In this document: in pieces, positions 1 through 64,000 of the stretch | Position numbering within the stretch: position 1 is the first letter of the stretch | Layout of the letters: each line of letters starts with the position of its first letter | Source: an uncultured Acidobacteriia bacterium | GTDB taxonomy: Bacteria > Acidobacteriota > Terriglobia > Bryobacterales > Bryobacteraceae | DNA length: 64,000 bases | Direction: 5' to 3' | Assembly (NCBI GenBank): GCA_903875575.1 | Contig: CAIQWJ010000097.1 | Coordinates: forward strand, 62,001-126,000 | The notes under the pieces: model-generated | Database searches by the model: none | Told to the model about the DNA's origin: nothing | The model's input: the letters and a program-made list of their open reading frames with translations, nothing else | Made by a program: the position numbers and the translations under genes

Positions 1-611
1 GCATCGAGAGTGCCGTTGTACGTGAGGTCATAAAGCTGTTCGCGCGTGACCTGATTCTGAAGGGTCAGCTTTTCGCCCGCGACGACGCCGGTGGTGGGGC
101 TGTCGCCCAGACCCGCGTAATTACAATTGCCCGAGAGTTTATCGCCATCGCGCTTCAGAGCGCACTTCATGTTGATGATGTTGCCCACCACTTCGCCGTT
201 GATGGTCCAGTTGCCTGCGACGTCGGGTCCGGCGGCCGGTTTGGGGTCAGCCGGCTTCGAAGTCTCGTCTTTTTTGGCGGAGAAAGTGCCTGTGACGCCT
301 GCTACGGCGATGTCGCCCTGCATGGTGGTACCCGCCGCATCCAGCTTTCCGGTATAAGTCAGATCGTAAGACTGAACCGAATGACCGAAGGAAACACTGT
401 CTCCGGTCACAGCTCCTGTGGTCTGGATGGAGCCGGCGTCGCCTGAACAGGTCCCTGCGATATTGGTGCCCGTCTGTTTGAAGTTACACTTCATGTTTAC
501 GGGGTTCCCGACAACATCGCCGTTCAGAGTCCAACTGCCGGAAACATCCGCCGCAGCGAGGGGCAGAGCGAAGAGAGTGACCGCGAAAAGGGCCAGCGCC
601 GTTGTTTTCAT
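1..611 (-). CDS. Secreted two-repeat protein of unknown function (C-terminus beyond window)
   Basis: The frame opens at an ATG at 611 and stays open to the left edge, so the protein is truncated here after about 203 residues. Residues 1-21 form a typical signal peptide ending in an LAAA stretch. The mature part holds two copies of one module: the first begins GSWTLNGDVVGN with a cysteine pair (MKC...GTC), the second begins GNWTINGEVVGN with the matching pair (MKC...GNC). A Lys/Pro-rich linker near residues 105-120 separates them. The spaced Cys pairs and the Gly/Thr-rich beta pattern suggest small exported beta domains. I do not recognise the family. The GNAT gene lies just upstream on the same strand, with a 7-base gap. 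Confidence 0.75.
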   Translation of the reverse strand, partial: MKTTALALFAVTLFALPLAAADVSGSWTLNGDVVGNPVNMKCNFKQTGTNIAGTCSGDAGSIQTTGAVTGDSVSFGHSVQSYDLTYTGKLDAAGTTMQGDIAVAGVTGTFSAKKDETSKPADPKPAAGPDVAGNWTINGEVVGNIINMKCALKRDGDKLSGNCNYAGLGDSPTTGVVAGEKLTLQNQVTREQLYDLTYNGTLD

Positions 612-618
612 TTCTCGA

Positions 619-1053
619 TTATATTTCATAAATTGCCGGGCGGAAGATCTCCATGTGTTTTGTGGGATCGGCCAGTTCGGTGAAGCCGAAGCGCCGGTAG
701 AGTTCGTGGGCGTCGCGTGTGGCAAGGGCGAAGCGGCGGAGGCCCTGTAGATCGGGGTGGGCACAGACGCATTCCATCATCCAGACGGCGAGACCGCGCC
801 CGCGATACGCTTCGAGCACGTAGACATCGGCAAGATAGGCGTAGGTTGCGTGGTCCGTGATGACGCGGGCAAAGCCGATCTGCTCGGTACCGTCAAACAG
901 GCCGAAGCAGAGGGAATTCCGGATGGAGCGTTCGACGGTCTCGATCGGGATGCCTTTGGCCCAATACGAAGTGGACAGGTACGCGTGGATGGCATCGAGA
1001 TCAAAGCACGCAGGGTCCGAACTGACCGTGAAGGTGTCGCGTCTTTGCAGCAT
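619..1053 (-). CDS. GNAT-family N-acetyltransferase
   Basis: The 144-residue protein has the GNAT layout: a substrate-side N-terminal half, then the strand YLADVYVLEAYRGRGLA (residues about 72-88), whose RGRG forms the acetyl-CoA pyrophosphate-binding turn, and a C-terminal ELYRRFGF segment (alpha4/beta6). GNAT enzymes move acetyl groups from acetyl-CoA to amines. The substrate cannot be read from the sequence. The length matches single-domain GNATs. It sits 15 bases downstream of sppA on the same strand, so the two may be cotranscribed. Confidence 0.85.
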   Translation of the reverse strand: MLQRRDTFTVSSDPACFDLDAIHAYLSTSYWAKGIPIETVERSIRNSLCFGLFDGTEQIGFARVITDHATYAYLADVYVLEAYRGRGLAVWMMECVCAHPDLQGLRRFALATRDAHELYRRFGFTELADPTKHMEIFRPAIYEI

Positions 1054-1068
1054 GGCTGACTGATCCGG

Positions 1069-2805
1069 CTAATGGAATTCGATCGAGTAGGGCATCATAC
1101 GCATCATGCCGCCGCGCATCCAGATGCGGAGCCGGCTATCTTTCATAGCGGCACGCAGCGGTTCCAGACCGGCGCGACCCAGCATGGCATCCATGCCGTC
1201 ACTGCCGCTCGCCTGCAGCAGGTAGTCGAGGAGCGAACGCTTCGACGGATACAACACCAGGCTGACGCGGTTGGAAGTGGGGATCTTCGCCAGTTGACGC
1301 GCCTTACCGATGGCGGCGTCGATACCGCCCATCTCATCCACCAGACCTTTATCCTTCGCCTGATTGCCGAGCCAGACGCGGCCCTGAGCTACAGCTTCGA
1401 TATCGGCTACCGGCTTGTTCCGGGCTTTGGAGACTTTGGCGAGGAAGTCGTCATAGGTGGCGTCGATGCCTTCTTTGAGCTTGGCGCGGCCTTCCGGAGT
1501 GAGCGAGGCGTAGTCGGAATCGATCATCGCGAACTTGCCGCGGCTGACGGAATCCTTGGTGATGCCGAGTTTGTCGTAGAGGCCCTTCAGATTCGCCTTG
1601 CCGAAGACGACGCCGATGGAGCCCGTAATGGTACCCGGATACGCAATGATCGGGCTGCCGGTCATCGCCATGTAATAGCCGCCGGAAGCGGCTTCATCCG
1701 CCATGGAAATCACCAGCGGCTTCTTCGCCGCCAGTTTGTTCAGTGCTCGCCACATATCGCCCGACGCCACCACTTCCCCGCCCGGCGAGTTGATGCGGAT
1801 GATAGCGGCCTTCACGGAAGTATCGTCGCCCACTTTTTCGATCATGCGATCGAAGGCACCGGATTGCAGGCCGTTGGTATCGCCATCTTCGCCGCGCGCG
1901 ATGCTGCCTTCACCCACCACGAAGGCGATCTGATCCTGCGCGCCAAGGCCGGCAGAGGCATCGGTCACTTTGGCGTAATCGTGCTCGGTTACTTTCTTTA
2001 GTTCGGTCTGGTGCAGAGTGGTTTTCATTTCGCCGAAGACTTCGTCTTCGTAGCGGATGTCGTCGATCAGACCATTCGTTTTGGCATTTTTCGCGAGGAA
2101 GGGGCCATTGTCGATAATGGCGCGGATGGCTGCGGCGTCTTTGTTGCGGCCTTTGGCGATGGTGTCGACCAGGTCGCCGTAGAGGCCATCGACCAGACTG
2201 TTCATGACCTCTTTGGTCTCTGGGCTCATGGAAGAGCGGGTCCACTGATCGCCGTAGTCTTTGTACTTGCCTGCGTGTTCCACGTCCATCTGCACGCCGA
2301 GTTTGTCGAACGTGTTTTTGAAGTACATCATCTGGAAACCGATGCCTTTGAGATTCAGCAGATCGGTGGGCGGCATGTAGATCTTTGAGGCGGCGGTGGC
2401 CATGTAATAGTCGCGCAGGTTTGGCTGACGCAGCCAGGCGATGAGCGGCTTGCCGGACTTGCGGAACGTTTCGAGATCGGCATGGATTTCCTGCATGGTG
2501 GCCCAGCCGGCGCTGACGGCTTCGGGTTCGAAGATGACGGCTTTAACGCGGGAATCGGCGGCCGCGCGGCGAAGGATGCTCCAGACGTTTTCGACAGTCA
2601 CGGAGGGCCTCTCGCCCAGGCCGGGAATGGAGAATTCGATGGGCGGCTTTTCGGGGACGTCGCCGGAAAGATGGAGGACGATAGTGGAGCCATCGGCAAT
2701 GGTGGCCGGCTTCGAGCGCAGCGAGGCAATGGCGAAGAAGCCGATGACGCCGAACAGAATCACGATGATGACGCCCGTCAGACAACCCAGAAAAAATTTA
2801 CCCAT
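1069..2805 (-). CDS. sppA: Signal peptide peptidase SppA, 67K type
   Basis: The 578-residue membrane serine protease degrades cleaved signal peptides in the cytoplasmic membrane. Residues 5-28 form one N-terminal membrane anchor. Two tandem S49 protease domains follow, as in the long E. coli-type enzyme. The likely general-base lysine is K182 (AGKYKD) in the first domain and the nucleophile is S374 (DEAASGGYY) in the second, the arrangement known for the Ser/Lys dyad of this family. Length and domain order fit full-length SppA. The start at 2805 gives a canonical short cytoplasmic tail before the anchor. Confidence 0.95.
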   Translation of the reverse strand: MGKFFLGCLTGVIIVILFGVIGFFAIASLRSKPATIADGSTIVLHLSGDVPEKPPIEFSIPGLGERPSVTVENVWSILRRAAADSRVKAVIFEPEAVSAGWATMQEIHADLETFRKSGKPLIAWLRQPNLRDYYMATAASKIYMPPTDLLNLKGIGFQMMYFKNTFDKLGVQMDVEHAGKYKDYGDQWTRSSMSPETKEVMNSLVDGLYGDLVDTIAKGRNKDAAAIRAIIDNGPFLAKNAKTNGLIDDIRYEDEVFGEMKTTLHQTELKKVTEHDYAKVTDASAGLGAQDQIAFVVGEGSIARGEDGDTNGLQSGAFDRMIEKVGDDTSVKAAIIRINSPGGEVVASGDMWRALNKLAAKKPLVISMADEAASGGYYMAMTGSPIIAYPGTITGSIGVVFGKANLKGLYDKLGITKDSVSRGKFAMIDSDYASLTPEGRAKLKEGIDATYDDFLAKVSKARNKPVADIEAVAQGRVWLGNQAKDKGLVDEMGGIDAAIGKARQLAKIPTSNRVSLVLYPSKRSLLDYLLQASGSDGMDAMLGRAGLEPLRAAMKDSRLRIWMRGGMMRMMPYSIEFH

Positions 2806-2874
2806 AAGTTTGTGGAAACGACTCTCTCAGTTCGACCGTAGCACAAAAGTGTGTCACGGGGCGTGTGTCGAATG

Positions 2875-4569
2875 CTACGCCAGCGCGGCGCGAATCGCTC
2901 TGCCGAGCGTTTCCAGACCGGCGTTCACGTCGGCAGGCAGATGCACGCGAAGTGCGCGACGCTTCCTTTCGGTGAGAACCCCGAAATCGCCGCGAGCCTG
3001 GGCGGACTTGACTATGCCAAAAGTGAAGTCCTGACCGGGAATCGCGAGATCGTTGGCATCGTCACAGGTGACCTGGAGAAAGACACCGGAATTCGGGCCA
3101 CCCTTATAAGCCTGCCCGGTGGAATGCAGGAAGCGCGGGCCGAAGCCGAGGCAGGTGGCGACGTGCTTCGTATCGCGCACGGCGAGACGCATCTCGCTAA
3201 GCGTTTCCTCATGTTCGGGCGTCATCTGGATGTAGGCCAGCAGGGCGAAGTAGTCGCCCGCGCCAAGGCGCGAGAAGTGGGAACGGAGATAGTCGGCGGC
3301 GGTGGCACCGGTGAGGACCGCGGCGCTGGCGTCGTCGGTGAAGAACTTCAGCCCTTCGGCTTCGAAGACGGGGGTTTCGGCTGGCAGTTTGCCGGTAGCG
3401 GTAAATTCGTCAGTCAGTTTGCGGGTGCCGATCTTGCTGGCTTCCACGTCGGGCTGATCGAACGGGTTGATTTCGAGGACGGAACCGGCAACCGCGATGG
3501 CGACTTCCCAACGGAAGAATTCAGCGCCGAGATCGTATTTGTCATGAACCGTGATGCGGATCACGGGGTGGCCGTCGGCTTCGAGGGCCGCGATAGCGGT
3601 GTCGTGGGCGGGGTCCGGCATGGGAGAGTAGCGAATGTAGACGAAGACGCGATCCTTGCCGTAAACGGCTGGGGCAGCGACGGGTTCGCGGTCCACGGGG
3701 ATCAGGGCACGGCCAAGCTTGCCGGTGGATTCGGCGATGAGTTGTTCCAGCCAGGCGCCAAGATCGTAGATGGCGTGCGAAGCGATCAGCGTGACTTTGT
3801 CGCGTCCCTGCTTCGCGAGTGTGCCGAGTGCGAGGCCGAGCGAAACGCCGGGATTACTGGCGGCGTCGGGTTCTTTGCAGGCCGCAACCATCTCCGCCGC
3901 GCGGGCGGTGAAACGCGGGATATCGAGGCCCATGACGGCACCGGGCACCAGCCCGAAATCCGAGAGCGCGGAGAATCTGCCGCCAATGGAAGGACGGCCG
4001 AAGCAGATCTTCGAGAAGCCGTCTTTTTCGGCGACCTTCTGCATATTGGAGCCGGGATCGGTAATAGCGATGAAGCGCTTGCCATCGCGACCGGAGGCTT
4101 CGAAGAAGTACTGCTTGAAGACGTTGGGTTCGAGGGTGCTGCCGGATTTGCTGGAGACGATGAAAAGGGTGGTGGGAGCTTTGGGGTCCGCCAGTTGTTC
4201 GACGGCTTTGACCTGCGCGGGGTCAGTGGAATCGAGGATGTGAAGCGCGGGGAAGCCCGGTTGATGACCAAAAGTGACCGAGAGAACTTCAGGGCACAGG
4301 CTGGAGCCCCCCATGCCGAGGAGGACGACGTTGCGATAACCGCCCGCGTGAATCTGCGCGCCGATTTCCCGGAAGCGATCGGCTTGCGTGGCCTGTTCTT
4401 CGACGATATCGATCCAGCCCATCCACTTGTCTTCGGAGGTGCCGTCACTGGCTGCGGTCCAGAGGCTTTTGTCGCGATTCCAGAAGCGGGCGACCTTGCG
4501 GTTGCTGGTCCAGTCGGAAGTGGCTGCGTCGAAGGCTGACGCCATGTCAGCCGGGAAGTTCTGCGTCAT
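2875..4569 (-). CDS. pgi: Glucose-6-phosphate isomerase (Pgi domain of the transaldolase-fused type)
   Basis: The 564-residue protein interconverts glucose 6-phosphate and fructose 6-phosphate. The SIS fold is visible: LLGMGGSSLCPEV near residue 100, SSKSGSTLEP near 150 for phosphate binding, and the C-terminal LHSTGQAYKGGPNSG segment carrying the His and Lys expected at the active site. These motifs match the Pgi half of bifunctional transaldolase/Pgi proteins better than E. coli Pgi. Here the transaldolase half is absent and no tal gene is adjacent. The gene is separated from sppA by 69 bases. Confidence 0.88.
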   Translation of the reverse strand: MTQNFPADMASAFDAATSDWTSNRKVARFWNRDKSLWTAASDGTSEDKWMGWIDIVEEQATQADRFREIGAQIHAGGYRNVVLLGMGGSSLCPEVLSVTFGHQPGFPALHILDSTDPAQVKAVEQLADPKAPTTLFIVSSKSGSTLEPNVFKQYFFEASGRDGKRFIAITDPGSNMQKVAEKDGFSKICFGRPSIGGRFSALSDFGLVPGAVMGLDIPRFTARAAEMVAACKEPDAASNPGVSLGLALGTLAKQGRDKVTLIASHAIYDLGAWLEQLIAESTGKLGRALIPVDREPVAAPAVYGKDRVFVYIRYSPMPDPAHDTAIAALEADGHPVIRITVHDKYDLGAEFFRWEVAIAVAGSVLEINPFDQPDVEASKIGTRKLTDEFTATGKLPAETPVFEAEGLKFFTDDASAAVLTGATAADYLRSHFSRLGAGDYFALLAYIQMTPEHEETLSEMRLAVRDTKHVATCLGFGPRFLHSTGQAYKGGPNSGVFLQVTCDDANDLAIPGQDFTFGIVKSAQARGDFGVLTERKRRALRVHLPADVNAGLETLGRAIRAALA

Positions 4570-4777
4570 TCCCGTATTCTCTCATCGGGTCTTTCAGGTG
4601 GGGCAATAGCGGGTCGCGAGGGCCGGACTGGCACTGGCGGGCCGCGTCAACGGAGGTCTCAGCCAGGGGTACCTGGAAGGAATCATTTCAGACATCCATC
4701 AGTCCGGGGGTGCCCATCCCGGAGTTTCTGACCCAATCGGATCGGGCGAACAACCGGGCAACTGACGGCCCTCGGCG

Positions 4778-5113
4778 CTACGCTTCACAAGCCGGATCCG
4801 GCGGTGCCAGAAGGCGTTCCAGTATCCTTCGCCGCGCCGGATCACCCAGAGCAAATTCCGCACCAAACTTCAGCCCCACCAGATAGCGCATCTTGTCGCG
4901 GAGGCAGAACCGCACGGTCGCGTGGCCCATACGTCCGAATTCATCGCTCGAAACGAGGACTGGCGTATAGACATCGAGTTTGTCCCGAATCTCGATCTTC
5001 ATGCCGGAAGACGAGAGGTCCAGACAACGCCCATTCATGCGACGCAATAAGCCAGCCTTATCCTGCCACATCATCGAGACGGCAAAACTGACAGAGTAGC
5101 GCTCTTCTCTCAT
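4778..5113 (-). CDS. PilZ-like domain protein
   Basis: The 111-residue protein has a PilZ-like pattern: an N-terminal RxxRY-type segment (REERYSV), CLDLSSSGMKIEI (the D-x-S-x-x-G element) and a C-terminal LVGLKFGAEF strand. PilZ domains bind cyclic di-GMP, but the canonical RxxxR is only partly matched, so ligand binding is uncertain. It lies 8 bases downstream of the AAA ATPase gene and the sigma-54 activator, so it may be the last gene of that transcript. A c-di-GMP-related enzyme is encoded divergently at 7799. Confidence 0.65.
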   Translation of the reverse strand: MREERYSVSFAVSMMWQDKAGLLRRMNGRCLDLSSSGMKIEIRDKLDVYTPVLVSSDEFGRMGHATVRFCLRDKMRYLVGLKFGAEFALGDPARRRILERLLAPPDPACEA

Positions 5114-5121
5114 GTTTCCGC

Positions 5122-6396
5122 CTATACGAAGTAGCTTGCCGCAGCTCGTTCAATCTCCAGGCGCGTCGCCGCGGGCCGCCGCCCTTCATACATCGCAATG
5201 GCACTCAGCGCATTGCAAAGATCGCGCGGAAAACATGGCCGCAGATCCGGGCTGTGCCGCAGGCAGATCTCCCGGCAGTAATCGCTGACGCCCGGTTCAC
5301 AGTCGAGCCGAAACGCAGCAGCCGTCATCCGGAAGATGGCGTCGAACTCCTCGGCATCCACACCGGGAATCAGAATCTTATTCGGAATGCGGCGCAAAAA
5401 CGCTTCGTCAGCCAGTTCGCTCGGTTCGAGATTGGTGGAGAAGACAACCATGAGTTCGAACGGTACGTCGAACTTACGCCCGCTGCCAAGCGAAAGAAAA
5501 TCTATGCGGCGGTCCAGAGGGACGATCCACCGGTTCAGCAGATCGCGCGGAGACATCAGTTGGCGGCCGAAATCGTCGATCAGCAGAATCCCGTTATTGG
5601 CCTTCATCTGAAGGGGTGCCACATACGTGCCCGTGCTGTCGTCACGCTGGAGATCGAGCATGCTGGTCACCAGTTCGCCGCCCACGGAAAGAAAAGGCCG
5701 CTTACAGTAAACCCAGCGCTGGTCCAGATCCAGGCCGGCGGCGAGTCCGTCGAGAGGTATCTGCTCATGTACGGCGGGATCCCACACCGTCACTACCTGT
5801 CCATCCACCTCCACCGCGTAGGGGACCAGAACACCATCCTCGTAGACACGCGTCAGTCTTTCGGAAATAGTAGTTTTCCCGGTACCGCTCGGTCCATAGA
5901 GAAAGATGGACCGCTGCGAAACCAGCGCCGGGCCGATAGCGTCCAGCATCCGGTCGCTCATGACCACGTCAGAAAAGGCGCGGCGCAAACTGGCGCGACT
6001 GACATTCACCTGAGCCACCTGGGCGCGGACGGACGCCGTATAGTTCGCCAGCGAAACCGGTGCCGGCCCCGAATAGCGCAGCGTCACCGAACGTTCGGCG
6101 GAGAGGCGCCGCCCTGCCGGGCTGAGGGCGAACACGTAGTCGTCACCCTCCATTCGACGGACTTCAAAATACTGCTGGTCGAGGAGTTTGCGAAACAGGC
6201 TCTCGGCCATTTCGAGCGAGAGCTTCATGAGGTGGGAGAGCAGGTGGATGCTGCACGTGCCGCGCATGTATACGTGGCGCAGGACGATATCGACCAGCAG
6301 CTGCTCGTCAATGTCCATGTCGGCGGCCACCACGGGCGCAACCGGCCGCCAGCGAAGCCCCCGTCCCGGATTCGAGGCCGCCGGCCCGGGCATCAC
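5122..6396 (-). CDS. AAA-type ATPase with N-terminal winged-helix-like region
   Basis: The 424-residue protein has a helical winged-helix-like region at about residues 28-105, then an ATPase domain with Walker [10 protein letters not shown] (near residue 170) and Walker [11 protein letters not shown] (near 275). An arginine-rich C-terminal helical lid follows. No membrane segment is seen. The start overlaps the stop of the upstream sigma-54 activator by four bases (ATGA type), so the two are translationally coupled. I know this layout from hypothetical ATPases but no established function. The coupling suggests it works with, or is controlled by, the activator. Confidence 0.75.
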
Positions 6397-7472
6397 AGGC
6401 TCACTCCGGGGCCGTGTCCTCCGGCATGGGCGGCCGCCACCGGGCCGTGCATCCGCGCGCCGCGATCGCCGGTTTTGTGACCGTTCGTGTGCGGCGAGCC
6501 GTAGGTCTTCAGTTTGCGTATCAGCGTGCGGCGGGATATTCCGAGAATGTCGGCTGCTTTTTGTTGGTGCCCACCGGTCTGATCGAGGGCACGTAGGATC
6601 GTCTGCTCCTCGATTCGCTCGAGCGAATAGCCCGAGGTTGCGGCATGATCATGCTCAAAACCGAGCGGCAGATCCGCCGGCGTCAGCTCCGGCCCCTCAG
6701 CGAATACCACAGCCTTGTTCAGAACATTTCGGAGTTCGCGAATATTGCCGGGCCACGAATACTGACGGAGCAGTTCCAGTGTGTCAGCCCGCAGATTGCA
6801 ACCGGAAGACTCCAGAAACATGTCGCAAAGCGGCCCAATGTCGTCAATGCGCTCACGCAACGACGGCACCCTCAGCTGAATGGCGTCCAGGCGGTGAAAG
6901 AGATCCATCCGGAACAGGCCTCGATGCACTGCATTTTCCAGACTTGCGTTGGTCGCGGCGACGATACGTGCGGTTGCCTGTATCTTGCGGGTTCCTCCCA
7001 GCCGGTAATAGGGTTGCCCGTCCAGCACTCGCAGCAGTTTCGGCTGCATGCGCATTTCGAGTTCGCCGATTTCATCCAGAAACAGGGTGCCTTCCGCAGC
7101 CGCTTCGAACATTCCCTGCTTCGTACTCTCCGCTCCGCTGAAGGCACCCTTTTCGTAGCCGAACAGTTCGCTCTCAATCAGGTTTTCAGGGAATGCGGCA
7201 CAGTTCAGATCCACAAAGGGCTTGTCGGCACGAGGGGAATAATGGTGGATGGCTCGGGCCACCAGTTCCTTGCCGACGCCGCTTTCACCTGAGATTAGTA
7301 CCGTGGAATCCGTGCGTGCGACCTTTTCGGCTTTTTCAAGCACCCGTCGCATCGTACCGGAGGCTACTACGGCCGTCATGCCGGCAAAATTCATGAGGCG
7401 AAGTTCGGGCCGCCTTTCTCGCAAGGTGAGCGGATGCGTCACTTCGTCACTTTCCACCCCGAATCGCTTCAT
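6393..7472 (-). CDS. Sigma-54-dependent transcriptional activator lacking a receiver domain
   Basis: From the chosen ATG (AGGGA five bases upstream) the protein has 359 residues. A further 31 upstream codons are open but look non-coding. The AAA+ domain shows Walker A GESGVGKE, the sigma-54 contact loop as GAFSGA (usually GAFTGA), Walker [10 protein letters not shown] and an R-finger region. The C-terminal Fis-type HTH reads [18 protein letters not shown]. There is no N-terminal REC, GAF or PAS domain, so activity must be controlled by level, a partner or the short N-terminus. The Thr-to-Ser change in the loop is mild and usually tolerated. The overlapping downstream ATPase is the obvious partner candidate. 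Confidence 0.9.
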
Positions 7473-7798
7473 GGTGTCCCTATGCCTTCCATAATCAGAC
7501 GTAACTGATTGATTTGTCAATGCTAACGTCAGACAACGATGGATCCGACAGCGCTCTCGGCGCATAAGGAGGGTGCCATTTTGGCGCTGTGCGGCGCAAA
7601 CGCGCGCCCGGCACCGAGGAGCTGAAATTGCAATTTCTCGGGTTCGTTATGACCGTCCGTCAGTGTAGTACATACCACCAGAGATATATCTCCACTGTGC
7701 CTTTTGTATGACTTATAAGAGGTTGGCGTATCGTGTTAAACTGGGGCAACTCGCTATTTGAGGCTGTTTTTTGGGCAACACATTGATCCAGAGGTGGC
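7473..7798. promoter_or_regulatory. Divergent intergenic region with palindrome
   Basis: This 326-base gap separates the divergent sigma-54 activator and HD-GYP/GGDEF genes and must hold both promoters. A perfect 12-bp palindrome, GAGATATATCTC, lies at 7682-7693 and could be an operator. I looked for a sigma-54 -24/-12 element and saw none that was convincing. A clear Shine-Dalgarno (gaggtgg) at 7791-7797 serves the plus-strand gene. No coding sequence is seen. Confidence 0.45.
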
Positions 7799-10255
7799 AT
7801 GCCGGTACGGGCTAAAGCTTATATCGCCCTGATTCTCGGGTCCGGAATCTTCGGGCTGCTCCAGCAGTTGCTACACTTCGCTCCGGTGAATCCGCTATGG
7901 TTCTGGGGCTATTTCCTGGTCACCATCGTGACCTCCGGAATGAAGGTTAAGCTGCCCATGGTGACGGTCACGCTCTCCGTCAACTTCGTCTTCATTCTGG
8001 TTGGCATTGCGGAGTTCGGGCTCCCGGAATCTCTGGCCCTGGCTGCGGCCGGCACAATTGTCCAGTGCGTCTGGCAGGCAAAGGTTCGTCCGAAGCCGAT
8101 CCAGATCGCTTTCAGTACGTGCTCCATCTGTCTTGCGGTCTTCGCATCGCACGCGGTTTTCCACGGTGCGCTCAACGGTATTCTTGGCAACTACAACGTT
8201 GTGCTGCTGGGCCTGACCGCGATGGTGTACTTCATCGTGAACACGGTGCTGATCGCGGGCGTGGTGGGTCTCACGGAAAGAAAGTCGATCTACCGCACAT
8301 GGTACGAAACGTTCTTCTGGGCCATGCAATACCATTTGGGCGCGGCCGCCATAGCATGGCAAATCGTGGTGCTCAGCGAACTGAACAGGCAAACGGGTGG
8401 CATCTGGCAGGCACCGGCCGTGCTGCTTATGCTCGTCTATTTCGTTTACCGGCAGTACAAGATCCATCTGGATCGTCTGGAGAACGACAAGGTCCACGTG
8501 GAAGAGATCGCCGGCCTGCACCTGCGAACCATTGAAGCTCTGGCGCTCGCTATTGAAGCCAAAGATGCCACCACTCATGATCACCTGCAGCGCGTCAGAA
8601 TATACGCCACGGAAATCGGCCGTGAAATCCAAATGAGTCCGCCGGAACTGGACGCCCTCCAGGCCGCCGCTCTGTTACACGATATCGGCAAGCTGGCGGT
8701 CCCGGAGCATATCATTTCCAAGCCCGGAAAACTGACCCCGGAAGAATTCGAAAAGATGAAGATTCACCCGCTGGTGGGCGCGGAGATTCTGGAAGAAGTG
8801 AAGTTCCCGTATCCTGTGGTTCCCATCGTGCGCGCACACCACGAAAAGTGGGACGGCACAGGTTACCCCTTTGGACTGGCGGGAAGCGAAATCCCCATCG
8901 GCGCGCGAATTCTCTCCGCGGTGGATTGTCTGGACGCGCTGGCATCCGACCGTCAGTATCGCCGGGCGCTGCCCCTCGATGAAGCCATGAAGATCGTGGT
9001 GAGCGAATCGGGCAAGGCTTTCGATCCCGTCGTTGTAGATATCCTGAAGCGCCGCTACGTCGAACTCGAACGCATGGCCGTCAGTTCCGGCGGCGAAAAG
9101 AGCATGAAACTTTCGATGGACGTGAAGATCGAGCGCGGCCTGGCGCCCGCTACTGGTTTTGCAAGCTCCTCGGAAAACGACGTCGTCCCGGCAATGGCCG
9201 GAATGGCTGCGGCAGATCCCATGGCCAGCATCGCCGCCGCTACGCAGGAGGCCCAGATGCTCTACGAACTGACACAGGATCTTGGACACGCTCTCAGTCT
9301 GCAGGAAGCCCTGGCCTTCGTGGGCGTTCGACTCAAGCGGTTGATTCCCTATGAAACGCTGGCCATTTACATTCGACGGGATGACAAACTGACTCCCGAA
9401 TACGTCTGCGGTGAAAACCTGCGTCTGTTCAATTCGCTGGAGATTCCCGTGGGACAGGGCCTTTCCGGCTGGGTTGCGGAGAACAACAAGTCAATCCTTA
9501 ACGGCAACCCCTCGGTGGAAGCCGGCTATCTGAATGACCCGACGAAGTACAGTACGCTCCGTTCCGCGCTGGCCGTGCCGCTTGATGGCGTGAATGGCGT
9601 GCTGGGCGTGCTGGCCCTCTATCGTGGCGAGCGCGATGCGTTCAGTAAAGAGAATCTGCGCATCCTCCAGGCCATCAGTTCTAAAGTGGCCCTTTGCATT
9701 GAAAATGCGCTCAGCCAGCGCATGCTCGAAACCTCCATCACCACCGATTACCTGACCAACCTGCCCAACGCGCGTTCGCTCTTCCTGTCGCTTGATCACG
9801 AGGTTTCACGCGCCGCTCGCAACGGCACGCCGCTGGCGGTCGTAGTAGCGGATCTGGACGGCTTTAAACAGGTGAACGACCGTTTCGGCCATCTGGTGGG
9901 AAATTCGGTTCTGCGCATTGTGGCCGACGGGCTGCGTGAGCACTGTGGACCGGCGGACTATGTCGCACGCCTCGGCGGTGATGAATTCGTGATGCTGATT
10001 GCCACCTCCGACGAGGAAGAACTCGACAGGAAGATCGCTCAGATGCGCGAAGCCGCGCGGGTGGCTGGCACCTCGACTCCGGAACCGAGCTCGCTGTCGA
10101 TCAGCGTAGGGATAGCCAACTTCCCGGAAGATGGCACGGACGCGGAACAGTTACTCGCCGAAGCCGACCGCCGCATGTATAAAGGAAAGCGGCTCAGGAA
10201 GAAGGAACGCGCGGCTGTGATTGCGACGATGCCAGTGCCGGAAGTCGCGGCGTAA
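7799..10255 (+). CDS. Membrane-anchored HD-GYP / GAF / GGDEF cyclic-di-GMP enzyme
   Basis: The 818-residue protein begins with about 215 residues of hydrophobic, multi-pass sequence resembling an integral membrane sensor. An HD-GYP phosphodiesterase domain follows (LLHDIGKLAVPEH near residue 300; HHEKWDGTGYP near 350), then a GAF domain (about 480-640) and a C-terminal GGDEF domain with intact LGGDEF. The RxxD inhibitory site that normally precedes GGDEF is not present (GPAD instead). Both c-di-GMP-degrading and -making motifs look intact. The ATG is preceded by a strong gaggtgg. The nearby PilZ protein could be an effector, which is inference from proximity. Confidence 0.9.
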   Translation: MPVRAKAYIALILGSGIFGLLQQLLHFAPVNPLWFWGYFLVTIVTSGMKVKLPMVTVTLSVNFVFILVGIAEFGLPESLALAAAGTIVQCVWQAKVRPKPIQIAFSTCSICLAVFASHAVFHGALNGILGNYNVVLLGLTAMVYFIVNTVLIAGVVGLTERKSIYRTWYETFFWAMQYHLGAAAIAWQIVVLSELNRQTGGIWQAPAVLLMLVYFVYRQYKIHLDRLENDKVHVEEIAGLHLRTIEALALAIEAKDATTHDHLQRVRIYATEIGREIQMSPPELDALQAAALLHDIGKLAVPEHIISKPGKLTPEEFEKMKIHPLVGAEILEEVKFPYPVVPIVRAHHEKWDGTGYPFGLAGSEIPIGARILSAVDCLDALASDRQYRRALPLDEAMKIVVSESGKAFDPVVVDILKRRYVELERMAVSSGGEKSMKLSMDVKIERGLAPATGFASSSENDVVPAMAGMAAADPMASIAAATQEAQMLYELTQDLGHALSLQEALAFVGVRLKRLIPYETLAIYIRRDDKLTPEYVCGENLRLFNSLEIPVGQGLSGWVAENNKSILNGNPSVEAGYLNDPTKYSTLRSALAVPLDGVNGVLGVLALYRGERDAFSKENLRILQAISSKVALCIENALSQRMLETSITTDYLTNLPNARSLFLSLDHEVSRAARNGTPLAVVVADLDGFKQVNDRFGHLVGNSVLRIVADGLREHCGPADYVARLGGDEFVMLIATSDEEELDRKIAQMREAARVAGTSTPEPSSLSISVGIANFPEDGTDAEQLLAEADRRMYKGKRLRKKERAAVIATMPVPEVAA

Positions 10256-10265
10256 GGCCGGAGAC

Positions 10266-10661
10266 TTACTCCAGACTCCAGTCTTCCAGGCGCAAGCCTG
10301 CGATCCGCGAGAATTCCTTCGTGTTGTTCGTGGCCAGCGCCGCGCCTCTGCTCATTGCCGTTCCCGCGATGAGCAAATCCATAGGACCGATTCGTTGACC
10401 CTGCCGCTCCAGTTCCACACGAATACGGGCTGCTTCCCGCGCCGCGTCGCGATCAAATGGCATCTCCCGCAGTCCTTCGAGGAAGCCAGTCAGGATCTTC
10501 CGCCGCTGCTGGCTTTCGATCTTCAGCGTGCCGTACTCCAGTTCATAAGCCACGACGCTGGGAATCGCGATCAGTTCCGGACTCGCGGCTCTGAATCTGG
10601 AAGCAGCCGGTTCCCGCCCCTTCAGACAATGAATGATTGTGTTGCTGTCCAGCAGCGTCAT
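10266..10661 (-). CDS. vapC: VapC-type PIN-domain toxin
   Basis: The 131-residue PIN ribonuclease has acidic residues at the usual places: D5 in MTLLDSNTII, E in VAYELEYG, D in GPMDLLIAG, and the NNTKEF motif near the C-terminus. PIN toxins cut RNA, usually tRNA or rRNA. Its start overlaps the upstream antitoxin stop by four bases, the usual vapBC coupling. The gene is intact, and its 3' end converges with the GGDEF gene 10 bases away. Confidence 0.88.
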   Translation of the reverse strand: MTLLDSNTIIHCLKGREPAASRFRAASPELIAIPSVVAYELEYGTLKIESQQRRKILTGFLEGLREMPFDRDAAREAARIRVELERQGQRIGPMDLLIAGTAMSRGAALATNNTKEFSRIAGLRLEDWSLE

Positions 10662-10891
10662 TCGGGATCTTCCCGCGACGCATCCGGCCCATAACCGGCG
10701 CGGATGGTTTCGAGTTCAGGGAAATCGGCGAAACTTCCGATGGCGCTGAGTACGCCGGGAGGCCAAGTGGACTCCACCTTTTCCGAGACCTGCCGTGCGA
10801 TCCAGCGGCCGACAGAATCCCCCTCTGCTTCCGCCGCGCGACGCGCGCGCGCCTCAATCTCGTCGGAGAGGTAAATCGTCACCTGCGCCAT
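10658..10891 (-). CDS. vapB: VapB-type ribbon-helix-helix antitoxin
   Basis: The 77-residue protein has an N-terminal ribbon-helix-helix (MAQVTIYLSDEIEARARRAA, then SVGRWIARQV) and a disordered acidic tail ending ASREDPE that likely threads into the toxin. It is expected to bind VapC and repress its own promoter. The palindrome immediately upstream fits that role. Confidence 0.85.
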   Translation of the reverse strand: MAQVTIYLSDEIEARARRAAEAEGDSVGRWIARQVSEKVESTWPPGVLSAIGSFADFPELETIRAGYGPDASREDPE

Positions 10892-10897
10892 GGATAC

Positions 10898-10919
10898 ATT
10901 ATACAGTATACGATATAAT
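10898..10919 (-). promoter_or_regulatory. vapBC operator/promoter palindrome
   Basis: A 22-bp near-palindrome has outer arms ATTATA/TATAAT around a GTATAC core. On the minus strand the arm at 10898-10903 reads TATAAT, a perfect -10 box ending only 6 bases before the vapB ATG. A transcript starting from it would be leaderless or nearly so. No good -35 was found at normal spacing. A TATAAT also reads on the plus strand (10914-10919). Confidence 0.55.
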
Positions 10920-11025
10920 GCAAATCCACTGCCCGTTTTTGCCTCACCTCATGGCAAAGATCCTAACACGGACTATTTCTGTCCGCGATCATCTGATACA
11001 ATCGAATTGCAACTGAGTTGCTGCT

Positions 11026-12285
11026 ATGTTCCAGACATTCGTGATCACATTGCGAGAGGGTGTCGAGGCCGCGCTGGTCATCGCCATCGCCATCGCCTAC
11101 GTGAAGCGAATCGGCAGGCTGGACCTGCTGCCGGCAGTCTACCGGGGCCTCTTAAGTGCTGTGATTGCCAGCTTTGTGGCAGCCTGGGGCTTCGCCAGGA
11201 TCGACCTGAACGTGGACGCGTATGAGGGCTGGGTGCTGCTGGTCAGCGCCGCTTTTGTCCTCTCTATGGTCATCTGGATGAACCGCCACGGCGCGCACAT
11301 TAAAAGTGAAATTGAAACTGGGTTGCAAAAAGGTACATCGGGCGGGGCCGGTGCTTTGGGGGTTTTCGCCTTCGTTTTTCTGATGATCTTCCGGGAGGGC
11401 GTGGAGACGGTTTTGCTGCTCGCCGCGCTTCGATTGGACACGTCCGGCATTCTGGAAGGATTGGGTGCCGCCGCCGGAATCGGCCTCGCCGTCCTGTTCG
11501 GCGTCAGTTTTGTACGAGGCACCATTCGCGTCAATCTGCGGCAGTTCTTCCGCATGACGACCGTCATCCTGATGGTGGTGGTCGCGCAACTTGGCATCAC
11601 CGGTCTGCACGAACTTTCTGAAAGCCAGATTCTGCCCAGCAGCAGCGGCGAGATGGCAGTCATCGGACCGATCGTGAAAAACGATGTCTTCTTTTTCATC
11701 ACCATCCTGGCGATGGTGGCGGCCATGGTGCTGCTGGAATGGCGGGGCCGCAGCTTACCCAGGACCGACGGACTGCAGGGTGCGGCCCGGCGCAAGGTTC
11801 TCTGGACCGCCCGCCGTGAGCGCTTGTGGATGATCGCGGCGTGTACCGCGTCCTCACTCTTTATCGTGCTGATCACGGCAGAATTTATTTATGCGCGGCA
11901 ACTGACGGAACTCTCGACGGCGAAGCCGGTGGTTTTTGAAAATGCGGCGGTGCGCATCCCGGTGAGTTCCGTGAACGACGGCAATCTGCATCGTTTCGTG
12001 ATTGCAGATCAGGGCGTGGATGTTCGGTTCATCGTGATTGCGAAACCCGACCGCAGTCTTGCTGTGGCCTATGACGCCTGCGCGATTTGCGGCGCGAAAG
12101 GCTACTACCAGAAGGGCCACGAAGTCATCTGCCGCAACTGCGCTTCCAATATCGTAATTTCGAGCATAGGAACAGGCGGCGGTTGCAATCCGATCCCCCT
12201 CAAATCGCATATTGAAGGCGCAACGCTGGTGATTGACGAAGCGGCGTTTGAGCCCGGCGTCGCAAAGGTATTCCGCAATGGCTAA
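11026..12285 (+). CDS. FTR1-type iron permease fused to a DUF2318 cysteine-rich domain
   Basis: The 419-residue membrane protein has two REGxE iron-binding motifs of the FTR1 family, REGVEA at 10-15 and REGVET at 123-128, in a seven-helix permease (residues 1-250). A further membrane segment leads into a C-terminal domain with CAIC...CRNC pairs and GGGCNPIP, typical of DUF2318 iron-handling proteins. In Campylobacter-type iron systems these are separate genes; here they are one chain. Two FtsX-like permeases and an ABC ATPase follow, so it likely imports iron across the inner membrane. A small inverted repeat (GCAAC-TGA-GTTGC, 11009-11021) sits just before the start. Confidence 0.88.
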   Translation: MFQTFVITLREGVEAALVIAIAIAYVKRIGRLDLLPAVYRGLLSAVIASFVAAWGFARIDLNVDAYEGWVLLVSAAFVLSMVIWMNRHGAHIKSEIETGLQKGTSGGAGALGVFAFVFLMIFREGVETVLLLAALRLDTSGILEGLGAAAGIGLAVLFGVSFVRGTIRVNLRQFFRMTTVILMVVVAQLGITGLHELSESQILPSSSGEMAVIGPIVKNDVFFFITILAMVAAMVLLEWRGRSLPRTDGLQGAARRKVLWTARRERLWMIAACTASSLFIVLITAEFIYARQLTELSTAKPVVFENAAVRIPVSSVNDGNLHRFVIADQGVDVRFIVIAKPDRSLAVAYDACAICGAKGYYQKGHEVICRNCASNIVISSIGTGGGCNPIPLKSHIEGATLVIDEAAFEPGVAKVFRNG

Positions 12286-12312
12286 CGCTTCAGGAAGACA
12301 GGCGGCCCCACG

Positions 12313-13530
12313 ATGATTGTCCGCTTCGTTCGCGATTCCATTCGACGCTCGCCCCGGCGCAAGGCGCTCATCATCACCGCCATCGCGCTCGGCACCGCGG
12401 TTGCCACGGCGATGCTTGGCGTCATGCTGTCCATCGGCGACAAGATCAATCTGGAATTGCGCGCCGCGGGCGCGAATATTGTGGTCACCCCGCAGGCCGC
12501 CGCGCTGACTGGCGGCGCGGGAGGTGTCACTACCGCGGTCTCCGGCCCGTCCAGCGACATCCAGGAAGCTCTGGTGCCCAACGTGAAGAAAATCTTCTGG
12601 GCGCTGAATATCACCGGCTATGCGCCTTCGCTGCTGGCGCATGATGGCCCGCTCACGCTCGAAGGCGTCTCGTTCGCAGCCGACGCCCCGGGCATCCGGT
12701 CGGTTAATCTCTCATGGCAGTTGAAGCAGGGCCGCTGGGCAGAGGCTCCCGGTGATTGTATGATCGGTGCCGGCCTCGCGCGGCGTAACAACTGGGCCAC
12801 CGGTCGCGATATCAACGTCCTTGGCGAAGCCTGCCATATTGCTGGTGTCGTTTCCTCCGGCGACGAAGCGGACGACCGCGTGCTCCTCCCGCTGGCCCGC
12901 CTGCAGCAACTGCTGCATAAGCCCGGCGTAGTCGATCGCATCGACGTGGCCGCTCTCACCAAACCGGAAGACGACTTTGCGCGCAAAGATCCGAAAACCA
13001 TGACGGCGAAGGAATTTGAGCGCTGGGACTGCACGAACTACGTCACCTCCATCGCGCATCAGATTCAGGAAGCGATCCCCGGCACTGACGCGCGCCCGGT
13101 TCGGCGCGTGGCGGATTCCGAGGGTAAAATTCTGGACAAGATCAGCGGTCTGATGGCGCTCATCACGCTGGCCGCGCTGCTTTCCGCCGGGCTTACGGTG
13201 TGGAGCCTGACTGCAACCACCATGATGGAGCGGCGCGGCGAGATAGCGATCATGCAGGCCATTGGCGGCGCGCGCTGGCTGGTGGCGACCATTCTCGGTT
13301 CTGAGATTGCGCTGATCGGATTGGCGGGTGGAATCATCGGTGCGTTTGGGGGCGTGTGGCTGGCGCACCTTGTGGGCGAGTCCGTGTTTCACGACACCAT
13401 CGAGATCTCCTGGATCCTGCCATTTCTCATCATGCTGGCGGCGATGCTGGTAGCGCTGGCAGGTGCCGCGCAGCCGCTGCGGCGCGCGCTCCGCCTGGAA
13501 CCTGCCGTCATTCTGCGGGAGGGCATCTAA
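12313..13530 (+). CDS. FtsX/MacB-like ABC permease of the iron operon (first)
   Basis: The 405-residue protein has one N-terminal membrane helix after a basic start (RRSPRRKALIITAIALG), a large extracytoplasmic MacB-like domain (about residues 50-270), and three C-terminal helices ending in a PLRRALRLEPAVILREG tail, the standard FtsX-family layout. It belongs with the next gene and the ATPase at 14614. Homologous pairs accompany P19/FTR1 iron uptake in other bacteria, where they are thought to process periplasmic iron. That role is carried over from the family. Confidence 0.82.
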   Translation: MIVRFVRDSIRRSPRRKALIITAIALGTAVATAMLGVMLSIGDKINLELRAAGANIVVTPQAAALTGGAGGVTTAVSGPSSDIQEALVPNVKKIFWALNITGYAPSLLAHDGPLTLEGVSFAADAPGIRSVNLSWQLKQGRWAEAPGDCMIGAGLARRNNWATGRDINVLGEACHIAGVVSSGDEADDRVLLPLARLQQLLHKPGVVDRIDVAALTKPEDDFARKDPKTMTAKEFERWDCTNYVTSIAHQIQEAIPGTDARPVRRVADSEGKILDKISGLMALITLAALLSAGLTVWSLTATTMMERRGEIAIMQAIGGARWLVATILGSEIALIGLAGGIIGAFGGVWLAHLVGESVFHDTIEISWILPFLIMLAAMLVALAGAAQPLRRALRLEPAVILREGI

Positions 13531-13536
13531 GTCCGC

Positions 13537-14610
13537 ATGCCAGCGCGTTTTTTCATTCGCTTCAGCCTGAGCGCGCTGCGTTACCGCAAACAGAGACTGC
13601 TCCTGGCGTTCGGCGCGCTAACCGTAGCGGCCGCGCTTGCCACTGTCATGTTTGGCATCTATGCCACCGTCACGAAACGAATTCGCGACGAGTTTCAAAG
13701 TTATGGCGCGAACCTGGTTGCGGTTGCCGTCAACGGCGGCACTGTGCCGCTCGCGATTGTGGACGCGGCCAAACAAGCAGGCGCGCGCGCCACTCCGTTG
13801 CTGGTCACCAGCGGCCATGTTGGAGGCCGCGCCATCCCTGTGGCGGGTCTGCTGACTGGCTACCCCTACTGGCATGTGCAGGGCGATAGTGCTATTGCGC
13901 CCGGCAAATGCCTCGCCGGCGAAGCCCTCGCGACGCAGTTCGATCTAAAGCTCAACGCCACTGTGGCACTGGAAGGCCAGCCCTGCATGCTTTCCGGCAT
14001 TCTCTCCACCGGCGGCGCGGAAGATGGCGAACTTATCGTCCCGTTTGCCGCCGCCGCTGCTTTGTCCGGCATCCATGAAGCAGCCAGTGTGATTGAAATT
14101 CAGGCTCCGGGAGACCAACTGGAAGCGATTCGCGCGTCACTTGCCGGGCAGTTTCCCGCAGCTGACTTGCGAACCGTGCGCGCCGTCGCAGGCACGGAAT
14201 CCAACGTGATTGTGAAAATGCGCGCGGCGCTGCTGCTGCTCACTCTGCTGATCCTGGTCATCACTACCCTGTGCGTGACCAGCAACTTCAGCGAAATGGT
14301 CATCGACCGCGCGAAAGAGATCGGCATCATGAAAGCGCTGGGCGGCGCGGAACAACGCATCGCGGCTTTCTTTCTTTCGGAATCGGCAACGCTGGCGATT
14401 CTCGCCACCGTGATCGGCTATCTCTGCGGAGTCCTTGCAGCAGCCGGCATTGGACGCGAAATCTTCGGCGGTGTCTTCCGCCTGCAACTCGACTGGCAGG
14501 TGCTGGCGGGCGTGGGCGGCGTGATGCTGCTGGTTTCCACCGTCGCCACGGCCATTGCCACCGCGCGCATCTGGAATATCCAGCCGGCGGTTATCCTGAG
14601 GGGTGAGTAA
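13537..14610 (+). CDS. FtsX/MacB-like ABC permease of the iron operon (second)
   Basis: The 357-residue partner of the preceding permease shares the same plan: N-terminal helix, MacB-like outer domain, and three C-terminal helices with MVIDRAKEIGIMKALGG before the last two and a final IQPAVILRGE. It starts 6 bases after its neighbour and ends 3 bases before the ATPase start, so the three genes are tightly coupled. A heterodimeric transporter is the natural reading. Confidence 0.82.
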   Translation: MPARFFIRFSLSALRYRKQRLLLAFGALTVAAALATVMFGIYATVTKRIRDEFQSYGANLVAVAVNGGTVPLAIVDAAKQAGARATPLLVTSGHVGGRAIPVAGLLTGYPYWHVQGDSAIAPGKCLAGEALATQFDLKLNATVALEGQPCMLSGILSTGGAEDGELIVPFAAAAALSGIHEAASVIEIQAPGDQLEAIRASLAGQFPAADLRTVRAVAGTESNVIVKMRAALLLLTLLILVITTLCVTSNFSEMVIDRAKEIGIMKALGGAEQRIAAFFLSESATLAILATVIGYLCGVLAAAGIGREIFGGVFRLQLDWQVLAGVGGVMLLVSTVATAIATARIWNIQPAVILRGE

Positions 14611-14613
14611 CGC

Positions 14614-15747
14614 ATGAGTATTCTGATCGAGTTGATTGGCGTGAGTAAGACCTACGGCGAAGGCACGGCTGCCGTGCGCGCGGTGGATAACGTCAACTTT
14701 ACCGCCCACAGCGGCGAATGGATCGCCATCATGGGGCCTTCCGGTTCCGGCAAGACCACGCTGCTCAATCTCATCGGCTGTCTGGATCAGGCCACCAGTG
14801 GGCAGTTGCTGATCGGCGGCACCGATACGTCGAAGCTCACTCGCAGCGAACTCGTCCGGTTCCGCAGCGAAACGGTTGGTTTCATCTTCCAGCAGTTCCA
14901 TCTGGTGCCGCATCTCACCGCGCTGGAAAACGTGATGCTCGCGCAGTTCTTCCACAGCATGACCGACGAAAAGGAAGCTCTTGAAGCCCTCCGCCAGGTG
15001 GACCTGGCAGACCGCGCCACGCACCTCCCTTCGCAGCTTTCCGGCGGTGAGCAGCAGCGCGTCGCCATAGCCCGTGCGCTGGTCAACGATCCGAAAATCA
15101 TTCTGGCCGACGAGCCCACCGGCAACCTGGACGCCGAAAACCAGCGCGTAGTGTTCGACCTTTTGAGCCGCCTGCATGGCGAAGGCCGCACTATCGTCAT
15201 GGTGACGCACGACGAAAACGCCGGTAAGCTGGCCGATCGTCGCGTGCATCTGGAACACGGCCGCATCAAGGAACTGCTGGTCTTCTCCGCCGAAGAGAAT
15301 CAGGATTTCGACGAAGTTCTGGAGCATCTCTGGACGCGCGGCGAACCGGGTGGCCATGTAGAGTCCCACAGCTTCACCGCAGTGCAATGGCGCAAGCTGC
15401 TGAACACCATGGCGGGGATTGGGCTGGTGACCGTAACCAACGGCGAAGGACTGTTCACCGCGAAGGGCGAGGCCCGGGCGCGCGACGTGATTCGCCGCCA
15501 TCGTCTGGCCGAACGTTTGTTCCGAGACGTGCTGGGAATTCACGATGAAGCCGAGATTGAGGCCAGCGCCTGCAAGTTCGAACATATTCTCAGCCCGGAA
15601 GTGACCGACCGCATGTGTTCCCTGCTCGGCCACCCGGACGCCTGCCCGCACGGCAGCCTGATCCCGCGCGGCCCGTGCTGCGGGGAAAAGCGGGTGCTCG
15701 ATTCCGCCGAAGCGCAAAGCATCCTTTCCGGCATCAAAGGCATCTGA
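14614..15747 (+). CDS. ABC ATPase fused to a complete DtxR-like metal-sensing module
   Basis: Residues 1-222 are a LolD/MacB-type ATPase: Walker [10 protein letters not shown] (41-49), signature LSGGEQ (142-147), Walker B ILADEP (163-168). Residues about 228-377 are not ABC sequence. They read as a DtxR/MntR-type regulator, with a winged-helix segment (about 230-290) followed by H296, E300, C320, E323 and H324 in RRHRLAE and [12 protein letters not shown], plus HPDACPHG. These match the known DtxR metal ligands, except that one ligand position appears to be Glu. The fusion suggests metal-responsive control of the pump, DNA binding by the pump, or both. Confidence 0.85.
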
Positions 15748-15767
15748 TAGTCTCAGAAATTAACCTC

Positions 15768-16691
15768 ATGCATAACGTCGTCATCATCGGTTCCGGTTGC
15801 GCCGGAAATACCGCGGCAGTTTACACTGCGCGCGCCGGCCTGAAGCCTCTTGTCATTAAGGGTCTGGAAGTGGGCGGCCAGCTCTCTCTGACCACGGAAG
15901 TGGAGAATTTCCCCGGCTTCCCGGAGGGCATCAACGGCCCGGATCTGGTGGAAAACATCAAGAAGCAGGCCGAGCGTTTCGGGGCCGTCTACCAGGAAGG
16001 CGAAGTGACGGAAGCGGATCTTTCAAAGCGTCCTTTCCGTCTGAAGATCGATAACGAGTGGATCGAAACCCGCACCCTGATTGTGGCTTCCGGCGCGAAA
16101 GCGCGCTGGCTGGATCTGCCTTCCGAACAGAAGCTCATCGGCCACGGCGTCAGTTCCTGCGCCACCTGCGACGGCTTCTTCTATCGCGACAAACAGATCA
16201 TGGTGGTGGGCGGCGGCGATTCCGCCATGGAAGAGGCCAACTTTCTCACACGCTTCGGCCGCAACGTGGCGCTGGTGCATCGGCGGGATACGTTTCGCGC
16301 TTCGAAGATCATGCTGGACCGCGCGAAGGCCAACCCGAAGATCGAGTTCATTATGAACACGGCGATCGAAGAGGTTTTCGATCTGGAGCAGAACATCGTC
16401 ACCAGTGTGCGGCTGATCAATCTGGTCACCGGCGAAACGCAGATGCGCGATGTGGACGGCCTGTTCATCGCGATTGGGCATATCCCGAATACACAGGTTT
16501 TCAAAGGCCAGCTGGCTCTGGATCCCGATGGCTACCTGCTCTCCACGGGCGGCGCGCGTACCAGCGTTCCCGGCGTTTTCCATGCGGGCGACGTGCAGGA
16601 TCGCGTTTACCGCCAGGCCATTACGGCTGCGGGTGCGGGTTGCATGGCGGCGATTGAAGTGGAGCGTTTACTCGAAGCGGAAGGACACTAA
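15768..16691 (+). CDS. trxB: Thioredoxin reductase
   Basis: From the ATG at 15768 the protein has 307 residues, the family length. An open stretch upstream overlaps the ABC gene and is not needed. FAD-binding GSGCAGNTAAVYTAR starts at residue 8, the redox-active CATCDG is at C131/C134, and the NADPH fold reads VVGGGDSAMEE. It reduces thioredoxin using NADPH. It lies 20 bases after the iron operon and may be read through from it. The closing HAGDVQDRVYRQAITAA segment is typical. Confidence 0.95.
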   Translation: MHNVVIIGSGCAGNTAAVYTARAGLKPLVIKGLEVGGQLSLTTEVENFPGFPEGINGPDLVENIKKQAERFGAVYQEGEVTEADLSKRPFRLKIDNEWIETRTLIVASGAKARWLDLPSEQKLIGHGVSSCATCDGFFYRDKQIMVVGGGDSAMEEANFLTRFGRNVALVHRRDTFRASKIMLDRAKANPKIEFIMNTAIEEVFDLEQNIVTSVRLINLVTGETQMRDVDGLFIAIGHIPNTQVFKGQLALDPDGYLLSTGGARTSVPGVFHAGDVQDRVYRQAITAAGAGCMAAIEVERLLEAEGH

Positions 16692-16697
16692 AAAGAC

Positions 16698-17084
16698 ATG
16701 ATTGAACGCCTCTCACCTCCCGGCATTCCGGCCCCGCGCGGTCCGTACTCACCGGCTGTTCGCGCCGGCGATTTCATTTTTGTGTCAGGCCAGGTGCCGG
16801 TGGATCCCGCCACGAATCAGATGTCGAACGGCGACATTCAGCATGAGACGCGGATGACGCTGAATAACCTGAAGCTCGTGCTGGAAGGCGCGGGTGCCAC
16901 GCTGGCGGATGTAGTGCGGGTCGGCGTGTATCTGAAGAATGGCGCGGACTTTCCCGCGATGAACGAGGTCTACTCGGAATACTTTGGCGACGCCAAACCG
17001 GCGCGGTCCACTATTGTGTGCGGCTTCTTCGCAGATATCAAAGTGGAAATCGACTGCGTGGCTTATAAGCCGAAGTCGGCGTAG
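16698..17084 (+). CDS. ridA: RidA-family reactive intermediate deaminase
   Basis: The 128-residue protein has the RidA/YjgF pattern GPYSPAVRAGDFIFVSGQ near residue 15, NLKLVLEGAGATLADVV mid-protein and the arginine of PARSTIV that holds the substrate carboxylate. RidA hydrolyses reactive enamine/imine intermediates from PLP enzymes in the cytosol. It begins 6 bases after trxB and is probably cotranscribed with it. Confidence 0.93.
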   Translation: MIERLSPPGIPAPRGPYSPAVRAGDFIFVSGQVPVDPATNQMSNGDIQHETRMTLNNLKLVLEGAGATLADVVRVGVYLKNGADFPAMNEVYSEYFGDAKPARSTIVCGFFADIKVEIDCVAYKPKSA

Positions 17085-17439
17085 CGTCTGCGCGGGCCGG
17101 AACATCGCCATTGATTCGACGCTGCGTACGGAACCGTGACTGTTAAGGAGCGGCACTCAAAGCTTCTTTTCAGCACCCGTCCGAACGTGCGGAAGGAAGC
17201 GGCTCACGCGCTTCCTATAGTTGCGATGGTTGCGATACTGATCGCTAAAAACGATTCGGGCGGAAATGCCTGGCGCGTGTGCGCCGGACAAAAGAGCAGA
17301 AAGACGGTCGTGCCGCTAAGCGGTACCAGCCATAAATAAGCTCGCGTCTTTGCGGGTGACCAACGTATCTGTCAGATTCTTACACAGCGAAACAAACATC
17401 CAGTTCATCCAGCCGACAGCGGATGGCATGACCATGGAT
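17085..17439. other. Intergenic gap, no recognisable gene
   Basis: About 355 bases lie between convergent ridA and hpnI. A 67-codon frame starts at a GTG at 17136, but it has no family features, no convincing ribosome site and no conserved motif. I see no clear terminator hairpin with a T-run. Confidence 0.4.
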
Positions 17440-18549
17440 TTATACCGGTTCGATGCGTCCATCCGGCCTCAGCCGGAACCGCAATCCGCGCCACTCCACC
17501 GTGTCGCCGCCCATACCGCCACACCAGACCGCAAACCCGAACAAATCCCGCACCGGCACCAGCACCAGTCGGTACCAGCCACCACCGCCGGCAGCCCACA
17601 TCGCCGCTGCGGCCGCCAGCAATCGCACCGCCTCACCCGCCAGCGCAACCTTCCACTGCCCAGCCGCAGCCGCCAGGGCGCACCAAAACGTGGCCTGCGT
17701 TACCAGGTAGCCGAAGTAGCCCGCCGGCCGCGACACGCGAATCGTGCGCGACCAGCGTAACTGGTGCTTCCACACGTCACTCCAGGAGCCCTCTCCCAGA
17801 TTCGTCTCCACCACCGAAGTGCACATCGCCACGCGTTTCCCTAGCGCGTCAATCCGCGCGCCCAACTGATAATCGTCGGCCAGATAATCGCGAATAGCGG
17901 CGAACCCGCCAATCGCTTCAAGATCCGCCCTGCGAAACGCCATCGTCGCGCCCAGTGCAAACCCGCTCGTCGAAAGCAACCGCGCCACCAGCACGCTCGG
18001 AATAAACTCCGTCACAATTCCCAGCGCTTCCGCCGCCGCTGCCACTGAACCGCTGCGTGCGCGATAGAGCCCGGTCACCAGACCGACCCCTGGATCCTCC
18101 AGCATCCCAATGACGCGCTTCAGATAATCCTTCGCCACCGTGATATCGCCGTCGTTCACCAGCAGCACGTCGTACTTCGCTTCGCGCGCCAAAATCTCCA
18201 GCGACCCCACCTTGCCGTTCGGGGCGTCATTGCGGGTCGGGATGACACGAATCGGCACCGACGGAAAACTGCGCAGGAGCCGCACGATTTCCGGCATCGC
18301 GGGATCGGCCGGGTCCGCGATCCCGAAGAGAATCTCGAATTCTGGATAGTCCTGCGCCGCGTGAGTTCGGATCGCTTCATAAAAACCGGGGTCTCTGCCG
18401 CGCACGGGCTTGAGAATCGAAACCGGAGGCCGGAACTTCGGCGGGGCTGCTGCCCGTCGGAATCGCAGAGCACCGGCAACGGCTAACAGGTTATAGATCG
18501 CGCCGCAAACCACAAGAACGGCGGCGGCAACCCCCACGGCCGGTATCAT
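17440..18549 (-). CDS. hpnI: HpnI-like hopanoid glycosyltransferase (ceramide glucosyltransferase family)
   Basis: The 369-residue GT2-type glycosyltransferase has an N-terminal membrane helix and C-terminal hydrophobic segments. Motifs are VSILKPVRGRDPGFYE near residue 43, a DGD metal site (LLVNDGDITV), DDYQLG and the HQLRWSRTIR segment equivalent to (Q/R)XXRW of ceramide glucosyltransferases. HpnI adds N-acetylglucosamine to bacteriohopanetetrol. The start overlaps the upstream EamA gene by four bases, and hpnJ lies two genes upstream, which strongly supports the hopanoid assignment. hpnK, the usual deacetylase partner, is not here. Confidence 0.85.
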   Translation of the reverse strand: MIPAVGVAAAVLVVCGAIYNLLAVAGALRFRRAAAPPKFRPPVSILKPVRGRDPGFYEAIRTHAAQDYPEFEILFGIADPADPAMPEIVRLLRSFPSVPIRVIPTRNDAPNGKVGSLEILAREAKYDVLLVNDGDITVAKDYLKRVIGMLEDPGVGLVTGLYRARSGSVAAAAEALGIVTEFIPSVLVARLLSTSGFALGATMAFRRADLEAIGGFAAIRDYLADDYQLGARIDALGKRVAMCTSVVETNLGEGSWSDVWKHQLRWSRTIRVSRPAGYFGYLVTQATFWCALAAAAGQWKVALAGEAVRLLAAAAAMWAAGGGGWYRLVLVPVRDLFGFAVWCGGMGGDTVEWRGLRFRLRPDGRIEPV

Positions 18550-18908
18550 CGCGAAAGCAGCACCACGCCCGCTGCAATCAAACCAGCGCCAGCCCAGCGA
18601 CGCCAGTCTACCTTCTCATGCAGAAAAACCCGCGCCAGAATCGTCTCCGGAATCAGCGTGACCGCCGAGACAGGCACGGCGAAACTCAGTGGGGCAATCG
18701 AGACAAGCCGGATGAAAGTGAAAAACGAAACAGCCATGGCACAGGTAGAGAGAATCACCCACTTATTCTGCGCCAGCCGCCACAACGCGTTGCGGATCGC
18801 GCCGGGATGAAACTCACGAACCTCGCCGTGCTTTTTCATGCCACGAGAACGCGCGACATCCCCCAGCGTGGTGGCGGAAACCAGGATGAGCACCAGCAGC
18901 CACTTCAT
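18546..18908 (-). CDS. EamA-type half-transporter (second of pair)
   Basis: The 120-residue protein has four membrane segments, half the size of a normal ten-helix DMT transporter. It ends VDWRRWAGAGLIAAGVVLLSR, typical of an EamA repeat end. It overlaps both neighbours by four bases. Together with the next entry it resembles the ArnE/ArnF heterodimer, which flips an undecaprenyl-linked sugar. Because it lies between hpnJ and hpnI, a lipid-linked substrate of the hopanoid pathway is a reasonable guess. Confidence 0.75.
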   Translation of the reverse strand: MKWLLVLILVSATTLGDVARSRGMKKHGEVREFHPGAIRNALWRLAQNKWVILSTCAMAVSFFTFIRLVSIAPLSFAVPVSAVTLIPETILARVFLHEKVDWRRWAGAGLIAAGVVLLSR

Positions 18909-19366
18909 TGGGGTGCCTGGTCCTCATGGGGCGCGGTCGCGGGTGCCGTCAAGCCGACCAGTGTGACTCCGGCGGTAATCAGCAGAATCCCGCCCCATTG
19001 CCCCATGGAGACCGTCTCACCCAGCACGAACTCACCGGACAGCGCGCTCAGCACGTAGCCGATGGCGGTGACCGGCAGAACGTAGCTCAGGTCGGCCCAG
19101 CTCAGCAGGGCCATGTGGGTCAGTGTCCAGAGGATCAGCAGCGCAACACCCAACGCCACCCAGGGATGGAATAGTGCACCAATCAGAGCCAGCGGCGAAT
19201 TGCCGATGTCTCCGAGCAGTTTCATGCCATGAGTCAGTGCCGAATTCCCGGTGACGTTGCTGACCACCACGATGCCGGTGAAAAGCCGTGTCTTGGCGCG
19301 AAGCCGCGCATGTTCCTGCGCCGATACCTGGCCCGCAGCCTGAATTATGCCGCTAGTCGCCGGCAT
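18905..19366 (-). CDS. EamA-type half-transporter (first of pair)
   Basis: The 153-residue protein has a roughly 25-residue hydrophilic N-terminus and four membrane segments, closing GQWGGILLITAGVTLVGL. It carries one EamA repeat only. Its start lies 14 bases inside the end of hpnJ and its stop overlaps the next half-transporter by four bases, so the two halves are made together and probably form a heterodimer. Confidence 0.75.
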   Translation of the reverse strand: MPATSGIIQAAGQVSAQEHARLRAKTRLFTGIVVVSNVTGNSALTHGMKLLGDIGNSPLALIGALFHPWVALGVALLILWTLTHMALLSWADLSYVLPVTAIGYVLSALSGEFVLGETVSMGQWGGILLITAGVTLVGLTAPATAPHEDQAPQ

Positions 19367-20819
19367 GAGCCGAAACCGCTGGCTGGTGCTGTTCCCGCTG
19401 TTCCGCGATGAACTTCTTGCGACGCCGACGCAGCGACATATACTCGCGCGCTTCCTTCATCAGGCGTTTGCGGTCGTGCGAGTTGAAAATGACCTTTCGC
19501 ACCATGCGCCAGACCACTTTCGGACGGAAGTAGTATTCGCTGTAGAAGCGCTCCACCCAATCCATCAGTTCCGCTTCGTTGAGGTTTTCGTAAACGACTT
19601 TCGGCAACTGATTGCCGCGTTCATCCACGATATTACCCAGCGAAATCAACCCGTTGTTCTGTGCGTACGTGTGGAATTCCGTGCCCGGGTACGGGTGGGC
19701 AATGGAAACCTGAATCGTTTCGTTGTCCAGCTTCTTCGCGAAGTCGATCGTCTTGCGGATGCTCTCATGCGTTTCGCCCGGCAGCCCCACAATGAAATCG
19801 CCATGGATGACCAGGCCCAGCTTGCGGCAGTTCTCCGTGAACCGTTCCGCCATCTGGATAGTGGCACCCTTCTTGATGTTCTTCAGGATCTGCGCATCGC
19901 CCGATTCGTAGCCTACGATCAGCAGCCGGCAGCCCGCGTCCTTCATGGCCTTCAACGTATCGTAATCCGTGGTCACACGCGAAGTGCAGGACCAGGTAAA
20001 GTTCAGCGGCTTCAGCTTGCCGCAAAGTTCGATGGTGCGTTCCTTGCGGTAGTTGAACGTATCGTCGTCAAAGAAAATTTCCTTGATGTGCGGCAGTTCC
20101 TTCAGCACGTACTGGACTTCGGCGGCGATGTCGTCGCTCGACCGCAGTCTCCAGCGGTGACCGGAAAGCGTCTGTGGCCAGAGGCAGAAAGTGCACATCG
20201 CCGGACAGCCGCGCGACGTGTAGAAAGAAAGGAAAGGATTCAGCAGGAACGGAACGTTGTAGCGCGTCGTATCCAGGTCGCGCTTGTAGACCTTGGTGAC
20301 CCAGGGTAACGCGTCCAGATCTTCAATCACCGGGCCTTCGGGATTATTGACGATGACGCCGTCTTTGCGATAACTGGCACCCGGGATGTTTTCAATCGGC
20401 GTCCCGGTAGCGTAGTCGCGGATCTGGTAATCGAATTCGCGCCGGATAACAAAGTCGATGGCGGTGCTGGCGTTGAGAGCCTTTTCCGGCTCCACGGTGA
20501 CGGGCGGTCCGACGAAGCAGATCTTCAGGTTCGGGTTCCGCGCCTTCATCATTTCCGAAATTTTCACGTCGACGTCAAAACCCGGCGTGGAAGTGAACAG
20601 CACCAGCAACCCGAAATCAGGTGCCATGTCAACGGTTTGCTCGATGGAAACGCCCTGCGGCGGCGCATCGACCACTTTGCTGTCGGGCAACATACCTGCC
20701 GGATAGCAGAGCCAGACGGGATACCAGTACGATTCGATTTCCCGCGAAGCGGGCCAACGCGAACTCGCACCTCCGTCGAAGCCCTCGAACGAGGGTGGGT
20801 TGAGGAAAAGTGTTCTCAT
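19353..20819 (-). CDS. hpnJ: HpnJ-like hopanoid B12/radical SAM enzyme
   Basis: The start at 20819 (MRTLFLNPPSFEGFDGG) matches how family members begin; eight more codons are open upstream. The protein has 488 residues: an N-terminal B12-binding-like domain (about 1-165), then a radical SAM domain with the [4Fe-4S] cysteines C205, C209 and C212 in GCPAMCTFC. HpnJ converts ribose or sugar-bearing hopanoids to the cyclitol ether form. It heads an overlapping four-gene unit, hpnJ - EamA - EamA - hpnI. Confidence 0.9.
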   Translation of the reverse strand: MRTLFLNPPSFEGFDGGASSRWPASREIESYWYPVWLCYPAGMLPDSKVVDAPPQGVSIEQTVDMAPDFGLLVLFTSTPGFDVDVKISEMMKARNPNLKICFVGPPVTVEPEKALNASTAIDFVIRREFDYQIRDYATGTPIENIPGASYRKDGVIVNNPEGPVIEDLDALPWVTKVYKRDLDTTRYNVPFLLNPFLSFYTSRGCPAMCTFCLWPQTLSGHRWRLRSSDDIAAEVQYVLKELPHIKEIFFDDDTFNYRKERTIELCGKLKPLNFTWSCTSRVTTDYDTLKAMKDAGCRLLIVGYESGDAQILKNIKKGATIQMAERFTENCRKLGLVIHGDFIVGLPGETHESIRKTIDFAKKLDNETIQVSIAHPYPGTEFHTYAQNNGLISLGNIVDERGNQLPKVVYENLNEAELMDWVERFYSEYYFRPKVVWRMVRKVIFNSHDRKRLMKEAREYMSLRRRRKKFIAEQREQHQPAVSAHAGD

Positions 20820-20884
20820 GCTGAATCTACTATTGTAAGGCAACGGGGGAGATGGTGAAGACCGACGAAATCCCTACGCCGAAG

Positions 20885-21838
20885 CTACGCGGTTCCGCCA
20901 CCAGATCGCTTCGCCACGCCTCCTGCGAACAGCACACTTTCCAGCCGGCCCACCAGCCGCGCACGCTCCTCTGCCCCCAACATATTTAAGTTCCGCTGCC
21001 GCCACTGGACTGCGGGTAGTTCCCCCGCATCTGGCAACCCCAGCCGCGCCCAGTCCGGCTCGCCCCGCTCAAACGACACCAAAAACCTGCGATGATCCCG
21101 CGGGGCATCCCCCACAATCGCGGCGATCATCTCTTCCCTCGCCGCCACCAGATCTTCAACCGTCACCCGCCGCGCCGTCATACCCTCAAACCCACGGCGG
21201 AATTCCGCGTCGATCGGTTTCCGTGTGGGCGCGAGTAACTCTGCCATCGGCCTGTTGTGACTCACCAGATAGACAATGAACGCCCGGCGCAGATCGTCGT
21301 CAATCCCTTCATTCGCCATCAGGTCGCGCACGTCGAACAGATCGCGCGGATGCTGACGATCCAGTGCGGCGACGATCTTCCCTGCATAGAGATCGGCAAA
21401 ACTGACTACCTGAATCTCCGCAAATCCAAATGCCGCTTCCACCGCTGGAGAAACGGCGCGAAGGTCCGGTTCGTAAACGCAGCCGCGAAGCACCGGCGCG
21501 ACTTCAATCTTGATCTGAACGCCGTTGTGCCGGATCAGGAGCCGCGTAACGGCCTTCTCCGGCAGTGCGAGTGTCGTGCTGATCTGTACGCCACGCAAAG
21601 CTTTGCGAATCCGCGCCGCAATGCGGTTCATCGCGGCATCCACGGCGGCAAGCGATTTCTCCCGCGACGCCACCGGCAAATACGTGAGATCGATATCGAC
21701 CGAAAGCCGCGGCATGTCGCGAACGAAGAGATTGATGGCCGTGCCACCCTTCAGCGCGAAACATGTCTCTTCCGCCACATGCGGCAGGACGCCGATCAGC
21801 AGCGACACCTGCCGCCGGTAAACATCACGAATCGGCAT
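20885..21838 (-). CDS. abiEii: AbiEii-type nucleotidyltransferase toxin
   Basis: Starting at the ATG at 21838 (MPIRDVYRRQ), the protein has 317 residues. The known AbiEii/AbiGii motifs are intact: LKGGTAINLF (motif I), SVDIDLTYLP (motif II with its DxD) and AGKIVAALDRQHPRDLFDV (motif III). The family transfers nucleotides, for some members onto tRNA ends, and halts growth during phage attack. It overlaps the antitoxin gene by 14 bases. No truncation is seen. Confidence 0.92.
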   Translation of the reverse strand: MPIRDVYRRQVSLLIGVLPHVAEETCFALKGGTAINLFVRDMPRLSVDIDLTYLPVASREKSLAAVDAAMNRIAARIRKALRGVQISTTLALPEKAVTRLLIRHNGVQIKIEVAPVLRGCVYEPDLRAVSPAVEAAFGFAEIQVVSFADLYAGKIVAALDRQHPRDLFDVRDLMANEGIDDDLRRAFIVYLVSHNRPMAELLAPTRKPIDAEFRRGFEGMTARRVTVEDLVAAREEMIAAIVGDAPRDHRRFLVSFERGEPDWARLGLPDAGELPAVQWRQRNLNMLGAEERARLVGRLESVLFAGGVAKRSGGGTA

Positions 21839-22637
21839 CAAGGTCCTTCGGCACCGTGATTTGCCATTTGGCGTTGTAAGTCCCGCCCCGCACCAGCATC
21901 CGCTTGCCTTTCCCCAGATCGATGGCGCTCCGGTCGATCCGACGCAGCCACGCATGGCGGTGGCGCTCGGCGAAATAAAAGAAGAGCCGCTTGACCTTCA
22001 CGTTACGGCACTCCTCCAGTAAGGGCTGCAAACGGCGCGGACTCAGGTTGGCAAGCCCTTCGAAGATTTTATCCACCTGATGAAAACTCTCCCGGTCCGG
22101 CAGTTCATCCAGCAATTCGAGAATGGCGCGCTCGGGCGACGAAAGTGTGTAAGACCAGTCCCACTGCCCCCACGCTTCCGCCACCAGATCCGGCGGCAGG
22201 GCCGTCTTTCGTCCGGCCCGAACACGATCCGTGCAGTGCCGGAATAATCGCTCGCTGTTGTGATATACAAACCGCACCCCGGCGGGCACCTTTTCCAGCC
22301 ACGACGGCGGACGCTTCGGCCCATACAGATGAATCTCTTTTCTGCGACGTGTCAGGTAGTGAGCTAAGCCCTGAACCTCGAGAGCAGAGCGCCCTCCAAC
22401 AATCAACTTGTGCCCCAGCATCGTCTGGAGCGAGATCACCGTTTGCTGCCAGTTCAGCGGCCCCCTCGGACGTTTATACACGCGGGCAACCGGCTGCTTC
22501 AGCCAGCCCGATTTCACATACTGATTCCGCAGCGAAGTCGAGTATCCGTGTCGTGTCATCCACGCGGCATCGACCACCAGACCTTCCGGCAACAGCCGGT
22601 TCAGGCGGTTTACGTTTTTGTCGCTTTGCACAGCCAC
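21825..22637 (-). CDS. abiEi: AbiEi-type antitoxin and autorepressor
   Basis: The 270-residue protein has an N-terminal winged-helix region (GLVVDAAWMTRHGYS...LVKSGWL pattern) followed by the AbiEi C-terminal domain with SPERAILELLDELPD. In studied systems this domain neutralises AbiEii and the N-terminus binds inverted repeats in the promoter. The repeat-rich region directly upstream fits that autorepression. The family is a type IV antitoxin, so direct binding to the toxin is not expected. Confidence 0.88.
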   Translation of the reverse strand: MAVQSDKNVNRLNRLLPEGLVVDAAWMTRHGYSTSLRNQYVKSGWLKQPVARVYKRPRGPLNWQQTVISLQTMLGHKLIVGGRSALEVQGLAHYLTRRRKEIHLYGPKRPPSWLEKVPAGVRFVYHNSERLFRHCTDRVRAGRKTALPPDLVAEAWGQWDWSYTLSSPERAILELLDELPDRESFHQVDKIFEGLANLSPRRLQPLLEECRNVKVKRLFFYFAERHRHAWLRRIDRSAIDLGKGKRMLVRGGTYNAKWQITVPKDLDADS

Positions 22638-22731
22638 ACTAAGTAAAATACCACTTTCTTAAACCAAACCGCCAGTTTAAGAAAGTGTCAAAACACTTAG
22701 TCATACTTAGTAAATTTCATAATTCTTAAAC
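22636..22731 (-). promoter_or_regulatory. abiE control region with inverted and direct repeats
   Basis: A perfect 13-bp inverted repeat, CACTTTCTTAAAC (22652-22664) and GTTTAAGAAAGTG (22675-22687), is separated by 10 bases. A third TTCTTAAAC lies at 22723-22731. A second motif, ACTTAGT, occurs twice in direct orientation near 22693-22711 and once inverted (ACTAAGT, about 22638). The stretch is much richer in A/T than its surroundings. The arrangement suits cooperative binding by AbiEi. Confidence 0.7.
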
Positions 22732-22779
22732 CGCTCATTCCGCCCATCCGGTTTCCCAGGAGAGGCTTCCGCCCCGCCG

Positions 22780-22809
22780 TCGACACCATCCATCCCGCCT
22801 TACTATAAT
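22780..22809 (+). promoter_or_regulatory. Sigma-70-like promoter for the 22820 gene
   Basis: TCGACA at 22780-22785 and TATAAT at 22804-22809 are 18 bases apart. The -10 box overlaps the first in-frame ATG (22808). That codon therefore cannot be the start if this promoter is used, and the ATG at 22820 would head a near-leaderless mRNA. Confidence 0.5.
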
Positions 22810-22819
22810 GACCCTATCT

Positions 22820-23257
22820 ATGTTTTTCCGTCACGTACGCGCCAAAGTCCTGACCTTCGAAGACCACCTCTCCAAAGCCCGGACCGCCGGTTTTACCGTC
22901 CAGTCCTCTGGCGGCGGCACCCGCATCGAGCGCAACGGCATCGCGTGCGTCGCCAAACCCGGTGACGGCGACGTCCCCCGTATTGTCGAACGCCCCGGCA
23001 TCGTGATGGGTAATGAAATCGGCGCGCTGACCGATGGCGGCTTCCAGAAGTTCTTCCGCACACCCTCCGGCAAGAGCAAACCCGCACAGGCCCACGAACT
23101 CAGGGCCATCCATGATTTTCAGGAAGACCTGCGCGAGGCCCTGGACCTTACGTCGCTCTACAACGAGTCCCTCGGCACGGTCTCTAACAAATACCTGTAC
23201 GACCGCGTCAAAGGCCGCGATCAGGCCCCCACTCACAAGCCCTGGCAGCCAGCATAA
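22820..23257 (+). CDS. Hypothetical protein next to the abiE operon
   Basis: The protein has 145 residues from the ATG at 22820; an ATG four codons earlier lies inside a -10 box. It is soluble with no signal peptide. It contains GGGTRIERNGIACVAKPGDGD, then a helical C-terminal half (HDFQEDLREALDLTSLYNESLG...). I do not recognise the family. It is divergent from abiEi and followed within 6 bases by a small basic protein with a ribbon-helix-helix-like tail, so the pair might be a toxin-antitoxin-like unit. That is speculation from size and layout only. Confidence 0.6.
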   Translation: MFFRHVRAKVLTFEDHLSKARTAGFTVQSSGGGTRIERNGIACVAKPGDGDVPRIVERPGIVMGNEIGALTDGGFQKFFRTPSGKSKPAQAHELRAIHDFQEDLREALDLTSLYNESLGTVSNKYLYDRVKGRDQAPTHKPWQPA

Positions 23258-23263
23258 GCAACC

Positions 23264-23539
23264 GTGCCGCCGCCTAAATTAGCCATCCCGACGTTCAACA
23301 GCGAAAAGGCGGAAACCGCCTGGTGGGATAAAAACCGCCTGACCGTGGAAGCGAGTCTGCGCGCTGTATTGCGGGAAAAGAAGAAAGCTCCGCCCAGAGA
23401 AACCATGACCCCGGGCTATAAGAAGAAGTTCATTCCTGTACCCGTCACTCTTACCGGCAGCGATCTCGACGCCGCCCGCAAGATCGCCGAAGACCGCGGC
23501 ATCGGCTATCAGGCTTACATCAAATCTCTGCTGAGCTAA
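23264..23539 (+). CDS. Small CopG/BrnA-like protein
   Basis: The 91-residue protein starts with GTG. FNSEKAETAWWDKNR near residue 11 recalls the F.sE.eEa.FWd element of BrnA/CopG-type antitoxins, and the end (PVPVTLTGSDLDAARKIAEDRGIGYQAYIKSLLS) reads as a ribbon-helix-helix of the type that follows a basic linker. DNA binding is likely. It is 6 bases from the preceding unknown gene. No BrnT-like toxin is present. Confidence 0.6.
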   Translation: MPPPKLAIPTFNSEKAETAWWDKNRLTVEASLRAVLREKKKAPPRETMTPGYKKKFIPVPVTLTGSDLDAARKIAEDRGIGYQAYIKSLLS

Positions 23540-23542
23540 ATG

Positions 23543-25051
23543 CTATTTGCCCGCGCCTGGCGGTGGAGTGACCGGCGCAGCCTTCTTCGCCGCCTTAGCT
23601 GGCACCTTCACCGCCCCGCCCTCCGGCTTCCTCACCTGTTGAAAATACTCCTGCACATACGCCTGAACCGAAACCGGAATCTCGTCTCGACTCACCTCGC
23701 CAGTGCCCTCACCGTGCGTCGCTGCTTTGTCCTTATACCCAGTCTGCAGCTTCTGATTGCCGGACTGCACGTCGATCATGGACTCGCCCGTTACCTGCTC
23801 CGACCGCTTGCCGATCAGTTCGCTGATCTTGCCCATGGCCTTCATCTGCTCGGCCGCCTTCACCGCCTTGACGCCGTCTTCCGACCCCGCCACACTGGGC
23901 CCTTCCTGCTGCGCGCCCTGGTTCCCGCTCGTCTGGCCCGGTGAGTTGCCCTTCTGAGCATTGCCGCTCGCCTCGCCATCGGCACCCTGCTTATTTTCAT
24001 CGTCGCCAGACTGGCCTTTTTCCTGCCCCGGTTGCGCCTGACTGCCCTTCGACTGCGCCGACTTACTATTTGAGCCGCTCTTTTTGTCGCTCGAAGGAGT
24101 GGGCGCGCCCATCATATCGTCCATCGCGTCTTTCAGCTTCGAAAGCAGGGATTTTTCGGCCTTTTCGCCACCCTTTGCGCCGCCCTGCGCGCCGGATTCG
24201 GACGACTCGCCCGACTTCTTGTTGGCATTATCGCCCATCTTGTCGCCATTCCCTGACTTTGGCGAATCCTTGGGCGCTTCCATCGGATCCCCGCCTTCTG
24301 ACTTCTGGTCCTGCTTCGCGTCCGCCGCCGAACCCGGATTCTTATCCGGCATCTTCAATGCGTCGGCCAGAGCTTCGTCCAGCTTCTCGTCCGGCTTCCC
24401 CGTGAGATCGGGCACCAGACCCAGCTTGTTCAGCAGAGATCGCGCATCCTCCAGATCCTTTTCCTGTTGGGGAAGTTTGCCGGCCTTGTCTCCCTTCTTT
24501 GGCTGCACGGCAGCCAGATCCTGGAAGATCACCTCGGTAATGGGCGCGTTCAGGTTGAGCTGGTGGCCGTAGAAATAGCGCACGCCGATCAGCCCCGACG
24601 AAAGCACCAGCAGCGCCGCTACTGCGTACAGGGCCTTCGGGAATCTGAAAGGCACCGTCGCCGACACGTTCAGACTGCCGGCTACCGATTCCGCCTGCCC
24701 GCGTTGGGCCAGCAAAATCGCCTCGGCCTCCGGAGTCAGCTTCCCCGCCCCGTCCCGCTTCGCACTCGCGAAATAGTGCGCCGTGGAAAGAGAATCGTGC
24801 AGCCCGGCCTTATCGTCCAGCCAGACCGCCGCCGTGTATTCACTGGGCAGCTTCCTGCGCAACTTGACCACAGCCCAAGCCGCCACGCCAACCGCGAACA
24901 ACGCCACCACCCACCATTCCAGATAACGGGTTCCGAGCGTCAGTAACAGCGCCACCCCGGCAATCGCCAGCACGGCGGACAGAGCGAACTGCTTCAACAC
25001 TTCGTTGAAGAGCAGCCGCCGTCGGGCCTGAGCAATCAGTTCCTGGAGCAT
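23543..25051 (-). CDS. Membrane protein with long low-complexity Gly/Ser/Lys tail
   Basis: From MLQELIAQARRR (25051) the protein has 502 residues. Two adjacent membrane helices lie near 25-65, a third near 155-175, and then a long soluble region. Residues about 260-410 are low-complexity and charged, rich in Gly, Ser, Lys, Gln and Asp, as in the membrane-associated partners of MoxR/VWA (BatA-like) systems. The end is KAAKKAAPVTPPPGAGK. No enzyme motif is visible. It is divergent from the TPR gene at 25080, and only about 28 bases separate the starts. Confidence 0.7.
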   Translation of the reverse strand: MLQELIAQARRRLLFNEVLKQFALSAVLAIAGVALLLTLGTRYLEWWVVALFAVGVAAWAVVKLRRKLPSEYTAAVWLDDKAGLHDSLSTAHYFASAKRDGAGKLTPEAEAILLAQRGQAESVAGSLNVSATVPFRFPKALYAVAALLVLSSGLIGVRYFYGHQLNLNAPITEVIFQDLAAVQPKKGDKAGKLPQQEKDLEDARSLLNKLGLVPDLTGKPDEKLDEALADALKMPDKNPGSAADAKQDQKSEGGDPMEAPKDSPKSGNGDKMGDNANKKSGESSESGAQGGAKGGEKAEKSLLSKLKDAMDDMMGAPTPSSDKKSGSNSKSAQSKGSQAQPGQEKGQSGDDENKQGADGEASGNAQKGNSPGQTSGNQGAQQEGPSVAGSEDGVKAVKAAEQMKAMGKISELIGKRSEQVTGESMIDVQSGNQKLQTGYKDKAATHGEGTGEVSRDEIPVSVQAYVQEYFQQVRKPEGGAVKVPAKAAKKAAPVTPPPGAGK

Positions 25052-25079
25052 GGTTCGCGTTCCGTAATATACTTTACCA

Positions 25080-26816
25080 ATGAGGGCGCGGAGATTCCGA
25101 CGCATTATCGGCAGCTACCCGTGCGGACTCTCGTTCCGCCTCGCCGCCACTCTCGCCCTGCTCCTCGCCACCTCCTGCAATCTTCCCGCCGCGGACCAGT
25201 GGATTCGCGCAAAACTTGGCCCCTTTGAAACCGTCACCAACGACGGTCGCACCACCGCCGTCCAGTCACTCAGCCAGTTTGAACAGTTTCGCTATGCGCT
25301 CGGTGTGGCGATGGGCCAGCCGGATTTGCGGCTCGACCCTGCACTCCGCATCATCGTCTTCCGCAACGCAAAGGACATGGAAGCCCAGGGCTGCGAAGGC
25401 GTCCACATGGGCCGCGACCACCTTATGGCCTGCGCCACCTCAGGCGGCCAGCTTGCCCCCGCCATGGTGCGCGAACTCACCCGCCGACTGCTCGAAACCA
25501 ACTTCACAGGCATCCCCCCGGCCACCGAACGCGCGCTCGAAACCTTCTTTAGCACCGTGCAATCGAACGCGGTCAAAGTTACCTGGGGTGCACCGCCGCC
25601 TGAAGCCGAGCGCACGCGCGACTGGGCCCTTCTCCACCGTCTGATCACGCAACCGGAAACGCCCGGCCGCGCCCACATCTACCTCCACAATCTCGCCACC
25701 GGCATGGATTCCAACGGTGCCATTCGAAGCCTGGGCGAAGACGTGCAGAAGTTCAATGCCGAAGTGGACCGCTACTTCGCCGCAGGCGTCTTCGCCGCCG
25801 TTCAGGCACCCAACCGCCCCCTGAATCCCGACCGCGATTTCGTGACCAATATTCTGACCGCTGAAGAAGGTCAACTCGCCCACGCCGATCTCCTCGGCCC
25901 CAACGCGGAAGCCGAGTACCTCGCCCTCCTGAAAGCGGATAAGCGCCGCGCCGAAGCCAACGAAGGCCTGGGCTTCCTCGCTCTCCGTGCAGGCGATGAG
26001 ACGAAAGCCGGTAACTATTTCACCGAAGCATGCAAGGCCGGCTCCCATAACGTAGTAGCCCTCACAGCCTACGGCAAATACGAGCGCCATTACGATGTTG
26101 CCATTGACGCTCTGAAGCAGGCCCTGACCATCGACCCCAAATACGCGCCAGCCCACTGGGAACTTGGCGACAAATACGACGACCCCAGGCAGCGCCTCGC
26201 CGAATGGAAGACCGCCCTCACCCTTTCTCCCCACAACGTGGATTGGTGGGTGACGTACGCCCGCCTCAATGAAGGCCAGAAGCAATGGGCTGAAGCCGGA
26301 CGCGCCTGGCTGGCAGCGTCGCAGGCCACAACCGATCCCGCGAAGCGCGAACAGTATCTCCAGGCGCGCACTATGATCGAACAGCAGCGCCTCGACGACG
26401 AAGCAGCCATCAAGCGACGCGACGTCGAAGCAAAAGCCGCCGAAATCGAACGGTTGAAAGCCGAAGCCCGCAAGGAAATCGCCGACGTGGAAGCGCGGGC
26501 TAACGCCCTGAATACGAAGAAAGGAGACAACGCCCCTGTCGTCGATTGGTGGGAAGACGCTGAAGCTCTGTCGTTGAACGGCACTCTCACGCGGGTCGAT
26601 TGCCTCGGCAAACAGATGCATCTCCAGGTGAAAGAGGCGAACGGTGCCGTTCGCGTCCTGCTGGTTGTAGATCATTCCGGCATCAGCGTGACCGGTGGCG
26701 AAGTGAAATTCGCCTGCGGAGTGCAGAAGCCACGCGCCGTAATGGTTCACTACAAGCCACTGAAAACTCCCGCCGCCGGAATCTACGGCGAAGTCATCGG
26801 CTTCGAGTATAAATAG
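25080..26816 (+). CDS. Secreted TPR-containing protein
   Basis: The 578-residue protein has a signal peptide (about residues 18-38, ending LLLATSCNLPAAD, a weak lipobox). A DUF1570-like region comes first, then TPR units around 290-420 (ANEGLGFLALRAGDETKAGNYF, YAPAHWELGDKYDDP). A coiled-coil stretch near 440-475 is rich in Ala, Glu, Lys and Arg. A C-terminal beta domain (LNGTLTRVDCLGKQMHLQV) ends the protein. Its job is unknown, but it is probably a periplasmic scaffold. The sulfatase gene starts 5 bases later. Confidence 0.75.
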   Translation: MRARRFRRIIGSYPCGLSFRLAATLALLLATSCNLPAADQWIRAKLGPFETVTNDGRTTAVQSLSQFEQFRYALGVAMGQPDLRLDPALRIIVFRNAKDMEAQGCEGVHMGRDHLMACATSGGQLAPAMVRELTRRLLETNFTGIPPATERALETFFSTVQSNAVKVTWGAPPPEAERTRDWALLHRLITQPETPGRAHIYLHNLATGMDSNGAIRSLGEDVQKFNAEVDRYFAAGVFAAVQAPNRPLNPDRDFVTNILTAEEGQLAHADLLGPNAEAEYLALLKADKRRAEANEGLGFLALRAGDETKAGNYFTEACKAGSHNVVALTAYGKYERHYDVAIDALKQALTIDPKYAPAHWELGDKYDDPRQRLAEWKTALTLSPHNVDWWVTYARLNEGQKQWAEAGRAWLAASQATTDPAKREQYLQARTMIEQQRLDDEAAIKRRDVEAKAAEIERLKAEARKEIADVEARANALNTKKGDNAPVVDWWEDAEALSLNGTLTRVDCLGKQMHLQVKEANGAVRVLLVVDHSGISVTGGEVKFACGVQKPRAVMVHYKPLKTPAAGIYGEVIGFEYK

Positions 26817-26821
26817 TCCTT

Positions 26822-28378
26822 ATGGCTTCCCGCATCACCCGACGTTCCGCCCTCGCAGGTCTCGCAGCCGCCCCCACTGTACTGTCCGAATCGGTTGCCG
26901 CGCAGACACGAACCCCGCGCAAACCCAACTTTCTTTTCATTCTGGCGGACGACCACGCGGGCTACGTCCTCGGCTGCGACGGCAACCGCATGGCGAGCAC
27001 GCCGAACCTGGATCGTCTGGCCAGCGAAGGCACGCGCTTCGCCGCGCACCACTGCAATTCGCCGGTCTGTACGCCCTCCAGACAGTCCATTTTGACCGGC
27101 CAGATGCCCCATGCCGCAGGCGTAACGGTACTCACCACCGCGCTCTCTCAGGACAAGCCAACCCTTGCCAAACAGTTCCAGCAAGCCGGCTACAGCACCG
27201 CCGTCTTCGGCAAGATGCACTTCAACCATCCGGGTGAACCGGGGTTGCACGGCTTCGATATCGCGAAGACCGAAGACCAGATCGCGAAGGACTGGCGAGC
27301 AAACGTCAAACCCCATCCCCTGCCCGCCGGCGTCAAAACAAAACCCACGTGGCAGCCCTTCAAAGACCCTGCGCGCATCTGGCTCAATGCCGAAAAACTG
27401 CCGTATCCTCGTTTCGACGCCGACATGACCGGCACGTATATCGGCGGCCAGGCCATCGACTATCTGGAGCAGCACACCCCCGACAAAACCGGCGGCAAGC
27501 CCTTCGCCCTCTGGACCAGTTTTCAGGAGCCGCACTCCCCTTACGATTTTCCAGCCGAAGACCGCGCCCGCTTCGACCCCGCGCGCTTCCCCGTGCCGCG
27601 CGTGGGTCCAGAAGACGCCTGGCAGATTCCCCTCATCTTCCGCGACCTGACTGATGATGAAAAACGCGGCATCATCGCAGCCTATTACACCTCCGTCGCG
27701 TTTCTGGATCGCAACGTGGGCCGGGTCCTTGACGCTTTGAAACGCCTGAATCTGGAAGAGGACACCTTCGTGATTTACATGGCGGATCACGGCTATGACC
27801 TCGGCCAGCACGGTCGCTTCGAAAAGCACTGCGGCTACGAACCATCCCTCCGTATCCCGCTCATCATGCGCTACCCCGGCAAAGTCCGCCGCGGCGTTGT
27901 AAACGATCTGACGGAGCATATCGACGTCCCGGCCACCATCGTCGACATGCTGGGCTTACCCGCGCTGCCCGTGCTGCATGGCCAAAGTCTTCGACCCTAT
28001 CTGGAAGGCCGCACCATGGCAAAACCCCGCGACCACATCTTCAGCGAATACCTGGAAAACGAGGAAGCCTTCATCAAGACGAAGGAGTGGAAATATATTT
28101 TCTGTTCCGGCCGGCGTGCGCGGCAGGATGGCTACGAAACGGACAGGCCAACTCCCGGGCGCTATCGGCGGTTATACAACCTGCAGAATGATCCCGGCGA
28201 GTTCACTGACGTAGCAGCAAAGCATCCGGAAATTGTCGACAAACTCTCCGCCATGATGCTGGCACGCTTTCGCGCCACCCATCCGGAACGCGCAGCCGAA
28301 CCGTCCGGCGCAAGCCGCGATGAAGCCCTTGAGTTTTATCTGAAACCGCGCGACGCGCCGCCGATCAAAGCTGCTTAG
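26822..28378 (+). CDS. Tat-exported sulfatase
   Basis: The 518-residue protein opens with a twin-arginine signal (ITRRSALAGLAAAP). The sulfatase fold is clear: FILADDHAGYVLG (metal-binding Asp pair) and VCTPSRQSILTG, where C83 within C-x-P-x-R should become formylglycine. DHGYDLGQHG supplies further metal ligands. It likely removes sulfate from carbohydrates or aryl esters in the periplasm. Tat export fits folding and cysteine modification in the cytoplasm. A formylglycine-generating enzyme is not encoded in this window. Confidence 0.92.
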   Translation: MASRITRRSALAGLAAAPTVLSESVAAQTRTPRKPNFLFILADDHAGYVLGCDGNRMASTPNLDRLASEGTRFAAHHCNSPVCTPSRQSILTGQMPHAAGVTVLTTALSQDKPTLAKQFQQAGYSTAVFGKMHFNHPGEPGLHGFDIAKTEDQIAKDWRANVKPHPLPAGVKTKPTWQPFKDPARIWLNAEKLPYPRFDADMTGTYIGGQAIDYLEQHTPDKTGGKPFALWTSFQEPHSPYDFPAEDRARFDPARFPVPRVGPEDAWQIPLIFRDLTDDEKRGIIAAYYTSVAFLDRNVGRVLDALKRLNLEEDTFVIYMADHGYDLGQHGRFEKHCGYEPSLRIPLIMRYPGKVRRGVVNDLTEHIDVPATIVDMLGLPALPVLHGQSLRPYLEGRTMAKPRDHIFSEYLENEEAFIKTKEWKYIFCSGRRARQDGYETDRPTPGRYRRLYNLQNDPGEFTDVAAKHPEIVDKLSAMMLARFRATHPERAAEPSGASRDEALEFYLKPRDAPPIKAA

Positions 28379-29001
28379 GGTTTCTGCTCGGGTGCCGCGT
28401 ACTTCGCGCCCAGCGCACCGCCAGCCGCGCACAGGCCGGTGACCATCGCGAATACCATCACCATCACCATCAGCAGCATCGCGCCCAGCGCGGTTGGATT
28501 GTTGATGAATTCCGACATGCGCGGGTCCTGCTTCACCATCTGATCCAGCACGTCGCGCCCTGAAGACGAGACCATCGTCAGCGAAAATACTACGGCCATG
28601 CTGACAAACGCGAACAGCCCCGTCAGAAAACCCAGTCGGGCGCCCGCCGTCACACTCAGTCTCCAGCCAGTCAACCGCCGGTACATCTTGACCCCGCCCC
28701 AGCCCGCCAGCAGCCACCAGACAAAGAACAGATAATTCACCACCGGCAGCATTTCAATCAGCATGATGCCCAGCGACATCAGAAACGCTACGCGCAGCGC
28801 AATGGGATTGCCAAAGCCGATCGGCATTGGCGGGAGAGGAACGACGACTGTCGCCGCCACGGGCGTGGGCGGTGGCTCCGGCGCGATCTCTTCCTGCTCC
28901 GCCGTGGTTAGTTCGCGAACAGGACGACCACATCGGTGACAAAAGCGCGCGTTCTCAACAAGAATCGCGCCGCACGTACATTTTTCCAGAAGTTCGGGCA
29001 T
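28375..29001 (-). CDS. Zinc-ribbon membrane protein
   Basis: The 208-residue protein begins with a CxC...CxxC zinc ribbon (CTCGAI...CHRCGRP, residues 8-27), followed by a Pro/Glu-rich linker and four or five hydrophobic helices from about residue 70. It resembles hypothetical DUF4199-like membrane proteins, without a firm match. Its end overlaps the sulfatase stop by four bases, tail to tail. Confidence 0.7.
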   Translation of the reverse strand: MPELLEKCTCGAILVENARFCHRCGRPVRELTTAEQEEIAPEPPPTPVAATVVVPLPPMPIGFGNPIALRVAFLMSLGIMLIEMLPVVNYLFFVWWLLAGWGGVKMYRRLTGWRLSVTAGARLGFLTGLFAFVSMAVVFSLTMVSSSGRDVLDQMVKQDPRMSEFINNPTALGAMLLMVMVMVFAMVTGLCAAGGALGAKYAAPEQKP

Positions 29002-29031
29002 GAGGTGCGCCCGTCAGCAACGGGCACAGTT

Positions 29032-29562
29032 TTAGTTTGACTCACGCCCTCCGATGGCCGCGATATCGATGTGTGTCTCCCCGTCGTTTTCGGAAATTGC
29101 GAGAATGCGTCGAATACTGCCATCCATGAATTCGATGCGAGCCGATTGGTCCTTCTCGTTGACGACCATGACGCTCGGAAGCTGCTTCCGGTAATACGCC
29201 ACTACGCGGGAGGCCGGGTCCTTCGTGCGCAGCTCGGCACCGACGAGCGAGACAATCCTGTCCGAGTTCCCGTCCTTCGAGTTCCACTCGAAATTAGCCC
29301 CTCCGGAATCCCTCACCCGGTAGGCGCCCGGATAAACCGGGATGCCGGAGCCCGACGAACCCATGTTCTCCCGGGCCCGAATCTTAAGGCGGCCCGCCGG
29401 AGTATCGATCGCCACATCAGCCCCGTTCGAGCCGTCATTGCTGTGGACGCGCACCGTTCGGGTCACGATCACACCAGCCACCAGCAACAGAAGAAACACC
29501 ACCATTCCGGTGAACAGCAGCCGGGATATAATGCCTCCGCGGCGGAAATCCTGACGAGCCAT
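29032..29562 (-). CDS. Single-pass membrane protein with exported domain
   Basis: A strong GGAGAGGAGG five bases before ATG 29562 fixes the start and rules out upstream ATGs at 29619 and 29583. The 176-residue protein has one membrane helix (residues 14-33) and an exported domain with YPGAYRVRDSGG and VVAYYRKQLPS, a pattern seen in uncharacterised proteins that follow DUF-type anchors. No enzyme motif is seen. It is transcribed upstream of the zinc-ribbon gene and may share its transcript. Confidence 0.72.
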   Translation of the reverse strand: MARQDFRRGGIISRLLFTGMVVFLLLLVAGVIVTRTVRVHSNDGSNGADVAIDTPAGRLKIRARENMGSSGSGIPVYPGAYRVRDSGGANFEWNSKDGNSDRIVSLVGAELRTKDPASRVVAYYRKQLPSVMVVNEKDQSARIEFMDGSIRRILAISENDGETHIDIAAIGGRESN

Positions 29563-29641
29563 ACAAACCTCCTCTCCGATCATACGGACCCGCCCGTCCC
29601 CGGGTTCACAGAATCTCAACCTTCATGGTAGCTTTTCTCTG

Positions 29642-30625
29642 ATGGATCAAATCACTGTAATTGTCCTCGGCGGCGCCCCGAATGGCCCCAGCCCGGAACC
29701 CGCCCTCCAGCGCCTGAGCGAACTCGGCCCCGGCATCAATATCAGACACGTCGATAAGGCCGGGGACATCGGCCCGGATCTCGCCGACGCCCGCGTCCTG
29801 TTTCAATGGGCCGGCAATCGCGAAGAATTGAAGCGGGTCCTCGCCGGCGCGCCGAAACTCGAGTGGATTCACGGCCGCTACGCCGGGCTCGACGCCATCC
29901 TCTGCCCCGAACTGATCGAAAGCCCGGTGCCACTGACCAATGGACGCGGTTCCTTCAGCCAGTCGCTCGGCGAATGGGTCATGTGCGGTGCGCTCTACTT
30001 CGCGAAGGACCTGCCGCGCATGCTGCGAGCCAAAACCGAGCATCGCTGGATCAACTTCGACGTACTGGAACTCAGCACGCAGACCATGGGCATAGTTGGC
30101 CACGGCGATATCGGTCGCGCCATTGCCCGCCGTGCCAGGGCGTTCGGGATGAAGGTCCTCGCCTTGCGCCGAGACGTTTCCCCGCGCCCTGGCGACGAAG
30201 ATATCGATCAGGTTTTCGCTAACGCCGATCTTCACTCCATGCTGCCGCTTTGCGATTACGTGGTGGCCGCCGCCCCGCTCACTCCACAAACCCGCCACAT
30301 GCTGAGCACGTCGGAATTCGCCCTGATGAAGCCGACCGCCATCGTGATGAACGTCGGACGTGGTCCGGTGATCGACGAAGCCGCCATCATAGAGGCTCTG
30401 CGTGCAAAGCAGATTCGCGGCGCGGCGCTCGACGTCTTCGAAGTGGAACCTCTGCCCGCCGAAAGCCCGCTCTGGGACATGGACAACGTGCTGATTTCGT
30501 ATCACACAGCGGACCACACGAAGGACTGGCTGAACGACGCGGTCAATCTGTTCCTGGAGCAGTTTGCCCTCTGGCGCAATGGCCAGCCATTGAAGAACGT
30601 CGTCGACAAACGCGCCGGCTACTAG
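29642..30625 (+). CDS. D-2-hydroxyacid dehydrogenase family protein
   Basis: The 327-residue NAD(P)-dependent oxidoreductase has the Rossmann motif GIVGHGDIGRAIA (about 149-161). The catalytic trio appears as R in MNVGRGPVIDE, E in FEVEPLPAESPLW and H in YHTADHT. Such enzymes interconvert 2-ketoacids and D-2-hydroxyacids (glyoxylate, hydroxypyruvate, phosphoglycerate). The substrate cannot be told from the sequence. Length is typical, and there is no ACT domain, so it is not full SerA. Confidence 0.88.
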   Translation: MDQITVIVLGGAPNGPSPEPALQRLSELGPGINIRHVDKAGDIGPDLADARVLFQWAGNREELKRVLAGAPKLEWIHGRYAGLDAILCPELIESPVPLTNGRGSFSQSLGEWVMCGALYFAKDLPRMLRAKTEHRWINFDVLELSTQTMGIVGHGDIGRAIARRARAFGMKVLALRRDVSPRPGDEDIDQVFANADLHSMLPLCDYVVAAAPLTPQTRHMLSTSEFALMKPTAIVMNVGRGPVIDEAAIIEALRAKQIRGAALDVFEVEPLPAESPLWDMDNVLISYHTADHTKDWLNDAVNLFLEQFALWRNGQPLKNVVDKRAGY

Positions 30626-30632
30626 AGCAGCG

Positions 30633-30685
30633 TAGGGCCAGGGCTTTTGCCCTGCCGCGGGGCTTCGGCCCCGCGCGCCCCCACC
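30633..30685. repeat. GC-rich dispersed hairpin repeat (single copy)
   Basis: The stretch just after the dehydrogenase gene reads GGCTTTTGCCC then GGGGCTTCGGCCCCG, which can fold into strong stem-loops. It matches the unit that is tandemly repeated at 44557-44647, in the same post-gene position. It has no T-run, so it is not a standard terminator. Confidence 0.6.
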
Positions 30686-30822
30686 GGCATTTCACCCGCA
30701 CTACGCGCCAAACCGCCGATTTCTCTCCCGTTTTTCCACCATGCGCCGCTCCCGGCACGGACCCTGTTGGGCCCCCATCCCGGACGCATTTCGAACTTTT
30801 GTGGTCTGCCCGCTGCCTGCGG

Positions 30823-31069
30823 TCACCGCGCGGTTGGTTCAACGTGAATCGGCACATGCACTGGCGTGAACGCTGCCCCTTCGATGCGCAATTGAAACGA
30901 TGCGCAATTGAAACGTGCCCACCAGAAGGCCGGAAAATGGAAAGTTGCCGGACGAATCATAGCTTGCCTGCGAAACCTGGTTTTGGGCTGCGTCCAGCAA
31001 AAAGATCTTCGCGCCGCCGAACGGTGGGCGTCCAACCGAATCGCTCAATTGGCCCCCGACGTTACTCAC
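30823..31069 (-). pseudogene. Tail fragment of a carboxypeptidase-regulatory-like domain protein
   Basis: On the minus strand this region reads GGAKIFLLDAAQNQVSQ, SGNFPFSGLLVGTFQLRI, the pattern of a CarboxypepD_reg/Cna-B-like domain. The frame is then lost. A 16-bp sequence (GATGCGCAATTGAAAC on plus) is duplicated in tandem at 30883-30898 and 30899-30914. Removing one copy restores GTFQLRIEGAAFTPVHVP and a stop at 30823. The rest of the gene upstream is gone; the neighbouring plus-strand gene occupies that DNA. Confidence 0.65.
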
Positions 31070-31150
31070 GACGATGGTGCGCGCGTCGTCGTCGAAACGG
31101 GAGTGACGTGCGATATCCTGCCAGGAGACAGAACGCCTATTCCTATTGGG

Positions 31151-31937
31151 ATGCCGATTCGGAGCGTGACTGAAGTTAAGGAAAGTGGCGAAACCTTCTA
31201 TTTCGGTTATCCGGCTATGGCTCCGAATTCGCGTTGTCGGTTCTTCGGGCCCAGTACCGCAATCTGGCGTAAGTCTGAAACTGACGGTTTGCTACTCGCG
31301 ATCCTCGATCACGCGCTGGCACGAAAGGACGCGACTTTCGAAGACTTGGTCGCAGCTGAGAATTATCTGATTAACACCGATGCGAGGTGGAAAACTCCAG
31401 CAGGTCGGGATCAGATTTCGGGGCAACTTCAGTTTCGCTGGTTACAACTCCTCAATCGCGCTGTTTGGATTGGAAGGGTTCCATGACGATCAGCCTCTGG
31501 TCCGGTCCTGGATACTGAACCACGGAGAACTGATTGACGAATTCGGTCCCTCTGAAGAATGGTCTGTGCCCACCCGACATTTTTGGCACGTTTACGAGTC
31601 GAACAATGCAATGCCATGGGCGGAGGAACTGGCGTGGTTTGTCGCTAATCTTCCAGTGCAGCACGATGAATGCGAAACCACTTGCATTCTGGCCGGCTAT
31701 ATCCAGGACCGGATCCTCCAGTATTGGACACGGTTTCCATTTGGCCCTCACATCGGCGAAGCGCTTACGAAGGCTGGTGACAATCTCCCGCAAGTGGACC
31801 CCACGAGTTGCGACAAGGACGATCTCAAGCTTTTGGCCTGCATCCGAGACAGCTTGTCCAGGGTCACGCATCCTTTGAAACGGGATATTTTGAAATCTCT
31901 CGGCGAAATAGAGCGCGCGTGCTCTATTTCCAAATAG
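31151..31937 (+). pseudogene. Hypothetical gene broken by a frameshift
   Basis: Two frames join into one plausible protein. The first runs through FYFGYPAMAPNSRCRFFGPS and LVAAENYLINTDARW to about 31415. The second continues RGNFSFAGYNSSIALFGLEG to a stop at 31937. Deleting one T of the TTT near 31416 would give a continuous DQIRGNFSFAGYN. The 5' end is unclear (ATG 31151 is the most conservative start), and the upstream DNA overlaps the remnant on the other strand. I do not recognise the family. Confidence 0.55.
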
Positions 31938-31971
31938 GCGTATGCGGATCGTCTTGTTTCCTCCCTAACCC

Positions 31972-32084
31972 GAATTCGAACTGGCCCCCCGCTTGCTCTC
32001 CTGACCGCGTGCACAACACACACAGGCCCGGAGCACCGCGAATCCATCCCTGCTTGTAAACCCCCGCAACGCTGTTAACCTCCT
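31972..32084. repeat. 113-bp direct repeat, copy 1
   Basis: It matches 34065-34177 in the same orientation over 113 bases with only a handful of mismatches. The shared core includes TTGCTCTCCTGACCGCGTGC and CCCCCGCAACGCTGTTAACC. It lies between the broken gene at 31151 and hicA. There is no transposase or inverted terminal repeat. Confidence 0.85.
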
Positions 32085-32448
32085 GCGGATCGTGCGCGGG
32101 CCTCCGCATCTCACGGCGGTCGACGTTGATGAACTTGATGCCGCCATCGCAGCGGGCCGACTTCCGGTTCGGACCAACGATCTCTTCTGGACATCGGTAT
32201 ACGTGGACAATCTTCTCGGTGCCAGTGCAGTGAGTGCTCTGATGCGCTCCGAGCCGCGGATGGAGACTTGGCTTTCGTCGGTCGGGTCCGACCACAAATC
32301 CTCGCTTGTAACGGATTGATTTTGGCTAGGGCGGGGCGGGTGCCGTGGATGGAAATAGCTCGCCCCGCCGTCATGAAGACGAGTTCTGTGGCCAATTGGC
32401 TCCTGTCAGGCAGGACGCGAATGACCTCAGCGCACTCATCTACTGAGG
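32085..32448. other. Intergenic stretch upstream of hicA, no convincing gene
   Basis: A 75-codon frame (32092-32319) and antisense frames exist, but none shows a ribosome site or a recognisable motif. The stretch is probably non-coding, or the remains of a lost gene. Confidence 0.35.
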
Positions 32449-32462
32449 TACCGTATGCGGTA
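32449..32462 (+). promoter_or_regulatory. Palindrome at the hicAB promoter
   Basis: TACCG-TATG-CGGTA is an inverted repeat overlapping the first possible hicA ATG (32455). TATCAT just after it resembles a -10 box, which would place the true hicA start at 32503. HicB-type proteins repress at such sites, so an operator role is likely but inferred. Confidence 0.4.
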
Positions 32463-32502
32463 TCATATTCTCGTGTCCGCAGCCGGTAAGACTCTCCTGA
32501 AG

Positions 32503-32751
32503 ATGCGCAGAACTCAAACCGGGTGGCGCATCGATGAGTTGCAGTCCGTGGCGGAGGAAAATGGTGTTGGCTGGCGAAAACCAGGTCACGGCGGCAGCCA
32601 CGTGATTTTCAGCGCCTCTCGAGTTCGCGAAATTGTATCGGTTCCGGCGAAGCGCCCGATTAAGCCGGTTTACATAAAGCAGTTTCTGGCGCTGATCGAC
32701 AATGCAGTAGAGGTGAAGCAGGATGAGAACAAAAACAAATCGAAGCCTTGA
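32503..32751 (+). CDS. hicA: HicA-type mRNA interferase toxin
   Basis: From ATG 32503 the protein has 82 residues, the HicA size. An ATG at 32455 would add 16 residues that look unlike the family and overlap a palindrome. The core VAEENGVGWRKPGHGGSHVIF carries the catalytic His in GGSH, and VPAKRPIKPVYIKQFLALI is the usual C-terminal half. HicA uses a dsRNA-binding-like fold to cut mRNA. It overlaps hicB by 29 bases. Confidence 0.85.
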   Translation: MRRTQTGWRIDELQSVAEENGVGWRKPGHGGSHVIFSASRVREIVSVPAKRPIKPVYIKQFLALIDNAVEVKQDENKNKSKP

Positions 32752-33100
32752 CGCTTACCAGTTCACCGTTCGCCCACTATCTGACGAAGAGGGTGGCGGC
32801 TACCTCGTGGAGTATCCCGATATCCCCGGCTGCATGTCCGACGGCGAGACCATAGCGGAAGCAATCGCCAACGGCAGGGAAGCCTTGCGCGACTGCGTTG
32901 CCGTTTTCCAGGAGTCCGGACGGAAGGTCCCGAAGCCCGATATTGAGGCTGCACAATGGCGTCAACGATTACCTCGGACGCTTTACTCAAAACTGACTGC
33001 TCAGGCCGAGAATGAAGGAGTGAGTATTAACAGCTTCGTGACCGCGATTATCGCCGAGGCTATAGGAGCCAGGCAGGCGCTCACTGTGAGACGCCGCTAA
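32723..33100 (+). CDS. hicB: HicB-type antitoxin with ribbon-helix-helix
   Basis: The 125-residue protein has the HicB partial RNase-H-like fold: GGGYLVEYPDIPGCMSDGET, then EALRDCVAVFQESG. It ends in a ribbon-helix-helix (RTLYSKLTAQAENEGVSINS) for DNA binding. It neutralises HicA and likely represses the operon. It is intact although the genes on both sides are broken. Confidence 0.9.
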   Translation: MRTKTNRSLDAYQFTVRPLSDEEGGGYLVEYPDIPGCMSDGETIAEAIANGREALRDCVAVFQESGRKVPKPDIEAAQWRQRLPRTLYSKLTAQAENEGVSINSFVTAIIAEAIGARQALTVRRR

Positions 33101-33201
33101 GGACCGCCTCCAACTCATTGCAAGTCGTTGGACAAAAGTCGCTCCCATCACAGGGCGCTGTGGGGGGGCAGGCCAGAGCAGCGGGGAGAGAATAGTAGAG
33201 T

Positions 33202-33622
33202 ATGCCCTCTCAGGCACTCAATCAATTGTCCGACTACCTGGTTCGACTCGCACGGAAAAGCCTCGACGCCGGAGATGAGTTTCGCCCGTTTGGCGCTATC
33301 GTTGATCGAGAAGGCAACTCCAGTACCTGTCTGCGGACGACGCATCGGGAAGTACGGACTTCCCGACACACATTGATATTCTCAAAGAATACCTTCGACA
33401 GGCTTCTGGAGATGGTCAAACTCGTGCGGCCGGCGTTTGCTTCGATGTGATTCTGCATGGTGAGGGCAACTCCAGGCACGAGGCGATTCAATGCAGTCTT
33501 GAGCATGCTGACGGTGAGGCGATCGAGCACTTCACACCGTATTCGAAGACGGATTCCGGTGTCTTAGTGTATGGCAAGGCCTTCACTGGTGATCGCCTGC
33601 GCGAGATCTTTGGTTTTGCCGA
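33202..33622 (+). pseudogene. Small hypothetical gene broken by a frameshift
   Basis: The frame opens MPSQALNQLSDYLVRLARKS and reads through FRPFGAIVDREG to about 33312, then continues in another frame as LQYLSADDASGSTDFPTH, EYLRQASGDG and VILHGEGNSRHEAIQCSLEH, down to YGKAFTG near 33590. Adding one A to the AA at about 33316 gives a continuous EGKLQYL. The 3' end is uncertain because the frame runs into the next gene. The family is not recognised. Confidence 0.55.
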
Positions 33623-34045
33623 TTTGGTTCTCACGCTTGAAGGTCAGGTGGCTGTTTGCTCGCCGACCCTAACGCAGTTAGAGGCCGCAGTCGACTCACT
33701 GACACCCCAAGGCGGTCCGGGATTTCTAATTCTGCAAGGTTCCGCTCAGGATTACGCGCAAGCCGCTGGAGGGATGGGCGGTTTAGTGCGGAATGGCGCG
33801 AGTATTCGAGCCGAGAGTTCCGGCATTGGGTTGCATGCTTGGTATGCGATGGCGTCACAGCAGAGGTCGAGATTAAGACGAACGGCTGCGTCGTAACCGT
33901 CCGCGAGAACGAGGTTCTGGCGGGTTACGACGTGAAGTCAATTCTGGCAGCGTTTGCGCAGGGGAAGGACAGGCCAGGGCAATACCTTTGGCGCGATACT
34001 ACCTCTAAGTTTGCCGACAACGTTCCGAAAGGAATTCCAACGTAG
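33600..34045 (+). pseudogene. Small hypothetical (immunity-protein-like) gene broken by a frameshift
   Basis: The first frame reads VCSPTLTQLEAAVDSLTPQG, GPGFLILQGSAQDYAQAAGG. The second continues DGRFSAEWREYSSREFRHWV to a stop at 34045. Adding one G to the GGG at 33771-33773 joins them perfectly as AAGGDGRFSAEW. The size and alternating pattern recall small immunity-type proteins (Imm1-like), but this is a weak resemblance. The start codon could not be fixed. Confidence 0.5.
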
Positions 34046-34064
34046 GACCATCCTCCCCCAAACC

Positions 34065-34177
34065 GGCTTCGAATTGGCCCCCCGCTTGCTCTCCTGACCG
34101 CGTGCAAAACACACACAGGCCCGGAGCACCCCGAATCCATCCCTCCTTGTAAACCCCCGCAACGCTGTTAACCTCCT
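34065..34177. repeat. 113-bp direct repeat, copy 2
   Basis: This is the second copy of the element at 31972-32084, in the same orientation. It lies just after the last broken gene and before an intact dehydrogenase. The two copies bracket about 2 kb holding hicAB and two broken genes. Confidence 0.85.
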
Positions 34178-34342
34178 CCAAATCCGCCAGTTACCTCTTT
34201 TCCCCCCTCATTCGCCGCTCCGGGCCTGGCTACACCCAGGCCCATTCTGCCCTCCTTTTACCTGCCTGGGCCGACAGGATTCTGTCATAACCGCCAAATT
34301 CCTGGCGCATCCCAGCCCGCTCCTGAGCGACAATAGATCCTT

Positions 34343-35242
34343 ATGGCAAAACTTGGATTCCTCGGCCTCGGCCTGATGGGCTACCCCATGGCTCGTAACC
34401 TCCTCCGCGCCGGACACACCGTCGCTCTCTGGTCCAACACCGGCAGCAAGGCCACCCAACTCGCCGCCGAAGTCGGCGGCACCGCCGCCGTCGTCTGCGC
34501 CAGCCCCGCTGAAGTCGCCGGCCAGTCCGACGTCGTCTTCCTCTGTGTCGGCGACACCGCCATGGCCGAAACCGTCATCCTCGGTAAAAACGGCATTATC
34601 GAAGGCGGACGCAAAGGCCTCGTCGTCGTCGACGCCAGCACCATCAGCCCCTCCGCCAGTGTCCGCATCGGCGAAACCCTCGCCGCCGCCGGAATCGACT
34701 TCCTCGGAGCGCCCGTCACCGGTTCCACCCCCGGGGCCATCAACGCCACCCTTACCTTTATGGTCGGCGGCGACGAGACGGTCTACAACGCCGTCCTGCC
34801 CCTGCTGGAAGTCATGGGCAAGAAACTCTACTATTGCGGCGGCCCCGGTATGGGTCTCCACGCCAAGCTGACCCAAAACCTCGTCCTCTCCAACATCCTC
34901 CAGGCGTTCAACGAGGGCATCGTCCTCAGCACCAAAGCCGGCGTCCCCCCCGCGCTCATGCTCGACATCCTCTCCAACAGCGCGGCCAAGAGTGGCCTGA
35001 TCGAGTACAAAGCCCCCTTCGTCCTCCGCCGCGACTTCACCACCAACTTCTCCGTAAAATGGATGCACAAGGACATCGGACTGATGTTGGATTCGGGAGA
35101 AGAGCTCGATGTGCCCCTTCCGCTGACCGCGCTGACCCGCCAAATGTTCCAGGCCGCCATCTCCTCCGGCCATGGCGAAGAGGATATCTGCTCTACAATC
35201 AACGTATTAGAAGACTTCGCCAAAATCCAGGTGAAGGGGTAG
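34343..35242 (+). CDS. 3-hydroxyisobutyrate dehydrogenase family oxidoreductase
   Basis: The 299-residue protein starts with the NAD(P) motif GFLGLGLMGYPMARNL (residues 5-20). The substrate loop VDASTISPSASVRIG, GAPVTGSTPGA and the catalytic lysine in GMGLHAKLTQN follow in the family order. Members reduce or oxidise small beta-hydroxyacids (3-hydroxyisobutyrate, tartronate semialdehyde) or succinic semialdehyde. The exact substrate is not evident, and no valine catabolism genes are nearby. Confidence 0.88.
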   Translation: MAKLGFLGLGLMGYPMARNLLRAGHTVALWSNTGSKATQLAAEVGGTAAVVCASPAEVAGQSDVVFLCVGDTAMAETVILGKNGIIEGGRKGLVVVDASTISPSASVRIGETLAAAGIDFLGAPVTGSTPGAINATLTFMVGGDETVYNAVLPLLEVMGKKLYYCGGPGMGLHAKLTQNLVLSNILQAFNEGIVLSTKAGVPPALMLDILSNSAAKSGLIEYKAPFVLRRDFTTNFSVKWMHKDIGLMLDSGEELDVPLPLTALTRQMFQAAISSGHGEEDICSTINVLEDFAKIQVKG

Positions 35243-35287
35243 TGCCAAGTTACGGCTTGGCTACCAAAAATAATATTTAAATTTCTA

Positions 35288-35325
35288 TTGATTCCAAATT
35301 CAGTTTATTCTATTATTGGAATCAA
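35288..35325. repeat. Inverted repeat in an AT-rich gap
   Basis: TTGATTCCAA (35288-35297) and TTGGAATCAA (35316-35325) form a perfect 10-bp stem with an 18-base AT-rich loop, about 45 bases after the dehydrogenase stop. No T-run follows, so terminator function is uncertain. The rest of the 35243-35521 gap shows no gene. Confidence 0.45.
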
Positions 35326-35521
35326 GCCGGGGAGGTTTTTGAGTACTCCCACCAAAGCGAGACTAACCTCTAAACTGAAAGACCCCTGAAGCATCCTCCC
35401 CGGCGCCCGTAAGGGTTTGGGTCTCGCAAAATCTTCAACAGAACCAAGTACTTGCACCACCCCTTTCCCTCTACCCCGTAACCGGTTACCGCGCGTCCAA
35501 CATGGTATGATCAGGCAGGTT

Positions 35522-36748
35522 ATGTCGAACCGCACGCTGACGATTCTGGGCTGTACAGGCTCCATCGGCACCAACACTTTAGATGTCGTCCGACAGAACC
35601 CGGACCGGTTTCGCGTCTACGCGCTCGTTGCCGGTCGCAACATCCAGCTTCTCGCTGAACAGATCCAGGAATTCAAGCCCCAGGTCGCCGTCGTCGAAGC
35701 CGCTGAAGATGTAGACCGCCTCCGCGCCCTCCTGCCCGCATCCCACATTCCCGAACTCTTGAGTGGTGCCGCAGCCCGCGTTCAGGTCTCCATCGCGCCC
35801 GAAATCGATACCGTGATGTCGTCCATCGTCGGCGTTGCCGGTCTCGACGCCACCTATCAGGCTGTTTGCCACAAGAAACGGATCGGCCTCGCCAACAAGG
35901 AAGTCCTGGTCTCCGGCGGTCAACTCGTCATGGATGCCGTCCGCCGTCACGGCACCGAACTGATCCCCGTCGATTCCGAACACAACGGCGCTCACCAGTG
36001 CCTCCGGGCTGGCCTCCGCACGGAAGCCCGCAAACTGATCCTGACCGCGTCGGGCGGTCCGTTCCGGACCACTCCCAGGGAAGCGCTGGACCACGTGACC
36101 CCCGCTGACGCCCTGAAGCATCCAACATGGAAGATGGGCGACCGCATTACGATCGACTCGGCCACCTTGATGAATAAAGGTTTCGAAGTCATTGAAGCCC
36201 ACTGGCTGTTCGATTTTCCGCCCGAGGCGATTGAAGTCGTGGTGCACCCGCAGTCCTCGGTGCATGCCATGGTCGAATACGAAGATGGCACCGTGATTGC
36301 CCAGATTTCAGCGACGGATATGAGGATGCCCATCCAATACGCGCTCACATGGCCCGACCGGGCACCCGCTCCGGTGCCGCGCATCGATTGGACGCAGGCA
36401 CGCCACTGGGAATTCCACGCGCCGGATTTCGATAAGTTCCGTCTGCTCGGCCTCGCTTATGAATCCTTACAGCGTGGAGGCGCGTCCTCCTGTATTCTGA
36501 ACGCTGCCGACGAAATTGCTGTTGCCGCTTTCCTGGGTGGCAGGCTGCGCTTCCCCGCCATCGCGCGGGTAGTGGAAGAGACGCTGAACCAAATGCCCTT
36601 CCGGCAACCGGCCAGCGTAGCTGAGATACTGGAAATTGACGGGGAAGCGCGCCGTAAAGCGCAGTCCGTGATTGATGCGAACGCCGTCGCGTTTGGCCCG
36701 CTGAACACTGCGGCGCTTGCAACGCCGGCGGGACTGGGTGATAAATAA
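35522..36748 (+). CDS. dxr: 1-deoxy-D-xylulose-5-phosphate reductoisomerase
   Basis: ATG 35522 (MSNRTLTILGCTGSIG) is preceded by AGGcAGG and matches family starts; 35 upstream codons are open but not needed. The 408-residue enzyme makes 2-C-methylerythritol 4-phosphate in the non-mevalonate isoprenoid pathway. NADPH motif GCTGSIGTNTLDV, the metal/substrate motif PVDSEHNGAHQ (more often SEHNAIFQ), SGGPFR and the flexible-loop LMNKGFEVIEAHWLF are present. rseP follows 3 bases later, a pairing common in bacteria. It supplies precursors for hopanoids, whose genes lie at 17-21 kb. Confidence 0.95.
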   Translation: MSNRTLTILGCTGSIGTNTLDVVRQNPDRFRVYALVAGRNIQLLAEQIQEFKPQVAVVEAAEDVDRLRALLPASHIPELLSGAAARVQVSIAPEIDTVMSSIVGVAGLDATYQAVCHKKRIGLANKEVLVSGGQLVMDAVRRHGTELIPVDSEHNGAHQCLRAGLRTEARKLILTASGGPFRTTPREALDHVTPADALKHPTWKMGDRITIDSATLMNKGFEVIEAHWLFDFPPEAIEVVVHPQSSVHAMVEYEDGTVIAQISATDMRMPIQYALTWPDRAPAPVPRIDWTQARHWEFHAPDFDKFRLLGLAYESLQRGGASSCILNAADEIAVAAFLGGRLRFPAIARVVEETLNQMPFRQPASVAEILEIDGEARRKAQSVIDANAVAFGPLNTAALATPAGLGDK

Positions 36749-36751
36749 ATT

Positions 36752-38128
36752 ATGATGACGCTTCTGTCCAACCTGTGGTGGCTGCTGGTCCTGATCGGCG
36801 TCATGATCCTGGTCCACGAACTGGGGCATTTCTGGGCCGCCCGCGCGTTCAAAGTCAAAGTGGACGTCTTCAGTTTCGGTTTTGGTCCCCGCCTCTTCGG
36901 CTTCAAACGCGGCGATACCGATTACCGCTTTTCCCTGTTCCTGTTCGGCGGCTACGTCAAGATGGTGGGCGATCAGCCCGGCGACGCCCATGCCGGTGAC
37001 CCCGATGGTTTTCTCGCCAAGCCTCGCTGGCAGCGCCTGATCATCGCTTTTGCCGGTCCCTTCATGAACGTGGTGCTCGCGATTGCCGTACTGACCGGGC
37101 TCTACATGGTCTCGTTTGAAAAAATTCTCGATGACAAGGGTGCCGTCGTCGGTCACATCGTGGCCGATTCCCCCGCTGCGAAAGCGGGAATCGTCGCCGG
37201 CGACAAGATCGTGAAGCTCGATGGCACGGTGAATCCCGATTGGGAAGACATTCTCACCCGCGAAATCGAACGCGTGGATCGTCCCATCGCCGTCGCGGTG
37301 GAACGCGATGGACGCATCTTTAACACCACAGTGACGCCGCTCCTCGATGAAAAATCCGGCATGGGCGACGCTGGCTGGGAAGGCCAGAATGTCATTCAGG
37401 TTGGTAGTGTCAGCGAAGGTATGCCGGCCGCCACCGCCGGTCTCCGGAAGGGCGACGTGCTGCTCAAGGTCAACGGCACCGCCATCCACTCGCGCTACAC
37501 GCTGCCGGATATCATTCGCCGCAGCGAAGGTAAGCCTGTGACCGTAGAATACGCGCGCACGGTTCCGGGTTCGGCGACATCGAAATCAGAAACCGTGGTA
37601 AACACCGCCACCATGGTGCCTCAGTATAAGGCGATGGACGGCCCGGCCCGCTGGATGATCGGCGTGGGACCGGAAGTGAAATGGAATATCCAGAAGACGA
37701 GCCTGTCTTTGCCCGCAGCCCTGAACGAATCGGTGAAGCAGAATTCGAAGTTCGCCACCCTCATCGTGGAAATGTTGCGTGGCATTGTGGAGCGGCGCGT
37801 TCCGGCGAAGAATCTGTCGGGCCCGATCGGCATCGCCGGTCAGGCGACTCAGGCTGCGAAAGAAGGTCCGTCATCCTTCCTGACTCTCATGAGCATGGTA
37901 AGCCTGAACCTTGCCATCCTGAATCTTCTGCCAATCCCGATTCTCGATGGTGCCATGATTCTTACCCTCCTGATCGAAATGGTCATGGGTCGCGACATCA
38001 GCCTGAACGTCAAGGAAGGCATGCTCAAGGTCGGCTTCGTGTTCCTCATGATGCTGATGGTTTTCGTGCTTTACAACGATATTGCCCGGCGGATTGCACC
38101 GGGTCTGCTGCTCGGACTCTTTTCCTGA
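36752..38128 (+). CDS. rseP: RIP metalloprotease RseP (site-2 protease)
   Basis: The 458-residue intramembrane zinc protease has HELGH at H22-H26 in the first helix and NLLPIPILDGA in the third helix for the second metal-ligand region. Two PDZ domains lie between, near 125-200 and 215-300 (GSVSEGMPAATAGLRKGDVL). It cleaves anti-sigma factors or remnant signal peptides in the inner membrane. It is coupled to dxr. No anti-sigma factor is in the window. Confidence 0.93.
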   Translation: MMTLLSNLWWLLVLIGVMILVHELGHFWAARAFKVKVDVFSFGFGPRLFGFKRGDTDYRFSLFLFGGYVKMVGDQPGDAHAGDPDGFLAKPRWQRLIIAFAGPFMNVVLAIAVLTGLYMVSFEKILDDKGAVVGHIVADSPAAKAGIVAGDKIVKLDGTVNPDWEDILTREIERVDRPIAVAVERDGRIFNTTVTPLLDEKSGMGDAGWEGQNVIQVGSVSEGMPAATAGLRKGDVLLKVNGTAIHSRYTLPDIIRRSEGKPVTVEYARTVPGSATSKSETVVNTATMVPQYKAMDGPARWMIGVGPEVKWNIQKTSLSLPAALNESVKQNSKFATLIVEMLRGIVERRVPAKNLSGPIGIAGQATQAAKEGPSSFLTLMSMVSLNLAILNLLPIPILDGAMILTLLIEMVMGRDISLNVKEGMLKVGFVFLMMLMVFVLYNDIARRIAPGLLLGLFS

Positions 38129-38169
38129 GGGTCCGGCGATCGTTCCGCAGTACGAATCGGGGGTTCCTT

Positions 38170-41100
38170 ATGATGAAGTCGAAACGGTTCGTGACGCTGG
38201 CGCTGCTGGCATTGGCCTGCCGACTTGCGGCATCGGCGGCAACGCAAACCATCTCGTTCGATCCGATTCCCAACCAGACCCTGGGCGTTTCGCCGTTTCC
38301 GGTTGCCGCTCAGGCCAGTTCCGGCCTTCCTGTTGTTTTTACTTCCACAACTCCGGCCGTATGTAAAACCTCCGGCAACCTCGTCGTGCTTCTGAGTGCG
38401 GGCCCCTGCTTCGTCACAGCCAGTCAGTCCGGCAATTCCGCCTTCAGCGCCGCAACCCCTGTCACACGGAGTTTCACCGTGAGTCAGGCGAAGCCTGCCG
38501 GGACGTTAGTTCCCGCCGCGGGCACAAACTCCGCAGGTACCTTTCCCGTCGCCGCCGCAGCCGGCGATTTCAACGGCGACGGCATTCAGGATCTCGCCGT
38601 CACAAGCGGGCCCAATGGCACCGTCACGATTCTCCTCGGCAATTCCTCAGGTGGCTTTACCGCCTCCGGCGCTCCCGTAGCCGTTCCTTTTTATCCCAAC
38701 GCTCTGGCGGTCGGTGACTTCAATGGCGACGGCTTACCGGATCTCGCGGTGTCCCAGGGCATCGGCAACTCCGTCACCATCCTGCTCGGCAAGGGCGCGG
38801 GTGCTTTTGCTGTTTCCGGCAGCCCGATTGCCGTTGGAAAAGAGCCCGTTTCCATCGCCGTGGGCGATTTTAACAACGACGGAATTCAGGATCTGGCGAC
38901 CGCCAATCTCACCACCGGCAACGTCTCCATCCTGTTGGGGAACGGCCTCGGTGGGTTCGCTAACGCTCCGGGTAGTCCTGTGACGGCTGGCACCTTCGCC
39001 TCGTCGGTCGCGGTCGGCGATTTCAATGGCGATGGCTTTCAGGATCTTGCGATTGCCAACGAAGGCTCCAGTAATGTGACAGTCCTGCTGGGCAGCGGCA
39101 CCGGGGCTTTCGCACCGGCCACGGGCGGTCCCTTCACCGTGGGCCTCGGCCCCCAATCCGTCGTCGCGGGCGATTTCAACGGCGACGGGCTCCTGGATTT
39201 TGCCACCGCGAATTCCCAGAACAACAACGTGACGGTGATGCTGGGCAACGGCCTTGGCGGGTTCTCCGCCGCTCCCGGCAGCCCCTTCGGCGTGGGGCAG
39301 TATCCCCTGGCAGTTGTCGCCGGCGATTTCAATGGCGATGGCATTCAGGATCTGGCCACTGTCAACAATTCGGACAATTCCGTGACGGTTCTGATCGGCG
39401 CCGCCTCCGGCCCGCGGTTTGCCCCTGCCCTCGGCGCATTCGCCGCCGGGAGCGCACCTTCGTCTCCCATTGCGGGCGATTTCAACGGAGATGGCATTCA
39501 GGATCTGGCCACCCTCAGTTACAACGGCGGTACCGTCGGCGTCCTCCTTGGTGCTAAAGCGACCACCAGCGCCGCGCTGACCACCTCGTCGGCTGCCACC
39601 ATCCTGGCCAGCCAGTCCGTACCCCTGACGCTGACGGTCTCCAATATTGTCGGCGGTTTCGCCACCCCCTCCGGTACCGCGACGTTTCTCGATGGCTCCA
39701 CTACCCTCGGTGCCGCCAGCCAGACGTCCAGCCCCTTCACTTTCACGGCGAGCGGCCTCGCCGCCGGCAGCCATACCCTCACCGCCAGCTTTTCGGGTGA
39801 CGCGCGCAACGTGTCCTCCACCAGTAACAGCGTCGCCATTCAGGTCAGCACGGGCGGTTTGAAGGCCCAGACTATCGCCTTCACAACGCCTGTGCCCGTT
39901 ACGCTTCCGGCATCGCCGTTCGCCCTGACGGCCACAGCGACCTCCGGCCTGACCGTGACCTTCATTTCCAGCACAACCAGTGTCTGCACCGTCAGTGGTG
40001 CCACGCTGACGCCTTTGGCAGCCGGTACCTGTACCGTCACCGCGTCCCAGACAGGCGACCCTACCTGGGCGGCCGCCACTCCGGTCACTCAATCGTTCAC
40101 CATCAGCGCGGCCTCGAGCGGTGGAGGCGGAGGTGGTGGTGGTGGCGGAGGCGGCGGCAACCCTCTGAGCGTCTCGCCCGCCGCTGTGACGATCAGTGCG
40201 CCGGTGGGCTCTGCCTCGGCCAGCCAGTCGGTCACCATCAGTTACCAGACCTTCACCCAGGGCGCACCCACCTGGAGCAGTAACTTCAACACGAATACGG
40301 GCGGGGCCTGGATCGGTGTTTCGCCCGCCTCCGGCACCATGACGCAGGCTTCGTACGCGGGCTTCCTCTACACCTACACGGCGACCGTGAACATCACGGC
40401 GAACCCGAACGGCATTGCGGCTGGCTCCAGCAATACCGGTGCGGTCAACTTTGCGGCCGGGAGCGGAATCGCCTCGGTGGCTGTCACGTTCAACGTCACC
40501 AATCAGGTTCTGCCTGCCCCCACAGGAGGCATCGCCAACGCCGCCAGCGCAGGTCAGGCCACCCCCTCAGTCGTCTCGGTTGGCAGCTACATCGCCATCT
40601 ACGGCACGCAACTGGCTGGCACCGGCAGTCCGTTCGTGACCACCACGAACCTGCCCACCACCCTGAACGGAACTCAGTTGACTCTTGGCGGCATTCCCAT
40701 GCCTCTGCTTTACGCCGCCAGCGGTCAGGTGGACGCCATCGTTCCCCAGGGACTTTCACCGAACAACTCTTACCCACTTATTGTGACCACAGGTCAGCTG
40801 CAGTCGCTGCCAATCATGCTGGTGGTGAAAGAACTCCAGCCCGGAATCTACACGGTGGATACCTCGGGTTCCGGCCCCGGCATCGTGACCGATTCCTTCA
40901 CCGGTCAGTTGATCAACGCGGCAAATCCGGCGAAAGCCAACGAATTTCTGACGATTTATTCGACAGGTCTGGGGCCCGTGCTGGGCTCGAACGGCGAGGC
41001 CGCCCCGGCTGATGGAACCGTCACCCCGCTCACGACACTGTACTCCACCGTATCGACGGTGACGGCGACGCTCGGCGGCGTGAGTACGCCGGTAACCTTC

Positions 41101-41259
41101 TCCGGGCTCACGCCGACGTTCGTCGGCCTGTACCAGGTCAACGTGAAGGTGCCTGCCAGCATAACGCCGGGCAGCAACGTCCCGCTGGTCATCACGGCAA
41201 CCGACCCGAAGACAGGCGCCACCGGCGTATCGAATTCTGTCGCGATCTCAGTTCAGTGA
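38170..41259 (+). CDS. Large secreted FG-GAP repeat protein with Ig-like and Solibacter C-terminal domains
   Basis: ATG 38170 begins a signal peptide (MMKSKRFVTLALLALACRLA); the long open frame upstream overlaps rseP and is spurious. About 1,029 residues follow: an opening beta domain, seven FG-GAP-like units with GDFNGDG or GDFNNDG calcium loops, a Big-type Ig domain (SGTATFLDGSTTLG), and a second domain like the opening one (CTVSGATLTPLAAGTCTVTA). A 12-13-Gly linker near 40120-40158 precedes a BACON-like segment and a C-terminal TIGR03437-type domain (NAASAGQATPSVVSVGSYIA). It is probably an exported adhesin-like protein. The TIGR03437-type end is characteristic of Solibacter relatives. Confidence 0.88.
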   Translation: MMKSKRFVTLALLALACRLAASAATQTISFDPIPNQTLGVSPFPVAAQASSGLPVVFTSTTPAVCKTSGNLVVLLSAGPCFVTASQSGNSAFSAATPVTRSFTVSQAKPAGTLVPAAGTNSAGTFPVAAAAGDFNGDGIQDLAVTSGPNGTVTILLGNSSGGFTASGAPVAVPFYPNALAVGDFNGDGLPDLAVSQGIGNSVTILLGKGAGAFAVSGSPIAVGKEPVSIAVGDFNNDGIQDLATANLTTGNVSILLGNGLGGFANAPGSPVTAGTFASSVAVGDFNGDGFQDLAIANEGSSNVTVLLGSGTGAFAPATGGPFTVGLGPQSVVAGDFNGDGLLDFATANSQNNNVTVMLGNGLGGFSAAPGSPFGVGQYPLAVVAGDFNGDGIQDLATVNNSDNSVTVLIGAASGPRFAPALGAFAAGSAPSSPIAGDFNGDGIQDLATLSYNGGTVGVLLGAKATTSAALTTSSAATILASQSVPLTLTVSNIVGGFATPSGTATFLDGSTTLGAASQTSSPFTFTASGLAAGSHTLTASFSGDARNVSSTSNSVAIQVSTGGLKAQTIAFTTPVPVTLPASPFALTATATSGLTVTFISSTTSVCTVSGATLTPLAAGTCTVTASQTGDPTWAAATPVTQSFTISAASSGGGGGGGGGGGGGNPLSVSPAAVTISAPVGSASASQSVTISYQTFTQGAPTWSSNFNTNTGGAWIGVSPASGTMTQASYAGFLYTYTATVNITANPNGIAAGSSNTGAVNFAAGSGIASVAVTFNVTNQVLPAPTGGIANAASAGQATPSVVSVGSYIAIYGTQLAGTGSPFVTTTNLPTTLNGTQLTLGGIPMPLLYAASGQVDAIVPQGLSPNNSYPLIVTTGQLQSLPIMLVVKELQPGIYTVDTSGSGPGIVTDSFTGQLINAANPAKANEFLTIYSTGLGPVLGSNGEAAPADGTVTPLTTLYSTVSTVTATLGGVSTPVTFSGLTPTFVGLYQVNVKVPASITPGSNVPLVITATDPKTGATGVSNSVAISVQ

Positions 41260-41291
41260 GCAGTAATTCCCGGGCGGACCGATTCTGTTCT

Positions 41292-41729
41292 TCAAGCCGG
41301 CGCGGCAATTTTGTCCCGCCACTGCGGTGCAAGCTGCTGGAAGTCCTTCACATTGAAGGTCAGGATTCGGTCAATCTCCAGCGCTACCGCGCACCGCAGA
41401 TGCAGCGCATCGTAAACTTTGCCGCTTCGCCATCCTCCAGCGGCCATTTCACGAATTACTTCCGTGTAGTCGTAAGGCGTGAGCGGGGCTACCGTGATCC
41501 ACGGCAGGAAGTTGTCCTCAATGATTCGTAGCGCTTCGCTGGGATGAATGCGTGGCACCAACGGCGCGCTCGTCAGAATCGCATACGTTTCAGCCAGCGC
41601 ATGCTGCGACATCCAGCCGCGATGCTCCGATTTTCGAACCAGTGCGACTGCCGCGAGCGCCTGGGCATGATGCGGATGGCTTGCGGATGATGCGGCCACC
41701 AGGACGGACGTGTCGAACAAAAAATTCAC
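41292..41729 (-). CDS. vapC: VapC-type PIN-domain toxin (second)
   Basis: The 145-residue PIN protein has D6 in MNFLFDTSVLVAAS, E in HALAETYAIL, D in VYDALHLRCA and D in LTFNVKDFQQL, so the four acidic positions are intact. It overlaps its antitoxin gene by four bases. Its 3' end converges on the FG-GAP gene. Confidence 0.88.
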   Translation of the reverse strand: MNFLFDTSVLVAASSASHPHHAQALAAVALVRKSEHRGWMSQHALAETYAILTSAPLVPRIHPSEALRIIEDNFLPWITVAPLTPYDYTEVIREMAAGGWRSGKVYDALHLRCAVALEIDRILTFNVKDFQQLAPQWRDKIAAPA

Positions 41730-41986
41730 AGCCCCGAAACCCGCCGTTGTCGTTCGATACGCTCGTGCTCAATATGCCGATCCCACTCGAAGCCCCGTGG
41801 CGCGACCCCCTGATGAACCCAGAAACCGTTCTCTTGCACCATGGCAGGCAATTCCATTGCCGGTTTCAGGGTCAGACATCCTTCGTTTTCTTCCACTTCC
41901 AGACTCATGCCAGCACGAAATCCGAGCCGGTCCCGCAACGGTTTCGGCACCACGATCCGTCCGGCGTTATCAATGGTGAGCGTCAT
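41726..41986 (-). CDS. vapB: AbrB/MazE-type antitoxin
   Basis: From ATG 41986 the protein has 86 residues: a swapped-hairpin AbrB domain (MTLTIDNAGRIVVPKPLRDR, LGFRAGMSLEVEE) and a C-terminal toxin-binding tail. An upstream ATG at 42064 would add 26 residues unlike the family. CCAT-AAATA-ATGG (about 41988-42000) is a small palindrome just upstream and a possible operator. Confidence 0.85.
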   Translation of the reverse strand: MTLTIDNAGRIVVPKPLRDRLGFRAGMSLEVEENEGCLTLKPAMELPAMVQENGFWVHQGVAPRGFEWDRHIEHERIERQRRVSGL

Positions 41987-42105
41987 ACCATAAATAATGG
42001 CACGTGGCTTTTCCTTTGGCAAGCAGCCCTGAATTTCCCGATTTTCCAGGAACCTTTCCTGCACCTACACAACCCCGCCAATCATCTGTTAACCTGACAA
42101 AGCCA

Positions 42106-43692
42106 ATGGAGTGTTCGTGTATCCGCCAGACGGATCTTCCCCATACCTCGAAACTGTTCGCCGACCTCGTCTACCATTTCGACCGGGTTGAGGACCTTTA
42201 CCCCTGGCGTCCCAACAGCCTGACCGCCATCGAACAGGCCGCCCGCGCCACCCAAAACGCCTTCCCCGACGATCACCGCGCCGCCATCGTGAGCGCCCTC
42301 ACGCCCCTCAACAACGGCAATCCATCTCTCGAAAAGCTCGCCCGGCCCGGCGTTGTCGCCATCGTGACCGGCCAGCAGGTCGGCCTCTTCTCCGGCCCTG
42401 CCTACACGGTCTACAAGGCGCTTACCGCTATCAAAATCGCCCGCCAACTGGACGCCAAAGGTATTCCCGCCGTTCCCGTCTTCTGGCTCGCCACGGAAGA
42501 TCACGATCTTGCCGAGGTCGATCACGTTTACGTCTTCGGTGCCGACCACCAGCCTGTCCGTCTGGCCGCCAAACATCCTGCCGCGAACGGTACCCGGCCC
42601 GTTGGCGGCGTGGTACTCGAAGACCTCCCGCTCGCCGACCTCCGCGCCGCCCTCGCCGGCCTGCCCTTTGCCGACGAAGCCGCCGCCCTTGTTACCCATG
42701 CCTATCAGCCTGGCTCCACTATGGGAGCCGCCTTCGCCGCCCTCATCCGCGAACTCTTCGCGCCCTACGGCCTCCTGCTGATCGATCCCATGGACCCGGG
42801 TATCCGCGCCGTCGCCGCCCCCTTCATGGCCGAAGCCGTCCTTCGCATGCCGGAATTGGTGGAAGCCCTCACCGCACGCAACGCCGCCCTCGCGGCTCGC
42901 GGCTACCATGCGCAGGTTCTCGTCGACAAACAGACGTCCCTCGCCTTCCTGCTCGAAGACGGCCACCGCATTGCCCTCAAGCACGCCAATGGCGATTTCG
43001 CCACGCACCACCGCAAGTGGACCGCCGCCGAACTCAGCACACGCGCCGCCAGCCTCTCCCCCAACGCGCTGCTCCGTCCCGTTTTACAGGACTACCTGCT
43101 GCCCACAGCAGCCTACGTCGGGGGGCCCGCCGAACTGGCCTATCTGGCGCAGTCCCGCGTTCTCTATGACAAGCTCCTCGGACGCCAGCCAGTAGCCTTT
43201 CCCCGCGCCGGTTTCACGCTGCGCGATGATCGCGCTGCCAAACGTATGCGTCGCTACAAACTGGAACTGCCCGGCCTGTTGACCAACGATCAGACCCTCC
43301 AGGCAGCCATGTCCGCGCAACTGGTGCCCGCGGAACTCCGTGCGAGCCTGGCCTCCACGCAGCAAGCCATCTCACTCGCGCTCGATTCGCTCAGCACGGA
43401 CCTCGGCGGCTTCGATGTTTCTCTCAACGGAGCCCTCGCGACGAGCCGCCGCAAGATCGAATACCAGATGGGCAAGATCGCCCGCAAGACAGCCTCGCAG
43501 ATGATGGCCCGCGACGAACAGGCCGCGGTCGATGCGAAGTCGCTCTCCGGCCTCGTGTTTCCGGAAAAGCATTTGCAGGAGCGTTTGTATTCCATCGTGC
43601 CGTTCCTCGCCAGGTTCGGCCCGGGCCTGATCCAGGAGATCTACGATCAGGTGGAAATCGAAAGCCCCGATCACCGCGTGCTTACGGTTTAA
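42106..43692 (+). CDS. bshC: Bacillithiol biosynthesis cysteine-adding enzyme BshC
   Basis: Starting at ATG 42106 (MECSCIRQTD), the protein has 528 residues. It shows the BshC landmarks VAIVTGQQVGLFSGPAYTVY near residue 86, PVFWLATEDHDLAEV near 127, GGPAELAYLAQ near 345 and a coiled C-terminal region (SRRKIEYQMGKIARKT). BshC joins cysteine to GlcN-malate as the last step of bacillithiol synthesis. bshA and bshB are not in this window. The 34 upstream codons overlap the vapB promoter and are not family-like. Confidence 0.93.
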   Translation: MECSCIRQTDLPHTSKLFADLVYHFDRVEDLYPWRPNSLTAIEQAARATQNAFPDDHRAAIVSALTPLNNGNPSLEKLARPGVVAIVTGQQVGLFSGPAYTVYKALTAIKIARQLDAKGIPAVPVFWLATEDHDLAEVDHVYVFGADHQPVRLAAKHPAANGTRPVGGVVLEDLPLADLRAALAGLPFADEAAALVTHAYQPGSTMGAAFAALIRELFAPYGLLLIDPMDPGIRAVAAPFMAEAVLRMPELVEALTARNAALAARGYHAQVLVDKQTSLAFLLEDGHRIALKHANGDFATHHRKWTAAELSTRAASLSPNALLRPVLQDYLLPTAAYVGGPAELAYLAQSRVLYDKLLGRQPVAFPRAGFTLRDDRAAKRMRRYKLELPGLLTNDQTLQAAMSAQLVPAELRASLASTQQAISLALDSLSTDLGGFDVSLNGALATSRRKIEYQMGKIARKTASQMMARDEQAAVDAKSLSGLVFPEKHLQERLYSIVPFLARFGPGLIQEIYDQVEIESPDHRVLTV

Positions 43693-43759
43693 GCGCCCAG
43701 ACGTAGCCGCACCCGGAAACCGACTGCGCGCGCCCGCTCCGTTATATAATCCATCCAAC

Positions 43760-44521
43760 ATGTCAAACGCATCCAGCCTCCTCCTTCTCGCGGCGGTCGC
43801 ACTCCCGCTGACCCTCTCTGCCCAAATCGTCGACGACTACAATCCGCCACGCGCCCAATGCTGCCTCCTTGGCACCGCCCAAACCCTGGCCAACGCCTTA
43901 CAGGACTGGAACCAGATGGGCCGCTACCACGCCGACAACGAAAAGCTCAAAGCTCAGCCCACCGATCCCGCCCGCGTCGTCTTCTTCGGCGACTCCATCA
44001 CCGACGGCTGGAAGCTCGCCAATTCCTTCCCCGGCAAGCCTTACGTTAACCGCGGCATCGGCGGCCAGGTGACCTCGCAAATGCTCGTTCGCATGTATGC
44101 CGACGTGATTGATCTCAAGCCCGCCGCCATGACTCTGCTCGCAGGCACCAACGACATCGCGCGCAACAACGGCCCCGTCACTCTGGAAATGATTGAAGAG
44201 AACACCATGGCCATCACCGAACTCGCCCAGGCCCACGGCATCAAAGTCATCCTGTGCTCGGTGACTCCCATCGCCGACTACGGCCGCGCCAAAATGAGCG
44301 AAGGTCGCCCGCCCTCCGACATTCTCAAAGTCAACGCGTGGATGAAAGCCTATGCCGCGAAAGTCGGTGCCATCTACGCCGACTATTTCAGCGCACTTGT
44401 GGACGACAAAGGCATGATGAAACCCGGCATCTCCGCCGATGGCCTGCACCCCAACGAAGAAGGCTACAAACTCATGGCACCGGTAGTTCAGGCCGCCATC
44501 GATCAGGCCCTGAAAAAGTAG
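43760..44521 (+). CDS. Secreted SGNH/GDSL-family hydrolase
   Basis: The 253-residue protein has a signal peptide (residues 1-22). SGNH blocks are complete: FFGDSITDGW (nucleophile Ser), GIGGQ, AGTNDIARN and DGLHPNEEGY with the catalytic Asp/His. It likely deacylates carbohydrates or lipids outside the cytoplasm. The substrate is not inferable. A tandem repeat follows 35 bases after the stop. Confidence 0.9.
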   Translation: MSNASSLLLLAAVALPLTLSAQIVDDYNPPRAQCCLLGTAQTLANALQDWNQMGRYHADNEKLKAQPTDPARVVFFGDSITDGWKLANSFPGKPYVNRGIGGQVTSQMLVRMYADVIDLKPAAMTLLAGTNDIARNNGPVTLEMIEENTMAITELAQAHGIKVILCSVTPIADYGRAKMSEGRPPSDILKVNAWMKAYAAKVGAIYADYFSALVDDKGMMKPGISADGLHPNEEGYKLMAPVVQAAIDQALKK

Positions 44522-44556
44522 TGCAGCCCTGGCCCTGACCACTCACGTAGGGTCAG

Positions 44557-44647
44557 GGCTTCGGCCCTGCCGCGGGGCTTCGGCCCTGCCGCGGGGCTTC
44601 GGCCCTGCCGCGGGGCTTCGGCCCTGCCGCGGGGCTTCCGCCCCGCG
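44557..44647. repeat. Tandem 19-bp GC-rich repeat, four units plus partial
   Basis: The unit GGCTTCGGCCCTGCCGCGG occurs four times head to tail from 44557 to 44632 without change. A fifth truncated unit (GGCTTCCGCCCCGCG) ends at 44647. Each unit can form a GGGGCTTCGGCCC stem-loop with a UUCG-type tetraloop. A single related unit follows the gene ending at 30625. Confidence 0.9.
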
Positions 44648-44670
44648 CAACCCGTCCCAAATCTTCCCTC

Positions 44671-45150
44671 TTAATGCAGTTGCGCCGCCAGATCCACCAT
44701 CAGCGGTTCCGCCTTAGCCTTCGGCAGCCCCACCACTCCCGCCAGATAGTGCAGCTTCGCAAAACCAAACAGCGGCTGATCCCCATACATCCCGAAATAC
44801 CCGCCAAAATTCGCCAGATACTCCGGATCCTTCTGCAACTCACCCTTCAGATCCAGCAGCATAAACGCCGCCGCCTGATTCGAATCCGTATCGATAATAA
44901 ACATCCGATACTTCTTCCCCTTCGTCACATACTCCGCCAATGACCCGCCCGGCAGCGACTTCATATCCAGAATATGATCCGGCACCACGCTCGTTGCGAC
45001 CTTGTCCTTATCCGGAAACACACTCGTATGATTCGCCACCGGCTTCGGCGTCGCGACCTTCGGAGCGGGAGCCGGCGCAGGCGCGGGATCAGAACCGCAG
45101 CCAGTCAACCCAATCACTAAAGCAAACACCCCAAAAACAGCAGTCCTCAT
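44671..45150 (-). CDS. Lipoprotein of unknown function
   Basis: The 159-residue protein has a clear lipobox, LTGC at residues 15-18, followed by an Ala-Pro repeat linker (SDPAPAPAPAPK). The remaining domain (HILDMKSLPGGSLAEYVTKG, GYFGMYGDQPLFGFAKLHY) is unrecognised. It should be anchored in the inner or outer membrane. It overlaps rfbB by four bases and is translated after it. Confidence 0.78.
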   Translation of the reverse strand: MRTAVFGVFALVIGLTGCGSDPAPAPAPAPKVATPKPVANHTSVFPDKDKVATSVVPDHILDMKSLPGGSLAEYVTKGKKYRMFIIDTDSNQAAAFMLLDLKGELQKDPEYLANFGGYFGMYGDQPLFGFAKLHYLAGVVGLPKAKAEPLMVDLAAQLH

Positions 45151-46166
45151 AGAACCGAAGCCCCCGCCTCACGCGCCCCGTACATCTGCTCGTAATACTT
45201 CCGATACTCCCCACTCCGGCAACGCCGCACCCACTCCGGATTGTCCTGATACCAGCGAATCGTCTGCGCCAGCCCATCGGCAAACGAAATCTCCGGCTTC
45301 CACCCCAGTTCCTGCGTCGTCTTCGTGAAATCGACTGCATACCGCCGGTCATGCCCCGGCCGATCCGTCACCCGCGTCATCAGCGATTCCGGCTTCCCCA
45401 GCGTCTTCAGCAGAGTCCGCAGCACCTCAATATTCGGCAGCGGATTCCCCCCGCCAATGTGATACGTCTCGCCCACACGCCCGCGCTCCAGCACCGCCCG
45501 CAGCGCCCGGCAGTTGTCCGTCACATGCACCCAGTCCCGAACCTGCATGCCATCGCCATAAACCGGAATCGGCCGGTCCTCCAGCACATTCGAAATCGCC
45601 AGCGGCAACAGCTTCTCCGGAAACTGATACGGCCCGTAGTTATTGCTCGTGCGCGTGATCAGCGTGTTCATGCCATGCGTACGCGCCGCCGCCCGCACAA
45701 ACAACTCGGCCGACGCCTTGCTCGCCGCATAAGGACTGCTCGCCTGCAGCGGATCGTCTTCCTTGAACCAGCCATCCGGCGGCATATCGCCACCCACTTC
45801 GTCCGTCGAAATATGCAAAAAGCGCTTCACCCGCCGCTGCCGCGACACTTCCAGCATGATCTGTGTGCCCAGCACATTCGTGAGCACAAATTCCTCTGCG
45901 CCCACAATGCTGCGGTCCACATGCGATTCCGCCGCGAAGTGCACCACCGCGTCGCAGTCTTCCGGCATCGCCGCCATGACCGCGCCCGCATCGCAAACAT
46001 CGCCCTTGACCAGCGAATATCCCGGATCCTTCGCGGCCTCTGTCAGGTTATCCAGATTGCCCGCATACGTCAGTTTGTCGAAGTTGATAATACGCGCGGA
46101 ACCCGCCATCTGGCGAATGAATTCCGACCCGATGAAGCCCGCCCCGCCGGTCACGAAAATAGTCAT
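45147..46166 (-). CDS. rfbB: dTDP-glucose 4,6-dehydratase
   Basis: The 339-residue extended SDR has the NAD motif TGGAGFIGSEFIRQM at the N-terminus. The catalytic STDE (HISTDEVGG) and YxxxK (SPYAASKASAEL) are followed by RTSNNYGPYQFPEKLLPLAI, characteristic of RfbB. It converts dTDP-glucose to dTDP-4-keto-6-deoxyglucose for rhamnose or related sugars of surface polysaccharide. No rfbA, C or D is adjacent. An ABC-2 polysaccharide-type exporter permease lies 3 kb away. Confidence 0.92.
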   Translation of the reverse strand: MTIFVTGGAGFIGSEFIRQMAGSARIINFDKLTYAGNLDNLTEAAKDPGYSLVKGDVCDAGAVMAAMPEDCDAVVHFAAESHVDRSIVGAEEFVLTNVLGTQIMLEVSRQRRVKRFLHISTDEVGGDMPPDGWFKEDDPLQASSPYAASKASAELFVRAAARTHGMNTLITRTSNNYGPYQFPEKLLPLAISNVLEDRPIPVYGDGMQVRDWVHVTDNCRALRAVLERGRVGETYHIGGGNPLPNIEVLRTLLKTLGKPESLMTRVTDRPGHDRRYAVDFTKTTQELGWKPEISFADGLAQTIRWYQDNPEWVRRCRSGEYRKYYEQMYGAREAGASVL

Positions 46167-46196
46167 GTTTGTTTTCTCTGCGATTCCGCCTGAAAC

Positions 46197-46484
46197 TCAG
46201 GCCTCTTCCGGCATAACATCCGCGGGCAGTTCGCCATCCGTCGGCAACGTCTCCGCTGCCGCCCTCGCTGCTGCTGCGGCCGCCTTCTCCAGTGCCAGTG
46301 CAGCCTTGCGCGGATCTACCTTCGGCGGCGGCGCTTGCTCGTGCCGGAAATCGTGATCCCCGTGACACGTGCGGCATCGAACCTTGGCCGGCTCGTCGTT
46401 CAGCAGCGACACCACCAGATGGTTCATCACCCGCTTGCATTTCACGCAGTAATCGTCGATATCGTCGCCGAGCCGGGCACGCAT
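46197..46484 (-). CDS. Small zinc-ribbon protein
   Basis: The 95-residue protein has two CxxC pairs, YCVKCKRVMNH and VRCRTCHGDHDFRH, suggesting one zinc ribbon in the first half, and an Ala-rich charged helix after it. The function is unknown. It lies between rfbB and another hypothetical on the same strand with short gaps, so it is probably cotranscribed. Confidence 0.65.
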   Translation of the reverse strand: MRARLGDDIDDYCVKCKRVMNHLVVSLLNDEPAKVRCRTCHGDHDFRHEQAPPPKVDPRKAALALEKAAAAAARAAAETLPTDGELPADVMPEEA

Positions 46485-46511
46485 GTCTTTGAGTCTCTGT
46501 ATCTTTCTCTT

Positions 46512-46973
46512 CTACGCCTGCGCCTGCGGAGCTTCCGCCGCAGCAGGCGGTTGCGCTCCCGCCGGTTGTGCCGGCGGAGCTCCCGAAAGCGGTGCAGGCA
46601 GCGATGCCTGCGGCGGAGGCTCCGGCACAAACCATCGCGCTTCCTCGAAGCCCACGTATTTGCAGATCTTCAGTTTCCCCGTACCTGTCAACACCGTGGG
46701 CGGCGCAGCAACTTCAACCGCAGTCTCGCCTTCCGCAACAGGCGCGGTTTCCATAACAGCCACCCGCTCCAGCGCCTCCAGCAAATCCCCCACATGCAGC
46801 GGCTGCTCCGTATTCCGCAGCAGCGCCCACGCCGCATATTCGTTATCGGCCTCAATCTCCGCCGCCGCCTCATAGTCCTTCGGCTTGACGTTCGCCATGC
46901 CCGAGACGTGCGCGGCGCTCCGGAACTGTTGTCTCGGTGCGTCCTTCATTCGGTGAATTCGGAAGACTGGCAT
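46512..46973 (-). CDS. Hypothetical protein with Pro/Ala-rich tail
   Basis: The 153-residue protein has MPVFRIHRMKDAPRQQFRS at the start, EADNEYAAWALLRNTEQPLH in the middle and YVGFEEARWFVPEPP before a Pro/Ala/Gln-rich end. Similar short proteins occur as hypotheticals in Acidobacteria as far as I recall. No fold is recognised. Confidence 0.6.
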   Translation of the reverse strand: MPVFRIHRMKDAPRQQFRSAAHVSGMANVKPKDYEAAAEIEADNEYAAWALLRNTEQPLHVGDLLEALERVAVMETAPVAEGETAVEVAAPPTVLTGTGKLKICKYVGFEEARWFVPEPPPQASLPAPLSGAPPAQPAGAQPPAAAEAPQAQA

Positions 46974-47045
46974 AAACGTTCATTGTATGACGTGCCACGC
47001 GCGAACGGCAAAGCCCTCTTTCGCACAGCCTCCCCGCCGCTCCCC

Positions 47046-47633
47046 ATGCGCCGAAACGCGCCATCGGATATCTTGGTACTGTTGCCCTTCCACCCTGACA
47101 ATTATGGTCCGCGAATCGCGGAAATCCTCGCTCTCGGCAGTGATTCGGCCACCGCCGGCCCGCGCCCCATGGAGCTCTTCCCCAAAAAATGCACCTCTGA
47201 GGAAATGCGCCTCACCCTCCTGAACACAGACGCACGCCAACTCTTCCCCCACTCCCGCGACCCCGAAGCCGCCCTCAGCGGCCTCTTCCTCTACTTCTCC
47301 TGCCTCAAAGAGTCGCACGACCTCCTCCACCAGTTCGCCTCCCTCGACGGCGCCTACTGGCACGGCATTATGCATCGCATGGAAGGCGACCTCTACAATG
47401 CCGATTACTGGTTCTACCGCACCGTCGGCCACCCCGCCTATCCCGCCGTACACCGCGAAGCCGTCAAGCTCGGCTACCGGCCCGACGCCCCCGAGTGGGA
47501 CCCCTTCGCCTTCGTCCGTTTCTGTGAAGCCGCCGCCCGTTCCAAAGACGACGATCTCGCCAAACGCGTCCAGCTCGCCGAATGGCAGGTCCTCTTCGAT
47601 TGGTCCGCGTCACCCGAAAGGTCGTCACGTTGA
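47046..47633 (+). CDS. Hypothetical cytosolic protein upstream of an HlyD-type adaptor
   Basis: From ATG 47046 the protein has 195 residues. The open frame extends far upstream, but that part overlaps two minus-strand genes. Features are LFPHSRDPEAALSGLFLYFS, YWHGIMHRMEGDLYNADYWF and HREAVKLGYRPDAPEWDPF, a conserved-looking His/Trp-rich alpha-helical protein without known motifs. Its stop (TGA) overlaps the TTG start proposed for the next gene. Confidence 0.68.
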   Translation: MRRNAPSDILVLLPFHPDNYGPRIAEILALGSDSATAGPRPMELFPKKCTSEEMRLTLLNTDARQLFPHSRDPEAALSGLFLYFSCLKESHDLLHQFASLDGAYWHGIMHRMEGDLYNADYWFYRTVGHPAYPAVHREAVKLGYRPDAPEWDPFAFVRFCEAAARSKDDDLAKRVQLAEWQVLFDWSASPERSSR

Positions 47634-48835
47634 AGAAGATCGTCCTCGCCCTGGTGCTCCTCGCCATCCTCGCCGGTGGCTACTGGACCTACCAGTTCAA
47701 GACCACCCCGCCCACCGTGCCCTTCGCCAAAACGCAGCGGCAGAAAATTTCCAACAACCTCTCCACCAACGGCAAAGTGGAACCGCAGGATTTCACCGAA
47801 GTCCGCACCGATATCCAGGGCCTCATCCGCAAACTCTCCATCCATCAGGGCGACACTGTCTCCCAGGGCCAGGTCATCGCCGAACTCAGCCAGCCCGGTC
47901 TCGATCAGGAACTCCAGACCGCCGAAGCACGCGTCGCCCAGGCCCGCGCCGAACTCGCCACCCTCTCCTCCGGTCGCCCCGCCGACCTCGCTGAAATCGA
48001 TGGCAACCTCGCCATCCTCCGCAAACAGCGCGAACAAGCCGTCGCCACCGTCGACACACTCACCTCGCTCGTCAAAAAACAAGCAGCCACCACCCTCGAA
48101 CTCCGCGAAGCTCAGGACGCCGTCAGCGTGCTCGATACGCGCATCCAGGCCCTCGCTCAGCGCCGCCCCTTACTCGTCAACAAAAGCGAGCTCGACGCCG
48201 CCCAGGCCCGCATCCGCGAAACAGAAGCTGGCGTAGCCCTGGCCAAATCGCATCTCGCCCAGAACGCCATCCTCGCCCCCATGTCCGGCGTGGTTTACGA
48301 TCTTCCCGCGCGCGAAGGCACCTACCTCCACCCCGGCGATCTCCTCGGTTCCATCGGCAAGCTCGATCCCGTCCGCGTCCGTGTCTACGTCGATGAGCCC
48401 GAACTCGGTCGCGTCGCCATCGGCCAACCCGTCCGCATCACCTGGGACGCCCTGCAAGGCAAGGATTGGCAAGGCACCGTCGATAAGCGACCCACCCAGG
48501 TCATCTCCCTCGGAGCCCGCCAGGTCGGCGAAGTCCTCTGCACCATTCATAACGAGGGCCCCGAACTCATCCCCGGCACCAACGTGAACGCCTTCATCCT
48601 CACTCAAGTAGTGGAAAACGCCCTAACCATCCCCAAAACGGCAGTACGCCGCGAACGAGGCACGGGAGTCTATACCCTCCAGCCAGACGGCACAGTCAAG
48701 TGGGCAAACATCATCACCGGAGCCTCCGACGCCCTGCACGTAGAAGTAACCAGTGGCCTCGCCGAAGGCGACTCCGTCATGCTCCCCTCAGACCAAACCA
48801 TCCACGAAGGCACAAAAGTAAGGGCAACGTACTAA
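47630..48835 (+). CDS. HlyD/RND-type periplasmic adaptor subunit
   Basis: A TTG at 47630 with GAAAGG upstream begins MKKIVLALVLLAILAGGYWT, a membrane anchor. An ATG at 47582 would add 16 residues overlapping the previous gene. The 401-residue protein has the adaptor plan: lipoyl-like hairpin halves (SIHQGDTVSQGQVIAELSQ and NAILAPMSGVVYDLPAREGT) around a coiled coil (about 90-190), then a beta-barrel (VYVDEPELGRVAIGQPVRI). No pump subunit is adjacent, so the partner transporter is unknown. Confidence 0.82.
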   Translation: MKKIVLALVLLAILAGGYWTYQFKTTPPTVPFAKTQRQKISNNLSTNGKVEPQDFTEVRTDIQGLIRKLSIHQGDTVSQGQVIAELSQPGLDQELQTAEARVAQARAELATLSSGRPADLAEIDGNLAILRKQREQAVATVDTLTSLVKKQAATTLELREAQDAVSVLDTRIQALAQRRPLLVNKSELDAAQARIRETEAGVALAKSHLAQNAILAPMSGVVYDLPAREGTYLHPGDLLGSIGKLDPVRVRVYVDEPELGRVAIGQPVRITWDALQGKDWQGTVDKRPTQVISLGARQVGEVLCTIHNEGPELIPGTNVNAFILTQVVENALTIPKTAVRRERGTGVYTLQPDGTVKWANIITGASDALHVEVTSGLAEGDSVMLPSDQTIHEGTKVRATY

Positions 48836-49049
48836 CGAACAACGAACGACCAAATCTCCCAACGAACGACCAATCTCACCACGAACCAAACAAATCTTCA
48901 CGAACCAAACAAATCTTAGAGAGCCGCGACCGCAAGGGAGCGATCTTCAAACCCGCATCCCGGCACCCAGTGACTCCGAACCAACTCCGCAGCCGCCGTA
49001 GCTGACAGCTGACCGCTGAAAGCCGATGTGTTGTAAGCGCCGCAGCCAC
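48836..49049. repeat. Intergenic repeat patch
   Basis: Short direct repeats occur back to back: CAACGAACGACCA twice and CACGAACCAAACAAATCTT twice (within 48838-48918). They are followed by AGAGCCGCGACCGCAAGGGA, which resembles a dispersed repeat I associate with Solibacter-type genomes, and a GCTGACAGCTGACCGCTGAAAG run like one at 51777-51812. No gene is seen. Confidence 0.55.
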
Positions 49050-49898
49050 TCACAACACATCAGCAAACCCCTTCTTCATCTGCCGGAAAAACAGCCCCCC
49101 CAGCACAAACATCGCTACCGCAAATCCAGCCGCCGCAGCCAAATCCACCAGCGGCGGCATCCCCGTCCCCAGCAGCATCACCCGATACGCCTGCACCACG
49201 TACGACATCGGATTCCACAACAACACATACCGCTTCCACCCCAAAAACCTCCCCGGCGGCACCAGAATCGGCGTAATCCAGAACCAGAACGTGAACGCCA
49301 CGGTCGCCACCTGCGCCGTGTCCCGCAGATAAACCTGCAGCGCCGCCGCCATCCACCCCAGCCCCACCCCAAACAGCCCCAGAATCGGCATATAGACCAG
49401 CAGCAGCCCCAGCGCCGGGTTCACATGTCCCTGATATACCCCCGCCACCACAATCGCCAGCGCCGTCACCACCACATTGCTCGTCAGCGACGAAAGAAAG
49501 ATCGAAACCGGCAATATTTCCGAAGGAAACATCGTCTTCGTGATCAGATTCGCGTGTTCCACCACCGAACTGGCCGACCGCAGCACCGTCTCGCTAAAGA
49601 GCAGCCATGGCAGCATCCCCACAAACAAATTCAGCGGGAAGTTGTCCGTCAACCCGTCCTTGTCCACCGTCGTCTTGTTCAGAATCTGAAATACAAAAAC
49701 ATAGCTCGCCCACAGCACCAGCGGGTGAATGATGCTCCACACCCAGCCCGCGGCAGACCCCACGTATCTCTGCTGAATATCCCGCTTAACTAACTGAAAA
49801 AGAAGGCTCTTACCCTGTACAAGGTTGCGCGCAAAATAACTGCCTGGAATTCTGACTGGCAAGCCGGGATGGTACCAACGTTTTGGGTTGACATGCAA
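49050..49898 (-). CDS. ABC-2 type polysaccharide export permease
   Basis: The 282-residue protein has six membrane helices and the Wzm/TagG signature near the N-terminus (LLFQLVKRDIQQRYVGSAAG, WSIIHPLVLW). This family exports O-antigen or teichoic-acid-type polymers with a nucleotide-binding partner (Wzt/TagH). No such ATPase is present in the window, so the permease is an orphan here. The start codon lies inside an inverted repeat, GGTTG-ACATG-CAACC (49886-49900). Confidence 0.85.
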   Translation of the reverse strand: MHVNPKRWYHPGLPVRIPGSYFARNLVQGKSLLFQLVKRDIQQRYVGSAAGWVWSIIHPLVLWASYVFVFQILNKTTVDKDGLTDNFPLNLFVGMLPWLLFSETVLRSASSVVEHANLITKTMFPSEILPVSIFLSSLTSNVVVTALAIVVAGVYQGHVNPALGLLLVYMPILGLFGVGLGWMAAALQVYLRDTAQVATVAFTFWFWITPILVPPGRFLGWKRYVLLWNPMSYVVQAYRVMLLGTGMPPLVDLAAAAGFAVAMFVLGGLFFRQMKKGFADVL

Positions 49899-49939
49899 CC
49901 TTAAAGAGTGTTAACCTAGGTTTCTCGACTTAGGCAGTA

Positions 49940-49960
49940 TCGTACTTATATTAAGTACGA
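49940..49960. promoter_or_regulatory. Perfect 21-bp palindrome between divergent genes
   Basis: TCGTACTTA-TAT-TAAGTACGA has 9-bp perfect arms. It lies about 40 bases upstream of the ABC-2 permease start and 80 bases upstream of the M23 peptidase start. Its length and AT-rich centre suggest a binding site for a dimeric regulator. Confidence 0.5.
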
Positions 49961-50041
49961 GCATTCAAAAAACTCACCCCATCGGCGCCGCCTCCGAACC
50001 GCTTTTGCAGTTAGAAGCGGATGGCGCTCAGGAGAAGGTAT

Positions 50042-50932
50042 TTGAAGCAGGATTATTTCATCGTTGTACTGGCGCATTCCCTCCACGGACGTCTCCGTCG
50101 TGTTCACGTGCCTCATCGCTTTTTGTACGGCACCTTTGGCGTCCTCGGCTTTGCCATGCTTTGCCTGTTCGGCGTCGCCGGCAGCTATGCCCGCATGGCC
50201 CTCAAAGTTTCCAACTACAACTCCCTCCAGCACGAGACCGACCTTCTTCGCCACCGTTACGATAGCCTCCAGAAGCAGGTCAAGGAAACCAACCAGCAGT
50301 TGGCCACCCTCCAGGTTCTCGCCAATGAAGTTTCCACCGCTTACGGCATCCGGAACCAGATCGCAGGCACGCCCGACCTTATCGGTGAAGCCCCGCTGAT
50401 CCCCACCATGGGTGATTCCCTCGCCGAATACAACTATCTCCGTTCCTCCACCTTCGCGCGCCGCAGCCGCAACATCTTCTCACGGGCCGATATCAACATC
50501 ACCCCCGGCATCTGGCCCGTCGTCGGTCGCCTGGAAAGTGGTTTCGGCTCCCGGTCGGATCCCTTCTCCGGTGAAGGCGCCCGTCACCCCGGCCTCGATA
50601 TCGGTGCCCCCCTGGGCACGCCCGTCAAAGCCGCCGCCGATGGCATCGTCATTCAGGCCGGCTGGAGCGGCGGTTACGGACGCTGCGTCGTCATCGATCA
50701 TGGCAACGGCTACCAGACATGGTACGGCCATCTCTCCAAGATCGACGCCATCGAAGGCCAGGAAATCCGTCAGGGCGATATCCTCGGCAACGTCGGTATG
50801 ACCGGCCGAGCCACCGGACCGCACCTGCACTACGAAGTTCGCGTCCACTCGACGCCGGTCAATCCGTACCGCTTCCTCGCCCACGCCATGGTCTCGCGTA
50901 CCGAGCCTGTGGCAAACGGCGGACTCTTCTAA
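50042..50932 (+). CDS. M23-family peptidoglycan endopeptidase
   Basis: The start is most likely the TTG at 50042, because AGGAG (50030-50034) lies seven bases upstream, inside the longer ATG frame from 50021. The 296-residue protein has one membrane helix (about 28-50) and a coiled coil (about 60-105). The LytM domain has zinc ligands in RHPGLDIG and GPHLHYEV, with GYGRCVVIDHGNGY between. It should cut peptide crosslinks in the periplasm during growth or division. Confidence 0.9.
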   Translation: MKQDYFIVVLAHSLHGRLRRVHVPHRFLYGTFGVLGFAMLCLFGVAGSYARMALKVSNYNSLQHETDLLRHRYDSLQKQVKETNQQLATLQVLANEVSTAYGIRNQIAGTPDLIGEAPLIPTMGDSLAEYNYLRSSTFARRSRNIFSRADINITPGIWPVVGRLESGFGSRSDPFSGEGARHPGLDIGAPLGTPVKAAADGIVIQAGWSGGYGRCVVIDHGNGYQTWYGHLSKIDAIEGQEIRQGDILGNVGMTGRATGPHLHYEVRVHSTPVNPYRFLAHAMVSRTEPVANGGLF

Positions 50933-50950
50933 AAACGGTCGACAACTCAC

Positions 50951-51613
50951 TTGACGACCGCACGACACCCCGCCCTCCCCTGGGTTCTGCCTTTCGCCGT
51001 CTTCGTCGCCATGCTGGCGATCCAGTCGGTCATCCCCATCCCGGCACCCATCAAGCTGGCCGCGTCCCTGGCCGCCATCTTCGCGGTCTCACTCCCGGTT
51101 CTCCGCGGCGCGCCATCAAAGCCCGTCCTCAGCATCCTCCTGGGCCTCGCGGTCTTCGTCCTCTGGGTCGGACCCGACGTCGTTGTTCCCAATTGGCACC
51201 ACTTCTTTCTCTTCGATAACGGCATCGTCGGCCACCCCGCCGGCAACACCCCTCCGGCCTCCAAAAACGACCCCCTTTTCCTCATCTTCCGCATCGCCAT
51301 CAGCGTCATCGCCGTGCCCATTCTCGAAGAGCTCTTCTGGCGCGGCTGGCTCATGCGCTGGCTGATCGATTCGAACGACTTCACCCGCATCGCCCTCGGC
51401 ACCTACGCCCCGGCGGCCTTCTGGCTGGTAGCGGTGCTGTTCGCCTCAGAGCACGGCTCATTCTGGGACGTCGGCCTGCTGACGGGAATAGTCTACAACT
51501 GGTGGATGGTCCGCACCCGCAACCTCTGGGACTGCATCCTGATGCACGCCGTCACCAACGCCGCACTGGCCGCCTACGTTGTCATCGGCGGCCACTGGCA
51601 ATACTGGCTCTAG
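50951..51613 (+). CDS. CAAX-protease-related membrane protein (CPBP family)
   Basis: The frame starts at a TTG (MTTARHPALPWVLPF) and gives 220 residues with about seven hydrophobic helices. The active-site motifs of ABI/CAAX proteases are present: VPILEELFWRGWLMR, FASEHGSFWDVGLL and ILMHAVTNA. The layout fits the subset found in exosortase (PEP-CTERM) genomes. It lies 18 bases after the M23 gene and may be cotranscribed. The substrate is unknown. Confidence 0.82.
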   Translation: MTTARHPALPWVLPFAVFVAMLAIQSVIPIPAPIKLAASLAAIFAVSLPVLRGAPSKPVLSILLGLAVFVLWVGPDVVVPNWHHFFLFDNGIVGHPAGNTPPASKNDPLFLIFRIAISVIAVPILEELFWRGWLMRWLIDSNDFTRIALGTYAPAAFWLVAVLFASEHGSFWDVGLLTGIVYNWWMVRTRNLWDCILMHAVTNAALAAYVVIGGHWQYWL

Positions 51614-51805
51614 CCGGTCTGCTCACTTGTAAAACTTTTTATCCGTGTCCATCTGTGTTCATCTGTGGCTAAAGGTTGAACTCACAACCGGCAATGCCAC
51701 CGCAGCACCGCATCATACTCCGCCCGCATCCGCTCCCAATACGCCGCCTCCACCAGCCGTTCCTCAATGCCTTGAGCTGAAAGCTGATCGCTGACCGCTG
51801 ATCGC
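51614..51805. repeat. Dispersed-repeat-like intergenic sequence
   Basis: ATCCGTGTCCATCTGTGTTC followed by ATCTGTGGCTAA (about 51640-51672) is a degenerate internal tandem motif. A GCTGATCGCTGACCGCTGAT run follows at about 51783-51804. Similar low-complexity tracts occur between genes of many soil bacteria. A short minus-strand frame (to 51682) ends IEERLVEAAYWERMRAEYDA and might be the end of a small gene, but its start is inside the repeat. Confidence 0.5.
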
Positions 51806-52312
51806 TCAAAGCAACCGTTTACCCATTTCTCCACAAGTCCCCTTCCTCCTCGCCCGCCAGCAAGCCAGCGCCAGCGCAATCGCCAGATCGTCATGTTCCC
51901 CGTTCCCGTCCGCCCCCATCCGCACCTGCCCCCGCCCGTTCATCGAGGCCTTCACGTCCTTCAGTTCCCGCACCAGTTGACCACTCTCACGCGTAGCCCC
52001 AATCGTCAGCATCCCCTTCTCCAGCAGCACCAGCAACTCCGTCATCAAATCCCGTTTCGGCACCGAAGCATTCCCCGACCACATGCTGCCCGACCCCTTC
52101 TCGCCCCCCGTAATCGTCACCGCCGTCATCGCGCATCCCAGCCTCGCCGCCCGCAGCATATCCACCACCGGAGCCCCCACCCCGGTAGCATCCACCGCCA
52201 GACAACAATCCCCGTACAACGCATCGCTCATCACCATCTCCCGCACCCGAGCCACCACCACCACCGCCGAATAATCCCGTTTCTGCCCCAAATCCAGCCC
52301 CAAAAAATACAT
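51806..52312 (-). CDS. Terminase-type nuclease domain, stand-alone
   Basis: The 168-residue protein corresponds to the C-terminal RNase-H-fold nuclease of phage large terminase. The three acidic sites are D7 (FLGLDLGQKRDYS), D42 (LAVDATGVGAP) and the HDD pair in NGEHDDLAIALALACW. It lies 50 bases downstream of an ATPase gene that matches the other half. No portal, capsid or small terminase gene is nearby. It is intact and starts at a sensible ATG. Confidence 0.8.
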   Translation of the reverse strand: MYFLGLDLGQKRDYSAVVVVARVREMVMSDALYGDCCLAVDATGVGAPVVDMLRAARLGCAMTAVTITGGEKGSGSMWSGNASVPKRDLMTELLVLLEKGMLTIGATRESGQLVRELKDVKASMNGRGQVRMGADGNGEHDDLAIALALACWRARRKGTCGEMGKRLL

Positions 52313-52362
52313 AAAGTTTCTTCTCTGTGCTCTCTGTGGTACTCCGTGCGCTCTGTGTGAAA
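52313..52362. repeat. Repeat-like spacer between the terminase halves
   Basis: The 50-base gap reads CTCTGTGCTCTCTGTGGTAC and CCGTGCGCTCTGTGTG, a CTCTGTG-rich tract of the kind scattered between genes in several bacterial phyla. It is the only DNA between the ATPase and nuclease genes. Confidence 0.5.
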
Positions 52363-53163
52363 TTACAACTCCAACCCCGGAATCGTCAAATCCACCGCCG
52401 CCTCAATCAGTGCCGGGTCAAAATAAGCCCCCTCGTGCGCAGTAAACCGACCCATATACTCCTGCTCAAAATACGCCGCCGTCTTCGCCCGCCGCTCCTC
52501 CTCCAGAAACTCCTTCGGAATCCGCGAGCACTCCTCCGCCGTAGCGCTCACCCGATACCACTCCTCATCCCCACCCGCCCACACTTCATAAAAGAACCCG
52601 CTTTGCCCGTTCGGCGTACTCATCAGCCACAAATCCCCATCCCCCACGGCCAGCATCGGCCGCAGACTCTGATACATCTCGTCTTTCACCCTTGACGCCT
52701 CGTCAATCACAATCAGCGACACCGCCGAAAACCCGCGCACCGTCGCCTCCGTCCCCGGCAGCCCCACAATCCGCGACCCGTTCGGAAACAATAACGACGT
52801 CGCGTTATCCCCATCCCCCCGCGGCTTGATATGCAGCCTCCGCACCATCCCCGACGCCTTCCGCAAAAACTCCGCGCTCTGCCTCTCGCAGGGCCCCGCC
52901 ACCAGCACCAGCGACCCCGGCCGCGTATACGCCCGATGCACCGCCTTCGCCGCCGTCACCGTCGACTTCCCCCACTGCCGCGAACAATTCAGAATCCCGC
53001 GCTTCGCCGTCGATTCCAGCACGCACCGCTGCTTCTCATCCGGCACAAACCCCAGTCGCGTCCGCGCGAAGGTGACGGCGTCCATGATTCCCGGAGCCGG
53101 CAACCCACCCGTGGCACCGGTTTTCGTCCGCCGCGGCCCCTCGTTCTCAAACGTCTCGAACAT
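52363..53163 (-). CDS. Terminase-type ATPase domain, stand-alone
   Basis: Starting at ATG 53163 (MFETFENEGPRR), the protein has 266 residues; 14 more codons are open upstream. It shows the terminase ATPase motifs: FVPDEKQRCVLESTAKRG (adenine site), Walker A SRQWGKST, RGFSAVSLIVIDEAS (Walker B) and MSTPNGQSG (coupling motif). It ends where the nuclease half would begin in phage TerL. Both halves keep their active residues, so this looks like a maintained split gene, not a dead prophage fragment. Confidence 0.82.
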   Translation of the reverse strand: MFETFENEGPRRTKTGATGGLPAPGIMDAVTFARTRLGFVPDEKQRCVLESTAKRGILNCSRQWGKSTVTAAKAVHRAYTRPGSLVLVAGPCERQSAEFLRKASGMVRRLHIKPRGDGDNATSLLFPNGSRIVGLPGTEATVRGFSAVSLIVIDEASRVKDEMYQSLRPMLAVGDGDLWLMSTPNGQSGFFYEVWAGGDEEWYRVSATAEECSRIPKEFLEEERRAKTAAYFEQEYMGRFTAHEGAYFDPALIEAAVDLTIPGLEL

Positions 53164-53319
53164 GCTCAATCGATAACATGAGCGCAGCCGGAAAACTGTC
53201 GCCAAGCAAGGTGCTGTTAGGCCAAATCAATGAATCAAAAGGAGAAACAAGGAAAATAATATTTCCGGAATCCGTGTGATCGCAGCCGGTCGCTGTCCAA
53301 ATCGGCACCCAAATCGGCC

Positions 53320-53394
53320 ACGAAATCTCCACCCAAATCGGTGGCATAGGCTTTAGCCTGTGGGGTCGAGCGCAGCTCGACGAGCCTTCCGCCC
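53320..53394. repeat. 75-bp direct repeat, copy 1
   Basis: It is identical to 53769-53843 over 75 bases in the same orientation. It contains two small perfect hairpins, AGGCT-TT-AGCCT and TCGAGC-GCA-GCTCGA. Weaker similarity continues about 60 bases to the left of both copies, with short CCAAATCGG repeats in this copy. No transposase is present. Confidence 0.9.
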
Positions 53395-53481
53395 GCGAAA
53401 GTCTAACCTCCGTGCCTGGCGCCCCGTCATGCAACCTCAGCGATGTAACACCGGAAACATATGTCCGGCGCAGCCCTCGCC

Positions 53482-53690
53482 ATGCCGCAAAACGAAGTCG
53501 AACAGTTCTGCCAGCGGAACCACATCCGCAAGCTCTCCCTGTTCTGTTCGACGTCGTCGCCATGGAACAGGAACTTGCCGAAAAACTCGGGCGCAAGGTC
53601 GAACCTCCGTACTCCCGGCGACCTCAGTCGTTACTTCCGCGACCAGGTCGTAGCCACATCTTGCAACAGCTTGTTGCAAAATTGGCTCTG
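53482..53690 (+). pseudogene. Degenerate MNT-type nucleotidyltransferase gene
   Basis: The frame opens MPQNEVEQFCQRNHIRKLSL like a minimal nucleotidyltransferase. It then shifts to VLFDVVAMEQELAEKLGRKV, then back to LRTPGDLSRYFRDQVVA. These are the recognisable start and end of an MNT (MntA-like) domain, but the middle with the GSxxRD catalytic block is missing. So there is an internal deletion plus frame changes. No HEPN partner is next to it. The gene sits between the two 75-bp repeats. Confidence 0.65.
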
Positions 53691-53768
53691 GTTCTTCAAA
53701 CTGGAGAATCAAAAAGAAAATCGAGGGAAAACCGTGTGACTCGCCGCTGGCCGCTATCCAGGCCGGCA

Positions 53769-53843
53769 ACGAAATCTCCACCCAAATCGGTGGCATAGGC
53801 TTTAGCCTGTGGGGTCGAGCGCAGCTCGACGAGCCTTCCGCCC
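53769..53843. repeat. 75-bp direct repeat, copy 2
   Basis: This is the second identical copy of the 53320-53394 element, same orientation. It lies between the dead nucleotidyltransferase gene and the end of the interrupted vapC gene. Confidence 0.9.
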
Positions 53844-53860
53844 TTGAACCGGGAACCATC

Positions 53861-54262
53861 TCACCAGATGGTCGGCACATTCGAAGCCCGGATCTTGCCG
53901 TCGCACGTGACCAACGGAATTCCGAGCGCCAACGCGGTGGCTGCAATGACCCGATCCGGCAGATCCGGAACCTCGTTCCGCCGTACTTCGCGAATCTGAT
54001 CCGCCACAGCGAGGTCCAGCGGCGCAAGCCGAAAGCCAAACGTCGAGTCCGCCAGCGCAACCCGGAGTCTAGCCAGCGCTCGTTCCGGTATCCGGCCTTT
54101 TTCCACCAGCTATGTCAGCTCGACCAGAGACATCGAAGCCACAAATATCGGATCGCCTGCCCGGACCGCGGCATCCATCGCCGGTTCCGCTGCGTTGGAA
54201 AGTCGCGTGTTGTCGTGCGGCTACCAAACAATCGAGTGAGTATCCGCGACCACACTCCCCAT
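53861..54262 (-). pseudogene. vapC gene interrupted by two TAG codons
   Basis: One continuous frame from ATG 54262 (MGSVVADTHSIVW) to the stop at 53861 encodes a normal-size PIN toxin, except that codon 14 (54221-54223) and codon 51 (54110-54112) are TAG. At both places related VapC proteins have tyrosine, as far as I recall (IVWY and ELTYLVEKGRI). The rest, including DLPDRVIAATALALG and TCDGKIRAS, is undamaged. It follows the antitoxin stop directly (TAGATG). Confidence 0.72.
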
Positions 54263-54484
54263 CTAAAGGTCTCGTGGAAATTTCTTCCACATCTCGTGGC
54301 GCAATTCCTGAACATCCGCTTCTGAAATATCAATATCAAGCCCGGCCCAAAGCCCCCTGGGACTGCGCAGTGGTGCCTTGGCTCGCGCCTCCGCTCCCAG
54401 CGAATCCGCCAATGCCAGGAGCTCGGATTGCTTATCCGGTGGCAAACGCCGAACCTTCTCCAGAATTGCTTCTTCGATACTCAT
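54263..54484 (-). CDS. VapB-like antitoxin (orphaned)
   Basis: The 73-residue protein reads MSIEEAILEKVRRLPPDKQS at the start, the pattern of DUF2281/VapB-type antitoxins. RGLWAGLDIDISEADVQELR is a toxin-contact type C-terminus. GGAGGTG abuts the ATG, so a start a few codons earlier is possible. It is intact although its toxin gene carries two stops. Confidence 0.7.
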   Translation of the reverse strand: MSIEEAILEKVRRLPPDKQSELLALADSLGAEARAKAPLRSPRGLWAGLDIDISEADVQELRHEMWKKFPRDL

Positions 54485-54524
54485 CACCTCCAGTTTAAAG
54501 GAATCCGGACCCACCATTGCCCGA

Positions 54525-54665
54525 TCAGTTGCCCTTTGAAAGCAACGATGTCATCCTGCCATAGCCAGTAATCGTCGCGGAACGCCTCGCCCGCGTCAAC
54601 GCCACGTAAAGCAGGGATCGCTCTCCCGTATCTGCATCGGCTCCAGCGGCGATGAGGCAACGAGC
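54525..54665 (-). pseudogene. C-terminal fragment of a UvrD-type helicase
   Basis: About 45 codons read ERSLLYVALTRARRSATITG and GYGRMTSLLS. The LLYVALTRAR block is motif VI of UvrD/RecB helicases, near their C-terminus. Nothing of the rest remains; the DNA upstream passes straight into the end of the 386-residue gene. This marks a deletion of a larger helicase gene from the same-strand cluster. Confidence 0.65.
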
Positions 54666-54714
54666 TTCCGGTGAACGGAAACCGCCGCCCGCATCTGGGT
54701 GGCTTACGCTGGTC

Positions 54715-55875
54715 TCAATCGGATGACAGCAAATCAAAGCCTCGCGCGTTCAGGAGCCGATAGGTCTTGCCTTTAATCTTCTGAAGCTCCCCTTCGCATC
54801 GGATCATCTGCCGGTCCCTGTGGGCGGGCGTCAGAATCCTCTCATACTCAGGTGCGGCGACTTCAATCTCGACCCTGCGATATTCATCGTCCACAAGCCC
54901 CTGCACGACCGCCGTCCCGTTTCGGTCATGCTGCCCCCGGCTGAGATCCGTGACAAAGCCCGACAGCTCAAAATCCTCCCGTGTCGCCGTCTCGCGCAGC
55001 ACCTTTCCAATCTCCCCAATGACAGGAGATAAGTCCGAACTGAAGCGCGTCAGAGCCGCTGGATGTCCACTGGCCGGACGCGAACCGGAAAACGAAAAAC
55101 GAACCTCGACATCCCGCCGCACACCACCCGCCGCCAGCATCGACGCCACGGATTCACAAAGATTGGCGCTGATGCCTTCCCTTGACAGTTCGATTCCAGC
55201 CGGAAGCTGACCACCGCTCACGGTCTCAGTCGCAACCCGGCGCAAACAATGCAGGGCCTTGGACAGGGTGACAGTAACGCGCCGCTCAAAGGGTTCCGCT
55301 TCATCCTCCAGGCCGGAGACCGGCATTGCCGGAGGCACGGGACTATGCACCGTTACCACATAGCTGCCGCGCTCACTCTGCCCCAATCTTGCCTGCCGAA
55401 GAAACTCCACGGCGGACGTTGGCTTTCGCGACGCGAAAAACTGTTGTGGCTGCACTGCGGAGCACGCGGCAGCCAGCAACTGATTTCGAACCAACGCAAA
55501 AAACTGCTGGCCCTGTTCCAGTGGAATGGTCCCGTCCTCCGAACTCGCCTGTATCCAGCGCCACCGGATCACATCCGACGAAATGCACTGGATGTCAGCC
55601 AGAATGTCGAGCTGAGATCTCTTCTCGATCTCGCCCAGCGTCTCCAGCGTCTCCCGCACTCTGCGTCGAAAATCCCGCATCTCCCGGTTATCCGGGACGA
55701 TCACTTCCACAAACTCATCGGCGACATTGCCTTCGCTCGTTCGCCACGCCCACGTCTGCGCCAGCCCGCCAGTCATTTCGGGGCCGCGATGCCACCCGCG
55801 GGCGCGCAGATAGGACGCCAGCGCCACCGGGCTGATTCCATCCAGCGTATTGGGGTCCGTTATGGTCGCATTCAT
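54715..55875 (-). CDS. Unrecognised 386-residue protein paired with a DUF4365 protein
   Basis: The soluble protein starts MNATITDPNTLDGISPVALA and has an N-terminal module (LASYLRARGWHRGPE...WAWRTSEG, EVIVPDNREMRDFRRRVRE). The middle is rich in beta strands (YVVTVHSPVPPAMPV, ERRVTVTLSKALHCLRRVAT). The C-terminal third reads FELSGFVTDLSRGQHDRNGT, EYERILTPAHRDRQMIRCEG, GKTYRLLNARGF. I know no function. It overlaps the DUF4365 gene start by four bases. Position next to BREX genes and a helicase remnant suggests defence, by association only. Confidence 0.75.
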   Translation of the reverse strand: MNATITDPNTLDGISPVALASYLRARGWHRGPEMTGGLAQTWAWRTSEGNVADEFVEVIVPDNREMRDFRRRVRETLETLGEIEKRSQLDILADIQCISSDVIRWRWIQASSEDGTIPLEQGQQFFALVRNQLLAAACSAVQPQQFFASRKPTSAVEFLRQARLGQSERGSYVVTVHSPVPPAMPVSGLEDEAEPFERRVTVTLSKALHCLRRVATETVSGGQLPAGIELSREGISANLCESVASMLAAGGVRRDVEVRFSFSGSRPASGHPAALTRFSSDLSPVIGEIGKVLRETATREDFELSGFVTDLSRGQHDRNGTAVVQGLVDDEYRRVEIEVAAPEYERILTPAHRDRQMIRCEGELQKIKGKTYRLLNARGFDLLSSD

Positions 55876-56405
55876 GGCAGTCCACCCGATCCTAACCTTG
55901 TCATGATATCTCGCAGCGCCATTGGTGTGAATCGTTGCTGCTGCGGTATCTTCACCGTCGTGCTGTCCGTATTCCCATTGTCAGGGTGTCCCCGAAGTGA
56001 AACCCACCACGCCGACCGGAAAATCTCCAGCTTCGAAACGCCGGCAACAATCCACGCCATCGGATCCACCGGAACCTGCACAACAACCAGAATAATCGGT
56101 ACCGCGACCTTGTCGTCGCGCAAATCTTCGTAGTTCTTCTGCGGCAGAGCAAAACTGATCTCCGCCTCCGCGTCCATGTCATCAGCGGTGCATTTCAACT
56201 GCACGTCGAGTCGGGGATTCGAAGCAATTCCTTTGCGCCTGCTCGCAATGGTGATATCGACGCTTTGATCGTCGGGTTGAGTCCCGCCCTGCACGCCGTA
56301 GCCCGATGCAGCGGCGATTGCACGCAGCCAGGCCTCGCTGAAGCCGCATTTTTGATCGTTAAGCGTCACGTCGTTTTCCAGGTATCGCCCAGCGCAAGCT
56401 CTCAA
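55872..56405 (-). CDS. DUF4365-type protein
   Basis: The protein has up to 177 residues; a GTG at 56369 (before TLNDQKCGFSEAWL) is an equally good start. The family pattern is present: FSEAWLRAIAAASGYGVQG, QSVDITIASRR, PRLDVQLKCT. It places acidic and lysine residues (VDI...LDVQLKC) like a PD-(D/E)xK nuclease core. DUF4365 proteins are found in defence islands. Nuclease activity is a plausible inference, not shown. It is translationally coupled to the 386-residue protein. Confidence 0.72.
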   Translation of the reverse strand: MRACAGRYLENDVTLNDQKCGFSEAWLRAIAAASGYGVQGGTQPDDQSVDITIASRRKGIASNPRLDVQLKCTADDMDAEAEISFALPQKNYEDLRDDKVAVPIILVVVQVPVDPMAWIVAGVSKLEIFRSAWWVSLRGHPDNGNTDSTTVKIPQQQRFTPMALRDIMTRLGSGGLP

Positions 56406-56757
56406 TCGCCAGCGCCTTCATAGGCTCATCCCGCATCGGATCTCTGCTCCCCGTTTCATCGGAAGTCATTGCGGGTGTTGCGCCTGTTTGTATATCGGCA
56501 ACGCAAAGCCTGGACTGTAGCTGACACGGCCTACAGTCTCTCACCGGAATTGCTGGCCGTCTCCAGCTACAATCGAATAACCTGAAGCTCGCAACCCAGC
56601 CCCTCAGGCCGCCGCATCCCCGGCGAAATCGACTTCAACACGAGATCGCCACACTACGCTGGACCTAGAGTCGGATGCGAAGCCGAGAGAGTAATTGTTT
56701 TCTTCATAAGCGGCTCTTGGCCAGCGCAACACCGGTAGGGCCCTCGACGTCTCTTCC
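56406..56757. other. Intergenic gap, no supported gene
   Basis: There are 352 bases between the DUF2971 gene and the DUF4365 gene. Short minus-strand frames occur (for example 56359-56544 and 56604-56804) without motifs or ribosome sites. The gap may hold the promoter of the DUF4365 pair, but no clear boxes stand out. Confidence 0.35.
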
Positions 56758-57402
56758 TTACTCGACATCTTGCCGAGCAAGATTCTGCCATCGTTTGTTT
56801 TCAAGAAGAGTGGTTCGCGTTATCGTAATCTCGTTACACCCATCCACGGATTGAACGGTTTCCCTGACAATCTCTGCCAGGTCCTTGTGTAGCCACGGGC
56901 TCAAAGTGATCTTCTCAATGCAGCCCAGCGGGATTTTAAAACTCTTCGTTTCAACTTCACGATTGGCGTCAGCGTATACGAATCGATACTCCCTTTCGTC
57001 TCGGTAAGGAAAACGTTTCAGAAAGGGCAGTCTGTCGAGTGCAGGCACCGTTGCCTTGTTGAGTTCGACGTATTCCACTGCTCCATGGCGCACATTCGTC
57101 TTTGCCGGAAATGCTTCCAGCAATCTGTCCCGATCGAACTGGATGCACACACCACTATCCGAACCTTCCGTAAAAATCTTCCAATGATGGTATGTTTCGC
57201 TTGCCTCAGAGAGACAGATCGCCAGGACAGTCTTGGCCTTTTGTCTCGCCTTGAATTGTTCGAGGTAGTAGCTGTCATTTCGGTCAGCCCAGGAGGTGGG
57301 ACTCAGCAGCGTTATCTCTCGTTTGCGCAGTAAATGCAACAGTGCCGGAAGCCTCGTGTATCGCCGCAGGGAATTCAGACTACCGTTCGATTTCTCGTCC
57401 AT
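56758..57402 (-). CDS. DUF2971 family protein
   Basis: The 214-residue protein has the DUF2971 pattern: an N-terminal YTRLPALLHLLRKREITLLSP, then WADRNDSYYLE, CLSEASETYHHWKIFTEGSD, GVCIQFDRDRL and a closing EREYRFVY block. The family is common beside restriction and abortive-infection genes; its activity is unknown to me. It lies 95 bases downstream of brxL on the same strand, so it may be an accessory of the BREX operon. Confidence 0.75.
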   Translation of the reverse strand: MDEKSNGSLNSLRRYTRLPALLHLLRKREITLLSPTSWADRNDSYYLEQFKARQKAKTVLAICLSEASETYHHWKIFTEGSDSGVCIQFDRDRLLEAFPAKTNVRHGAVEYVELNKATVPALDRLPFLKRFPYRDEREYRFVYADANREVETKSFKIPLGCIEKITLSPWLHKDLAEIVRETVQSVDGCNEITITRTTLLENKRWQNLARQDVE

Positions 57403-57497
57403 TTGTCGCTCCTTCTTTCAAGCGTCCTGAAATACGGATCAGTGCCATACCCATGTCTATATCCATTGCACCTTGCAACGGCCAAATCCCCACCCCA

Positions 57498-59549
57498 TCA
57501 GATCGTCAGAGCCTTCATCAACGCATCCCGCGCATCCAGATAATAATGAATCGTGATCTTCGCCGCCAAATCATCCGGCAAATCATTCAACTGCCGCCGA
57601 CTCCCGATCGGCATCAAAATACTCGCCGCACCCTTCTCAATCGCCGTCTCCACCACCGCCACCGGATTGAAAATCGTCTCAATAGACCCGCCCAGATTCA
57701 ACCCGCCCGTCACCGCCAGCCCGCCCTTAATACTCTTCTGCAGCAATGACGAGCAAAGCCCCAGCAGCACTCCAACCCCAACCGCGGCCCCGCTCCGGGC
57801 GCTATCAAACGCTCGCAACTGAACGGAAAACTCATGCTGCCGCGGCTCACGGTCCCCAACCAGCTCGCCCGCCCGCGTGTAAAGGTTCTGCTCCGCAAAC
57901 CGCACGCTTTCCTTGAAAGCCGGAGGCGCTGGCTGGTTCAATATCTTCACCCCACCCCCCGGACCCTCGGAAATGTCGATCTGATAAAGCCCCGGATTCT
58001 CATCCCCACCACCCGCCGAAATAACCCACACCTGCCCCGGCGGCAATGGATCGCTGCCAATACTGTTCTCGCTGTACAACTCTGGTGTGGCCACAAACTT
58101 CTCCACCCCATCGTCACCCATCGTGTAACTGAACTGCGTATTGCGAAATTCGGCCGACCCGATCCGCTTCTGCTGCTCCTTGACCCGCCGTCGGCACTCC
58201 AGCGCAATCCGCAACGCCCACTCAAGCACCTCGTCCGAAACGGGAACGTCCGGGTTAGGCGACATGAGCTTAATTAGTCCACTCACGGTTTTCTGTACGC
58301 CGGTGGTATCGCGTCCGCTCAGGGCAGCACCCAGATGGACACGCCCCTGGAAAACATTCTGCCGACTCTGGCGTCGCAATTGGCTCCAGCACTCCGACAG
58401 GAAGTCGCTGACTAGGCCGAAGTGATTCGTCAGCAGTTCGCGGTTTACTTTCGGCAAATCCCAACCCGGCAGGTACGCGTGAATACGGTCCATGAACGCG
58501 GTGTCGGACCGCATTTCGGGCGGTAGTGGGCCGAACAAATGACCAACCCGCTGCTGATGCTGCACGTCCACGTCGAAATTGCCCACCATCACAACGCCGC
58601 CGTCAGCGCGGATGCTCTCCTTCCCGCGGCTGAACTCTCCAGACTCCATGTAGCCCTTCATGATGTTGACGCCATCCTTCTGGTCGAAGGAGACGCCGGA
58701 GATTTCATCGAAGCAGACCACGTCATACTGGCAAACCAATCCGCGCTGGCCGTTCGCATTATTCACAAACATGCGCGCGACTGTCGCCTTGCCCCCCGAA
58801 ATCAGATGGGCGTAGGGCGAGACCTGCTGGAACAGATGGCTTTTGCCGGTACCTCGCGGGCCGAGCTCCACCATGTTGTAGTTGCGCTCCACAAACGGGA
58901 CCATGCGCAAAAGCATCATGTCGCGCGCACGGGGAGTAAGGTTTTCCGGCTCCATCCCGATGCTGCGAATCAGAAAATCCTTCCACTCCTCGGTGGCAAA
59001 CGCCTCCCGGCCCTGATAAAGAGCAGGCAGCACATCGCGCTTGGAGAGCTGTATCTCCCGTATCGATTCAATTCCGAAAGGCCGACCATTCTTCTCCTGC
59101 GCGATGGACGGATCGTAAGCAAGCTCAATCTCCGCATAAAACCCGCCCGTCAGCATCCGTTCATTGGCGTGGACCATGGACTCCGCGATCCGCACATCCT
59201 TCAGTTGCAGGCTTGGTAGCGTGGCCAGAAACGAATCGCTACCGGCATCCAATCGTGCGGTGATAATATCAATCAGTTTCACGCGCCCTTTGTCCTTGGA
59301 GCGGGCCTTGAACAACTCATGTTCCCCAGCGCGAATGGTCTTCTCGCCGAGTTGACGTTCAACAATCTTCAGGCCTTCGGTGATCTCATCGTCGTCAACT
59401 GAGGAACAGTAGCGGCCCAGCAAGAATTCAGCGACGTATGTGGGAACGGGATACTGCCCCTTAAATTTGCGTACAAGATCCTTGCGCACCACGTAGCCTT
59501 CAAAGGCCTTCGTGGCAATCGTGTCGGTGCGGTCTAAAGGTTGGCTCAT
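57498..59549 (-). CDS. brxL: BREX protein BrxL (Lon-like AAA+ protein)
   Basis: The 683-residue protein begins in the BrxL manner (FEGYVVRKDLVRKFKGQYPV, PTYVAEFLLGRYCSS). The AAA+ domain has Walker A LGPRGTGKSH (229-238) and Walker B VVCFDEISG (D281/E282). The C-terminus is Lon-like (GGLAVTGGLNLGGSIETIFN, KGAASILMPI). The expected Ser of a Lon dyad is not obvious (ARSGAAVGVG), so peptidase activity is doubtful. BrxL drives phage restriction in type 1 BREX. It follows pglZ with a 4-base gap. Confidence 0.93.
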   Translation of the reverse strand: MSQPLDRTDTIATKAFEGYVVRKDLVRKFKGQYPVPTYVAEFLLGRYCSSVDDDEITEGLKIVERQLGEKTIRAGEHELFKARSKDKGRVKLIDIITARLDAGSDSFLATLPSLQLKDVRIAESMVHANERMLTGGFYAEIELAYDPSIAQEKNGRPFGIESIREIQLSKRDVLPALYQGREAFATEEWKDFLIRSIGMEPENLTPRARDMMLLRMVPFVERNYNMVELGPRGTGKSHLFQQVSPYAHLISGGKATVARMFVNNANGQRGLVCQYDVVCFDEISGVSFDQKDGVNIMKGYMESGEFSRGKESIRADGGVVMVGNFDVDVQHQQRVGHLFGPLPPEMRSDTAFMDRIHAYLPGWDLPKVNRELLTNHFGLVSDFLSECWSQLRRQSRQNVFQGRVHLGAALSGRDTTGVQKTVSGLIKLMSPNPDVPVSDEVLEWALRIALECRRRVKEQQKRIGSAEFRNTQFSYTMGDDGVEKFVATPELYSENSIGSDPLPPGQVWVISAGGGDENPGLYQIDISEGPGGGVKILNQPAPPAFKESVRFAEQNLYTRAGELVGDREPRQHEFSVQLRAFDSARSGAAVGVGVLLGLCSSLLQKSIKGGLAVTGGLNLGGSIETIFNPVAVVETAIEKGAASILMPIGSRRQLNDLPDDLAAKITIHYYLDARDALMKALTI

Positions 59550-59553
59550 GGGG

Positions 59554-61878
59554 CTAATTTCCGAGGGTCGTGGACAGCGTGTCGATCACCTGCCCACTTG
59601 CGTCTAATAAAACAATAGCGGCCTTCTTTCCGATGTCGGAATCGTCTTCGAGAAACACCGTCACTTTACCGTCCGGTGTTGTCTCACGCGACTGCTTGTC
59701 CGACAGTAGCGAAGTTTTCGGGTCCGATTGACTGCTGCGGACATCCACGCGGACGCCCGCATAGTCTCCGCCAACCGACACCCGGCATTTCGCTCCGGTC
59801 CACTTTGCCTCCAGCAGCCGCGCTGCGCCCCCGGTCGTCTTGGCTGTGGAGACACGAAGCACCGGTATCACCATCTCCTGAAGCGATATGCCACCGTGCG
59901 TATATTCCGTTGAAGCACGGTAGCAGCCGACACCCGGCGGACTGGCGATGGAAACTCCCGGATTCCAGTGCCATTTAAAAGTTGGCGTGTCGGTCAGAGC
60001 CTCGGCCTTCAATGCCGCACAACGCCCCCAGCGGTTTTCTGCGAGGAATGACTGTAGTTCTACTTTCGGAAGGCCGCCCGGCACCAGCAGCCAGCCGTGG
60101 TCCGTCACGACAATCACCTCGGTCCACCCGGCTCTAAGAAGGGCTGCGATCCTGCTGACCAGATCCAGAACTTCTGTTTCAACGCTTCGCGCCAGTCGCC
60201 AACCCTCATTGTGTCCACGCTTATCAAGCGTGCCGGCCTCGGTCCACGCGGAGCCGGTGGGATCTCCTGTCTCGCCCGCGCGGAGGCATTGCCACCCTTT
60301 CGATTTCAGCGCGGCGATAAAACGATCCTGCGTCAGGAGTTGCCCCGTGGAAACCAGTCGGGTGGAGAACTGGTCTCCGGCCTCGCCACCCTGAACCGAA
60401 TCGGCGAGAGGTGAAGCTGCCGGCTTGGCGGTGGCTGTGGCCGACGGGATGGTTGACCACTCCCAATCCCGCGTGGATTCAATTCCGACAACCCGCAGTT
60501 TCTCCGTCAGGTGGCAGGCAACGTCCATCCGCAGCCCATCCGCAAACATGACGAGCCTTCCCGGCGCAGTCACTACTGGCGCAGAGCGCTTGGAGACCGA
60601 TCGGCCATCATCGCGGATCAGCTTTTGCAGGTGGCGGGAGGTATTTTCAAGCCACGGCACATAGACGGCCCGTAAGGTTTGTAACACGGCCTCATGTTGT
60701 TCCGGTGAACCGCAGGCGGCCATAGTGGCCAAAGCGGCCTCATCCACGCGCCACCCTTCTTTGGCATAAAACTGTGCATACGCTTCTGGCGTGGGAGCGC
60801 CAGGAGCGGCCTGGCATAGCCTGGCAAGTTCCGCCAGTGGCTCCAGCGCGGTTGCCAGCGGACTCAGGCCCAGTTTCTGCCAGGGATACCCGCGCCGGAC
60901 ACCGTGTTGCGCTTCCAGATCGCCGATGCCGCGAATGACTTCGTCCTGTGGCCGATCCGCTAATCCTTCCAATGCGTGCTCCAACTTCCGCTCTTCGGCC
61001 TCATTGATCGTCGGCCAGACCTCGTCTGTCTCGAACAGCGTCACATCTTTCGGCGCAGCACGCTTCAGCCATTCCACGACCCCCATATAGTTTCCCGGAG
61101 CTTCGGCAAAACGCTGCCAGACGTTATTCCAGGGATTCCCGCGGCCTGCCATAAGCTTTGCCGCCATAAGCGGACCTTCCTTAACGGGGTCGAAGTAGAA
61201 GTCTGCTTTGCACTGCTGGCAGAAAGCTTTCCATTCCGCGTCTGAGCGGCCCTGTGTGAAAATCTCGGGGTTACTCAGCCAGCGCAGCAGCAGCCCGGTG
61301 GCGTCCGGTGCCACCAGTGCGTTGAAGAACTCCGAATCCAGACGCCGCCCATGCAACTGAGAAATCGGTTCGGCCATGAGAGCAGGTAGGGCGCCAGCGA
61401 GCGCTTCGATCGTCGCCTGATCTTTGGCGACATCAAGGCCCAGCCCGCCGTGTTTGGACATGAGAAAAGCGTACGGAGTCCACTCTTTACCGTTCGTGTG
61501 AAGCCACATCACACCTCGATGCTGGAGATCCACCAGTGCCGCCAGTTCTTGCGGGCAATCCTCCGCAACTCGAAGTCTCTCCCGGCTGACACCAGGAAGA
61601 TAGAACACAGGAGTGACTCCTGCCCCAGGCGCACCTTCAACGAGTCGTGCTTCGATGCAACGCAGCCAAAGTGACGGACCTACTCGCTTTTCCGGCGCGT
61701 AACTTCCCAGCAGGAAAAGCTCCGGCATCATCGGCTGGAGCTCCGGCATGACCGATTCCCATAACCGATCGGGATCTGGCCACAGTACCGCGCAGGGCGC
61801 AACCTGGTCGCCCGCTGCATAGGCCTGGGTGGCTGTCCTGAGGGTGCCCGCTACGGATTGTCCGAGGGTCTGAGTCAT
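59554..61878 (-). CDS. pglZ: BREX phosphatase-like protein PglZ
   Basis: The 774-residue protein is of the alkaline-phosphatase superfamily. Metal-site motifs are MFADGLRMDVACHL (D447, D452) and VIVVTDHGWLLVPGG (D593, H594), both hallmarks of PglZ. The large N-terminal half is helical with no known motif. PglZ is needed with PglX for BREX methylation and restriction. It is intact, between pglX (38-base gap) and brxL. Size is close to other type 1 PglZ proteins. Confidence 0.93.
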   Translation of the reverse strand: MTQTLGQSVAGTLRTATQAYAAGDQVAPCAVLWPDPDRLWESVMPELQPMMPELFLLGSYAPEKRVGPSLWLRCIEARLVEGAPGAGVTPVFYLPGVSRERLRVAEDCPQELAALVDLQHRGVMWLHTNGKEWTPYAFLMSKHGGLGLDVAKDQATIEALAGALPALMAEPISQLHGRRLDSEFFNALVAPDATGLLLRWLSNPEIFTQGRSDAEWKAFCQQCKADFYFDPVKEGPLMAAKLMAGRGNPWNNVWQRFAEAPGNYMGVVEWLKRAAPKDVTLFETDEVWPTINEAEERKLEHALEGLADRPQDEVIRGIGDLEAQHGVRRGYPWQKLGLSPLATALEPLAELARLCQAAPGAPTPEAYAQFYAKEGWRVDEAALATMAACGSPEQHEAVLQTLRAVYVPWLENTSRHLQKLIRDDGRSVSKRSAPVVTAPGRLVMFADGLRMDVACHLTEKLRVVGIESTRDWEWSTIPSATATAKPAASPLADSVQGGEAGDQFSTRLVSTGQLLTQDRFIAALKSKGWQCLRAGETGDPTGSAWTEAGTLDKRGHNEGWRLARSVETEVLDLVSRIAALLRAGWTEVIVVTDHGWLLVPGGLPKVELQSFLAENRWGRCAALKAEALTDTPTFKWHWNPGVSIASPPGVGCYRASTEYTHGGISLQEMVIPVLRVSTAKTTGGAARLLEAKWTGAKCRVSVGGDYAGVRVDVRSSQSDPKTSLLSDKQSRETTPDGKVTVFLEDDSDIGKKAAIVLLDASGQVIDTLSTTLGN

Positions 61879-61916
61879 AGCGGGTTCAGTTCCAATCGGC
61901 GGCAGGCAGGCATGAT

Positions 61917-64000
61917 CTATGCGTTCCTCTTGCTACGTCTGAACTCATTCGTGTAGTGGCAGTTGTTCCAGCGATTGCCATCCGGCTCCTTGCCCACACC
62001 GGCGAAGTCCTGCTTCTCCTCGTCCCAGCCCCAGAACCATGGGAAATCCTTTTTGTCCCGCGTCGGTTCCTTCCCGCGGTCCTTTTCCCACTTAATCTTG
62101 ACGCGCTTACGGAGAATGTCAGCATTCGCAAAGGGGCGGATGTTCATTCGAACGCCGTCGTTAATGTCGGGGTGCCAGCCGATAGCCTGCTTGGAAAGTG
62201 GTTTCCAACGGACAAAAAGGTCATAGGGCGGTTCGCCTTCGAGAATAAGCTTGAGGTGGGTCTGCAATTGCTTGGCAGCCTGCCACCGCGCATCGCTGCC
62301 AGCTTCACCGGCATCGACTGCGTCCTTCTGACGACGAATCCAATCGCCAAGATACGCGTAGGCGAGTTTCTCTAGGTTGGCGTGGCTGAGTTTGTGATAG
62401 TTCACCAACGCGCCAAACCCGTTCTTGTTGCCATCCCAGATGTGCCAGATGAAGGGGCGATGCTCGAAGAGCGCGCAGTGCTGCTCGAAAAACTCGTCTC
62501 GCAGCCAGTCGTCGAGCGTCTTGGACTTGCTGCCATTGGGCCCGGCTGTACCAATCAGCGCGCTGATGTCGAATTTTCCCAAGGCCTGCACCAAAGCTAC
62601 CCGCAGACGTTCGGCGGCAGATGTTTCGCCCTTGGTGGCCGAGAGGCACACGATGCCATCTTCATCACCGAACTTCTCTAGTCCATCAGGCGCGAGCGCA
62701 GGGCAATCGGGAAAACTCGAACCGGTTTGGCGCGGCCACTGGTAGCCGAGAAGACGTGCGACAGCCACATGCAACGGTTGGTCCGAGTCGGAGGGACGGC
62801 CGCTGAACAGCCACTGTCTCGGGTCGCTGGAGAAGGGCTCCGGCAATCCGTGCGGGTATTTTCCCTCCGCTACTTTCCTCCAGTGCGCAAGGTCGAATGG
62901 GACTTCCACCAATGGTCCGCGAACCTTAAGCGCCTTATCAATCGCGCGAACCTTGTCGTGATAAGACTCGTCTGAACAGAGAGCCCAAATCGCCGGCAAG
63001 AGTGACTCATCGTGCGGTACGATGGCGACGCTATTGTCATCAAACAGGTCGCCCAAGTAGAGGGAAACCTGCAAGCTGCCCATCGCGCTTACGAGTACTC
63101 CGCGCTTGCCCCAAACGTCTCTCCCTCGCAGCCAGGCACCCGTATTGTCGCTTTCAAGCTTTTCTCGAACGAATGCGGCCAATTCTCCACAACCGTCCTG
63201 CCAAAACAGGGCCTGAACCATTCCTCCGAAGTGTGTTGTCGCAGTCACAGTGGTTTGCTGGGCCAAGCTGGACCGCAATCCTCCAGGTCTCATCTCGTAA
63301 TAGTTCCTTTCGAAACTCTGCATATCTATCCTGAGCTAGCCAGTTCTGGGGCGTCACAAGCGATGCCGTGGCGTCATCAGCGCACAATCCGAGACACCGC
63401 TGTACAAAGCAGGTCGCGAGGTCGGCCTGCGCGACTGAATGCGAGCTCTCGCAATAATCGCTTAGTACCTTATTTTGCCCCCCGCGCGCTAGGTAAGGAA
63501 CGTTGGTCGCAACCAGCGTGAATTGGCCACTGAGTATCTCGGCCGCTTTGGCCAAACCGTGCGCGGTTACTCCCATTTCATGTGTGGCGGCGTCTTTGGT
63601 CTCCTGTGCTAGAGCCCTCTCCAACAACGGTTGCAACTCATGGAACGCGGCCACCAGTAAGTCGCCCTCTGCGGCGCGCGGATTGACGAGGCTGCCCAGC
63701 ACCGGGGCGTCTCTGAATAGCCGGTAGAGTCGGTCCATTCCATTCCTAAGCCGCTCGTTGTCACTGGCCAGTTTGAGCCAATCCTCACGCTTCGCGTTCG
63801 GGGCGAGGCCGGAACAGGCCAGATTCATCGTCGGAAGGAGGCAGTGACCCACGCGTCGCCATGCCGCCAGTGCCAGATTAAATGCACCAATCTGCGTACA
63901 CCGGGGGTCAATCTCTAACCCAAACAAGTTGTCGCGGATGACCGCCGCCACCGCGACCGATTCATCGAGGGTTTCCTCGGCCACGCGCATGGCGACCAGT
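61917..64000 (-). pseudogene. pglX: BREX methyltransferase gene pglX, split by frame loss and runs off the window
   Basis: Two frames cover one gene. The upstream part, open to the right edge, has DNLFGLEIDPRCTQIGAF (about 63930) and the variant catalytic motif TNVPYLARG (near 63504), then TPQNWLAQDRYAEFRKELL and ends in the wrong frame after QLGP near 63262. The downstream part reads HFGGMVQALFWQDGCGELAA, then AWLRGRDVWGKRGVLVSAMG, to a stop at 61917. Intact relatives I recall have about 100 residues between these blocks, so this looks like a deletion plus frameshift. Assembly error is possible. Confidence 0.8.

Follow-up and report, generated by a model that had tools for sequence, protein, structure and literature searches.

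A Fet-type ABC transporter ATPase fused to a DtxR-derived metal-binding module: a possible feedback switch on bacterial iron uptake

Six genes lie in a row on one strand of the window, the 64,000-nt stretch of DNA that was analysed here and to which all coordinates refer unless a locus (Lnnn) is named. The first gene encodes an FTR1 iron permease fused to an FtrD-like (DUF2318) domain (11026..12285(+); PF03239 E 4.6e-35, PF10080 E 1.8e-28) and is followed by genes for two FtsX/MacB-type permeases that are FetB/FetC-like (12313..13530(+), PF12704 E 3.1e-15 and PF02687 E 1.5e-14; 13537..14610(+), PF02687 E 9.8e-14 and PF12704 E 2.2e-9). The fourth gene (14614..15747(+)) encodes a FetD-like ABC ATPase fused to a DtxR-derived module and is the subject of this report. 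The last two encode a thioredoxin-reductase-like (TrxB-like) flavoprotein (15768..16691(+), PF07992 E 7.5e-48) and a RidA-family protein whose membership of the system is unsure (16698..17084(+), PF01042 E 8e-33); each has a relative in 11 of the 13 related loci. FTR1, DUF2318/FtrD, two permeases and an ATPase together in a single operon constitute a Fet-type set, which bears out the iron-uptake operon proposed in an initial annotation of this DNA. Neither the P19 periplasmic protein (PF10634) nor FeoB_C was matched in the window's genome, and we infer that the Fet-type operon is a main iron importer of this organism. Its relatives place this genome close to the Bryobacterales of the Acidobacteriota. 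The genome contains one further PF02742 protein, an ordinary DtxR with an intact helix-turn-helix (HTH) and a FeoA domain.

The fused protein is encoded by a single ORF of 377 amino acids. A Pfam search placed ABC_tran (PF00005) at residues 25-169 with an E-value of 8.9e-37 and Fe_dep_repr_C (PF02742) at residues 282-352 with an E-value of 1.1e-24 (86.6 bits, the cut-off being 27). The ATPase part (residues 1-221, 14614..15276(+)) contains Walker A, signature and Walker B motifs as well as H199, none of which varies among 11 aligned fusions. The top NCBIfam match of this half is LolD (E 7.1e-66), yet it scores under the LolD equivalog model's own cut-off. Judged by its motifs, the nucleotide-binding domain is complete and belongs to the LolD/MacB type of ABC ATPases, in agreement with the initial annotation. 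The rest of the protein comprises what is probably left of the DtxR winged helix-turn-helix (residues 226-282, 15289..15459(+)) and a predicted metal-binding/dimerisation domain (residues 283-356, 15460..15681(+)) that includes C335, C344, C355 and C356. The FeoA/SH3-like C-terminal domain (PF04023) of iron-responsive DtxR members gave no Pfam match in the fusion. A predicted model of the full-length protein was too weak (pLDDT 50) for the position of the tail relative to the ATPase to be read from it.

A scan of species genomes determined that the ATPase and tail are fused in a single frame in 13 of 13 related contigs, one of which (L014) is cut by the contig end. Both halves are under purifying selection; the dN/dS values of five pairs ranged from 0.029 to 0.090 for the ATPase and from 0.016 to 0.067 for the metal domain, and are rough because dS was about 1 or more. 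The in-frame fusion in every related contig together with purifying selection on both halves rules out chance, a frameshift or a mis-assembly as the origin of this gene. Two loci, L012 (5437-7002(+)) and L005 (1-1191(+)), look chimeric at the ATPase end, probably as a result of binning or assembly errors, and were therefore not counted as separate evidence where the ATPase half is concerned. L012 is labelled Xanthobacteraceae, but its tail groups with those of Bryobacterales.

The fusion, whose spread the initial annotation had proposed to survey, was also present in 22 of 396 sampled Acidobacteriota genomes. Of 150 genomes of the window's order, 15 gave a match of 157-173 bits, and the other matches listed all fall below 78 bits. 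Of the 396 genomes, 208 gave a match of some kind at E up to 0.001, many of these being ordinary DtxR proteins, and 69 copies at 81 bits or more were found in 67 genomes. In both of these whole-genome searches, and in the one by FtrD domain described below, a limited number of first-look candidates was scored per genome and absences are accordingly soft. The 68 copies outside the window were fetched and can be divided into two groups, 21 that are fused to an ATPase and 47 standalone proteins that all carry a FeoA domain. FTR1, FtrD and FtsX genes lie alongside all 21 fused copies on the same strand. The standalone copies are encoded closely downstream of feoB in 43 of 47 cases; of the remaining four, L100 and L104 are at or near a contig end and L058 and L090 are not. 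A second FeoA-like ORF was not found in any of the 47 standalone stretches. Two genomes have both forms, G132 (L063 and L064) and G377 (L074 and L075). On the minus strand of L040 (genome G278), a reading frame containing multiple CxxC pairs lies near the FeoB-linked standalone gene and perhaps encodes a small cysteine-rich protein.

In a tree of 93 domains, the tails form a clade apart from ten other DtxR proteins (SH-aLRT 97%). The fused copies correspond to one change of state on this tree, with a branch support of only 21 and many forks open. Beyond Acidobacteriota the survey covered a plasmid collection, where the best 20 of 67 records matching the standalone protein included one clear member, on a Pelobacter plasmid (149 bits), and 19 others at 77 bits or less. 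The Pelobacter gene lies 3' of feoB and is annotated as a 'metal-dependent transcriptional regulator', and it extends the clade beyond Acidobacteriota.

Fet operons that do not have the tail were also found. A further 20 loci were fetched by their FtrD domain. Six of these encode FtrD and a pair of FtsX permeases together with an ATPase, which continues past the ABC match for no more than 27 residues in five of them (L167-L170, L182) and for 47 in L179. In another five (L177, L178, L180, L184, L185), FtrD is accompanied by a single FtsX permease, and the ATPase runs on for no more than 24 residues past the match. Eight loci had no ATPase within the stretch, several being cut by contig ends. 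The remaining locus, L176 (7713-8741(+), genome G200), encodes a divergent ATPase-tail fusion in which the C-x-x-E-H ligand motif has been lost and the CPHG motif kept. An E. coli plasmid operon with the same gene order has an ATPase gene of 696 bp, in which the ATPase match stops 12 residues before the end of the frame. Other Fet ATPases thus stop where the tail starts, and the existence of tail-less Fet operons makes the tail an accessory, as is expected of a regulatory domain.

The initial annotation recognized a DtxR-type metal domain from the order of H296, E300, C320, E323 and H324, and its case depended on DtxR similarity within residues 225-377. Profile and structure searches both found that similarity, and the five residues align with the corresponding residues of the DtxR-family repressor PDB 7b1v. 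Conservation was counted over 83 aligned tails (35 fused and 48 standalone, the latter including the ordinary DtxR protein L109); C320, E323 and H324 are invariant, E300 is present in 82 and H296 in 77, position 296 being a glutamine in five of the 35 fused copies. The assignment of these aligned residues as ligands, and the DtxR and MntR residue numbers used here, are what we take to be the accepted ones. Three acidic residues that the initial annotation omitted also align with presumed ligand positions of the family. E316 (78 of 83 tails) occupies the position of DtxR H98 in the alignment, and E234 (80 of 83) and E237 (82 of 83) occupy the positions of DtxR M10 and MntR E11, with M10 replaced by E234; this last mapping is taken from the start points of structural alignments and assumes no gap in helix 1. 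A role for the tail as a putative metal sensor is supported by this homology. It is unlikely that the tail is instead a receiving site that accepts FTR1-imported iron in the cytosol and passes it on. A conserved ligand set on a protein of an iron permease operon would fit such an acceptor, as would the FeoB-linked copies, which likewise adjoin an iron channel, but some Fet operons manage without the tail, the tail is attached to the ATPase and not to the permease, and DtxR-type sites combined with dimerisation are features of a sensor.

Additionally, the tails share four cysteines that the initial annotation did not mention. C335, C355 and C356 are each present in 82 of 83 tails and C344 in 81, and together they could serve to coordinate a structural metal or an Fe-S cluster. 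If they were to form an Fe-S cluster or disulfides, the tail could report the redox state or oxygen rather than iron. The conservation of the cysteines is consistent with a redox switch, as are the TrxB-like gene that comes next in 11 of 13 related loci and the thioredoxins that belong to the Campylobacter system (PMC10783030). We consider this quite improbable all the same, as no TrxB-like gene turned up in the fused operons beyond the 13 related loci, and zinc would fit the cysteines equally well.

The helix-turn-helix seems to have been eroded while the metal-binding part was retained. The DtxR DNA-binding HTH (PF01325) was not matched in the fused protein of the window, even at E-values up to 1, and was matched in one of 29 clade members (at E 0.0019) compared to eight of nine other DtxR proteins of the phylum, the lone non-matching protein among these nine being L116. 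A model of residues 221-377, which is weak (pLDDT 59), has a helix at 226-242, a loop at the position of DtxR helix 2, a helix at 256-268, a wing and, in the metal domain, three helices. Comparison of this model with known structures listed 50 matches, all of them DtxR, IdeR, MntR and their kin (Z 10.7-13.1 over 103-123 residues), in listings that are made up of DtxR-like families and do not rule out other folds. The structure prediction called for in the initial annotation thus recovers a DtxR-like fold with the metal-domain helices, and its winged-helix segment stands as far as helix 1, the later helix and the wing are concerned, whereas helix 2 is not predicted.

The interval between W240 and G270 is 29 residues in the window protein compared to 35 in L109, a protein with the CPHG motif and an ordinary HTH that was excluded from the clade tree, the neighbourhood counts and the interval counts and included in the 83-tail position counts. 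Across the clade, 31 of 35 fused copies have an interval of 29-34 residues and 41 of 47 standalone copies one of 25-34. The interval is 36 or more, at least the length in the ordinary L109, in nine tails (four fused, five standalone), and a single interval of 12 residues, probably that of L101 with its stretch of only 99 residues, is unreliable. Positions 247-268 are variable or gapped over the 83 tails. What remains of the third helix is well conserved among Bryobacterales (FT and QW are invariant, and dN/dS is 0.017-0.124 for residues 245-268), which indicates that the remnant does something. The loss of the PF01325 match, the helix 2 missing from the model and the shortened HTH interval mean that an ordinary DtxR repressor that was merely fused to an ATPase is not favoured, and they weaken the 'repressor domain' and the coupling to transcription that the initial annotation had put forward.

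DtxR-like ORFs of another kind were also observed beside FeoB. L116 (6136-7290(+)) has PF02742 and FeoA, gave no match to PF01325, has no CPHG motif and adjoins an FeoB-like ORF, and L119, L121 and L123 likewise contain DtxR-like ORFs that do not have the CPHG motif and adjoin FeoB-like ORFs. These are possibly a second HTH-poor group beside FeoB.

Two operator-like repeats lie upstream of the operon. The first, GGAC-N7-GTCC (10970..10984), is the sole such inverted repeat in the window, and a similar repeat is present in six of eight related upstream regions printed. The second is the palindrome TTGCAACTGAGTTGC (11007..11021), which lies 5 bases before the FTR1 start codon and has 0 mismatches, with 0.08 expected in the window for up to 2 mismatches; its core is present in nine of ten related loci that hold the FTR1 start and is missing from L013. 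Presumably the first repeat resembles Rrf2/IscR-type sites and the second a Fur-type layout. The palindrome has one exact copy genome-wide, and since its near matches are not enriched in the genome (63 compared to 54 in the control) no regulon was drawn. By eye and unscored, repeats that we take to be Fur-box-like precede nine of 21 fused operons. Among 13 other loci printed they precede two, L169, which has no tail, and L183, which is incomplete. Since tailed and tail-less operons alike are preceded by operator-like repeats, transcription of the Fet operons is likely to be under the control of separate regulator proteins. The uniqueness of the palindrome in the genome still leaves room for self-regulation by the fused protein, in which case the tail would bind DNA and repress its own operon at high iron. 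This would accord with the DtxR fold recovered in the structure comparison, a palindrome confined to this operon and kept in nine of ten related loci, and the conserved third helix of Bryobacterales. We regard it as having a low probability because the PF01325 match is lost across the clade and helix 2 is absent from the model, the helix region is not conserved clade-wide, other fused operons have different repeats, and the genome already has an ordinary DtxR with its HTH intact.

The reading that we prefer, to which we give about even odds, is that a Fet-type motor ATPase has acquired a regulatory tail built from a DtxR-type iron sensor, which would act as a feedback switch on transport. The relatives of the tail adjoin a second, unrelated iron importer, so the tail probably throttles a transporter rather than a gene. 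Feedback from cytosolic iron would be the simplest account of why a predicted metal-binding and dimerising domain, its DNA-binding signature gone, is tied to the energy-coupling side of two different iron importers. The ATPase is expected to work as a pair, so that two tails would meet and could dimerise as in DtxR. At high cytosolic Fe(II), iron would fill the sensor site and fix the tails in one arrangement, and the fixed tails would hold the ATPase domains in an unproductive state and slow uptake (trans-inhibition). Where the sensor is joined to FeoA, as in the FeoB branch, it would feed back on the GTPase through the action of FeoA on FeoB. FeoA stabilises GTP-bound FeoB (PMC8980893), and a FeoA-linked sensor could therefore act on FeoB. 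The coupling of iron level to transport in the initial annotation is in this way upheld as a possibility.

Several observations count against feedback. These include Q296 in five of 35 fused copies, the nine long HTH intervals and L176, which does not have the ligand motif, as well as the conserved third-helix remnant in Bryobacterales, through which DNA could still be contacted. A palindrome that is unique in the genome, with near matches that are not enriched, also fits a dedicated regulator such as the fused protein. A repressor identity for the tail is not favoured from its sequence. A broader version of the feedback reading, which we hold somewhat more tentatively, is that a clade of DtxR repressors left DNA and became a transporter-borne iron sensor. 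This sensor, to which a metal site formed by cysteines was probably added, would control two unrelated importers post-translationally, by direct fusion in the case of the Fet ATPase and via FeoA in that of the FeoB GTPase.

If this is true, a transcriptional iron sensor was turned into a direct transport brake on two unrelated iron importers, and the feoB-adjacent genes annotated as 'metal-dependent transcriptional regulator' encode transporter subunits; such genes, the Pelobacter one for example, may be misnamed. It would also provide a handle on the restraint of FeoB uptake and on the role of the Fet ABC transporter, as PMC10783030 describes both what FetBCD does and what it transports as unclear. 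The ATPase-DtxR fusion on a Fet system and the HTH-eroded clade shared with FeoB appear to be new, the Fet operon type being already known; no description of an ABC-DtxR fusion or of HTH-less DtxR proteins beside FeoB was found in the titles and abstracts listed in searches of the open-access literature.

The tail shares the PF02742 domain, the ligand positions and the overall fold with the DtxR, IdeR and MntR repressors, but it has an eroded HTH and extra cysteines and is attached to an ATPase or encoded beside FeoB. The C. jejuni fetMP-fetABCDEF cluster encodes an FTR1 permease, P19, a DUF2318 protein, two permeases, an ATPase and two thioredoxins, and growth is impaired by disruption of fetA, fetB, fetC or fetD (PMC10783030; the cluster is also described in PMC6083913). 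The window operon has FTR1, FtrD/DUF2318, two permeases and the ATPase in common with this Fet (P19) system, and the E. coli plasmid operon has the same order. It differs in that FTR1 and FtrD are one protein, a TrxB-like protein takes the place of the thioredoxins, P19 was not found in the window's genome and the ATPase carries the DtxR-derived tail. FeoC is a winged-helix protein tied to FeoB for which DNA binding has not been demonstrated, and is said to be limited to gamma-proteobacteria (PMC7762939 and PMC10710835). The standalone relatives of the tail resemble FeoC in their winged-helix origin and their link to FeoB. To our knowledge, FeoC does not have a DtxR metal domain. In the trans-inhibited ABC importers MetN and ModC, a C-terminal domain (C2 in MetN) binds the substrate being transported, at the interface of the dimer, and halts the transport cycle (PMC10710835). 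The window tail has another fold, its permeases are of the FtsX/MacB type and not of the classical importer type, and feedback here is a proposal; as in MetN and ModC, what by homology would be a ligand-binding, dimerising domain is placed C-terminally on the ATPase.
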